DNA from: Methylococcaceae bacterium
GTDB lineage: Bacteria; Pseudomonadota; Gammaproteobacteria; Methylococcales; Methylomonadaceae
Reading direction: 5' to 3'
DNA: 42,144 bases
Assembly: GCA_021736705.1 (NCBI GenBank)
Contig: JAIPFI010000007.1
Coordinates: 1-42,144, forward strand
The notes beneath the pieces are model-generated. The model saw only the letters and a list, made by a program, of their open reading frames with translations, was not told the origin of the DNA and ran no database searches. A program made the translations under genes and the position numbers. Position 1 is the first letter of the stretch. Each line of letters opens with the position of its first letter. Positions 1-42,144 of this stretch are shown here, in pieces.

Positions 1-72
1 TTGATCCATCATTCACATATTTTCATGTTAGGAGGTGAAAGTTACCGACTGAAATCAAAGCTCAATAACTGA
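1..72 (+). CDS. istB: IstB-like IS21 helper ATPase, C-terminal fragment
   Basis: Frame 1 is open from the window edge to a TGA at 70-72 and encodes 23 residues with the core HHSHIFMLGGESYRLK. The pattern HHS-x-GxSYRLK followed by a basic tail is what IstB proteins of the IS21 family end with. IstB is the AAA+ ATPase that works with the IstA transposase in target selection. The gene is cut only by the window boundary, so whether the element is intact cannot be judged here. The identification rests on a short C-terminal match plus the terminal repeats just downstream. Confidence 0.6.
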   Translation: MIHHSHIFMLGGESYRLKSKLNN

Positions 73-90
73 GTTTTACCCCAGAAAAGT

Positions 91-132
91 GGCTCAATTT
101 TAATGGCCAAAACTGGCTCAATTCTGTTGGCC
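91..132 (+). repeat. IS21-type terminal direct repeats
   Basis: Two 18-base copies (91-108 and 115-132) share GGCTCAATT at the start and GGCC at the end, differ only in the middle, and are spaced 24 bases start to start. A weaker third copy may begin at about 59 (AGCTCAATA). Such tandem repeats near the tips serve as transposase binding sites in IS21 elements. Confidence 0.6.
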
Positions 133-139
133 ATTGACA

Positions 140-508
140 GCGCTGAAAAAACGGACTCCATTTGTCACTCGCAGCAATAAATTGCTGATCCGAATCATTT
201 AATAGACTCTTATCTTCTGGCAATTGAATAGCACTATTACGTACCCGCAAAGCATTAAGTACAATAGTTGCTGATGCTGGCCCACAAAACAGCTTGTTAT
301 TTTGGCTTTCAAAGTGATTCGCTAGCTTAAAAAAATCGACTTTATATTGCGATGCTTCCAAACGCTTAATGCCTTCTTCTGTTCCCCAATTGACAATAGC
401 TTGATCAGTGTTTTTTTGCGTAGTACCTCTGGTAGCACAAGCACTAAGAATTACAGTCATTACAATATAAATCGTAATGCTGGTGTGTTTTTTGAGCGTA
501 ATAGACAT
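140..508 (-). pseudogene. Phytochelatin-synthase-like lipoprotein, truncated by an IS
   Basis: About 123 native codons remain. Residues 1-24 form a lipoprotein signal: basic start, hydrophobic stretch, and a lipobox LSAC with Cys24. The stretch NKLFCGPASATIVLNAL around Cys75 matches the nucleophile region of phytochelatin synthases (papain-like gamma-glutamylcysteine dipeptidyl transpeptidases), and the preceding ASQYKVDFFKLANHF also fits. The native frame ends at base 140, where the IS21-type tip begins. The last 25 residues of the open frame are IS-derived (ending GVKLSY). The catalytic His and Asp of the triad would lie beyond the break, so the product is almost certainly inactive. Family members act on glutathione, making phytochelatins or cleaving glycine; an outer-membrane or periplasmic location follows from the lipobox. 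The rest of the gene should lie on the far side of the element. Confidence 0.75.
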
Positions 509-607
509 AATAAATTATTGATAATGAAGTGGGATCAGTATATTTTATGAAAACCACAGCCTAGCTGCCTATCAGAAAATCACTGCAAGCCCATTTTCTA
601 AAAGGCA

Positions 608-643
608 AAAAAAAACCTGTTACATTTCTGTAACAGGTTTTTT
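608..643 (-). terminator. Rho-independent terminator after the tRNA-Thr pair
   Basis: The stem AACCTGTTAC / GTAACAGGTT encloses a short loop (ATTTCT) and is flanked by A-runs on one side and T-runs on the other. It can therefore stop transcripts in either direction. It sits 7 bases beyond the 3' end of the downstream tRNA-Thr gene on the minus strand, so its main client is the tRNA transcript. Confidence 0.8.
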
Positions 644-649
644 TAAATA

Positions 650-725
650 TGGAGCTGGTGATGGGAATCGAACCCGCGACCTACTGATTACAAATCAGTT
701 GCTCTACCGATTGAGCTACACCAGC
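650..725 (-). tRNA. tRNA-Thr (anticodon TGT), copy 2
   Basis: The minus strand folds as a 76-nt cloverleaf with encoded CCA: acceptor GCTGGTG/CACCAGC, D stem GCTC/GAGC, anticodon stem ACTGA/TCAGT, seven-base loop TTTGTAA giving anticodon TGT, and T loop TTCGATT. The T stem (GCGGG/CCCAT) has a C50-A64 mismatch and a G-U pair. Anticodon UGU with U33 and A37 reads ACN threonine codons. It is identical to the copy at 777-852 and is transcribed after it from the same promoter. Confidence 0.95.
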
Positions 726-776
726 TTAATAAGCTTTTTAACACCACTTTCATCCGTAAAAGCGTTTCTTTAAATA

Positions 777-852
777 TGGAGCTGGTGATGGGAATCGAAC
801 CCGCGACCTACTGATTACAAATCAGTTGCTCTACCGATTGAGCTACACCAGC
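777..852 (-). tRNA. tRNA-Thr (anticodon TGT), copy 1
   Basis: The 76 bases are identical to 650-725, with the same TGT anticodon and encoded CCA tail. The nine bases following CCA are also shared, so the unit looks like a recent tandem duplication. The 51-base spacer has no promoter that I can see, so both copies are probably processed from one transcript that starts just upstream and ends at the hairpin at 608-643. Confidence 0.95.
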
Positions 853-864
853 TAAAGAGCGAGT

Positions 865-892
865 ATTATAAGATGTTATTTATAAATTGCAA
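865..892 (-). promoter_or_regulatory. Sigma-70-type promoter for the tRNA-Thr pair
   Basis: Read on the minus strand, a -35 box TTGCAA (887-892) and a perfect -10 box TATAAT (865-870) are separated by 16 bases. The -10 box ends 12 bases upstream of the tRNA 5' end at 852. The spacer is AT-rich. Confidence 0.75.
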
Positions 893-899
893 AGAATTT

Positions 900-3044
900 T
901 TATCTTTTTTTATGATTTTTATTAGGGGCACGACGCTGATTGTTTTCCGTCCTTTGTGTTCTAAAGGTTTTACTCTTATTAAGAATTTTATCATCTTTGC
1001 CACCCTCTTTCGGTTGCCAGCTTGGAATGAGATGCTGCTTACCATTACCAATCAAATTTGCACGCCCCATATCTTTTAAGGCTTCACGTAATAAGGGCCA
1101 GTTTTTTGGATCATGATAACGCAAGAAAGCTTTATGTAATCGACGCTGCTTAATCGATTTAGGAATCGGCATATCCGATGCACTACGACTCACTTTGCTT
1201 AAGGTATCTTTGCCAGAATGATACATAGCTGTGGCTATAGACATGGGGGATGGTAAAAATGCTTGCACTTGATCGGCTCTAAAGCCATTACGCTTTAACC
1301 ATAAGGCCAAATTAAGCATGTCGGTATCTTCTGTACCCGGATGTGCGGCAATAAAGTAAGGAATTAAATATTGCTCTTTGCCCGCTTCTTTGGAATATTT
1401 CTCAAACATATCCTTAAAACGATCATACGTGCCCATCCCCGGCTTCATCATCTTAGATAGCGGGCCTTCTTCGGTATGTTCTGGGGCAATTTTCAAATAA
1501 CCACCGACATGATGCGTTACTAATTCTTTGACATATTCGGGGGATTCAACTGCAAGGTCATACCGTAACCCTGAAGCAATCAGAATCTTTTTAATGCCCG
1601 GTAAGGCTCGCGCACGTCGATACAATTTAATCAGTGGCGTATGATCGGTATTTAAGTTTTCACAAATCCCAGGAAATACGCATGAAGGCCGGCGGCAAGC
1701 AGTTTCAATTTTCTCATCCTTACAAGCCAAGCGATACATATTGGCAGTCGGCCCGCCTAAATCAGAAATATTACCGGTAAAATTAGGTGAAGTATCTCGA
1801 ATGGCTTCAATTTCTTTAATAATCGAATCTTCCGAACGACTTTGAATAATTCGTCCTTCGTGCTCAGTTATAGAACAAAATGAACAACCGCCAAAACAAC
1901 CGCGCATAATATTAACGGAATGCTGAATCATTTCAAAAGCGGGAATATTCGCCTTACCATATTCAGTATGCGGTAAACGCGAATAAGGTAGGCCAAAGAC
2001 CCCATCCATTTCGCTCATAGTTAAAGGCACAGGCGGCGGATTGACCCATAGATAACGCTGCATATGCTTTTGCAATAAAGGCCGCGCATTACCTGGATTA
2101 GTTTCACCATGCATAACGCGAGAAGCGTGTGCATACTGAATCGGATCATCTTTAACCGTCTCAAAATCAGGTAAGCGAATCACTGTTTTGTTACGCTGAT
2201 CATTACTAATTCGGGCATATTTAGGCTCAATTAATGAACCATCAGACCCATCTTTAGTTTTATCAGTACAAACAGTCTCATCTTCCATCTGATAAGGATT
2301 TTTAGGCTTAATCACTAAACCGGGCTGATCAATATCGGATGAGTCCTTAACTGTCCAGCCAGCCGGCACTTGCTTAACAAAATGCACCGTACCTCGAATA
2401 CCTTTTAAATCAATAACAGCTTCGCCTGCTGCTAAACGGTGGGCAATCTCGGTGATTTGTCGTTCGGCATTACCATAAACCAGTAGATCTGCCTTAGAAT
2501 CCAATAATACCGATTTTTTAACTTTATCAGTCCAGTAATCATAGTGCGCAATACGCCGCAAACTCGCTTCAATTCCACCGATAATAATGGGCACATCGTT
2601 ATAGGCTTCACGACAGCGATGCGAATAAACATTGACCGCTCTATCTGGCCTTTTACCGCCATCACCATTCACCGTATAAGCATCATTAGAACGAATTTTT
2701 TTATCCGACGTATAGCGGTTAACCATGGAGTCCATATTGCCGCCAGTTACCCCAAAAAATAAATTCGGTCGCCCTAAACGCTTAAAATCCTCGGCACTCT
2801 GCCAATCTGGTTGAGAAATAATACCAACACGAAAACCTTGTTCTTCCAATAAACGACCGATCAACGCCATACCAAAACTGGGATGATCAATATAAGCATC
2901 TCCCGTCACTAAAATGACATCACAGCTATCCCAGCCCAATTGATCCATTTCATCTCGACTCATCGGTAGTTCAGGAGCAACACCGAAACGGTGCGCCCAA
3001 AATTTCCGATACGAGAAGATATTTTTGGCGTCTAAAATATTCAT
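900..3044 (-). CDS. ygiQ: YgiQ family radical SAM protein
   Basis: This 714-residue protein belongs to the YgiQ (UPF0313) family of radical SAM enzymes; the E. coli member is about 740 residues. The N-terminal part carries the family hallmark [17 protein letters not shown] at 26-42 and a cobalamin-binding-like fold region. The radical SAM cluster motif CxxxCxxC is at Cys383, Cys387 and Cys390 ([10 protein letters not shown]). The reaction of the family is not established. The C-terminus is rich in Lys, Arg and Asn. The start at 3044 overlaps the stop of the upstream gene by four bases (ATGA), so the two are translationally coupled. Family assignment is secure; the molecular function is not. 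Confidence 0.93.
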
Positions 3045-3844
3045 GCTGTTATTACCTTTTCTAACACACTGGCATTATTGCGTTTTAAATCTTTAATAAA
3101 ATCTAAAAACTCAATTTGATATTGTTCTTCTAAATCTTTGGCTCGCTGGCGTAATGCTTTCATGGAAAATTTACTATGACCTTCAGCAAATGCCAGACCG
3201 ATAACATTACCACGCCCACGAACGGGCAGAAATAATATTTTCCAATTAAACGTGGTTCCCATTTCCCAAGCAATTTGTTTAAATAAATCTTTTTCTGTGC
3301 CCCATAAATTAATTACCAATATCCCTTCATCAGTAAGTAACTCCTTACAGGCAGCAAACAAACTAACGCCTTGCATAGTCTCTGCCATACCCTCATGATC
3401 AAAAGCATCGATCATAATAAGGTCATGTTTCTCAGGTGTTTGCAGGCTTTGCTGTTTAATATGTAAAGCACCGTCACCTATTTTTATTTTTAAGCGGGAT
3501 TCTAGCGGCAAAGTAAAAAAACGACGGGCAATTTTAACCATTGCTTTACGAAATTCTATGGTATGAATTTGGCAATCAGGAAAATGATGCAGTAAATATT
3601 TAGTTAATAAACCACCTCCCAAACCCACCATCAAAACATCATTAGGCTGCTCTTTAAATAGCAACCAAGCCATCATGGATCGGGCATAAGCCGAATGTAA
3701 TTCATTTGGCGCACCAATCAACATACTACTTTGCCTTGGACTGGTACCAAAGTGCAAAGCACGCACACCCGCCGTTTCGACGATTTCAATGACACCTTGC
3801 TCATCATATTCTTGATAAACAAGCAAACCTTCATATTTGTACAT
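3041..3844 (-). CDS. Spermidine-synthase-like methyltransferase-fold protein
   Basis: A 267-residue protein with the Rossmann fold of spermidine synthases. Visible are the glycine loop [12 protein letters not shown], the acidic residue after strand 2 (HTIEF), the IGDGA motif, and [12 protein letters not shown] where polyamine synthases have their catalytic aspartates. The typical SpeE signature DxxDP is not present (it reads IDAFD), so aminopropyl transfer is unproven. An SAM- or dcSAM-dependent role is inferred from the fold. I chose the ATG at 3844 ([14 protein letters not shown]), which begins where homologues do; an upstream TTG at 3877 would add 11 hydrophobic residues without a clear ribosome site. 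The gene is coupled to ygiQ by a four-base overlap. Confidence 0.75.
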
Positions 3845-3961
3845 AAGCAGATGAAAAATAAAACAATAGAGAAGCAAGGCATGTCATACCAAGCAATAGA
3901 CTCCTCATTAAAAACCAAAACGCATTTAGATTTTAAAGCTTGATATTAGAAAAAAGAACAG

Positions 3962-4007
3962 ATCACTCAACCTGTTTTAATCTACACTTGCCGAGTGATG
4001 TTTTTTT
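3962..4007 (-). terminator. Possible terminator after purA
   Basis: The inverted repeat ATCACTC (3962-3968) / GAGTGAT (3993-3999) has a 24-base loop. A T7 run follows on the plus side, and CTGTTCTTTTTT follows on the minus side. It lies between purA and the spermidine-synthase-like gene, both read on the minus strand. The stem is short, so this is tentative. Confidence 0.4.
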
Positions 4008-4082
4008 GAATTTCAGCGCCAAGAAACAAGAAAGAGTAACACTCATTTCCAGGCAACTGATAAGAAAGGATTTTAATTTTTT

Positions 4083-5387
<1,305 letters not shown>

Positions 5388-6581
5388 TTAATTTAACGGG
5401 ACAAGAACCCAGTTCTTATCACTTTTTTCTAATATTTGCTTACAACCCAAGTCATGCGCATTGACCTGCTGACCCGATAAGGTCTTGATCACAATACAAC
5501 CACTTGCACGAAGGTCTCGTACTTTTTCATCTAAAGCCAAATCACCTTGTGCTATTGGCGCTAAAACTTTAATAATATCTTCAGTAGATTTATCTACCTT
5601 AGTTAACGCAGCCAGTGTTTTCAAATCTGCACTAAAACCTGTTGCCGGTCTTGCTCGCCCAAAAATCTGACCGATATTATCATAACGCCCACCACGCGCA
5701 ATTTCCTTACCCATTTCAGGAACAAAAGCAGAAAAAACCACGCCAGTATGATAATGATAACCACGCAATTCAGCCAAATCAAAGCTGATTGTTAATTCAG
5801 GATAGTAAGCATGCAATAGATCGGCTAATGCTAGTAATTCGGCCAAAGCAGTTTTTACCGTTGCATCCGCAGTCGCAAAAACTGTTTGTGCAGTTGCTAA
5901 AATGGATTTATCACCATTTAACTTGGGCAAATTCAAAAAGATAGCGTGCAATTCCGCTGACACGGCATAACTCTCTAATAAATCGCTAAGCTCACTATTT
6001 GATTTACGCTGTAAAACATCAAATAACTCTAACTCTTGCTCTTTAGTTAACTTAGCTTGCGCCACCAGTCCTCGATAAATAGCCACATGACCTAAATCCA
6101 AATGGACATTTTTTAGCCCAGCCATTGCCAACACTTCAAGCATTAATTGTACGACTTCAGCATCACTATCAATACCTGCATGGCCAAATAATTCAGCTCC
6201 GATTTGCATTGGAATGCGCGTTTTATCTAAAGCATCACCACGCGTATGCAAAGTTGTGCCCACATAACATAGGCGCGATGGTTGATGATGCTTTAAAGTA
6301 TGCGCATCAATTCTTGCTACTTGTGGCGTCATATCAGCACGAATACCAAGCATTTCACCGCTTAATTGATCCGTTAACTTAAATGTTTGCAAGTTTAGAT
6401 CGTGTGCCGATCCCGTTAACAAAGAATCCAAGTAATCAATAAAAGGCGGAACCACCTTTTCATAGCCCCAACACTCAAAAACATCCAGTAATTGACGACG
6501 CAAAGCTTCTAAATGCCGTGCATCTTCAGGTAAAACCTCTTCAACACCTTCTGGCAATAACCAAGGATCTCTCTGCAACAT
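5388..6581 (-). CDS. hisZ: ATP phosphoribosyltransferase regulatory subunit HisZ
   Basis: This 397-residue HisRS-like protein lacks tRNA synthetase function and activates the short form of HisG in the first step of histidine synthesis. The start MLQRDPWLLPEGVEEVLP and the class II-like core (GIRADMTPQVARIDAHTL, then GYHYHTGVVFSAFVP and IARGGRYDNI) are typical of HisZ. The ATG at 6581 fits the family start; an upstream in-frame start at 6614 would add 11 residues with no parallel. It sits between hflC and purA, the conserved location in gammaproteobacteria, where hisG itself is not found. Confidence 0.95.
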   Translation of the reverse strand: MLQRDPWLLPEGVEEVLPEDARHLEALRRQLLDVFECWGYEKVVPPFIDYLDSLLTGSAHDLNLQTFKLTDQLSGEMLGIRADMTPQVARIDAHTLKHHQPSRLCYVGTTLHTRGDALDKTRIPMQIGAELFGHAGIDSDAEVVQLMLEVLAMAGLKNVHLDLGHVAIYRGLVAQAKLTKEQELELFDVLQRKSNSELSDLLESYAVSAELHAIFLNLPKLNGDKSILATAQTVFATADATVKTALAELLALADLLHAYYPELTISFDLAELRGYHYHTGVVFSAFVPEMGKEIARGGRYDNIGQIFGRARPATGFSADLKTLAALTKVDKSTEDIIKVLAPIAQGDLALDEKVRDLRASGCIVIKTLSGQQVNAHDLGCKQILEKSDKNWVLVPLN

Positions 6582-6657
6582 GATAATTTTCCAATTCACA
6601 CAAAAACGCCCCACATAGGCGGAGCGCTTAATTGTTCAATTCAAATAAATGATTTAG

Positions 6658-7515
6658 TTATTTCATCTTTCTGAAATATTTAAAGAAATCAGAATCTGGC
6701 TCGGTCACCATAATATTAGCTGATTGACTAAATGTTTCTTTGTAAGCTGCCATACTACGATAAAACGAATAAAACTCAATATCGGCTCCATACGCTTGCG
6801 CATAAATTTCAGAAGCTTTTGCATCACCCTGACCTTTAGTTTTTTCGGCATCACGATAAGCGTTGGCTAAAATAATTTCTTTCTGTTTATCCGCATCAGC
6901 TCGAACACGCTCTGCTGCTTCCGAACCTTGCGACCTAAATTCACGCGCAACACGGGCACGCTCTGCTTCCATACGACTATAAACAGACTGACTCACCTCA
7001 CTGGGTAAATCGATACGTTTAACTTGCACATCAACAATATCAATACCTAATTTGGCCGCTGCACCTTTGGTATTAGCAATCAACGCATCACGAACAACGC
7101 GACGATCACTTGATACCAGTTGTTTAATATCTCGTTTACTGAATTCACTACGAAATGCATCTTTAATAACTTGATCTAAACGCACATTCGCTTGATAAGC
7201 ATCGCCAGCTACTGACGTATAGAAAGTTGTAACATCGCTAATACGCCATTTTACAAACGAATCAACAATCACATTTTTCTTTTCAGCCGTTAAAAAACGC
7301 TCCGGTGCGGTATCTAAAGTCAAAATACGCGCATCAAATTTCTTAACATTATTAATAAAAGGAATTTTAAAATGTAAGCCGGGCTGATAATCAGCCGCAA
7401 CAATTTCCCCAAATTTAAATTTAATCGCTTTTTCCGTTTCGGAAACAGTAAAAATAGACATCATACCGACTGTCAATATAGCACCAATACCCACTAAAAT
7501 TTTATTTTGTGACAT
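6658..7515 (-). CDS. hflC: HflC, SPFH/band-7 membrane protease modulator
   Basis: A 285-residue partner of HflK in the HflKC complex that surrounds the membrane protease FtsH and modulates its proteolysis. A single N-terminal membrane segment (about residues 6-22, ILVGIGAILTVGMMSIF) is followed by the SPFH domain, including FKFGEIV and VDVQVKRIDLPSEV, and an alanine-, glutamate- and arginine-rich coiled coil (YSRMEAERARVAREFRSQG). The ATG at 7515 lies one base after the hflK stop. A longer frame from 7542 would run into hflK and is rejected. The C-terminus ends KYFRKMK. Confidence 0.97.
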   Translation of the reverse strand: MSQNKILVGIGAILTVGMMSIFTVSETEKAIKFKFGEIVAADYQPGLHFKIPFINNVKKFDARILTLDTAPERFLTAEKKNVIVDSFVKWRISDVTTFYTSVAGDAYQANVRLDQVIKDAFRSEFSKRDIKQLVSSDRRVVRDALIANTKGAAAKLGIDIVDVQVKRIDLPSEVSQSVYSRMEAERARVAREFRSQGSEAAERVRADADKQKEIILANAYRDAEKTKGQGDAKASEIYAQAYGADIEFYSFYRSMAAYKETFSQSANIMVTEPDSDFFKYFRKMK

Positions 7516-7516
7516 T

Positions 7517-8722
7517 TTAGCGCCCTCTCTCTGTACGTCCACGCGCAGAAGGTTGCGGTGCGTTATTTATAGTATATGTTTGCGTTGCTGAAGGTGGGGA
7601 TTGCGTATAACTATTACCTGACACGCTATTAGCCTGAGATTTAGCCGCTAGTTTATCTAAAGGCAAATACATTAAATTATTCCCCCCCTTAACATCGACC
7701 ATCACTGTATCAGTACCACTCATGACTGACTCCATCGTATCTAAATAGATACGCTGACGAGTCACTTCTGGCGCTTTTTTATACTCAGTCAAAATCTGCT
7801 TAAAACGACTCACGTCCCCTTCTGCAGCGGAAATGATACGTGATTTATAACCTTCTGATTCTTGCGTTAGTCTTGCCGCCGCACCACGTGCCTTAGGCAC
7901 AACATCATTTGCATAGGCTTCTGCTTCATTAATTAATCGCTGCTTATCTTCACGTGCTTTAATCGCATCCTCGAATGCATTCTGAACCTGCTCAGGCGGT
8001 TGAGCATCCTGCAAATTTACACTCGCAATTTGAATACCTGAATCATAGGAATCCATGACTTGCTGAATTTCCGCTTTAATATCTGCCACAATCTGGCTAC
8101 GACCTTCAGTGAGCACGAAATCCATGACGTTACCGCCAATAACTCCGCGCTCCACACTTTCTGTTACTTGTTTTAATGTTGCTGTCTGATTCAAGATATT
8201 GAATAAATATTTTTTTGCATCATTAACTTGATACTGAACAGCTAATTGCACGTCAACGATGTTTTCATCTTTAGTCAGCATTAACGCTTCTTTTGCGACA
8301 GAACCCTGTCCTTCTGAACGATCACCACCCGAGCGATAGCCAACCTCTAAAAATCGCTGCTGCGAAATATTAACAATTTCTACCGTTTCAATAGGTGAAG
8401 GTAAGCGCCAATTTAAGCCCGGCTCGGTTGTGGCAACATATTTACCAAAACGTAGTTCAACACCACGATTCCCTTCATCGACGATATAAAAACCACTTAC
8501 CCCCCAAAGAGCTACAGCACCGAGCGCCAGAAAACCAAGACCTTTTAGGGAGGGAGGTGATACTTCATTATTACCATTACCACCTTTATTGCCACCAAAT
8601 AAGCCGCCCAATTTATCCTGCAGCGAACGAATCGCCTCCTCTAAATCCGGAGGACCATTATCCTCGTTGCGACCACTCCAAGGGTCTTTCTTCTTATCTC
8701 CGCCCGGTTCATTCCAAGACAT
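7517..8722 (-). CDS. hflK: HflK, SPFH/band-7 membrane protease modulator
   Basis: A 401-residue partner of HflC in the FtsH-associated membrane complex. The cytoplasmic N-terminus (MSWNEPGGDKKKDPW, with a Gly/Asn-rich stretch near residues 40-53) is the standard HflK start. It is followed by one membrane segment (about 62-80) and an SPFH domain with VDEGNRGVELRFGKYV and a coiled-coil region (EAYANDVVPKARGAAAR). The C-terminal tail is Ser/Gln/Pro-rich. GGAG stands before the ATG at 8722. It is transcribed with hflX upstream and hflC downstream. Confidence 0.97.
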   Translation of the reverse strand: MSWNEPGGDKKKDPWSGRNEDNGPPDLEEAIRSLQDKLGGLFGGNKGGNGNNEVSPPSLKGLGFLALGAVALWGVSGFYIVDEGNRGVELRFGKYVATTEPGLNWRLPSPIETVEIVNISQQRFLEVGYRSGGDRSEGQGSVAKEALMLTKDENIVDVQLAVQYQVNDAKKYLFNILNQTATLKQVTESVERGVIGGNVMDFVLTEGRSQIVADIKAEIQQVMDSYDSGIQIASVNLQDAQPPEQVQNAFEDAIKAREDKQRLINEAEAYANDVVPKARGAAARLTQESEGYKSRIISAAEGDVSRFKQILTEYKKAPEVTRQRIYLDTMESVMSGTDTVMVDVKGGNNLMYLPLDKLAAKSQANSVSGNSYTQSPPSATQTYTINNAPQPSARGRTERGR

Positions 8723-8831
8723 TCGCTAACTCCACCTTTAGTACAGCAAAAAAATTAATGAGAATTTATAAAAATTTGTAATTCTTATGATTTTACTTGG
8801 TAATTATCCTAAAAAATACATAATTACACAA

Positions 8832-10097
8832 TTACACAATTTCTTCTATTTCCACTTCTCGTAAAACGCCTAAATACTGCTGATCAATTTCCACCAATAA
8901 ATCCCATCCGCCTTCATCCGTACAATCCTCTTGCAAAATATTGGCTACGGAAAATAATTGCGAACGCACCCCACCTTGATTAGGTAATAAATGGCATAAC
9001 CTTCTTACTCTTGTGGCAGAAAAGATTTCTGCCAGCGCCTGTAAAAGCAAATCTATCCCTGCGCCTGTTTGTGCTGACAACCATACTCGCACAGGCCTCC
9101 CTTGGTCATTTCTATCTATTCGAGGTGCAAAACCGTCTAATAAATCAATTTTATTAAAGACTTCTAGCTGAGGACTTTTATCAGCACCAATCTCTTTCAA
9201 AACACGATTTACTTCATATATTGTTTCATTACGATACTCATCATTTGCATCAATTACATGCAGCAATAAATCAGCATCTGCAGCTTCCTGTAAAGTTGAT
9301 TTAAATGCCGCGACTAATTCATGTGGTAAATGACGAATAAAACCCACAGTATCAGCTAAAACAATTTCTGAATTATTTGCTAACCGACAACGACGCATAG
9401 TCGGATCAAGCGTAGCAAACAATTGATTTGCGACATAAATATCCGCACCAGTCAAACAATTAAACAAAGTTGACTTGCCTGCATTCGTATATCCGACTAA
9501 CGATACACCAGGCGTTTCAGAACGCTTACGCCGAATACGCCCTTGATGGCGCTGCTTAACCACTTTGTCTAACCGACTTTGTACTAACTTTATACGCGCA
9601 CCAACCTGACGCCTATCATCCTCTAGCTGAGTCTCACCTGTACCACGCATACCTATACCACCTTTTTGGCGATCTAAATGCGTCCACCCCCCCGTTAAAC
9701 GTGAAGATAAGTGATTCAATTGTGCTAATTCAACTTGCAACTTGCCATCATAAGTTTTTGCCCGCAAGGCAAAAATATCAAGAATTAAACCATTACGATC
9801 TACCACTCGAAACTCTAAAGCTGCCTCAAGATTACGTTCTTGGCTAGGTGTTAAAACATGATTAAAAATAACAAGATCAGCTTCTGTGGCTTGGATAATA
9901 GCCCTTAATTCATCTAGCTTTCCAGAACCAATAAAATATTTTGGGTCAGGATAACTCCTAGAGCCAGTAAGAACATGAACAACTTCAGCGCCTGCTGAAC
10001 TTGCCAATTCTTTTAATTCATTTAAATCTTCTTGTCCGTCACGCAAGGTAATATGTACTAGGACGGCTCTTTCTCCGGATTCAGGACGATCAAACAA
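8832..10097 (-). CDS. hflX: GTPase HflX
   Basis: A 421-residue ribosome-associated GTPase that splits stalled ribosomes under stress in E. coli. The N-terminal HflX domain ends in the glycine-rich GIGMRGTGETQLEDDRRQ. The G domain follows with G1 GYTNAGKST, G3 DTVGFI and G4 NKIDLL. The start is unusual: MFDRPESGERAVLV matches the known HflX N-terminus and its first codon here is TTG (10097), with AAGGAG seven bases upstream. No ATG fits better. It lies 29 bases after hfq in the conserved hfq-hflX-hflK order. Confidence 0.97.
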   Translation of the reverse strand: MFDRPESGERAVLVHITLRDGQEDLNELKELASSAGAEVVHVLTGSRSYPDPKYFIGSGKLDELRAIIQATEADLVIFNHVLTPSQERNLEAALEFRVVDRNGLILDIFALRAKTYDGKLQVELAQLNHLSSRLTGGWTHLDRQKGGIGMRGTGETQLEDDRRQVGARIKLVQSRLDKVVKQRHQGRIRRKRSETPGVSLVGYTNAGKSTLFNCLTGADIYVANQLFATLDPTMRRCRLANNSEIVLADTVGFIRHLPHELVAAFKSTLQEAADADLLLHVIDANDEYRNETIYEVNRVLKEIGADKSPQLEVFNKIDLLDGFAPRIDRNDQGRPVRVWLSAQTGAGIDLLLQALAEIFSATRVRRLCHLLPNQGGVRSQLFSVANILQEDCTDEGGWDLLVEIDQQYLGVLREVEIEEIV

Positions 10098-10126
10098 TAT
10101 CTATCTCCTTAACCGATGCTTTTAAC

Positions 10127-10363
10127 TTACTCAATGTCGCTCTCTTTATTAATCATAGTAACTGGCTTGCCGGGCACAATAGTAGAAATCGCATGCTTAT
10201 ATACCATTTGTGACATTGTATTTTTTAGCATAATGACATATTGATCAAATGAATCAACACGACCTTGTAACTTAATGCCATTGACTAAAAAAATTGATAC
10301 TGGCGTGTGTTCTTTTCTTAGCGCATTCAAAAAAGTATCCTGTAAATTCTGACTTTTTGACAT
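10127..10363 (-). CDS. hfq: RNA chaperone Hfq
   Basis: A 78-residue Sm-like protein that forms hexamers and pairs small RNAs with mRNAs. Sm1 ([24 protein letters not shown]) and Sm2 ([10 protein letters not shown]) motifs are intact, including the YKHA of the proximal uridine-binding site. The C-terminal tail is short (MINKESDIE), unlike the long E. coli tail. GGGAG precedes the ATG. miaA, which commonly precedes hfq, is absent; the upstream neighbour is ftsX with a 117-base gap that could hold the hfq promoter. Confidence 0.98.
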
Positions 10364-10480
10364 ACGTATCTCCCTATTGTTATTTTTATTATTCTGTAAT
10401 CAGCTCAAAGCATATTTGGTTACCTTACCGACAATTAAGCCGATTTACAAGATATAGGTACGCAAAGTTCAAAATCAAGG

Positions 10481-11476
10481 CTACTCAGGTTTTAATAATT
10501 TTAGCTGATGGCTCACTATTGCTAATGCCCCCAATATTCCGAGCGTTGCCGCACCAATAATTAAGCTCACTGACTCCGAAAAATTCATGAAATGTAATTG
10601 AAACTGACTCTGATAAAGCATAGATAACTGCGCTATTGGAGAACTGAGCATAAATAACATGAAAGTGATAAGACTCCAGGCAAAACAACCCGCGATAAAA
10701 CCAAACCAAAAACCACTATACAGAAAGGGCAAGCATATAAATATATTTGTTGCTCCTACTAACTTTTCCACTACCACCTCATCTCGGCGCGTTTGTAACT
10801 CTAAACGTATGGTATTTCCAGTAATAAAAACCACGGCGATAGCTAACAAACCAGACAAAAACAAAACAAGCTGATTTGCTATTTGCATAATTGACTGCAA
10901 ACGCGCCACCCAATCCATATCTATTTGTGCAAAATCAACTTCTTGTTCATTTTTTGTTTGTTCTAACAACTGCGTTAATTGATATGCCTCAGTTATCTCT
11001 TGAGTAGGGAAAACCTGAATAACCGCAGGTAAGGGGTTACTTTCTAAGGCATTAAGTGCTGCGCCGAAGCCACTGTATTGCTGAAATTCTGTTAAAGCCT
11101 GCTGCTTGGAAATAAGCACGACGTTAGCAACACCTTCATAGCCTTGTATACGTTGCGCTAAATTTGCAGCCTGCTTATCGGAAATATGCTCATGTAAAAA
11201 CAATGAAAACTGCTTTCCCGTCTGCAAATTATCCACTAACTGCTGAGCATTATTGACTAATACATAAAAGCTACCAGCCAAAGAAAGCGCAATCGCCATA
11301 ACGATAATAGCCATAGAAGAAGTAAAAGGCGTACACAGTAAACGACGCAAACTAGCACTTAATGCTTCTCTATGTAGCAGCAAATTAATACTCAGCCAAC
11401 TCTCAGTCTTGCGCTTCTGATGGCTCTGTTTAACTTGCCGAGGACTTTCTATAGGCTTTCTTCTAACTGTCTTCAT
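10481..11476 (-). CDS. ftsX: Cell division ABC transporter permease FtsX
   Basis: A 331-residue membrane partner of FtsE that couples the divisome to septal peptidoglycan hydrolases through EnvC-type activators. A basic cytoplasmic N-terminus (residues 1-40) precedes the first membrane segment (about 55-75), a large periplasmic loop (about 76-205) and three further membrane segments with RDEVVVEKLVGATNIFICLP typical of the FtsX C-terminal domain. The start at 11476 overlaps the ftsE stop by four bases. It ends the ftsY-ftsE-ftsX run; rpoH, which follows ftsX in many gammaproteobacteria, is not here. Confidence 0.95.
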   Translation of the reverse strand: MKTVRRKPIESPRQVKQSHQKRKTESWLSINLLLHREALSASLRRLLCTPFTSSMAIIVMAIALSLAGSFYVLVNNAQQLVDNLQTGKQFSLFLHEHISDKQAANLAQRIQGYEGVANVVLISKQQALTEFQQYSGFGAALNALESNPLPAVIQVFPTQEITEAYQLTQLLEQTKNEQEVDFAQIDMDWVARLQSIMQIANQLVLFLSGLLAIAVVFITGNTIRLELQTRRDEVVVEKLVGATNIFICLPFLYSGFWFGFIAGCFAWSLITFMLFMLSSPIAQLSMLYQSQFQLHFMNFSESVSLIIGAATLGILGALAIVSHQLKLLKPE

Positions 11477-12135
11477 AAATGATATTTAATAAATGCACCA
11501 TGATCCAATTGCAAAACCCTATGATTCAACTTTGTCACTAATTCAATATCATGCGTAGCAATTAAAACTGTCACACCCACTTGTTTAAACTGCTCGAATA
11601 AATGCATAATTTCTGCTGATAATTGCGAATCTAAGTTACCTGTTGGCTCATCCGCCAAAATTAACGCGGGTTTATTTACAACTGCTCGCGCAATGCCTAT
11701 GCGCTGCTGCTCTCCTCCAGATAAAGTCAAAGGAAATTTATTTTCTTTAGCCAACAAACCTACTTTATCAAGTGCAGCACGGACACGTCTCGCCACCTCA
11801 TGCCGCCCAACACCTGCAACAATTAAAGGTAAAGCGACATTATCAAAAACAGTGCGATTAAAGAGCAATTTATAATCCTGAAAAATCAAACCTAATCTGC
11901 GCCGAAGAAAAGGAATTTGCCTGTCATGCATACGGCAAATATTTTGCCCATCAATCAATATCTGGCCTCGAGAGCATCGCTCAATAACAGCTACCAATTT
12001 AAGTAAAGTACTTTTTCCCGCCCCCGAATGCCCCGTCAAAAATGCCATTTCGCCTTCAGAAAGATGAAAACTAACATCCGTTAAAATATCTCCGGTATCG
12101 GTGTAGCGTTTAAACACATGATCAAAAGTCAACAT
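11473..12135 (-). CDS. ftsE: Cell division ATP-binding protein FtsE
   Basis: A 220-residue ABC ATPase that works with FtsX at the septum. Walker A is GHSGAGKST (about residues 35-43), the signature is LSGGEQQRIGIARA, Walker B is ALILADEPTG, and the H-loop is ATHDIEL. The length matches FtsE of E. coli (222). It overlaps ftsX by four bases and starts six bases after the stop of the ctaA-ftsY fusion, so it is probably co-transcribed with it. Confidence 0.97.
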   Translation of the reverse strand: MLTFDHVFKRYTDTGDILTDVSFHLSEGEMAFLTGHSGAGKSTLLKLVAVIERCSRGQILIDGQNICRMHDRQIPFLRRRLGLIFQDYKLLFNRTVFDNVALPLIVAGVGRHEVARRVRAALDKVGLLAKENKFPLTLSGGEQQRIGIARAVVNKPALILADEPTGNLDSQLSAEIMHLFEQFKQVGVTVLIATHDIELVTKLNHRVLQLDHGAFIKYHL

Positions 12136-12141
12136 AATAAA

Positions 12142-14115
12142 CTAGTGCTTATCCTGATTAAACAACGCATCAATAAAATCGCGCGCATTAAAATCTTGCA
12201 AATCATTAATACCCTCACCCACCCCCAAAAAACGGATAGGTACGCCTGCTTGTTTTGCTAAAGCGAAAATAATCCCTCCTTTCGCTGTACCATCTAATTT
12301 TGTTAGGGCTATACCTGACAACTCAACTGCTTTATTAAAATGTTCTGCTTGTGAGAGTGCATTTTGCCCCGTACCAGCATCCAAAACTAATAATACTTCA
12401 TGAGGTGCGGTATCATCGAGCTTACCAATAATGCGTTTTATTTTTTTCAACTCTTCCATGAGATTTGATTTAGTATGCAAGCGCCCTGCAGTATCAGCAA
12501 TCAACACGTCAATACCTTTTGCTTGTGCCGACTGTACCGCATCAAAAATAACCGAGGCTGAATCCGCACCTGTATGCTGTGCCACAACATGAATTTTATT
12601 GCGTTCACCCCAAACCTGCAACTGCTCAACTGCTGCCGCTCTAAAGGTATCGCCTGCGGCCAACATGACACTATGACCTTGTTGCTGTAATCTTTGCGCT
12701 AACTTACCAATCGTCGTTGTTTTGCCAGCTCCATTCACACCGACAACTAAAATCACATAAGGGCCTTGCTTCTCAGGTATAACTAAAGGCTGGCTCACAG
12801 GCTCCAACAACTCAAATAATTGCTGCTTTAACAAATCAGATAGCGCGTTAACATCTTGCAGTTGATGTTTTTCAACACTTCCCTCCAATTTAGCGATAAT
12901 GTCCGTGGTTACATCCATGCCCACGTCAGCCATCAATAAACTGGTTTCTATCTCTTCTAGCAAATCCTGATCAATCTTTCGGTTAGCAAAAGATACAACC
13001 GATAATGCCGCCCCTAAACCTGTCCGCGTCTTTCCAAGTTGCGACTTTAAACGCAAATATAAAGACTCAGATTCGACTAGCTCAGGAACAAGTATTTGTA
13101 CATCGGCTTCAACAGCAAGCGCCTGCTGCTCATCAGCCGTTAAGTCCTTGGAAACACCTAATCTTTCCGCAGGCAAAGTAACTGGCACTTCATCTACAGA
13201 TTTATATTTTGTATGAAACCTAATAAGCAACAAAGGCAACATCAACATCATAGCCGTAAGACTATGTACCACACTAACCCATACAGGCATAGACAGTCTA
13301 ACAAGCGCAATTCCAGTAGCAAATTGAACCAACAGTAACAAACTTATTGCGGTACCAGCCCATCGCACCGATTTAATGCGACTGCTAGTCGCGGATAACA
13401 TTAATGCCGTTAAACCAATAAAAACAATAATTGAAAAAATACGGTGCACCCAGTGCACAGCAATTTTCGCATCAAAGGACAATGGCGCTAAAAAGTTAAA
13501 CGCACTGCCATAATTTGCTTGTGGCCACCACGAATTTAAACACTGCGGAAAACCACTACAGACCAAACCCGCATGATTTGCAGAAAGCCAAGCACCTAGC
13601 AATAACTGCAAACTTAGAATAATGATAGCACTAGAAACAAGCCATGATTTAGTGCCATCTTTACGCTTAACGTAGCCGATTTTACTGTGTAAATAAGTAT
13701 GTACGACGACATATAATGCAAACACACTCAATACATAATGAGCCAACTGATTAAGTGCCTGAGTACCTAGCCAAGTTGTATGTAAGCCCAATTGAAGCTG
13801 TAAGCCCACTAAGCTTACTAAAATCACTGTACAAATCATAGAGCTCAAACGCGTACTTTTTAGCCAAATGCCGCTAAACAGCATCATGACTAACAATACA
13901 ACGATTGCAAAAGCACTAAACGAATGTATCAGACCAATAAATTGATTACTCTGAATGGCTGATTGACCAAGTATTTGTACTATTTGTGCATAACAACCCG
14001 AAAGCTCTGTACAGGAGTAACTATCAAACGACACAAGGCGCTGATATGCGCCAGTACCAGCAAGCAATAAAATAAAAAATCCAACTAAAGCAGTAAAAAC
14101 TCTAAACATACCCAC
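12142..14115 (-). CDS. ctaA-ftsY: Fusion of heme A synthase (CtaA/COX15) and SRP receptor FtsY
   Basis: One uninterrupted 657-codon frame joins two proteins normally encoded apart. Residues 1-300 are a complete CtaA/COX15 with eight membrane segments. The heme-ligand histidines are visible at His64, His126, His221/224 and His284, and the extracellular cysteine pairs at Cys35/Cys41 and Cys186/Cys192. Residues 305-350 are an acidic linker resembling the FtsY A region. Residues 351-657 are a full FtsY NG domain: amphipathic lead-in SLYLRLKSQLGKTRTGLG, G1 GVNGAGKTTT (459-468), GDTFRAAAVEQLQ (488-500), DTAGR (541-545) and TKLDG (605-609). CtaA converts heme O to heme A; FtsY docks ribosome-SRP complexes at the membrane. 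The cox cluster lies upstream and ftsE-ftsX downstream. The start may be GTG 14115 or ATG 14109. Whether it is made as one chain, cut, or also started internally cannot be told from the sequence. Confidence 0.88.
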   Translation of the reverse strand: MGMFRVFTALVGFFILLLAGTGAYQRLVSFDSYSCTELSGCYAQIVQILGQSAIQSNQFIGLIHSFSAFAIVVLLVMMLFSGIWLKSTRLSSMICTVILVSLVGLQLQLGLHTTWLGTQALNQLAHYVLSVFALYVVVHTYLHSKIGYVKRKDGTKSWLVSSAIIILSLQLLLGAWLSANHAGLVCSGFPQCLNSWWPQANYGSAFNFLAPLSFDAKIAVHWVHRIFSIIVFIGLTALMLSATSSRIKSVRWAGTAISLLLLVQFATGIALVRLSMPVWVSVVHSLTAMMLMLPLLLIRFHTKYKSVDEVPVTLPAERLGVSKDLTADEQQALAVEADVQILVPELVESESLYLRLKSQLGKTRTGLGAALSVVSFANRKIDQDLLEEIETSLLMADVGMDVTTDIIAKLEGSVEKHQLQDVNALSDLLKQQLFELLEPVSQPLVIPEKQGPYVILVVGVNGAGKTTTIGKLAQRLQQQGHSVMLAAGDTFRAAAVEQLQVWGERNKIHVVAQHTGADSASVIFDAVQSAQAKGIDVLIADTAGRLHTKSNLMEELKKIKRIIGKLDDTAPHEVLLVLDAGTGQNALSQAEHFNKAVELSGIALTKLDGTAKGGIIFALAKQAGVPIRFLGVGEGINDLQDFNARDFIDALFNQDKH

Positions 14116-14712
14116 TTACCCAATTTGAGAAATTCTAAGTAATTTTTGCAAATCACTCTTAACAGCATAAGGATCGAAACCTGATTTATATTGCATCATC
14201 AAATTACCAAGAGGATCCATTAATATTATCATTCCATCTGTAAGTTCTGCCGCCACCTTTTGCTTAATTTTTTCCAACAATGCTGGACTAGGCTTAACCT
14301 TCAATAATCGATCATCGGTATTCCACCAAGGTTGAAAGCTTGCCTCTTGGATACCTTGCACTACAATCACAGCACGTCTAACACGAGGTAAATCCTTATT
14401 TAGCATTAATAGTAACTGCTTAGTTGCATGAATCGCATCAATACAAAGCTGATTACACTCCTGATTGGGAATAATATTTAAAATAACCCAGTGCCCTTCA
14501 AGCTCTTTAATATTCGCCTCAGAAAAAACGTCTACCCCAAGTAAATCAATCCTTTCCGTAGTTACCACAGGAACAATTAACTCTCCTTTATTTGTTGCCA
14601 TGGGTTGAAAGTCAGGATTTTTTGTTAAATACCATGCAATTGAAAAAGGAATAGCGGTCATTAACGCTAAAACAATAATCGTGCGTTGATTCTTTTTTTG
14701 TTGATTATTCAT
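14116..14712 (-). CDS. SCO-like CX3C protein of the cytochrome oxidase cluster
   Basis: A 198-residue protein with one N-terminal membrane segment (about residues 11-28, IIVLALMTAIPFSIAWYL) and an extracytoplasmic domain. WVILNIIPNQECNQLCIDA carries a CxxxC pair in the place where SCO-type copper chaperones have theirs. The later DGMIILMDPLGNLMMQY resembles the end of a thioredoxin fold. A gene of this kind regularly sits between SURF1 and ctaA in gammaproteobacterial cox clusters. A role in oxidase assembly, perhaps copper or thiol handling, is inferred from that position and the CxxxC. It overlaps SURF1 by eight bases and its stop abuts the ctaA start. Confidence 0.75.
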   Translation of the reverse strand: MNNQQKKNQRTIIVLALMTAIPFSIAWYLTKNPDFQPMATNKGELIVPVVTTERIDLLGVDVFSEANIKELEGHWVILNIIPNQECNQLCIDAIHATKQLLLMLNKDLPRVRRAVIVVQGIQEASFQPWWNTDDRLLKVKPSPALLEKIKQKVAAELTDGMIILMDPLGNLMMQYKSGFDPYAVKSDLQKLLRISQIG

Positions 14713-15448
14713 CTTTATGTTTTTTACAACTTATCCAAAATATTAAGAATGTTAATGTAATTGCCAAAGCAAACCATTGCACAGCATAAGCAATATGTTT
14801 TTCCGGCGGCATACGCGTATTTATCTGCCAATCCCTTGCATAGCCATTTGGCTGATCGGGCAATAATTGCACCTGAAAATCAAAAATAGGCTGATTAAGC
14901 TTTTTTGCAATCTTGGCACTATTAATTATTTGCACAACGGAGGGCCATAAATCACTTGGCTCATCCGCCCCGGCCAAAACTAACCCAACCCCTGGAAAGT
15001 CATTAAGTATACCGTTCAAAACTAATTGACCAGAAGGCGGCATAAAATCAATCTTAGGTAATTGCTGCCTATCTTTACTCATGAGCACCCAACCACGATT
15101 AACCAAAACCAGCTTATTATTCGCCTCCAGCACAAAAGGGGTCAAAACAAAGCCTCCCACTTTACCATTTATAATTTGGTTATCGACTATAAATTGATGC
15201 GCAACATCATAATGCCCACGTAATTGTACTTGCCTATATCTCCATTCATCGTCAGCAGCTAGCAAATGGGGCAATGCTACCGGTGGTAACTGCATTTTTT
15301 CTTGTTGATCAGCCAAATGAGCACGCTTAATATCTGCTCTGCTTAACTGCCAAAAACCAAGACGCAACAAAAGAGCTAATACAGTAATAAAAGCTATAAA
15401 AGGGATAAAGTTAATTTTACAGCTATAGTTAAAAAAACTTAGTTTCAT
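14705..15448 (-). CDS. SURF1 family cytochrome oxidase biogenesis protein
   Basis: A 247-residue protein with the SURF1 layout: one membrane segment at each end (about residues 13-33 and 220-238) and a periplasmic domain between. Family signatures seen are LGFWQLSRADIKRA after the first segment, GKVGGFVLTPF, LVNRGWV and the C-terminal HIAYAVQWFALAITLTFLIF. SURF1 proteins help insert heme a into subunit I of aa3 oxidases. It is upstream of the CX3C protein and the ctaA-ftsY fusion and diverges from the DUF2909 gene. Confidence 0.93.
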   Translation of the reverse strand: MKLSFFNYSCKINFIPFIAFITVLALLLRLGFWQLSRADIKRAHLADQQEKMQLPPVALPHLLAADDEWRYRQVQLRGHYDVAHQFIVDNQIINGKVGGFVLTPFVLEANNKLVLVNRGWVLMSKDRQQLPKIDFMPPSGQLVLNGILNDFPGVGLVLAGADEPSDLWPSVVQIINSAKIAKKLNQPIFDFQVQLLPDQPNGYARDWQINTRMPPEKHIAYAVQWFALAITLTFLIFWISCKKHKDE

Positions 15449-15572
15449 CAGTTAATATCCCAAATAAAGCCGATAACATCATCATTACTTAATTAAAATC
15501 TTGACTAGGCTTATAATTATCAGATCATTAGCTACCCTAGCAAACCATCCATTCATAGACTATCTTACCACT

Positions 15573-15818
15573 ATGCTAAAAATTCTTATTATTCTTGTCT
15601 TTCTAATAATTCTTGCGAGCCTTGGCACGGCTCTCTATCATCTAATTATTCATAAAGAGTCTTCTGCAAAAACAGTCAAAGCACTAACTTACCGCATTGG
15701 AATTTCTCTGGTTTTATTTATCTTAATATCTATTGCTTTTATGACAGGCTTAATCCAGCCTTCAGGTATCGGCATGCAAATGCAACTACAAAAAGCAGCG
15801 CAACAAGAAAACAGCTAA
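15573..15818 (+). CDS. DUF2909 twin transmembrane protein
   Basis: An 81-residue protein with two membrane segments (about 3-22 and 43-62) separated by a short polar loop, ending in a Gln-rich tail. It matches the small DUF2909 family that occurs in cox clusters of Pseudomonas and relatives, often in opposite orientation to the structural genes as here. The function is unknown; a part in oxidase assembly is inferred from position. I chose the ATG at 15573 (MLKILIILVFLI) because the open upstream 24 codons show no family resemblance. Confidence 0.75.
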   Translation: MLKILIILVFLIILASLGTALYHLIIHKESSAKTVKALTYRIGISLVLFILISIAFMTGLIQPSGIGMQMQLQKAAQQENS

Positions 15819-15865
15819 AAAAGATCAAACAAAACCCCAGACTTAGTGCCATTTATCAAGACAAA

Positions 15866-15899
15866 AAAAAAGCACTACCCTTACAGGTAGTGCTTTTTC
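15866..15899. terminator. Bidirectional terminator between DUF2909 gene and coxC
   Basis: The stem AAAAGCACTACC / GGTAGTGCTTTT with a short loop has A-runs on the left and T-runs on the right, so it works as a U-tract hairpin in both directions. It separates the convergent DUF2909 gene (ends 15818) and coxC (ends 15916). Confidence 0.85.
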
Positions 15900-15915
15900 A
15901 GCCAAATTGGATTGC

Positions 15916-16785
15916 TTACATCATATAAACAAAAATAAACAAACCCAACCAGACAACATCAACAAAATGCCAATACCAAGCCGCCGCTTCGAAAGCAAAA
16001 TGATTTTCAGGCGTGAAGTGACCTTTTGAGCTACGGAATAAAACCACCGTCAAAATAATGGCGCCGACACAAACATGAAAACCATGAAAACCAGTTAACA
16101 TAAAGAAAGTGGAACCATAGATACCAGAACCTAAAGTTAAACCCATTTCATGGTAAGCTTCTTGATACTCTATCGCTTGAAAAGCAACGAATAAAAAACC
16201 CAAGCCAACCGTCATAGCTAAACCTTTAATCAATTGACCACGATTTTTTTCAATTAAACCATGGTGTGCCCAAGTACAAGTAACACCGCTGGTTAAAAGG
16301 ATTAAAGTATTCAATAAAGGCAAGCCGAAAGCCCCCATAGGCTCAAATTCGCCACCAATATGACCTGGACCATTAGTAGGCCATACAGCCTCAAAAGAAG
16401 GCCATAGCATACCAGAAGAACGCCCCGGACCGTCACCAATGTTTGCCAACCAATCTACTGATAAATTACGCGTGTACCAAAGCGTACCGAAAAATACTGC
16501 AAAAAACATGATCTCAGAAAAAATAAACCACATCATCGCCATGCGGTAAGAAATACCCACACCTTTGTTATACATGCCCGTTTCACTTTCCGTTGCTTGT
16601 AAAGTGAACCAACCACCAATCATGATGATAAAAATTGACAAGCCGACGAGCATAAAAGTAGAGCCTGCCGCATTGCCATTTAAGTAGTTTGCAAAACCTG
16701 CCAATGAGGTCATCAAACCAATAGTCGCAGCTACCGGCCATGTTGCCTTATGTGGAATGTAATATGCGCCTTGTGTAGACATCAT
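15916..16785 (-). CDS. coxC: Cytochrome c oxidase subunit III
   Basis: This 289-residue, seven-helix subunit III stabilises the oxidase and its proton uptake. Signatures include GAYYIPHKATWP at the start, MFFAVFFGTLWYTRNL, GFHGFHVCVGAIIL and the C-terminal FAFEAAAWYWHFVDVVWLGLF. AGGGG lies five bases before the ATG at 16785; a second ATG follows directly. It stands ten bases after ctaG and is the last structural gene before the terminator. Confidence 0.97.
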   Translation of the reverse strand: MMSTQGAYYIPHKATWPVAATIGLMTSLAGFANYLNGNAAGSTFMLVGLSIFIIMIGGWFTLQATESETGMYNKGVGISYRMAMMWFIFSEIMFFAVFFGTLWYTRNLSVDWLANIGDGPGRSSGMLWPSFEAVWPTNGPGHIGGEFEPMGAFGLPLLNTLILLTSGVTCTWAHHGLIEKNRGQLIKGLAMTVGLGFLFVAFQAIEYQEAYHEMGLTLGSGIYGSTFFMLTGFHGFHVCVGAIILTVVLFRSSKGHFTPENHFAFEAAAWYWHFVDVVWLGLFIFVYMM

Positions 16786-16795
16786 AATCCCCTAT

Positions 16796-17323
16796 TTAGT
16801 TAGTAGTATCAAAAAATGTAAGTCCGAATGTCAGCCTTTTATAATGCTCAGGTAAAGTGGGGTTAATCACTAATTGCACCTCTAAGTGCTTAGTTTCACC
16901 CGCCTCAAAAACCTGAGTATCAAAACAAAAACACTCGGTATTTTTAACGTAGCCTACCGAAGGCCCCGGAGTAACACTCGGATTTGCCTTTGCAGTCATA
17001 CGCTGATCTGTTTTGTTGCTCGCTGTAAAACTCATCGTTACCACTTCACCAGGATGCACTTTAATCTCGTATTTATCAGCCTTAAAAGCTAAATCCGTAC
17101 CCGCACCCAGCGAAGTAATAAACTCCAGCGTTATTTCTCTTTGTGTATCAATCTTATAATCTAAAACAGCAGACTCTTGTTTAGTTTTACCATTAATGCC
17201 GGTTATCTCGCACAAAATATCGTACAAAGGTATTAAAGCAACAGCAAACAAAAACATAACGAACACCAAAATAACCAAGGCTCGAACTGTCTTTTTATTC
17301 CTCTGTTCTAAATCGACATTCAC
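16796..17323 (-). CDS. ctaG: Cytochrome c oxidase assembly protein CtaG/Cox11
   Basis: A 175-residue copper chaperone that delivers copper to the CuB site of subunit I. One N-terminal membrane segment (about residues 12-31) is followed by an immunoglobulin-like periplasmic domain with the copper motif CFCF (in NTECFCFDTQVF) and the family end LTFGLTFFDTTN. The start codon appears to be GTG (17321-17323), overlapping the stop of the 31-codon upstream ORF by one base (TAGTG), which suggests coupled translation. Confidence 0.95.
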   Translation of the reverse strand: MNVDLEQRNKKTVRALVILVFVMFLFAVALIPLYDILCEITGINGKTKQESAVLDYKIDTQREITLEFITSLGAGTDLAFKADKYEIKVHPGEVVTMSFTASNKTDQRMTAKANPSVTPGPSVGYVKNTECFCFDTQVFEAGETKHLEVQLVINPTLPEHYKRLTFGLTFFDTTN

Positions 17324-17418
17324 TAAGAGGTAACCCTTATTACAGCAAAAACATAAATTGAAATTGCAACAATCGCCAATGCGACCGCCGTCAAAATATT
17401 TTTTGTTTTAGTAGTCAT
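17323..17418 (-). CDS. Small single-pass membrane protein in the cox cluster (31 aa)
   Basis: Between coxA and ctaG, an ATG at 17418 opens a 31-codon frame ending in TAG at 17323-17325, MTTKTKNILTAVALAIVAIS... with a basic start and one hydrophobic segment of about 20 residues. Position, size and topology match the cytochrome oxidase small assembly proteins annotated between subunit I and ctaG in other proteobacteria. Its stop overlaps the GTG start of ctaG. It is too short for default gene callers. Function is not known from sequence. Confidence 0.6.
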   Translation of the reverse strand: MTTKTKNILTAVALAIVAISIYVFAVIRVTS

Positions 17419-17474
17419 TATCTTATTATCGCTTTGCTCATACAAACAACATATGAGCAAAGGATATACACTCC

Positions 17475-19088
17475 TTAGAAATGCTCTGTTGGAATTTTAT
17501 CTGGCGGAGTAGCAAAAGTATGATATGGCACAGGTGAAGGCAAAGTCCACTCTAAGCCATGCTTGTGCGCATCCTCCCAAACCTCATCAGATACTTTCTC
17601 GCCTGTACCACCTTTAATTGTATGAATAACAATATAAAGGAATAACAACTGACTAAAACCGAAAATAAATGCGCCAACACTAGATACCATATTCCAATCA
17701 GCAAACTGCACGGCATAATCAGGAATACGACGCGGCATACCAGCCAAACCTAAGAAATGCTGAGGGAAAAACAAAATATTAACTGAAACGGCAGATAACC
17801 AAAAATGCAATTTACCTAACTTTTCATCATACATATTCCCGGTCCATTTAGGTAACCAGAAATACCCACCCGCCATTAAAATAAAGACGGACGCAGGCAC
17901 TAAAGTGTAATGAAAATGAGCAACAATAAAATAAGTATCATGATACTGAAAATCAATAGGTGCCATAGACATCATCAATCCAGTAAAACCACCCATAGTA
18001 AATAACACCACGAATGCGATAGAAAACAACATAGGTGTTTCGAATGTCATCGATCCACGCCACATAGTTGCTGTCCAGTTAAAAATTTTCACTCCAGTTG
18101 GAATTGCAATTAACATGGTTGCATACATGAAATACAATTCACCCGCCATCGGCATACCCACTGTAAACATGTGATGCGCCCAGACGATGAATGATAAAAA
18201 TGCAATAGCAGCTGTCGCATAAACCATAGAGCTGTAGCCAAATAAAGGCTTACGTGCAAATACTGGAATAATAGTTGAAGCAACACCAAAAGTTGGCAGA
18301 ATCATTACATATACTTCTGGATGACCGAAGAACCAGAAAATATGCTGATAAAGCACGGGGTCACCACCGCCCGCAGCATTGAAGAAGCTAGTATCGAAAA
18401 AACGGTCAGTCAATAGCATTGTTACCGCACCCGCAAAAACCGGCATAATCGCAATCAATAAGAATGCAGTAATTAACCAAGTCCAAACGAATAGTGGCAT
18501 TTTCATCAATGTCATTTTCGGCGCACGCATATTGAAAATAGTTGCGATAATATTAATCGCTCCCATAATCGAAGAGATACCCAGCATATGTACAGAAAAA
18601 ATAGCAAAAGGTAATGCCGCACCTGTTTGTAAGACTAAAGGCGGATATAAAGTCCAACCTGAAGCTGGCGCACCACCTTCCATAAATAATGTACTGGCTA
18701 ATAACAATACACCGCCGACTAACATCCAGAAACTCATGTTATTCATACGTGGTAACGCCATATCCGGCGCACCAATCATTAATGGAATCTGCCAGTTAGC
18801 AAAACCAACAAATGCAGGCATTACCGCACCAAATACCATTACCAAGGCATGCATCGTAGTCATTGAGTTAAAAAACTGCGGACTCACAAATTGCATACCT
18901 GGTTCAAATAATTCGGCACGAATAACTAATGCCATTATTCCACCAACAAAAAACATCGCTAACGCAAATAATAAATAAAGCGTACCAATATCTTTATGGT
19001 TGGTTGTAATTACCCACCTTAGTAGACCTTTCTCAGGTCCGTGATCATGATGATCATCATGTTCATGTTCAGCTGTTACAGCAGACAT
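17475..19088 (-). CDS. coxA: Cytochrome c oxidase subunit I
   Basis: The 537-residue catalytic subunit of an aa3-type heme-copper oxidase. It starts with a His-rich cytoplasmic tail ([11 protein letters not shown]) before [18 protein letters not shown]. CuB and heme residues are visible: [26 protein letters not shown] with the D-channel glutamate, [10 protein letters not shown] with the paired histidines, GVKIFNW with the K-channel lysine, and [14 protein letters not shown]. These mark an A-type oxidase. I chose the ATG at 19088, with GAGG eight bases upstream, over an open extension to 19127. It follows coxB in the same operon. Confidence 0.98.
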
Positions 19089-19142
19089 AGTAATACCTCG
19101 TTTAATACTTAAAAAGATTTGCTTCAAACATAATAACGAATG

Positions 19143-20297
19143 TTATTCGTCATCAGAAACGATTGTTGGAATCGCTGCTTGTAAGGATTTGATAGCTGAA
19201 GGCTGAATTGAATCACCCACTGCATTACCTAAACCATTGCGTATAAATGTTGCTACTGCCGCAAAATCAACAGGATCTAACATTTGTCCAAAGGCAGGCA
19301 TCATACCTTTACCTTTTAGCATTAATTCTACTTGCGCATTAAGGTCACCCTTCACTACTGCACTATCAGTAATCGCTGGGAATGTGCCTGCTAAGCCAGC
19401 ACCATCTGCCATATGACAGGATGCACAATTATTAGCATAAACTTTTTCACCTTGGGCAATTAAATCTTCTTGAGTCCAGTCTTTTTCTGCAGCATTTGCC
19501 GCATCAACTGCTACGCCTTTTTGCGCAGCAACCCATACCTCATAATCTGCTTTTTCCATTGCAATAACAACAATCGGCATAAAACCATGATCTTTACCAC
19601 ACAACTCAGTACATTGACCGCGATAAGTACCGGCTTTTTCGACCGAAGTCCAAGCTTCGTTGATATATCCTGGAATCGTATCTTTTTTCCAACCTAAATC
19701 AGGAACCCACCAAGAGTGGATTACATCCGCTGCTGTAAATAAGAAACGAATTTTAGTATTAATCGGCACGACCAAAGGCTTATCAACATTTAATAAATAA
19801 TTGGGCACAGTTCGTGGATCAATACCAGAATCAAGTTGTCTCGCTTTATTGCTTGCTTCATCTAAGCTACTAAAAAAACGAACACCACTATCTAAGTATT
19901 CATATTCCCACTTCCACTGCCACCCCGTGACTTTAATGGTCATTTCTGAGTCTTTAGTATCATCCATTTGCAACATAACTTTAGTGGCAGGAATCGCCAA
20001 TAAAATTAAAATAACCGTTGGAATGATCGTCCAGATAATTTCCACTTTAGTACTTTCATGGAAATTTGCTGCTTGATACCCTCTAGACTTACGGTGAAAG
20101 TAAATGGAATAAAACATAGCACCGAATACAACGATACCTATGAATACACACACCCACAACACCAACATATGTAGGCCGTAAACATCTTTACTAATTGATG
20201 TCACCCCCTCCATTAAGTTAAGAGTGTAGTCCGCCTGAGCTGTCCCTAGGCCATAGGCCATAAGGAGCAGACTGGCGAATAATTGCTTTGTTTTCAT
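19143..20297 (-). CDS. coxB: Cytochrome c oxidase subunit II with fused cytochrome c domain
   Basis: A subunit II of about 384 residues: signal peptide (cleavage near AQA-DYTL), two membrane helices (about 43-68 and 87-110), a cupredoxin domain with the CuA motif CTELCGKDHGFM, and a C-terminal cytochrome c domain with the heme site CASCH and probable axial Met in KGMMPAFG. The c-type extension feeds electrons to CuA directly and is common in caa3 or c-fused aa3 oxidases. ATG 20297 or GTG 20300 could start it; GGGGAGG lies upstream of both. It is the first gene of the oxidase operon. Confidence 0.97.
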   Translation of the reverse strand: MKTKQLFASLLLMAYGLGTAQADYTLNLMEGVTSISKDVYGLHMLVLWVCVFIGIVVFGAMFYSIYFHRKSRGYQAANFHESTKVEIIWTIIPTVILILLAIPATKVMLQMDDTKDSEMTIKVTGWQWKWEYEYLDSGVRFFSSLDEASNKARQLDSGIDPRTVPNYLLNVDKPLVVPINTKIRFLFTAADVIHSWWVPDLGWKKDTIPGYINEAWTSVEKAGTYRGQCTELCGKDHGFMPIVVIAMEKADYEVWVAAQKGVAVDAANAAEKDWTQEDLIAQGEKVYANNCASCHMADGAGLAGTFPAITDSAVVKGDLNAQVELMLKGKGMMPAFGQMLDPVDFAAVATFIRNGLGNAVGDSIQPSAIKSLQAAIPTIVSDDE

Positions 20298-20339
20298 CAC
20301 GGAGTAGCCTCCCCTAAAAGTTAGAAACTGATTGAATGC

Positions 20340-20350
20340 ATTATATTATA
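20340..20350 (-). promoter_or_regulatory. Candidate -10 region for the cox operon
   Basis: Upstream of coxB the minus strand has two overlapping TATAAT hexamers (20345-20350 and 20340-20345) in an AT-rich stretch about 45 bases before the start codon. No good -35 match stands at the right distance, so this is a tentative promoter. Confidence 0.35.
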
Positions 20351-20492
20351 TGATTGCGGCTCTAGTTATATTCCCTTACTAGATCTGTCCTTTTTGTTCT
20401 TGTCACAAACAAACTTTGCAATTTTACCGTATGCGTCCCTGCTAAGCTAGACAATACATGGTGTTTTATGAAAAACTTTCTTACACACATAA

Positions 20493-20527
20493 AAAAGGCC
20501 TGCAAAGTTTAACCTTACAGGCCTTTT
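20493..20527 (-). terminator. Terminator after the bacteriohemerythrin gene
   Basis: The inverted repeat AAAAGGCCTG / CAGGCCTTTT around a 15-base loop forms a U-tailed hairpin 24 bases beyond the bacteriohemerythrin stop. It separates this gene from the cox operon promoter region. Confidence 0.8.
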
Positions 20528-20550
20528 ATTATTCTTTGATTAATTTTATG

Positions 20551-20949
20551 CTAGCTATTTAATGCACTTGCGTAAGCTTTATCAAAAGTAGGAATATGAC
20601 TATCCAACCATCCTTTTACTAAAGCTCCAGTCGCTTCAGTTACATCACCTTCTCCGGCATGAAACTTAGCTTGCAAATCGGCACAGATACCGACCAAAGC
20701 ATCATGCTCTGCTTTATGTGCAACATACCCTGCATAATTCTTAGCCTGCATTTCTTTTTCTTCATGAGCAAAGTGCTCAACAACATAATCAATTAAACCG
20801 TCTAACGCACGCCCTATTTCATTACGCTCAGCACCGCCTGTTGCCAAGTCATATAATTTGTTTAACTTATCAAATAATATTTTGTGTTCATCATCAGCAA
20901 AAGCAACATTGGTCGCATATTGTTCCGCAGTCCAAGTAATTAAAGCCAT
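20551..20949 (-). CDS. Bacteriohemerythrin
   Basis: A 132-residue single-domain, oxygen-binding diiron protein. All ligands of the hemerythrin fold are present: His in DDEHKILF, His and HxxxE in EHFAHEEKEM, the HxxxH pair in AHKAEHD, and HxxxxD in DSHIPTFDK. The start MALITWTAEQY with GGAGAG upstream is the usual bacteriohemerythrin start; an open extension to 20991 is unlikely. In methanotrophs such proteins are thought to carry oxygen to membrane oxidases. Here it lies between the cox operon and the biotin operon with its own terminator, so it is probably its own unit. Confidence 0.93.
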   Translation of the reverse strand: MALITWTAEQYATNVAFADDEHKILFDKLNKLYDLATGGAERNEIGRALDGLIDYVVEHFAHEEKEMQAKNYAGYVAHKAEHDALVGICADLQAKFHAGEGDVTEATGALVKGWLDSHIPTFDKAYASALNS

Positions 20950-21004
20950 TATTCTCTCCGATTTATTATTATAAGAGAGGGCATTATACATAAAAACATT
21001 ACGG

Positions 21005-21676
21005 TTATAAGGTTTTGTTAATTTTTTCTGAAAATTTCATTACATCCAGCTTATCTTCATTAGGAAATACAGCTAACAGCGGCATACTCGTAGCATCCTG
21101 AAGTGTCTGAATATTTTCATCAAACATCAACATATCTTGCTCCACACATGCTGCAATCCAGCCTTTACAGACCACATTTTTTTGCTTTATTGCTGCAAAG
21201 GTTAACTTCGCCTGATTAATACAGCCTAAACGCATCCCAACCACCACAATCACTGGCAAATTTAAAGCTTGCGCCAAATCAGCAACATCTTGCCGTGCAT
21301 TAATCGGAACCAACCAACCACCAACCCCCTCAACCAGCACAATATCTGCTTTTTTCTCAAGCTGCTGATACTTTTCGACAATACTTGCTATGTTTATTTC
21401 AACACCCGCTTGCTGAGCCGCAATATGCGGAGAAACCGGCAATGCAAACGCATAAGGGTTAATTTCTTGATAAGGCAATATGACTGAGGCATGCTCTTGT
21501 AATAACAAAGCGTCTTCATTGCGCAATTGCCCATCCAACTTATCACAGCCAGAAGCAATAGGCTTCATACCTATAACACTCTTGCCCTGATTTTTGAAAT
21601 ACTGCATAAGCGCCGCTGTCGTCCAAGTTTTACCAATACCTGTATCTGTACCAGTTACAAAATAACCTTGCGCCAT
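21005..21676 (-). CDS. bioD: Dethiobiotin synthetase BioD
   Basis: This 223-residue ATP-dependent carboxylase closes the ureido ring of dethiobiotin from 7,8-diaminopelargonate. Motifs: P-loop GTDTGIGKTWTTAAL (residues 8-22), KPIASGC, and VEGVGGWLVPI. It is the last gene of bioB-F-H-C-D, two bases after bioC. bioA, which makes the substrate, is not in this cluster. Confidence 0.96.
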   Translation of the reverse strand: MAQGYFVTGTDTGIGKTWTTAALMQYFKNQGKSVIGMKPIASGCDKLDGQLRNEDALLLQEHASVILPYQEINPYAFALPVSPHIAAQQAGVEINIASIVEKYQQLEKKADIVLVEGVGGWLVPINARQDVADLAQALNLPVIVVVGMRLGCINQAKLTFAAIKQKNVVCKGWIAACVEQDMLMFDENIQTLQDATSMPLLAVFPNEDKLDVMKFSEKINKTL

Positions 21677-21678
21677 AG

Positions 21679-22461
21679 CTACCCCTTATTCCTTACTTGA
21701 ACATAAATTATTTCAAAACTTGCCGTTATCTGACCGTCGGTATCCACTGGATAGGCGGCACACATTGCTTGAATTTGACCTTTACTTGTTAACGCTTTAT
21801 TGCGCTGATGACTAACATTATGCGCACCAATGCCCTTTAGCTCGCGCATCAACTCAATTACACTCGCATATTTATTGCGGTAAATTCGCCGTTCTAACTG
21901 CACATCAACAAAACCTGCTGCCTGCAACTTTGCACCAATTTCAGCCAAAGAGAAGAACTCATTAACATGTGGATAATCATCAACTACAGCCCACGCCGTT
22001 TTTAATTCATGCAAAGCGCTTGCACCAAAAGTTGAAAAAACAAACTGCCCCTTAGACTGCAATACCCGCTTAACATCAACAAACATGACGTCTAAATTAG
22101 CACACCATTGCAAGGCTAAATTAGAAACGACACCAGCAACGCAATGATCAATAAAAGGTAGTTGTTCTGCATCAGCACAAATTAATGGCACATTAGCTGC
22201 AACTCGTTGCTGCGCTTTTAACAACATAGGTAAAGCAATATCTAATGCCAATATATTTTCCAAACCAGCTACTTCACGTAATTGTTGAGTAAAAAAGCCC
22301 GTTCCACAGCCCACATCTAAGACTAGCGCATCATTAGCAAGCGAAACCTTATTAATCAATTGACGCCCTACTCGACGCTGCAAAGTCGCCATTCCATCAT
22401 AGCTCTGCGAGGCATATCCAAATGATTGTTGTATTTGCTTTTTATCTAATACAGAAATCAT
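21679..22461 (-). CDS. bioC: Malonyl-ACP O-methyltransferase BioC
   Basis: A 260-residue SAM-dependent methyltransferase that methylates malonyl-ACP so that fatty acid synthesis can build the pimeloyl chain. Signatures are the start FGYASQSYDGMATLQRRVG, SAM motif I VLDVGCGTGFFTQQL, and the BioC-specific VVSNLALQWC. It overlaps bioH by four bases (ATGA), so the methyl-ester maker and remover are translationally coupled. Confidence 0.96.
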   Translation of the reverse strand: MISVLDKKQIQQSFGYASQSYDGMATLQRRVGRQLINKVSLANDALVLDVGCGTGFFTQQLREVAGLENILALDIALPMLLKAQQRVAANVPLICADAEQLPFIDHCVAGVVSNLALQWCANLDVMFVDVKRVLQSKGQFVFSTFGASALHELKTAWAVVDDYPHVNEFFSLAEIGAKLQAAGFVDVQLERRIYRNKYASVIELMRELKGIGAHNVSHQRNKALTSKGQIQAMCAAYPVDTDGQITASFEIIYVQVRNKG

Positions 22462-23237
22462 CGACCCTCACTCCGCAACAAAAAATCCTGCACCAAAGCC
22501 AAGACTTGTTGTTTATGCGTAACAAAAGGAACATGCCCCGCGCCTTTTATAAGGTGTATGTCAGTCTTCGGAGCTATAGACATGCATTGCCCAGCAACTA
22601 CTGCGGGAACTAAACTATCACGCTCACCAAAAATCATTTGCACTGGCAATACCAAAGCAGTTAATGCCCCCCTCAGATCCGTAGTTTCTAGAATTTGTAA
22701 TCCACCCATCAAAACATCTAATTCAGGCATAGCACATTCTTGCAATGCTTCTTTAATTTGCTGCAAACAGGGCTTCATATTTAGCATCCCCTGCACCTGC
22801 AAACTCATAAAGCGAAGCACAGTCATAGAGGCATTGCTTTGTATATTGTGCGCAAATTCAATCAATACATTAGGCGTTACACCTACCCATCCTTGTGCAT
22901 TCAAAAAATGCGGGTTACTTGCAATTAATATTAAAGATTTAACTTTATGCGGGTATTTTTCAGCTAAACGCAAAGCAAGCTCACCACCCAAAGACCAACC
23001 CACCAAGCTACATGGCTCATCAGGTAAAGCACGTTCCAGCGCATCAACTACGACTTCTAACGAATAAGGCTTCACACTTTCACTTCGCCCGTGCCCCGGC
23101 AAATCAAGACATATGACCTGCCGATCAACAGCCAACTGCGCAGCAAAATCACCCCATAAACCACCATGCATCGCCCAACCGTGCAGCATTACTACAGGAT
23201 CACCTTGCCCATAGATTTCTTTATGTATATACGTCAT
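22458..23237 (-). CDS. bioH: Pimeloyl-ACP methyl ester carboxylesterase BioH
   Basis: A 259-residue alpha/beta hydrolase that removes the methyl ester from pimeloyl-ACP, ending chain building. The oxyanion [10 protein letters not shown], nucleophile elbow GWSLGG, acid in FGERDSLVP and histidine in GAGHVPF make a full catalytic triad. It overlaps bioC and bioF by four bases each. Confidence 0.95.
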
Positions 23238-24400
23238 ATTGATATTGCGCCTAAAGCGCTCAATAGTTGATCCACATGCGCAATATCATGCGCAGCTGAA
23301 AAAGTAATGCGTAATCGAGCACTGCCTTGTGCAACGGTCGGTGGACGTATTGCGCCCACCCAAATCCCTTGCTTTAACAAAGCGGCACTGGCTTGCATCG
23401 CTTTCTGACTTTCACCTAAGATAATAGGCTGAATAGCGGATTCAGAAGGCATTAACTCCAAGCCCAACTGCTCAGCTCCCAGCCTGAAATATTTAATCAA
23501 CAAATTCAGCTTATCTCGACGCCAATCATCAGCTTGCAACAATTTCAAGCTCGTTCGCGTTGCCGCGGCAATCGCAGGCGGCAACGCGGTGGTATAAATA
23601 TAAGTACGTGACTTTTGAATCAAAGTTTCAATTAACGCCTCGGAACCCGCAACAAATGCTCCACTCGTTCCAAACGCCTTACCAAAAGTACCCACCAGCA
23701 AAGGCACTTGCTCCTGAGTTAACTGACATTGCTCAACAATACCGCCACCCGATTGCCCCAAAACACCAAAACCATGCGCATCATCAACCAATAACAATGC
23801 ACCTTGCTGCTCCGCTAAAGTTGATAACTCAGATAAATAAGCCACATCACCATCCATGCTAAATACGCCATCGGTGACAATCATGGTATTCTGCTCGGTT
23901 CCTTGCCCTTGCATTTTTAATTGCAGATTATGCAAATCATTATGCAAATAACGCTTAAATTTAGCACCTGACAGCAAGCCGCCATCAAGTAAAGAGGCAT
24001 GATTTAATTTATCCTCATAAACCACATCACCTTTATTCATCAAACCCGCTATCGCACCTAAATTCGCCATATAGCCCGTAGAAAACAATAATGCCCGCTC
24101 GCGCCCAGTAAAATCAGCCAATTCCTCTTCTAAAGCATGATGCTCAAGACCATGCCCACACACTAAATGCGCTGAACCACTGCCAACACCATAACGATCA
24201 GCTGCTGCTTTAAACGATTGAATGACTGCAGGGTGATTAGCCAACCCTAAATAATCATTACTACAAAAGTTTAATACTTGCTGCCCATCGACCTGCAAAT
24301 AAATCCCTTGTGCAGAATCTATGACGCGTCTTGAGCGATATAAATCGGCTTGCTTTAATTCCTCCAGCGCGTGCTGTAATTGTCTATCTTTTGCTGTCAT
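23234..24400 (-). CDS. bioF: 8-amino-7-oxononanoate synthase BioF
   Basis: A 388-residue PLP enzyme that condenses pimeloyl-ACP and alanine to 8-amino-7-oxononanoate. Motifs: [25 protein letters not shown], the aspartate [10 protein letters not shown], and the PLP lysine in GTFGKAFG. I chose the ATG at 24400, four bases after the bioB stop, because [16 protein letters not shown] is the family start. The open upstream 21 codons lie inside bioB. Confidence 0.97.
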
Positions 24401-24404
24401 GCGC

Positions 24405-25388
24405 TTACGCGTAGCTTGATCCAGCAGAACGCACACCGAGGCGCTCAAATAAAGCCAAATCACGATTCGTCATAGGATTAGCCGTCGTTAACAACTTGTC
24501 ACCATAAAAAATTGAATTCGCACCAGCAAAGAAACACATTGCCTGCATTTCATCGGACATATCATTACGCCCTGCTGATAATCTAACACGCGATAAAGGC
24601 ATTAAAATACGCGCTACCGCAATCATGCGAATAAACATCAGAGGATCCAATGTTTCAGACCCCATTAATGGCGTACCTTCCACTTGCACTAACATATTAA
24701 TAGGCACACTTTCTGGATGTTTAGGTAAATTAGCTAATTCAATTAGAAGCTTAGAGCGGTCAGTTTCATTTTCACCCATACCTACGATACCGCCACAACA
24801 AACATTAATACCGGCATCACGCACACGACCTAGCGTATCCAGACGGTCTTGATAAGTACGTGTCGTAATCACTTCTGAATAATAATCTTCTGAAGTATCC
24901 AAGTTATGATTGTAATAATCCAAGCCGCCTTCTTTCAGCGTTTTAGTTTGCTCATCTGTCAACATACCCAAAGTTACACAGGTTTCCATGCCCATTGCTT
25001 TAACGCCTTTAACCATTTCCACAACACGATCTACATCTTTATCTTTAGGGCTACGCCATGCCGCCCCCATACAAAAACGTGATGCGCCTTGATCTTTAGC
25101 ATTTTTTGCCGCCTTTAAAACCTCTTCAATAGGCATAAGGGCTTCAGGTGTCAAATCAGAGTCATACCGCGCACTTTGTGGACAATAACCACAATCCTCA
25201 GAACAAGAACCGGTTTTAATACTTAATAAGCTGCTGATCTGCACTTCATTCGGATCGAAATTAGCGCGGTGGATTGTATGTGCTTGAAAAAGTAAATCAT
25301 TAAACGGCTGAGCAAATAAAGCATTGACTTCATCTAATTGCCAATCATGGCGCAACACGGCATTATTATTCTTTGAATCTGCTGACAT
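24405..25388 (-). CDS. bioB: Biotin synthase BioB
   Basis: A 327-residue radical SAM enzyme that inserts sulfur into dethiobiotin. The [4Fe-4S] motif CxxxCxxC is in [16 protein letters not shown]; the arginine of the [2Fe-2S] site lies in [14 protein letters not shown]. The start ATG at 25388 has GGAG eight bases upstream; the in-frame ATG at 25403 would overlap that site. First gene of the biotin operon, divergent from comF across 64 bases. I see no BirA operator palindrome in that gap. Confidence 0.97.
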
Positions 25389-25452
25389 TCTGTTAATCTC
25401 CAAGGTCTGAGCTATAGTTAGATGACAACGACTTAATATTGATCAACCTAAC

Positions 25453-26175
25453 ATGATAAAAACGGTAAACAACTGGTTCGATATTATACAATATAGTTTG
25501 CTTTCGACCAGCTGTATCTTATGTAACAAACCAGGAATGCAGCACATAGATTTGTGCGCAGCTTGCTATGATGCATTGGAAAAAATGGAAGATCAGTGTT
25601 ATTGCTGCGCAAAACCTTTTGCCGTTCGAAGTTTAACACCCCGACTTTGCGGTCAATGTCAAAAGAACCCACCGGCTTTTAACAAAACCTACAGCCCTTT
25701 TATCCATCAAGGTGCGATCCGCTATCTAATTAATCAACTGAAATTTAATGGTGCGTACAAAAACTCACGACTACTCGGCCTATTACTTGCCGACTATCTC
25801 GGAAAAAATGCCGAACTGCCCGAACTGATTATTCCCGTTCCTCTGCATACCAATAGATACAAACAAAGAGGCTTTAATCAAACACACGAAATAGCGAAGA
25901 CTATCGCCAAAGAGCTCAACTTAGCTATCGACATATCCAGTTGTCGACGCATAAAAAACACGCCCCACCAAATCTCACTAACAGCCAAACAAAGGCGTAA
26001 AAATATTAAAAATGCATTTCAAATAACAAAACTACCGAAGGTTAATCATATTGCCATTTTAGATGACGTAATGACAACAGGAGCCACTGCCAATGAGCTT
26101 GCTAGACTTTTAAAATCAGCCGGAATTAATCGGGTAGATGTGTGGCTTTGTGCGCGCGCAAAAATGGATCGATAA
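25453..26175 (+). CDS. ComF family phosphoribosyltransferase-like protein
   Basis: A 240-residue protein of the ComF/GntX family. The N-terminus has a zinc-ribbon-like set of cysteines (CILCNKPGMQHIDLCAAC, then CYCC and CGQC). The C-terminal phosphoribosyltransferase fold carries PVPLHTNRYKQRGFNQ and the PRPP motif AILDDVMTTGATANEL. ComF proteins support DNA uptake or use of DNA as nutrient in some bacteria; the enzyme reaction is not established. It diverges from bioB, as in many gammaproteobacteria, and its 3' end overlaps that of waaA by 50 bases. Confidence 0.93.
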   Translation: MIKTVNNWFDIIQYSLLSTSCILCNKPGMQHIDLCAACYDALEKMEDQCYCCAKPFAVRSLTPRLCGQCQKNPPAFNKTYSPFIHQGAIRYLINQLKFNGAYKNSRLLGLLLADYLGKNAELPELIIPVPLHTNRYKQRGFNQTHEIAKTIAKELNLAIDISSCRRIKNTPHQISLTAKQRRKNIKNAFQITKLPKVNHIAILDDVMTTGATANELARLLKSAGINRVDVWLCARAKMDR

Positions 26176-27412
26176 GTGCAATCGTCCTATCTACTGCCCC
26201 ATTATTTTTCCCTACAAAAGCCTGAGCATTGTGAATTAATCGTAATTTTTCTTGAGGATCTTCCATCATTCGCGTAATAGCCAGCACTATATCTGCCTCA
26301 GTCGCACATTGAATAGCACCTTGCGCACCCAGCAACTGCTCCGCCAATAATTCAACATTTTTCATATACGAACCAAACATGACTGGTACGCCTAATAAAA
26401 TAGGTTCAAAAATATTATGCCCACCAACAGGTACCATACTTCCAGCGACAAAACTAAAATCAGCCAAGGCATACATTTGCTTTAATTCACCGAGTGTATC
26501 GACCAAATACACATCAGTTACTGAATCGCAGGATTTGTGTTCGGTTCGCGCCCGCACGTTAAGCTGACTCTTTAAGCATAACTGCTTAATTTCAAGGGCA
26601 CGCTTAGGCTGGCGCGGTACTAAGACCAACAAAAGTTCTGGAAATTTTTGCTTTAAACGCCGATAAGCCTGTAAAAAAATATCATCCTCACCCGCATGAG
26701 TACTGCCTACAACAAAGACTTGACGGCCTGGAAATAAATCTTGCTTTACTTGCTTCATTGAAGCTTTAAGCTCATCAGCAATAGGCATATCCAGTTTAAT
26801 ATTACCCGAGACGGTAATCTTTTCAGCTAACACGCCAATCTCTTGATAACGCTGCGCATCCATTTCGGTTTGCACCACAACACCAGAAATTCCTGCAAAA
26901 ACCTTAACCAAAAAACTTCTTAATTTAAGATAGCCCTTGCTCGATTTTTCCGTTAATCGCGCATTAACAATAAACAAAGGGATCTCATGCTGCTGACACT
27001 TAGCAAATAAAACGGGCCAAATTTCAGTTTCCATAATAATGGCAATCTTCGGCTGAAAATGCTTAATGAATCGCTCTACAGCTCCCGGCATATCATAAGG
27101 CAAATAGACATGATCGACCTGATCGCCCTGCAATGCACGCACACGATCATAACCAGGCTCTGTACCTGTAGTGACCAAAACTTTATATGGATAGTTTTTA
27201 CGTAAATATTCGATTAACACATGCGCAGCTTCCACCTCACCTAATGAGGCGGCATGCAACCAAACAACGCCTTGCGCATGCTTTTGTGCATAAAAACCTA
27301 AACTCTCATTACAGCGCATATTAAAAGTCCGCCACTTTAAGCCTTTAAAATAGCGCAACACCAACAACAAAGGTAAGAGTAGATAAAATAAAGCAACATA
27401 AAAATAATACAT
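26126..27412 (-). CDS. waaA: Kdo transferase WaaA
   Basis: A 428-residue inner-membrane-associated GT-B glycosyltransferase that adds Kdo to lipid IVA in lipopolysaccharide synthesis. The N-terminal anchor (YYFYVALFYLLLPLLLVL) precedes GVVWLHAASLGEVEAA, METEIWP and the C-terminal GGHNIFEPILLGVPVMFG with SMVPVG, all typical. ATG 27412 is likelier than GTG 27427. The 3' end overlaps comF convergently. A downstream region from 26126 to 26175 is shared by both coding frames. Confidence 0.95.
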   Translation of the reverse strand: MYYFYVALFYLLLPLLLVLRYFKGLKWRTFNMRCNESLGFYAQKHAQGVVWLHAASLGEVEAAHVLIEYLRKNYPYKVLVTTGTEPGYDRVRALQGDQVDHVYLPYDMPGAVERFIKHFQPKIAIIMETEIWPVLFAKCQQHEIPLFIVNARLTEKSSKGYLKLRSFLVKVFAGISGVVVQTEMDAQRYQEIGVLAEKITVSGNIKLDMPIADELKASMKQVKQDLFPGRQVFVVGSTHAGEDDIFLQAYRRLKQKFPELLLVLVPRQPKRALEIKQLCLKSQLNVRARTEHKSCDSVTDVYLVDTLGELKQMYALADFSFVAGSMVPVGGHNIFEPILLGVPVMFGSYMKNVELLAEQLLGAQGAIQCATEADIVLAITRMMEDPQEKLRLIHNAQAFVGKNNGAVDRTIALIDPFLRAHKATHLPD

Positions 27413-27551
27413 AACTCGACTATCCACAAACAGTAACTGATTAAAATACTAGAGAATTTGTCGCCACGAGCGACCTGAGAACAGTATAGTCAGAACGATA
27501 TACTGAAAAAAATGAATTAATCAAACCGTATTAAGCTACGGCAAACTTAGT

Positions 27552-27590
27552 GTTACTGGTGTAACTATAATAATAGTCACACCAGTAAAC
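27552..27590 (-). other. Strong hairpin downstream of rplI without a U-tract
   Basis: The nearly perfect inverted repeat TTACTGGTGT-AACTAT / ATAGTC-ACACCAGTAA lies 16 bases past the rplI stop. No T-run follows on either strand, so it is not a standard intrinsic terminator. It may stabilise the 3' end of the ribosomal protein mRNA or work with Rho. Confidence 0.5.
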
Positions 27591-27605
27591 TTAATACCTA
27601 ATTAC

Positions 27606-28055
27606 TTAAGCTTCTGCAACAACCTGAACATTAACGGTTGCAGTTACATCAGCATGAAGATTAACGTCGATAGCATAACTGCCAATTTGACGAATAATAC
27701 CTGCAGGTAAACGTACTTCGCTTTTATTAACTGCTGCACCGGCCGCTGTCATTGCATCAGCAATATCATGCGTACCAACAGAACCGAATAATTTACCTTC
27801 GTCGCCAGCTTTATGAGCAATAACAACTTCAATTTTACCTAGTGCAGTTGCTCTAGCTTGAGCAGCAGCTAGCTTTTCAGCCGCGGCTTTTTCAAGTTCT
27901 GCTCTACGCAATTCAAATTCAGCAATTTTCTTTGCTGTTGCCATAACTGCTTTTAATTGTGGAATAAGGAAATTTCTAGCATATCCAGATTTCACATTTA
28001 CTTTATCACCTAGATTACCTAAGTTTACAACTTTCTCAAGAAGGATAACTTCCAT
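27606..28055 (-). CDS. rplI: 50S ribosomal protein L9
   Basis: A 149-residue ribosomal protein L9. The N-domain [32 protein letters not shown] has the conserved rRNA-binding loop, followed by the long connecting helix (about residues 41-75, Ala/Glu/Lys rich) and the C-domain with [19 protein letters not shown] precedes the ATG. It ends the rpsF-rpsR-DUF2232-rplI operon. Confidence 0.98.
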
Positions 28056-28100
28056 CTTATAATCCTCATAATTTATCGGTATACCGATTCCACCGCATAT

Positions 28101-29009
28101 TTAAATGCTTGATGGGGGTTTTATATTTTTTCGTAAATTCAACCACGTATCACTGAGACCAATGATTGCCACAGGCACCACAAGATGAGGCACCACAAAT
28201 ATCATCATATAAAAAAAAGGCAGCAAAAATCGCCTTGCTTTTGTGACTGATATAAGAGCGTGAGCAATAGCCGTACCAATAAAGGCATACAACATAAATA
28301 AAATAATACCTATGTTCCAGGCTACCTCAGAAATAACACCACCAGCCACTACAGCGACAATAAACACACAGACTGTCGTTATAGTAAATCGTGACGGCAT
28401 GCGTAAGGAAAGATACTCTACGCCAAAGCCACCTGGATTATATAAGTTTGCTTGCCACCAACGCGCCAACAACAAACCTAATAACAAGCCACTTACTGAC
28501 CCTGTTGCAAGAATACCAGTCATATATTTAGCAAGCATGGCAATGGTTTGCTTAACGTCCTCTATAGGTGCATCTGATGCTTGCATCATAGGCTCAATCA
28601 TTATGTTCAAAATTGACTGCCAATAAACGGCAGGATTTTGAGCAAATAAATAAAAACCTATAATAGCTAATGCGCCTAATACTGAGGAAATTTCCAGTGC
28701 TAGAGACAAATGACGCCCCTCACGCAACACTATAGAAAGCAACCAAACAGGCAACCACAAAATAAGCGCATAACCTAAGGCAAACTGATAATTACCTAAA
28801 ACTATAACACCTAAAATAGCAGCTGCTACACAAGCACTCAATAAGACCAGTAAGCCTTCATATGCTCCACGACGCAATGTCACCAATGCTACCGTAGCTG
28901 AACTTACAATACTGACAGGCGGCATTAGTAAAGATAGTAGCGCTAAAGAAGAGGCAACAGCCATGGCCTGCATTCTTCCTTTCATAATATAACTGGCTAA
29001 AAAATTCAC
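28101..29009 (-). CDS. DUF2232 multi-pass membrane protein
   Basis: A 302-residue hydrophobic protein with about eight predicted membrane segments. A DUF2232 (YybS-like) gene occupies this exact place between rpsR and rplI in Pseudomonas and related gammaproteobacteria. Function is unknown. The start is probably GTG at 29009 with AAGG about nine bases upstream; an ATG at 28985 is the alternative. Linkage to ribosomal genes is conserved but unexplained. Confidence 0.8.
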   Translation of the reverse strand: MNFLASYIMKGRMQAMAVASSLALLSLLMPPVSIVSSATVALVTLRRGAYEGLLVLLSACVAAAILGVIVLGNYQFALGYALILWLPVWLLSIVLREGRHLSLALEISSVLGALAIIGFYLFAQNPAVYWQSILNIMIEPMMQASDAPIEDVKQTIAMLAKYMTGILATGSVSGLLLGLLLARWWQANLYNPGGFGVEYLSLRMPSRFTITTVCVFIVAVVAGGVISEVAWNIGIILFMLYAFIGTAIAHALISVTKARRFLLPFFYMMIFVVPHLVVPVAIIGLSDTWLNLRKNIKPPSSI

Positions 29010-29029
29010 TAATGCTGACCTTAATTTAA

Positions 29030-29260
29030 TTATTCGTGCGCATCACAAAAAGGCACCAAAGCAATATAACGTGCGCGTTTAATAGCGGTTGTTATTAGTC
29101 TTTGATTTTTTGCACTCGTACCAGTAATACGGCTCGGTACAATTTTACCTGTTTCAGTTACGAATTCACTTAGCATATCAATATTTTTATAATCGATTGC
29201 ATTTGCTTCACCTGCTTCACCAAAAGCATATTGCTTTTTGCGTCTCATTTGACGTGCCAT
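29030..29260 (-). CDS. rpsR: 30S ribosomal protein S18
   Basis: A 76-residue S18 with the conserved core [19 protein letters not shown] and [35 protein letters not shown] precedes the ATG. S18 pairs with S6 on the platform of the small subunit; rpsF lies just upstream. Confidence 0.98.
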
Positions 29261-29286
29261 GAGCTATCCTCTATGTATTTGTTAAA

Positions 29287-29703
29287 TTATTCAGAATCAG
29301 AATCAGAATCTTCAGAATCACTTTCTTCTTCTGACGCCTCTGCTGTTGGAGTTACTGGTTTCTCAGCATATTTAGCTTGTTCAGCAGTTTCAGTTGCAAT
29401 CACGGATGCTTCTGTAATTGCCGCTTTTCTTACTAAAGTCATGCTACGTAGTATAGCGTCATTAAAACGAAAACCACTTTCCAACTCTGCAAGTGTTGCT
29501 TGATCACACTCAATATTCATTAATACATAGTGTGCTTTTTGAAGCTTCTTAATTGGGTACGCAAGATGTCTACGACCCCAATCTTCAAGACGGTGAATAG
29601 TGCCTGACGCGCCTTCAATAGTTGCACGATAACGATCTATCATTGCAGGTACTTGAGAGCTTTGATCAGGATGAACTAAAAAGACAATTTCATAATGTCG
29701 CAT
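29287..29703 (-). CDS. rpsF: 30S ribosomal protein S6
   Basis: A 138-residue S6. The core [21 protein letters not shown] and [25 protein letters not shown] is standard. After about residue 110 there is a long acidic tail ending [14 protein letters not shown], coded by a run of TCAGAA hexamers on the plus strand. E. coli S6 has a shorter tail that RimK extends with glutamates; here much acidity is gene-encoded. AAAGG precedes the ATG. First gene of the S6-S18-L9 operon. Confidence 0.97.
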
Positions 29704-29946
29704 AATTTTCCTTTCGGGTTATAGCCTTCCATCTAAGTTTTGATAGTAAGACAAGGAGGGTGTTGAAACCCCATTAAAAAGCTGCTCATTATATTGCATA
29801 TTTAACTGATTGAAAAGTCGTTTCCATATCTAAAAGCACCCAGCCAAGCACAAAACAATTTTATTTCCGCAAAATAACTAGACTATTTTGCGAACAAGCT
29901 ATCAGGTAGAATAACGCCCATTACTACCTACTGACTTTTCTTGCAC

Positions 29947-31293
29947 ATGAAAAAAATTGAACTCCTATCCCCTGCGGGCACCTTAAAAAACATGCGCTAC
30001 GCCTTTGCTTATGGAGCTGATGCGGTTTATGCGGGGCAACCACGCTATAGCCTACGCGTTCGCAACAATGATTTTCTTGATGAAAATCTCGCCAAAGGCA
30101 TTGCCGAAGCCCACGCATTAGGAAAAAAGTTCTTTTTAGCCGCTAATGTCATTCCACATAACACCAAAGTGAAAACCTTTATTAAAGATATTGCGCCTAT
30201 TGTTGCCATGCAACCTGACGCACTCATCATGGCTGACCCAGGTTTAATTATGATGGCGAGAGAGCAGTGGCCGGACATGCCAATACACTTATCAGTACAA
30301 GCGAATACCGTTAATTTCGCCGCTGTTAAATTCTGGCAAAAAATGGGTGTAGAGCGCATCATCTTATCGCGCGAACTTTCTTTAGATGAAATTGCAGAAA
30401 TTCGCCAGGAATGCCCCGACATGGAACTGGAAGTTTTTGTCCATGGCGCGCTGTGCATTGCCTATTCAGGGCGTTGTTTATTATCCGGTTATTTCAACCA
30501 TCGCGACCCCAACCAAGGCACATGCACCAATTCCTGCCGCTGGAAATATGACACTAAACCCGTGCATGAACACGCCGAAGGTGACTTTGTATTGGAAGGT
30601 GATGCAATTTCCATGGATGACCTAAATTCCAGCACGGCTAGCTGTGGCGGAGCAGATCGTCACCCACTAGCTGACGAAGTCTATTTCTTAGAAGAAGAAG
30701 GTCGCCCCGGCGAACTGATGCCAGTCATGGAAGACGAACATGGCACTTATATAATGAACTCCAAAGATTTACGGGCTATAGAGCACGTACAGCGACTTGT
30801 TGAAATTGGCGTCGATAGCTTAAAAATTGAAGGCCGCACTAAATCACATTATTATGTTGCCAGAACTGCACAAACTTACAAACAAGCCATTAATGATGCC
30901 CTAGCTGGAAAAGCCTTTCAACCCGAACTGATTGGCGTTTTAGAAAACCTTGCTAATCGCGGCTACACCGACGGATTTTATCAGCGCCATCATACTCATG
31001 AACAGCAAAACTACATCACCGGCTACTCTAAAAGCCATCAGCAACAATTCTGTGGTGAAATAAGAGGCTACGATGAAAGCACCGGTATGGCTGAAATTTT
31101 AGTTAAAAATAAATTCTCTGTCGGTGATAAACTCGAGCTTATATACCCCGATGGAAATCATGATATTATCGTAGAACGCATGGAGGATATGCACGGACAT
31201 GAAATGCATGAAGCATCTGGCGGCGGTTATGAGGTCAAAATCCCCCTACCCGCCTACACGAATAAACTCGGCCTATTGGCTCGCTATTTTTAA
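29947..31293 (+). CDS. trhP: tRNA U34 hydroxylase TrhP (YegQ, U32 peptidase family)
   Basis: A 448-residue member of the U32 family, formerly called YegQ, which in E. coli makes 5-hydroxyuridine at tRNA position 34 using prephenate, a step toward cmo5U. Signs: the start IELLSPAGTLKNMRYAFAYGADAVYAG, ERIILSRELSLDEI, and the four-cysteine region CIAYSGRCLLSGYFNHRDPNQGTCTNSC, then SLKIEGRTKSHYYVA. The ATG at 29947 is used; a TTG at 29941 is possible. It diverges from rpsF across a 243-base gap in which I see no further gene. Confidence 0.93.
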   Translation: MKKIELLSPAGTLKNMRYAFAYGADAVYAGQPRYSLRVRNNDFLDENLAKGIAEAHALGKKFFLAANVIPHNTKVKTFIKDIAPIVAMQPDALIMADPGLIMMAREQWPDMPIHLSVQANTVNFAAVKFWQKMGVERIILSRELSLDEIAEIRQECPDMELEVFVHGALCIAYSGRCLLSGYFNHRDPNQGTCTNSCRWKYDTKPVHEHAEGDFVLEGDAISMDDLNSSTASCGGADRHPLADEVYFLEEEGRPGELMPVMEDEHGTYIMNSKDLRAIEHVQRLVEIGVDSLKIEGRTKSHYYVARTAQTYKQAINDALAGKAFQPELIGVLENLANRGYTDGFYQRHHTHEQQNYITGYSKSHQQQFCGEIRGYDESTGMAEILVKNKFSVGDKLELIYPDGNHDIIVERMEDMHGHEMHEASGGGYEVKIPLPAYTNKLGLLARYF

Positions 31294-31309
31294 ATAAAGA
31301 GGAAGTCTT

Positions 31310-31504
31310 ATGAAACCTAATGTTGGCGGAATTGATAAAATCATTAGAATTATTGCAGGTCTTAGCATTATTGCCGTCGGGGCTTATTTTCAATCTTGGT
31401 GGGGAGCTGCGGGTCTTATTCCTCTGGCAACCGGCCTAATTAATTGGTGTCCCGCTTATCTACCTTTCGGCTGGTCAACTTGCAAAACCAAAGAAGCTGA
31501 ATAA
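31310..31504 (+). CDS. DUF2892 small membrane protein
   Basis: A 64-residue protein with the YgaP-type DUF2892 layout: a conserved start NVGGIDKIIRIIAGLSII, two hydrophobic segments (about residues 12-27 and 31-45), and CPAYLPFGWSTC with the paired cysteines usual near the C-terminus. Many such proteins are fused to, or adjacent to, rhodanese domains; none is seen here. Function is unknown. It follows trhP by 16 bases and has a GAGGAAG ribosome site. Confidence 0.85.
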   Translation: MKPNVGGIDKIIRIIAGLSIIAVGAYFQSWWGAAGLIPLATGLINWCPAYLPFGWSTCKTKEAE

Positions 31505-31551
31505 GCTTAACCCTGCCATAAAAATCGACTACCCACTTAATCCAGGTAACG

Positions 31552-31606
31552 GTTAAGCATAGAGAAAGCAAAGAAAACTCTCTTTTATACAAGCTCTATG
31601 CTTAAC
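31552..31606 (+). other. Perfect 13-base inverted repeat upstream of ispH
   Basis: GTTAAGCATAGAG (31552-31564) and CTCTATGCTTAAC (31594-31606) pair perfectly across 29 bases. The spacer contains AAAACTCTCTTTT, which could pair in part with the first arm (AGAG) instead. No U-tract follows, so this is not a classical terminator of the DUF2892 gene. It may be a regulatory or mRNA-processing element in front of ispH. Confidence 0.5.
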
Positions 31607-31665
31607 ATATATAGCTACCTAGACTTTGACAACAATCAAAATCCTTAACAACAACTGAAAAAATT

Positions 31666-32619
31666 ATGAAAATTGAACTTGCTAATCCTCGTGGATTTTG
31701 TGCTGGCGTAGACCGCGCTATTGAAATCGTAGACCGGGCCATTGAAGCCTTTGGCGCACCTATTTATGTTCGCCATGAAGTAGTCCATAACCGGACGGTG
31801 GTTGAAGGCCTAAGAGCAAAGGGGGCTATTTTTATTGAAGAATTAAGCGATGTACCTGAAGGCTCTTATCTTATTTTCAGCGCACATGGCGTCTCTAAAA
31901 AAGTACAAAAAGAAGCCATAGAAAGAAAACTAACTGTTTTCGATGCCACCTGCCCCTTAGTGACTAAAGTACATATCCAAGTAGCTAAACATGCCAAAGC
32001 AGACAGAGAAGTTTTTCTTATTGGACATGCTGGACATCCTGAAGTTGAAGGCACTATGGGTCAATACGAGAAATGCACCGAACATGGCGCGATTTATCTT
32101 GTGGAAACACCCGAAGATGTCAGAACAGTTAAAGTCAATAATCCAGAAAACCTCGCTTATGTAACACAAACCACGCTGTCCATGACTGATACACAAATCA
32201 TGGTTGACGCATTACATGAGCACTTTCCTTCGATTCAAGAACAAAAGAAAGATGACATTTGCTATGCCACGCAAAATCGCCAAGATGCTGTGCATGATCT
32301 TGCCGAGACCTCAGATATTATTTTGGTCGTTGGCTCAACCAATAGCTCCAACTCAAACCGTTTAAGAGAAATTGCTGAGCAATTAGGCAAGCCTGCGTAT
32401 CTCATTGATACCGCTCAAGACATGCAAGAAGAATGGTTTGCAGGCGCTGACGTCGTAGGTGTAACAGCCGGCGCTTCCGCCCCCGAAGTATTAGTACAAG
32501 AAGTGATCAAACAATTACAAGCATGGGGGGGCGAAACCGCCATAGAAAACCCAGGCATTGAAGAAAAAGTGGTTTTTACTTTACCCAAAGAACTCAAGCT
32601 ACATATGGATAATCACTAA
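31666..32619 (+). CDS. ispH: HMBPP reductase IspH (LytB)
   Basis: A 317-residue iron-sulfur enzyme of the last step of the methylerythritol pathway, converting HMBPP to IPP and DMAPP. The three cluster cysteines are in [12 protein letters not shown] (Cys12), [12 protein letters not shown] and [17 protein letters not shown] holds the catalytic glutamate, with SSNSNRL near the C-terminal side. The ribosome site is weak (GAAAAAATT before the ATG). Upstream lies an unusual inverted repeat. Confidence 0.98.
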
Positions 32620-32632
32620 TTAAAGCCCAAAT

Positions 32633-32661
32633 AAAGCGCTACTAATAAACTGTAGCGCTTT
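32633..32661. terminator. Hairpin between ispH and def
   Basis: The stem AAAGCGCTAC / GTAGCGCTTT with a nine-base loop sits between the convergent ispH and def genes. The T-tracts are short in both directions (CTTTA, CTTTATTT), so it is a modest bidirectional terminator. Confidence 0.6.
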
Positions 32662-32667
32662 ACAACA

Positions 32668-33198
32668 TTAGTTAGTTGCAATTAATTTAAGAAACTCACT
32701 TTCAGAAATAATATCCTTATTATTCTCGACTCTATCTAAATAAACCAAGCCATCCAAATGATCGTATTCGTGCTGAAAAACGCGCGCGACAAATCCGTCT
32801 AAATTTTGAGTCACAGCCTCGCCTTGCGCATTAGTATAATTGACCTTAATGAATGTATATCTAGGCACTTTTGCCCGAATACCCGGAATACTTAAACAGC
32901 CTTCCCAGTCTTTTTCTTGAACATCACTTATGCACTCAAAACTAGGATTAATCATCAAAGTCGGTTCCATTTCCGGCGCATACGGATAACGTGCTGATGG
33001 TCTCGAAGCTATAATCAGCATCCGCCAAGAAGCTGAAATCTGAGGCGCAGCTAAGCCCACTCCATTCGTACTCGCCAGACTAGCAAATAGATCACTGATA
33101 GTTTCCTGCATTTCAGAAGCATTAATATCTTGTACTTCTTGCGCACGCAAACGTAAAACTTCGGCACCTAACTGGGCAATAGCTCGCACCTCGCTCAT
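32668..33198 (-). CDS. def: Peptide deformylase
   Basis: A 176-residue metalloenzyme that removes the N-formyl group from new proteins. All three motifs are present: GVGLAAPQI, EGCLSIPG and QHEYDHLDG (metal His pair and catalytic Glu). The C-terminal tail is short. It overlaps the upstream DUF2797 gene by four bases, not fmt as in E. coli, so this is probably a second-type deformylase locus or fmt lies elsewhere. Confidence 0.96.
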   Translation of the reverse strand: MSEVRAIAQLGAEVLRLRAQEVQDINASEMQETISDLFASLASTNGVGLAAPQISASWRMLIIASRPSARYPYAPEMEPTLMINPSFECISDVQEKDWEGCLSIPGIRAKVPRYTFIKVNYTNAQGEAVTQNLDGFVARVFQHEYDHLDGLVYLDRVENNKDIISESEFLKLIATN

Positions 33199-34010
33199 GC
33201 GGAAAACTCCACTTCATAGCCGGTAAATTTACGAATATTGATCACGCCAGTATCCAGTAGCAAATACTGCCCTTTAATTCCATGTAACACACCCTCTACA
33301 ACAGGGTTTTTATCTAAATTAAAGGATTTAACTTTGATAGGATATTGATCTACCGGATAATGAATATCAATTACTTGCTGCTCCGACAAAAACTCAATAG
33401 CCTGCTCACCAAACTGTTTTTTTAACGCATTTAAGCGTTCCTGAACAAACACTAATAACTCATCACGCTTAGCTATTAAATCAACATCATCCTGCCCATT
33501 TTTCAACATCTTCTGCCAACTGGTCTTATCACTTATATACTCGGCAATAATAACCTCAACTAAGCCAGACAAATAACGTGACGGCACTTTAAAAATCGGC
33601 AAAGCCTGAACAGCCCCCTGATCTATCCAACGCGTTGGCACTTGCGTATGCCTTGTAATTCCGACTTTAACGCCCGATGAATTTGCCAAATACACATAAT
33701 GCGGCTGAAAACAAAACTCCTCGCCCCACGAAGGCTCCCTGCAAGTACCCGCAGCATAATGGCAAGTTTCTGGCTTCATGATACACATATCGCATTGCGC
33801 CAAGGAAATAAAACAGGGGTAACAAAAACCTTGATTAAATGCTCTCTTAATGGCGCGCTGACAATGCACACAAGCAATATTGCCTGTATAGCTCAGCTGT
33901 ATATGTTTACCGATAAAAGGATTTAATTCGATTGACTGCTCACCCAAAGGTAACTGATATTTAACTGGCGTTTGCAATTCAGTTGTCATTTTCCGCAACG
34001 TACCTAGCAC
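33195..34010 (-). CDS. DUF2797 protein with zinc-binding cysteines
   Basis: A 271-residue DUF2797 protein. A cysteine-rich N-terminal half (CVHCQRAIKRAF, CYPCF, CDMCIMKPETCHYAAGTC) looks like a zinc ribbon. Then come the conserved FQPHYVYLANSSGVKVGITR, which resembles a GIY-YIG-like strand region, and the end VEGVLHGIKGQYLLLDTGVIN. Function is unknown. I favour GTG at 34010, with GGAG seven bases upstream and the family-like start LGTLRKM; the frame is open to 34040. It is translationally coupled to def. Confidence 0.8.
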   Translation of the reverse strand: MLGTLRKMTTELQTPVKYQLPLGEQSIELNPFIGKHIQLSYTGNIACVHCQRAIKRAFNQGFCYPCFISLAQCDMCIMKPETCHYAAGTCREPSWGEEFCFQPHYVYLANSSGVKVGITRHTQVPTRWIDQGAVQALPIFKVPSRYLSGLVEVIIAEYISDKTSWQKMLKNGQDDVDLIAKRDELLVFVQERLNALKKQFGEQAIEFLSEQQVIDIHYPVDQYPIKVKSFNLDKNPVVEGVLHGIKGQYLLLDTGVINIRKFTGYEVEFSA

Positions 34011-34073
34011 TTCAACTCTCCAAAACTTCAATAATTTCACAACAATTAGCGCTCAAAGTATAAAGAATATGGG

Positions 34074-34079
34074 TATAAT
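34074..34079 (+). promoter_or_regulatory. -10 box upstream of ppa
   Basis: A perfect TATAAT preceded by GGG lies 38 bases before the ppa ATG. No good TTGACA match is seen 17 bases upstream, so only the -10 element is supported. Confidence 0.5.
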
Positions 34080-34116
34080 TACATAGTTATTAATTCCCCA
34101 ACATAAGAGAAATCGC

Positions 34117-34665
34117 ATGTCATTTACAAACGTTAAACCAGGCAAAGATATTCCTAGCGACATCAATGTTATTATTGAAATCCCAGCATACAGCGATCCT
34201 GTTAAATATGAAGTCGATAAAGAGACTGGCGCTTTAACAGTAGACCGTTTTATGGGTACAGCTATGCAGTACCCAGCAAACTATGGTTATGTGCCACACA
34301 CTTTATCGGATGATGGTGACCCTGTTGATGTATTAGTTATCACGCCACACCCGATTTTAAGTGGTAGCGTTATCCGTTGTCGTCCGATTGGCGTTTTAAA
34401 AATGTCTGACGAAGCAGGCGAAGATGCAAAAATCTTAGCAGTACCCGTACAAAAGCTGACTCAGTACTACAATAAAATTGAAACTTACTTAGACTTCCCT
34501 GAAGCGGATTTAGATAAAATCGCACATTTCTTTGAACATTACAAAGATCTAGAAAAAGGCAAGTGGGTTAAAGTTGAAGGCTGGGAAGGCATTGAATCTG
34601 CTGAAGCTGAAATCTTATCTAGTATTGAGCGTTACAATAATGCAACTCAAAAACCTGCATTCTAA
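34117..34665 (+). CDS. ppa: Inorganic pyrophosphatase
   Basis: A 182-residue family I soluble pyrophosphatase. Signatures include [18 protein letters not shown], the metal motif [10 protein letters not shown] and GWVKVEGW-like [10 protein letters not shown] near the end. It hydrolyses the PPi released by biosynthesis. It has a AGAGAAA ribosome site, its own -10 box and a strong terminator, so it is monocistronic. Neighbours on both sides run leftward. Confidence 0.97.
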
Positions 34666-34692
34666 AATCTAAACGAGTACAACAAGACCAAA

Positions 34693-34728
34693 CTTTAGCT
34701 GTGCTTTGAACCTTAAGCACAGCTAAAG
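34693..34728 (+). terminator. Terminator after ppa
   Basis: A perfect 14-base stem, CTTTAGCTGTGCTT / AAGCACAGCTAAAG, with an eight-base loop is followed by CCTTTTCT on the plus strand, 27 bases after the ppa stop. It also lies at the convergent end of moaE. Confidence 0.85.
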
Positions 34729-34734
34729 CCTTTT

Positions 34735-35178
34735 CTACAAATATCCCTTGGTATTTTTAGCTACCCAGCGACTTTGATCATCAACTAATATCTCTTTCTT
34801 CCAGAAAGGCACTTTAGACTTCAAAGCCTCCATAATAAAGCGACTTGCATCAAATGCATCGCCCCGATGCACCGACCAAACAGCTACTAGCACCAAAACA
34901 TCATCCGGAAAAACATCACCGACCCGATGAATCACTAAAGCATCCAAAAAAGCCCACTGCTGTTCAGCTTCTTGCACTACAACAGCCAATTGCTTCTCGG
35001 TCATGCCCGGATAATGTTCTAAGGTCATGCCTTTCACAAGCTCGCCCTCATTAAAATCACGCATGGTACCAATGAAAATATTAGTCGCGCCATATCTCCC
35101 AGATAAAGCTTGCTGCTTTTTTTGATAAGTTTGTATTTCAGCAAAGGGATCAAATTCAGTAGATACAATTTTAATCAT
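34735..35178 (-). CDS. moaE: Molybdopterin synthase catalytic subunit MoaE
   Basis: A 147-residue subunit that, with MoaD, puts two sulfurs on precursor Z to make molybdopterin. Seen: GATNIFIGTMRDFNEGE, LEHYPGMTEKQL, IHRVGDVFPDDVLVLVAVWSVHRGDAFDA and the C-terminal PFWKKEILVDDQSRWV. The ATG at 35178 is one base after the moaD stop, with GGTGGG before it; a GTG at 35187 is the alternative. Confidence 0.96.
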   Translation of the reverse strand: MIKIVSTEFDPFAEIQTYQKKQQALSGRYGATNIFIGTMRDFNEGELVKGMTLEHYPGMTEKQLAVVVQEAEQQWAFLDALVIHRVGDVFPDDVLVLVAVWSVHRGDAFDASRFIMEALKSKVPFWKKEILVDDQSRWVAKNTKGYL

Positions 35179-35179
35179 A

Positions 35180-35419
35180 TTACCCACCCGTCACCGGTGG
35201 AAAAAAAGCCACCTCATCACCATCCGCAACAACACAATCTAAGGCCACATATTCCATATTCAACGCAGCTAAGGTATTTTCAGGCATAGCGTGCAACCCT
35301 GTTGCTTTCGCCCAAACATCAGCCACACTTAAATCTTGATCAAACTCCAGCGCATTTTCACCACGCCCCAACAATTCTTTTAAACTCGCAAAATAACGCA
35401 CTTTTATCGACACAGTCAT
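35180..35419 (-). CDS. moaD: Molybdopterin synthase sulfur carrier MoaD
   Basis: A 79-residue ubiquitin-like protein ending in the required Gly-Gly (PPVTGG), which becomes a thiocarboxylate that donates sulfur in MoaE. The start [15 protein letters not shown] is typical. It is read with moaE and diverges from moaC across 61 bases. Confidence 0.95.
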
Positions 35420-35480
35420 TCACTCAATCAGTAAAACAATAGATAATATAGAAATACTTTCATGTACACCTTTCTATATC

Positions 35481-35966
35481 ATGACAAAACTCACTCATTT
35501 CAATCAATCCGGCGAAGCCCACATGGTTGATGTTGGTCAAAAAGCCATCACTCAACGTACGGCCGTCACAAGTGGCTATATCGAAATGTTGCCTAGTACC
35601 TTAGCATTAATTCAAAGTGGCGAACATAAAAAAGGTGACGTACTCTCGATTGCACGTATTGCTGGCATTATGGCCAGTAAAAGAACCGCTGATCTCATTC
35701 CTCTCTGCCACCCACTGCCTATTACCCATGTCGAAGTCAATTTCCATACTGACACAGAAAACAATCGAGTGCACTGCTACGCAACCGTAAAAACCAACGG
35801 CCAAACAGGTGTAGAAATGGAGGCACTCACCGCCACGCAAATCGCCTTATTGACTATTTACGATATGTGTAAAGCCGTGGATCGGGGTATGAGCATTCAA
35901 AACGTACGCCTGGAAGAAAAATCAGGCGGAAAATCCGGCCATTGGCAACGCAGTACAACTGATTAA
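35481..35966 (+). CDS. moaC: Cyclic pyranopterin monophosphate synthase MoaC
   Basis: A 161-residue enzyme that makes cyclic pyranopterin monophosphate in the first stage of molybdenum cofactor synthesis, together with MoaA. Typical motifs are [60 protein letters not shown] and the C-terminal KSGGKSGHW. No clear ribosome site before the ATG. It is followed after four bases by the tungstate-type permease gene and diverges from moaD-moaE. moaA is not here. Confidence 0.96.
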
Positions 35967-35970
35967 TCAG

Positions 35971-36666
35971 GTGAATTACTTTACCGATGCGATAGTAGGG
36001 GCGATACAGCTTTTATTACAATTCAATCCCGAAGTGTATTTGATTGTTTGGACTTCGCTAAAAATAGCGCTAATCGCCACAACACTGGCGGCTATCTTGG
36101 CTATTCCTACGGGCATTTATATCGCTATTAATGAATTTATCGGCAAACGCTTATTATTGCAATTACTCAACACACTCATGGCCATGCCGACTGTGATGAT
36201 TGGTTTAATTTTTTATGGCTTACTGAGTCGTCGCGGCATATTTGGTGATTATGGCCTGTTATACACAGAAACCGCCGTGATATTAGGCGAAGCCAGCTTA
36301 ATCTTACCGATCATTATTAATATGACGGTCGTCGCTGTTCAGTCGGCTGATAATCGACTGCTACCTACCCTAAAGTCCTTAGGAGCCAAACAAACGCAAT
36401 TAGTATTGCCGCTATTAACTGAGCTACGTTACGTTATTCTCGCCGCCATTATTACCGGTTTTGGTCGCGCCATTGGCGAAGTGGGTGCCGCCATGATGCT
36501 AGGCGGAAATATACACGGCGTTACGCGCACTATGACGACTGCCATTGCACTAGAAACAAGTAAAGGTGACTTTGTGCTCGGCCTGGCACTCGGTATCGTC
36601 TTATTAAGTGTGGCCTTTAGTGTGAATTTTATACTACAACAACTTACGCCAGAAAATAGCTACTAA
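35971..36666 (+). CDS. tupB: Tungstate-type ABC transporter permease TupB
   Basis: A 231-residue inner-membrane permease with about five or six membrane segments. NTLMAMPTVMIGLIFYGLLSRRGIFG and the EAA-loop-like TLKSLGAKQTQL are typical. GRAIGEVGAAMMLGGNI followed by TRTMTTAIALETSKGDF is characteristic of TupB/WtpB-like tungstate permeases. Neither the binding protein (TupA) nor the ATPase (TupC) is adjacent, so it needs partners elsewhere. It starts at GTG 35971 four bases after moaC, with no good ribosome site, suggesting coupled translation. Placement with moaC fits supply of metal for the pterin cofactor. Confidence 0.85.
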   Translation: MNYFTDAIVGAIQLLLQFNPEVYLIVWTSLKIALIATTLAAILAIPTGIYIAINEFIGKRLLLQLLNTLMAMPTVMIGLIFYGLLSRRGIFGDYGLLYTETAVILGEASLILPIIINMTVVAVQSADNRLLPTLKSLGAKQTQLVLPLLTELRYVILAAIITGFGRAIGEVGAAMMLGGNIHGVTRTMTTAIALETSKGDFVLGLALGIVLLSVAFSVNFILQQLTPENSY

Positions 36667-36706
36667 CACTGACTCGATTATTTATAACGTACAAAGCAAA
36701 ACTAAT

Positions 36707-36988
36707 ATGCCTAATTCAAAAATCTATCTCACCGTACCTTATGCAGAAAAAGACGCGGCAAAAGCGCTAGGCGCAAAATGGGATGCTGCACAAAAGAAGT
36801 GGTATGCGCCTGCTGGGGCTAATTTAAGTAACTTTACCAAGTGGCAATCAGAAGCACCTAGCAACGCTACTAAATCATCAAAAACCAAGACACAGGGCTC
36901 GACCAATAAAATATTACTTGGCGCAGTAACCCATGCAAAAGATAAAGAATTTATTGCCTACAGCGGCGATCAGCCACCTTGGGCTTAA
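36707..36988 (+). CDS. DUF5710 domain protein
   Basis: A 93-residue protein. Residues 5-43 match DUF5710: KIYLTVPYAEKDAAKALGA and KWDAAQKKWYAPAGANLSNF. This short domain is also found attached to DNA primases and plasmid or phage proteins. The C-terminal half (about residues 47-93) is low in hydrophobics and ends in YSGDQPPWA. Function is unknown. It lies 41 bases after tupB and 34 bases before the metallopeptidase gene. Confidence 0.8.
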   Translation: MPNSKIYLTVPYAEKDAAKALGAKWDAAQKKWYAPAGANLSNFTKWQSEAPSNATKSSKTKTQGSTNKILLGAVTHAKDKEFIAYSGDQPPWA

Positions 36989-37021
36989 TACTGGACTCTC
37001 TAAAAACAAGCAACGCATCAA

Positions 37022-37525
37022 ATGAACGCACTAAAATACTTAAACGGTTATCCTGCCCCAGTAAAAGAACAAGTACAGACACTAATTAGCAATAATACGC
37101 TCGCCGAATTCCTGCTAAAAAGATATCCGGTTGCCCATGAAGTCAGAAGCGATAAAGCACTTTACGCCTATGTCATGAGTTTAAAAAACCAATTCATTCG
37201 CAAATCCGACCCGCTAAGTAAAGTGGTTTACGATGATAAACTCGATGTATTACATCAGGCCTTAGGTTTACATTCCTTTGTTGCCAGAGTTCAAGGCGGT
37301 AAATTAAAAGCAAAAAATGAAATTCGGATAGGCTCAGTATTTAAAAAAGTACCTATAGAATTTTTAAAAATGATCACCGTCCATGAACTGGCACATATAA
37401 AAGAAAAACAGCACAATAAGGCCTTTTATCAATTATGTCAGCACATGGAACCTAATTATCATCAACTAGAGTTTGATATGCGTCTGTACCTAACTTATCT
37501 GGACATTTCTGGCAAACTTTACTGA
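37022..37525 (+). CDS. YgjP-like zinc metallopeptidase
   Basis: A 167-residue protein with the zinc motif HELAH in MITVHELAHIKEKQHNKAFYQLCQHMEPNY, the pattern of the YgjP/DUF45 (SprT-like) family. The helix after HELAH carries a further conserved His. Substrate is unknown; YgjP-type proteins are predicted to be metal-dependent hydrolases. It is read after the DUF5710 gene and ends the rightward run. Confidence 0.8.
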   Translation: MNALKYLNGYPAPVKEQVQTLISNNTLAEFLLKRYPVAHEVRSDKALYAYVMSLKNQFIRKSDPLSKVVYDDKLDVLHQALGLHSFVARVQGGKLKAKNEIRIGSVFKKVPIEFLKMITVHELAHIKEKQHNKAFYQLCQHMEPNYHQLEFDMRLYLTYLDISGKLY

Positions 37526-37606
37526 AGAAATTTAGCTTTTTAAATAACTCTAGCTAGACATACTTCATTTTACAGTTGACACTTTTGTTGTTTTTTACCT
37601 AGGAGC

Positions 37607-37649
37607 GCAGACGGATTGTCTGCCTTTTGTAAGCAGGTAAGCTACCTGC
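37607..37649. repeat. Pair of short hairpins between convergent genes (REP-like)
   Basis: GCAGAC-N5-GTCTGC (37607-37623) and GCAGGTA-N3-TACCTGC (37633-37649) are two adjacent perfect small palindromes nine bases apart with similar GCAG/CTGC arms. The layout resembles a REP or small palindromic element. I see no other copy in this window. It lies between the convergent metallopeptidase gene and rodA. Confidence 0.4.
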
Positions 37650-37690
37650 ACTTCTAAGATCAAGACATTATTTCATGTACATTACTGAGG

Positions 37691-38824
37691 TTAATTCTGC
37701 AATATCTTCTTATGCGTATGAATGGACATCAAAATCCCAAAACCTGCAAATAAAGTGACCATTGACGTTCCACCATAACTAATTAAAGGCAAAGGCACGC
37801 CAACCACAGGCAAAATACCGATAACCATGCCGATATTGACAAAGACATAAACAAAAAACGTACACACTAAACTGCCAGCAAGCAAACGACTATAAGTATC
37901 CTGAGCTTGTACTGCGATATAAAGACCGCGTGCAATAATAAATAGATAGATCACGAGCAAACCCAAACAACCCACCAAACCAAATTCTTCGGCAAAAACG
38001 GCAAAAATAAAATCGGTTGAACTTTCGGGTAAAAAATCCAATTGTGACTGAGTATTCCCCTGCCATCCTTTTCCGTAAGGCCCGCCCGAGCCGATAGCAA
38101 TTTTAGATTGAATAATATGATAGCCCTTACCCATAGGGTCAGCCTCTGGATTCAAAAAAGTCAGCACCCGATCTTTTTGATATCCTCGCATAAAAAATTG
38201 CCAGTAGAGAGGGGCAAGAGCACTTAAACCTAGAACTGTCGCAATTAAAAAGCGCCAAGAAAGGCCGGCAAAATACAAGACAGATGCTCCTGAACTTGCC
38301 ACTAATACGGACGTACCTAAATCAGGTTGGCGAATAATTAATACCGTGGGTATTAAAATAAACAAAGTAGCGCCGACAATATGCTGCCATTTAGGCGGTA
38401 TATCATGCCCTGCCAAATACCACGCCACCATCATTGGCGTAGTGATTTTAATCATTTCCGAAGGCTGAAAACGAAATAATCCTAAATCTAACCACCGTTG
38501 CGCCCCCTTGCCCACATCACCAACAAGCAAAACAGCAACTAATAAAGCGACACCTATACTATATAAAGGTATTGAATAGCGTTGAAACTGGCGCGGATTA
38601 ACATGCGCTAAAGCAATCATCAAAACTCCAGCAATACCCATGCGCGCAGCCTGACGCAACAGCAAAGCGATTTCTTTATTACCCGTGCTATATAGCATCA
38701 TAAAACTCATGATAAGCAATAAGAACAAACCAATTAATAAAGGAATATCCAGATGCAACCGACGCAACAAACGCCCAATTAAAGAATGCTCTTTAAACTG
38801 TTCGGCTCTTAACTCGACCTTCAT
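37691..38824 (-). CDS. rodA: Peptidoglycan glycosyltransferase RodA
   Basis: A 377-residue SEDS family polymerase that builds lateral-wall peptidoglycan with PBP2 in the Rod complex. Ten membrane segments, with the SEDS signatures GKGAQRWLDLGLFRFQPSEMIK, RQPDLGTS and PESSTDFIFAVFAEEFG, plus the end VGVPLPLISYGGTSMV. The ATG overlaps the mrdA stop by one base (TAATG), so both are coupled. Confidence 0.97.
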   Translation of the reverse strand: MKVELRAEQFKEHSLIGRLLRRLHLDIPLLIGLFLLLIMSFMMLYSTGNKEIALLLRQAARMGIAGVLMIALAHVNPRQFQRYSIPLYSIGVALLVAVLLVGDVGKGAQRWLDLGLFRFQPSEMIKITTPMMVAWYLAGHDIPPKWQHIVGATLFILIPTVLIIRQPDLGTSVLVASSGASVLYFAGLSWRFLIATVLGLSALAPLYWQFFMRGYQKDRVLTFLNPEADPMGKGYHIIQSKIAIGSGGPYGKGWQGNTQSQLDFLPESSTDFIFAVFAEEFGLVGCLGLLVIYLFIIARGLYIAVQAQDTYSRLLAGSLVCTFFVYVFVNIGMVIGILPVVGVPLPLISYGGTSMVTLFAGFGILMSIHTHKKILQN

Positions 38825-40665
38825 TATTTATCGCCTACATCCAAATACTGCTTAATCACCTCAGCCGCGATAGGCGCTGCAATGGAACTACCATGACTAC
38901 CATGCTCAGCAATCACTGCAACCGCGATTTTAGGGTTATCTGCAGGTGCAAAAGCAATAAATAAAGCATGGTCACGCATATTGAATTCGATATCCGCCTC
39001 ATCATATTCCTCATTTTGTTTGACTGTGTAAACCTGTGCGGTTCCCGTTTTTCCGGCAATCTGATAATCAATGTCTTCTGCTATTTTTTTTGCCGTCCCT
39101 CTAGGTGAATGCACAACATGCACCATAGCATTAATAATATCTTGTACATTTCCCGCTTTTAACTCGATCCACTTTTGCGCTGGTCGCTCTATCTCAACCG
39201 CTCGATTTCCATAGATGATACGTTCCGCTAAATAAGGAGTGATAACCTGCCCTTGCTTAGCTAGAGTACCTGTCGCCCGCGCCAATTGCACTGGAGTCAC
39301 CTGAGTAAAGCCTTGCCCGATCCCCGTAATTAAAGTCTCCCCAGGAAACCATGCTTGTTTACGTTGACTCCGTTTCCATTCTCTTGACGGCAATAATCCA
39401 GATTTCTCACTCATCAAATCAATACCCGTTTTTTGCCCGAAACCAAACTCATGTAAAAAATCTGACATTTTATCAATACCTAAAGTCAGTGCCAGATCAT
39501 AAAAGTAAACATCACAGGACTGAGTAATTGCACTGTCTAAATCAACAGTGCCGTGCCCCCATTTTTTCCAATCTCGATATTTATGATCCTTATTTGGCAA
39601 TTGATAATAGCCAGGACAAAATACACTCTGATGTCTATGGGTAACATTATTTTCTAAACCTGCTAAAGCAATAAATGGCTTTAATGTTGAACCTGGTGGA
39701 TATTGTCCGCGTAAAACACGATCAAATAAGGGTTTATTCTTAGATTTATTAAGCTGGTCATAATCCTTATAACTAATTCCCGAAACAAACAAGTTAGGAT
39801 CAAAACTCGCTTTACTCACTTGAACTAAAACACCGCCTGTATCCAAATCAAGAGCAACTACAGCGCCATTATATTCTGCCAACGCATCGTAAGCAGTCCG
39901 TTGCAAATCCATATCAATGGTTAAATAAATATCCGCTCCGGGTATCGAATCAATTCTACCTAACTCATTAATCGGTTTACCCTGAGCATTCGTTTCTAAC
40001 TCCGCATAACCTGCATGCCCGCGCAAAATATTTTCATATGACAACTCAACCCCTGTTTTTCCGATTGTATGCATAGATCTGTATTCAGCTTCAGGCAATA
40101 CTTTTAACTCCCTCTCATTAATACGCCCCACATAACCAACAAGATGCGCCGTTAACTCAGCATAAGGATAATGACGAAATAAGCGCGCATGAATATCAAC
40201 GCCAGGAAAGGTATGTCGTAAAACCGAAAATTTAGCCACTTCAGTTTCATTGAGTTGTAATAGCAAAGGAATACTATCAAAATGCTTGTAGTGCTTTTTT
40301 TGCTTATTAAAAGCATCAATTTTTTCCTGAGGAATACTTAAAACCACCTGCAAGCGCTGCAAAGTATCGGTCATATTAGTTACTTGATCAGGAATAATCT
40401 CCAAACTATAAGCGGCTAAATTTTCCGCTAAAACTCGCCCCTGTTTATCATAAATAATACCTCGTGTGGGCGGTATCGAAGCCACTTTAATTCGATTATT
40501 GGTCGCCATATTATGATAGAGCTTATGCCCTAATACTTGTAAATAGACGAGACGACTTAGCAAACCAGCGACTAAAAACAACATAAATACAAACAGAATG
40601 ACCGTTCGACTTAAGAAAATACGATTTTCTAAAAGTCGATCCTTAATTGCCTGATAACGACGCAT
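38824..40665 (-). CDS. mrdA: Penicillin-binding protein 2
   Basis: A 613-residue class B transpeptidase for elongation. One membrane anchor (about residues 20-40), then a pedestal domain with PPTRGIIYDKQGRVLAEN, then the transpeptidase domain with SxxK at PGSTLKPF, SxN-type SCD at TQSCDVYFYDLA, and KTGTAQV. I chose ATG 40665 (MRRYQAIKD) over the TTG at 40671. It lies 113 bases after mreD and just before rodA. Confidence 0.97.
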   Translation of the reverse strand: MRRYQAIKDRLLENRIFLSRTVILFVFMLFLVAGLLSRLVYLQVLGHKLYHNMATNNRIKVASIPPTRGIIYDKQGRVLAENLAAYSLEIIPDQVTNMTDTLQRLQVVLSIPQEKIDAFNKQKKHYKHFDSIPLLLQLNETEVAKFSVLRHTFPGVDIHARLFRHYPYAELTAHLVGYVGRINERELKVLPEAEYRSMHTIGKTGVELSYENILRGHAGYAELETNAQGKPINELGRIDSIPGADIYLTIDMDLQRTAYDALAEYNGAVVALDLDTGGVLVQVSKASFDPNLFVSGISYKDYDQLNKSKNKPLFDRVLRGQYPPGSTLKPFIALAGLENNVTHRHQSVFCPGYYQLPNKDHKYRDWKKWGHGTVDLDSAITQSCDVYFYDLALTLGIDKMSDFLHEFGFGQKTGIDLMSEKSGLLPSREWKRSQRKQAWFPGETLITGIGQGFTQVTPVQLARATGTLAKQGQVITPYLAERIIYGNRAVEIERPAQKWIELKAGNVQDIINAMVHVVHSPRGTAKKIAEDIDYQIAGKTGTAQVYTVKQNEEYDEADIEFNMRDHALFIAFAPADNPKIAVAVIAEHGSHGSSIAAPIAAEVIKQYLDVGDK

Positions 40666-40778
40666 ATCCAACTAATAACTCCTGACAATAGCTCGAACCA
40701 AGCACAAGGATAAAATGCATATACTTCTCTCTGCGCGCTTAGTGATCCTAACTAATTGAGTCATTTTCATTAAACTTC

Positions 40779-41252
40779 TTATAATCCACGGATTTTACGT
40801 AGCGTGCGACTAACAACAGGCCAAACTAAAGCACCCGTTAAAACTGGCAGCCAAAAATCCATAGGAACGGCCTGATGATTAATATTTTCAGTCCAAAAAA
40901 TAATTACTCGAGCGAACAACAAGATAATACAAACGGCTAAACTCTGCTGAATAATAGGGTAATGTCTTATACGCTTATGCTGTTTTACACTAAGAAAAAC
41001 ACCCACAGCATAAGCCAATGCATACTGCCCCAGTAACTGCCCTGTAAGCACATCAACTAATAAGCCAACCAGCCATGCCTTGCCAACACTAGCCGTCTCA
41101 GGTGCCGCAAGCGCCCAATAAATCAATGTCAATAGAACCCAATCAGGTACCACCATTAAAAACGGAGGAATCCACGGGGTAATATTCAATGCCATAGCGC
41201 TAATAATAGTTAGCCAATAAGTGATCAGTAAGGGTAATTTAATCTTGACCAT
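40779..41252 (-). CDS. mreD: Rod shape-determining protein MreD
   Basis: A membrane protein of about 157 residues with five or so hydrophobic segments, including LPLLITYWLTIISAMAL at the start, PPFLMVVPDWVLLTLIYWAL, and GLLVDVLTGQLLGQYALAY, the last typical of MreD. It belongs to the elongasome that links MreB to wall synthesis. The start is uncertain: ATG 41252 (MVKIK, 14-base overlap with mreC) or ATG 41264; a longer frame to 41330 runs too far into mreC. Confidence 0.93.
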   Translation of the reverse strand: MVKIKLPLLITYWLTIISAMALNITPWIPPFLMVVPDWVLLTLIYWALAAPETASVGKAWLVGLLVDVLTGQLLGQYALAYAVGVFLSVKQHKRIRHYPIIQQSLAVCIILLFARVIIFWTENINHQAVPMDFWLPVLTGALVWPVVSRTLRKIRGL

Positions 41253-42111
41253 CCTTTTGCTCATTAGGTGGGTTATGCAAAGGAATAACCTGACTATTAC
41301 TCCACACAATGAGTAATTCGCGACTGGCATTCAAAGCAGCTGTTGGTGTCGCTTGTATAACCGCAAAAGGCTTATCTGGTTGTTCACTAAAAGATTCAAC
41401 AACAGCGACGGGGTAACCTTGAGGAAAAACACCCCCTAAACCGGAGGTAATTAATAAATCGCCGGGAACTATATCGGCATTATTAGGCAAAAAAGGTAAA
41501 TTTAATTTATTTAACTGACCACTACCAATAGCAATAGTATGCAAGCCATTACGATTAACCTGCACAGGAATGGCATGATTTGGGTCGGTAATTAAAATAA
41601 TCTCTGAACTCAAAGGCAATGCTTTAACAACTTGCCCAACAATGCCATTTGCATCTAACACGGGTTGCCCCGTATGAACACCAAATCGACTGCCTTTATT
41701 GACTACAACCACATGCTCATAAGGATTAAGATTAACCGCCAATAACTCAGCAACTAAAACTTGTTCACCCAATTTAAAAGAACTATCTAACAGGGAGCGT
41801 AAGCGAATATTTTCTTTCTCTAAGGCTGCAAACTTCAATAACCTTGTACTATTAATCAATTGTTGTCGTTTTAATATTTGATTTTCACTTAATAATTGCT
41901 GATAACTCTCAAGTGAATCGAGCGCACTATAAAATAAGTGAGTAGGTACATCAACAATAAATTGAATTGGATAAACAAGGACAGAAAGAATATTGCGCAA
42001 AGGCTTTAACCTATCACTATATTGTTCAGTGACCAATAAAAAGATAGACAATAAGACCACAACCAAAAAACGTGTATTAATTGAGGTACCAGTGGCAAAT
42101 AAAAGTTTTAT
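41239..42111 (-). CDS. mreC: Rod shape-determining protein MreC (start uncertain)
   Basis: A periplasmic bitopic protein of the elongasome that scaffolds RodA-PBP2. One N-terminal membrane segment (VVVLLSIFLLV), a coiled coil (about 35-70 residues after it, LESYQQLLSENQILKRQQ), then the paired beta-domains with GVHTGQPVLDANGIVGQV and ITSGLGGVFPQGYPVAVV. The family start (KLLFATGTS) is found in frame upstream of the first TTG at 42066, but the matching codon at 42111 is ATA, with AGGG eight bases before it. The frame stays open to the window edge, so the real start could also be further right. Confidence 0.9.
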   Translation of the reverse strand: MKLLFATGTSINTRFLVVVLLSIFLLVTEQYSDRLKPLRNILSVLVYPIQFIVDVPTHLFYSALDSLESYQQLLSENQILKRQQLINSTRLLKFAALEKENIRLRSLLDSSFKLGEQVLVAELLAVNLNPYEHVVVVNKGSRFGVHTGQPVLDANGIVGQVVKALPLSSEIILITDPNHAIPVQVNRNGLHTIAIGSGQLNKLNLPFLPNNADIVPGDLLITSGLGGVFPQGYPVAVVESFSEQPDKPFAVIQATPTAALNASRELLIVWSNSQVIPLHNPPNEQKDGQD

Positions 42112-42144
42112 AGCGTTTACCCTAGCGAAAATGAAGCAATAAAA

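Follow-up and report, generated by a model that had tools for sequence, protein, structure and literature searches.

In the window analysed here, a stretch of 42,144 nucleotides from a Methylococcaceae genome, the only SRP receptor gene that we found in the genome, ftsY, continues in frame from ctaA. We consider it likely that an eight-helix CtaA pseudoenzyme, which probably still binds heme b, fixes the encoded FtsY permanently in the membrane. The first-pass annotation had reported an in-frame CtaA–FtsY fusion at 12142–14115, and we confirm a single uninterrupted open frame with these coordinates; no strand had been given, and the frame lies on the minus strand, encoding 657 amino acids when counted from a GTG. 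Translation probably begins two codons further in, at an ATG, because an ATG at this place is the first start-like codon in 10 of the 13 genus mates that were scanned and the consensus N terminus of the fused family is MFRK. Pfam assigns residues 56–293 to COX15-CtaA (85.3 bits, cut-off 29.9), 378–433 to SRP54_N and 452–652 to the SRP54 GTPase (258.1 bits), and the protein scores 361.8 bits against the curated FtsY model, NCBIfam TIGR00064 (cut-off 260.7). The histidines at 64, 126, 221, 224 and 284, the G1 loop and the DTAGR motif all lie at the residues originally noted. The parts of the gene are:

12142–14115, minus strand: ctaA::ftsY fusion gene of 657 codons if read from GTG; the ATG at 14107–14109, probably the true start, gives 655 amino acids
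13189–14109, minus strand: CtaA (type 1B) module, residues 3–309, eight predicted TM helices (Pfam, AF2, Foldseek match to 6a2j, hydropathy)
13924–13935, minus strand: degenerate helix II catalytic motif, G61-L-I-H64 replacing E-x-x-H, followed by S65 replacing R (motif from PMC12808453)
13444–13446, minus strand: H224 (H3), a heme b ligand judging by homology; invariant in all 48 fused proteins
13264–13266, minus strand: H284 (H4), a heme b ligand judging by homology; invariant in all 48 fused proteins
13066–13188, minus strand: variable linker, residues 310–350, modelled with low confidence; contains no ATG, and no GTG or TTG with an SD match of at least 4
13018–13062, minus strand: FtsY lead-in region (αN1), residues 352–366, with a modelled helix at 352–361 and invariant R355, L356, L360, T363 and R364
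12145–13065, minus strand: FtsY NG domain, residues 351–657, the sole FtsY found in the genome
12712–12741, minus strand: G1 loop GVNGAGKTTT, residues 459–468 (sequence and fused-family alignment)
12481–12495, minus strand: DTAGR motif, residues 541–545 (sequence and fused-family alignment)

The window belongs to a draft assembly, 86% complete and in 196 contigs, and a fusion of this kind might be a sequencing or assembly artefact, or a chance read-through. However, when we looked for recurrence in relatives among the methanotrophs, as had been suggested, one open frame crossed the junction in 274 of 291 genomes from six Methylococcales families (f1–f6), a tally compiled by hand from search tables in which one frame means either a CtaA-to-FtsY match in a single frame or two matches sharing a frame, and in which some cases are cut by contig ends (e.g. 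G012, G100, G111, G113, G167, G171 and G290). FtsY was not seen in 11 of the remaining genomes, the sequence stops at a contig edge in four, and the frame breaks near the junction in two (G102 and G240), the frame being retained in 274 of 276 assessable genomes. The fusion is found in single-contig genomes, for example G039 and G054, and the same intact frame occurs in genomes whose fusion is 82–86% identical to that of the window, as verified in L033 and L034; we therefore do not attribute it to assembly error. The recurrence refutes an artefact, to which we assign a negligible probability even with the two broken frames taken into account.

In the two other families (f7 and f8), FtsY is unfused in 19 of 20 genomes and was not found in one. 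A sample of 369 genomes of the class, four of them from this order, gave fusions only in G000, G027 and G039 among the matches listed; long FtsY frames elsewhere in the class (G644, G593, G397 and G575) showed no CtaA. Long CtaA frames were also met in G375 (632 amino acids) and G406 (582 amino acids). An apparently larger fusion in G046 (864 amino acids) and a 718-amino-acid stand-alone CtaA in G057 look, by eye, like stop-free upstream runs. Flags for internal stops in G033 and G045 were set aside, the frames being continuous in their DNA, and the same flag on 15 other fused entries (12, 2 and 1) was taken to mark the end of the gene. Our searches of the literature found no report of a CtaA–FtsY fusion.

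Trees support a single origin of the fusion. In a tree of FtsY all 49 fused proteins form one clade (support 0.918), next to the six unfused proteins of f7 and f8 (0.859). The 47 fused CtaA halves likewise form one clade (UFBoot 100), in which G040 branches first (99), in a tree made without stand-alone copies; when rooted on distant stand-alone copies the fused CtaA do not form a clade, which we take to be a rooting problem. The CtaA trees leave out G046, G024 and the stand-alone copy of G057. Gene order fits one inversion that placed ftsY behind ctaA: unfused loci (L134–L138) read ftsY, ftsE, ftsX and rpoH on one strand, followed on the other by (senC), ctaB and ctaA, and f6 loci (L121, L124, L126 and L127), to which the full signature is restricted, read ctaA::ftsY, ftsE, ftsX and rpoH, followed on the other strand by ctaB. 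Two f3 loci (L123 and L131) have an rpoH-like gene upstream on the opposite strand, and in the genus of the window (L033 and L034) no rpoH was found 3′ of ftsX. Around the fusion gene the window contains:

14116–14712, minus strand: upstream neighbour, candidate PA0111-like redox disulfide protein (NCBIfam NF058629, 41.7 bits, below the cut-off of 230; synteny)
14705–15448, minus strand: SURF1 (Pfam)
15916–20300, minus strand: cox3, cox11, cox1 and cox2 of the cytochrome c oxidase operon (Pfam, NCBIfam)
11473–12135, minus strand: ftsE, 6 bases past the fusion gene (Pfam ABC ATPase, named from its place before ftsX; synteny)
10481–11476, minus strand: ftsX (Pfam; synteny)

The CtaA half had been described as complete, which holds for its fold and fails for its active site. 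The AF2 model has eight helices (pLDDT 92.3, pTM 0.88) and its best structural match in the PDB by Foldseek is 6a2j, the B. subtilis heme A synthase (E 2.8e-7, TM 0.70); a PDB sequence search with the same half gave no match at E 0.1. All four histidines are retained, together with both cysteine pairs, C35/C41 in L1 and C186/C192 in L5, the latter present in 47 of 48 fused copies. The E57-x-x-H1-R motif, however, reads GLIHS and so lacks both Glu and Arg. This Glu is termed strictly conserved in PMC12808453, and exceptions, natural stand-alone CtaA with a substituted E57, are tabulated in PMC8239418; a search of PMC7327177 for the residue names gave no match. Among the 48 fused copies of alignment A1, which omits L133 from the 49 (A2 omits L120, L122 and L133), Glu is kept at the E57 position in nine, His at H1 in 36 (one of the 12 losses is a gap) and at H2 in 35 (13 losses), and H3 and H4 in all 48. 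One genus has lost a stretch spanning H1, and in g8 (genomes G024 and G273) the CtaA half is hardly recognisable; in L122 of this genus it escapes Pfam and aligns with gaps in the H3 region. The partial L017 was excluded from the motif, rate and tree sets. Six fused copies (G023, G028, G032, G036, G040 and G060) have an intact ExxHR and H2, and their CtaA modules may still be active.

A separate, stand-alone CtaA was also found in the window's genome, a possibility raised by the first-pass annotation. It lies on contig C56 (Pfam 199.1 bits; NCBIfam gave no match at 1e-30) and has E57, H2, H3 and H4, with Asn at H1, which is a known natural variant. In a PF02628 search covering 61 of the 311 genomes of the order, a stand-alone CtaA, judged by frame length, was present in 52 of 54 genomes from f1–f6, two of these copies being fragments, and was not seen in G040 and G050; all seven genomes searched from the unfused families have a single CtaA. 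The Glu, H2, H3 and H4 are retained by the 15 stand-alone copies examined out of 52 and by all seven unfused CtaA. Relative to FtsY, the rate of the fused CtaA is 4.30, compared with 1.21 for stand-alone CtaA of the same 13 genomes and 1.73 for unfused CtaA (six genomes), and the fused CtaA thus evolves about 3.5 times faster than its stand-alone counterpart. In ordinary CtaA the N-terminal half is the slower (0.91 against 1.62, and 1.34 against 2.15), whereas in fused CtaA it is the faster (5.43 against 3.41), a value that is understated because saturated pairs were dropped and this half kept only 59 of 78.

It had been proposed that FtsY is here permanently joined to the enzyme of heme A synthesis, and that the single chain could couple the supply of oxidase cofactor to the insertion of membrane proteins. 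The histidines and cysteine pairs of the window copy would be in keeping with this, as would the position of the gene, which still adjoins cox2-cox1-cox11-cox3-surf1, and a dN/dS far below 1 (0.11–0.33 over 13 pairs; synonymous distances are saturated in four of five unfused CtaA pairs, and so these provide no control). An active coupled state probably existed once, since in G040, the first fused branch, the active site is intact and we found no further CtaA. Nevertheless, the second CtaA, the missing Glu and Arg and the roughly 3.5-fold faster evolution make a coupled heme A synthase improbable in the window's genome; H1, H2 or both are missing from many related copies, and it is the catalytic half that evolves faster. 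We infer from the missing residues, the second CtaA and the rates that the fused CtaA is a pseudoenzyme that has lost heme A synthesis, in spite of its four histidines and cysteine pairs. The other suggestion of the first-pass annotation, a neutral tether, comes nearer, yet the low dN/dS and two invariant heme b ligands indicate that the anchor is constrained.

Across 48 fused proteins no residues of the CtaA half other than these ligands, H224 and H284, are invariant, and both remain in place where the catalytic half is degraded or helices are missing; near-invariant residues (G174, W176, C186, P190, C192, P198 and R225) lie in the same half of the module. From the two histidines we suggest that the module probably still binds heme b. 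The pattern could also mean that the module senses redox state or heme and so adjusts FtsY activity to respiratory state, with heme occupancy or redox change at H224/H284 altering where the anchored FtsY sits or how it oligomerises, and thereby coupling membrane protein insertion to respiratory or heme status. We think this doubtful, as heme b may be needed for folding alone, and the variable linker offers no conserved signal path.

The FtsY half has a complete NG domain, 62% identical to that of E. coli FtsY (6cqp), and the GTPase residues G459, N461, G462, G464, K465, T466 and T467, together with the DTAGR motif, are invariant in 48 of 48 fused proteins; the fusion protein is predicted to act as the SRP receptor, binding Ffh, hydrolysing GTP and targeting ribosomes. 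A complete second ftsY, which would have refuted the first-pass proposal, was looked for and not found in the 86% complete draft genome. The only other SRP GTPases found there are Ffh (TIGR00959, 560.6 bits over a cut-off of 473.2) and FlhF (TIGR03499, 263 over 174.15). Eight TM segments are predicted N-terminal to the NG domain by hydropathy and by the AF2 model, and these lend support to the permanent membrane tether envisaged originally: NG would be anchored through the CtaA module for as long as the chain stays whole.

The halves might instead be made, or end up, as separate chains, through internal initiation or cleavage of the linker, leaving no lasting tether. The linker varies among the fused proteins and is modelled with low confidence, and E. 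coli FtsY is known to be clipped near its A/N border. In a scan of codons −50 to +13 around residue 346, 24 of 49 genes have an in-frame ATG 40–50 codons ahead of the NG domain, and 10 have an in-frame GTG or TTG with an SD match of at least 4, scattered around the NG start. On the other hand, 19 of the 49 have no ATG there, no internal ATG in any of them has an SD match of more than 3 bases, and the window has neither an ATG nor a GTG or TTG with an SD match of at least 4 within 50 codons ahead of NG. Together with the retention of the frame in all but two assessable genomes, this makes separate chains unlikely.

We therefore favour permanent anchoring by the CtaA module, and envisage the following course. 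An inversion in the ancestor of the six families would have brought ftsY to lie after the cox-operon ctaA, and the genes would then have come into a shared frame. Nearly all of the fused genomes that we examined now also have a separate type-1C-like CtaA, which was presumably acquired and took over heme A synthesis; the fused CtaA would afterwards have lost its N-terminal catalytic site and kept its membrane fold and C-terminal heme b ligands. The module would hold the NG GTPase at the membrane via a flexible linker, and would thus stand in for the short patch of hydrophobic and basic residues at the N terminus of FtsY that is not fused; the patch pattern used in this comparison is strict, missing 17 of 37 unfused proteins, many of them near variants, and was sought in the 50 residues before NG in fused proteins and in up to 150 in unfused ones. 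The lead-in helix αN1, whose role we take from PMC5533587, is presumably retained to gate SRP binding.

Related arrangements are known. A 1997 laboratory construct, cited in PMC2780400 and PMC5533587, held the NG domain at the membrane through a foreign membrane domain and was reported to function in vivo; the present fusion resembles it, but is natural and order-wide, with a specific partner that was formerly an enzyme. As described in PMC2780400, some Gram-positive and archaeal FtsY are likewise natural membrane-bound receptors, through a true TM helix or an extended lipid-binding helix, but by one N-terminal segment rather than eight helices of CtaA origin; and eukaryotic SRα is kept permanently at the membrane by SRβ, a separate GTPase subunit, whereas the CtaA anchor is no GTPase and forms part of the receptor chain itself. 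The B. subtilis type 1B CtaA (6a2j) shares the fold, the eight helices, the two cysteine pairs and the heme b ligands H3 and H4; the window copy differs in lacking the catalytic Glu and Arg, in its fusion to FtsY and in the existence of a second CtaA. CtaA also occurs fused to CtaB (PMC9145763, PMC8239418 and PMC12808453), but these proteins unite two enzymes of one pathway (heme A synthase and heme O synthase), whereas FtsY, the partner in the present fusion, serves protein targeting. CtaA type 1.1, tabulated in PMC8239418 with E57K and H123N, likewise has substituted catalytic residues but is not fused to FtsY; the copies at L187, L189 and L191 have Thr at the Glu position and Asn at H2.

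Annotation of the fusion protein as a heme A synthase could mislead. It appears to provide an ordered case of an enzyme becoming an anchor, from inversion to fusion, with G040 as the first branch and a single intact CtaA, to the presence of a stand-alone copy in almost every other genome examined and repeated loss of catalytic residues, the two heme ligands being where selection has stayed strongest. PMC2780400 describes a debate on whether bacteria use their SRP receptor from the cytosol or exclusively at the membrane. A large part of one order appears to run co-translational targeting through a receptor unable to leave the membrane, and this question would thereby become testable in a natural system.

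The in-frame fusion of ctaA to ftsY proposed in the first-pass annotation is borne out by a single stop-free frame that runs, on the window's minus strand, from 14115 to 12142. The start codon is likely to be the ATG two codons 3' of a GTG. Pfam recognises three domains in the encoded protein:

Residues 56-293, minus strand: CtaA module (COX15-CtaA), 85.3 bits
Residues 378-433, minus strand: FtsY N domain (SRP54_N)
Residues 452-652, minus strand: FtsY G domain (SRP54), 258.1 bits

A curated FtsY model scores 361.8 on the fusion protein against a cut-off of 260.7. AlphaFold2, given 48 fused proteins as input, predicts two domains joined by a low-confidence linker (mean pLDDT 80.4; below 50 at residues 310-350); because pTM is 0.50, the mutual placement of the CtaA and FtsY domains is undefined. 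The NG part (FtsY N and G domains) resembles E. coli FtsY structures (6cqp at 62% identity). Modelled alone, the CtaA part (pLDDT 92.3, pTM 0.88) matches the heme A synthase of B. subtilis (6a2j; E 2.8e-7, TM 0.70) and the Aquifex enzyme (8aw5; E 2.1e-3), with a third structural match only at E 0.33.

A second ftsY, which the first-pass annotation had named as evidence against the fusion, was not found in the 2.84 Mb of the source genome (196 contigs, 86% complete); its two SRP GTPases besides the fusion gene are Ffh (TIGR00959, 560.6 bits, cut-off 473.2) and FlhF (TIGR03499, 263 bits, cut-off 174.15). In the window gene, the 50 codons before the NG domain contain no ATG, and no GTG or TTG with an SD match of at least 4 bases. 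Among 49 fused genes scanned, an in-frame ATG in the stretch before NG is absent from 19, lies 40-50 codons ahead in 24, close to where helix VIII ends, and lies elsewhere in six; SD matches at internal ATGs never exceed 3 bases, and a GTG or TTG with a match of at least 4 bases occurs in 10 of the 49, at scattered positions. Translation of FtsY separately from the CtaA half thus appears unlikely, although cleavage of the fusion protein after translation could still occur.

The fusion recurs widely in relatives, a point that the first-pass annotation had proposed to check. Family counts were tallied by hand from a search of the order Methylococcales (311 genomes) and follow-up searches. One open frame crosses the CtaA–FtsY junction in 274 of 291 genomes of families f1-f6, the others having no FtsY match (11), a contig edge (four) or a frame break near the junction (two, G102 and G240). 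At the latter loci (L207 and L218) CtaA and FtsY lie in different, overlapping frames close to the junction, which may stem from an indel introduced in sequencing or from a genuine split. In families f7 (18 genomes) and f8 (two), FtsY has its own frame in 19 of 20, and no complete FtsY was found in the remaining genome, G068. Across a class sample of 369 genomes, fused FtsY was seen, among the matches listed, only in members of the order; four other long FtsY frames contain no CtaA. A class search for CtaA covered 143 genomes, 95 of them with CtaA; leaving aside long frames in G375 and G406, the source genome and G039 are the only ones known to carry the FtsY fusion. A further CtaA of the fused type, not joined to FtsY, appears to be present in genus g47 (G090 contig C13, 504114-504866; locus L217 of G089).

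In a tree of FtsY NG domains, all 49 fused proteins group together as a single clade (support 0.918), which joins six unfused f7/f8 proteins (0.859); the 32 other sequences all fall outside this group. In a tree of CtaA halves, 47 fused proteins also form one clade (UFBoot 100), of which G040 is the first branch (99 for the rest); the fused clade was not recovered when the CtaA tree was rooted on distant stand-alone CtaA. Unfused loci (L134-L138) have the order cox...surf1>PA0111>ctaA>ctaB>(senC)> facing <rpoH<ftsX<ftsE<ftsY, and four f6 loci (L121, L124, L126, L127) read ...PA0111>ctaA::ftsY>ftsE>ftsX>rpoH>, then <ctaB. A single inversion of the ctaB-to-ftsY segment, its breaks falling behind ctaA and ahead of ftsY, would yield the f6 order; the two genes would then have come to share a reading frame. 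No ctaB was found in the fetched stretches of the remaining fused loci among L113-L133; that of the source genome is on contig C41 (339.3 bits). Fused and unfused loci share a PA0111-like redox disulfide protein between surf1 and ctaA (window 14116-14712; NCBIfam 41.7 bits, below the cut-off of 230), and many related loci carry a twin transmembrane helix small protein, at 15501-15818 in the window, on the opposite strand within the cox operon (NF033233, 51.5 bits, cut-off 49).

A stand-alone ctaA, for which the first-pass annotation had proposed a search, is present elsewhere in the source genome and scores 199 bits, against 85.5 for the fused copy:

Contig C56, 1432-2421 (locus L166): stand-alone CtaA, EYLNR (Asn for H1), single cysteine pair

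No cox gene was recognised among the few surrounding ORFs listed. In the 61 nearest genomes, searched with PF02628, a second CtaA in its own frame occurs in 52 of 54 from f1-f6 (fragments in G013 and G017) and was not seen in G040 or G050 (85% complete); all seven f7/f8 genomes have a single CtaA.

Passages of a CtaA survey (PMC12808453) link three residues in the N-terminal bundle (E57, H1 and H2) to catalysis, describe the glutamate of E57-x-x-H1-R as strictly conserved, assign heme ligation to H3 and H4 in the C-terminal bundle, and allow Asn at H1 in some lineages; a table in PMC8239418 includes groups with substituted E57. All 15 stand-alone copies examined have E-Y-x-N-R with H2, H3 and H4, and all seven unfused f7/f8 copies E-M-x-H-R with the same three histidines. 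Among 30 control CtaA loci from the class, 12 of 12 single type-1B copies (L195-L206) keep E-M-x-H-R, H2, H3 and H4, and 15 without cysteine pairs keep Glu, H1 and H2. The other three, type-1B loci L187, L189 and L191, have Thr for Glu (T-x-x-H-R) and Asn for H2; their genomes (G412, G392 and G324, outside the order) have two or three CtaA, with another copy adjoining on the same contig, which looks like a separate case of duplication and decay of one copy. Of the fused copies, 48 in all, nine retain Glu, 36 H1 and 35 H2, and six (G023, G028, G032, G036, G040, G060) have full ExxHR together with H2. The window's copy reads G-L-I-H-S. In genus g14 (L120) the H1-bearing stretch is absent and six helices are predicted, 16 more g14 genomes having frames of similar length (564-582 aa); in g8 (L122) the CtaA half falls below Pfam recognition. 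Together with the second CtaA, these residues suggest that the fused half has ceased to be an ordinary heme A synthase. The fused copy of G040 has an intact catalytic site and no other CtaA was found there; as the first fused branch, it is what one would expect of an intermediate that arose after the fusion but before the stand-alone copy took over.

Across the 48 aligned sequences, H224 and H284, the two heme b ligands, are the sole CtaA-half residues that never vary, and the near-invariant ones all lie in the C-terminal bundle except R5. Taken relative to FtsY, fused CtaA has a distance of 4.30; the value is 1.21 for the stand-alone copies from these same 13 genomes and 1.73 for unfused copies from six f7/f8 genomes. 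Ordinary CtaA evolves more slowly in its N-half than in its C-half (0.91 versus 1.62 stand-alone; 1.34 versus 2.15 unfused), whereas in fused CtaA it is faster (5.43, from 59 of 78 pairs after saturated ones were dropped, versus 3.41). dN/dS is 0.11-0.33 for the fused half (13 pairs), compared with 0.05-0.13 for stand-alone CtaA (three pairs); FtsY gives 0.02-0.14 and the linker 0.24-0.98. Invariance, rates and dN/dS together indicate that the fused half is relaxed, not free: by these measures constraint persists on the membrane fold and on the heme b site but has lifted from the catalytic site.

The component parts are already known, as in principle is a tethered FtsY; permanent tethering is workable in E. 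coli according to PMC2780400, which cites Zelazny 1997. We found no description in the open-licence PMC literature of a naturally occurring fusion of FtsY to a probable CtaA pseudoenzyme that is retained in most families of an order; PMC12808453 left fusion proteins out of its alignments and does not mention FtsY. Unfused FtsY of relatives has a short hydrophobic-basic N-terminal patch (MFGFGKKK-like) that precedes lead-in helix alpha N1. Of the unfused proteins, 20 of 37 match a strict pattern for this patch, against none of 49 fused ones. The patch may correspond to alpha A1 of E. coli FtsY, which sections of PMC5533587 describe as the first, dynamic membrane contact, alpha N1 being the second, gated one; there, membrane-fixed FtsY without alpha N1 targeted indiscriminately and did not support growth. 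In the fused proteins R355, L356, L360, T363 and R364 of alpha N1 are invariant. The CtaA anchor would take the place of the patch while alpha N1 is retained, the expected look of a permanently attached, still gated receptor. The retained ligands suggest that the anchor still carries heme b, which may serve its folding or, less likely, sensing.
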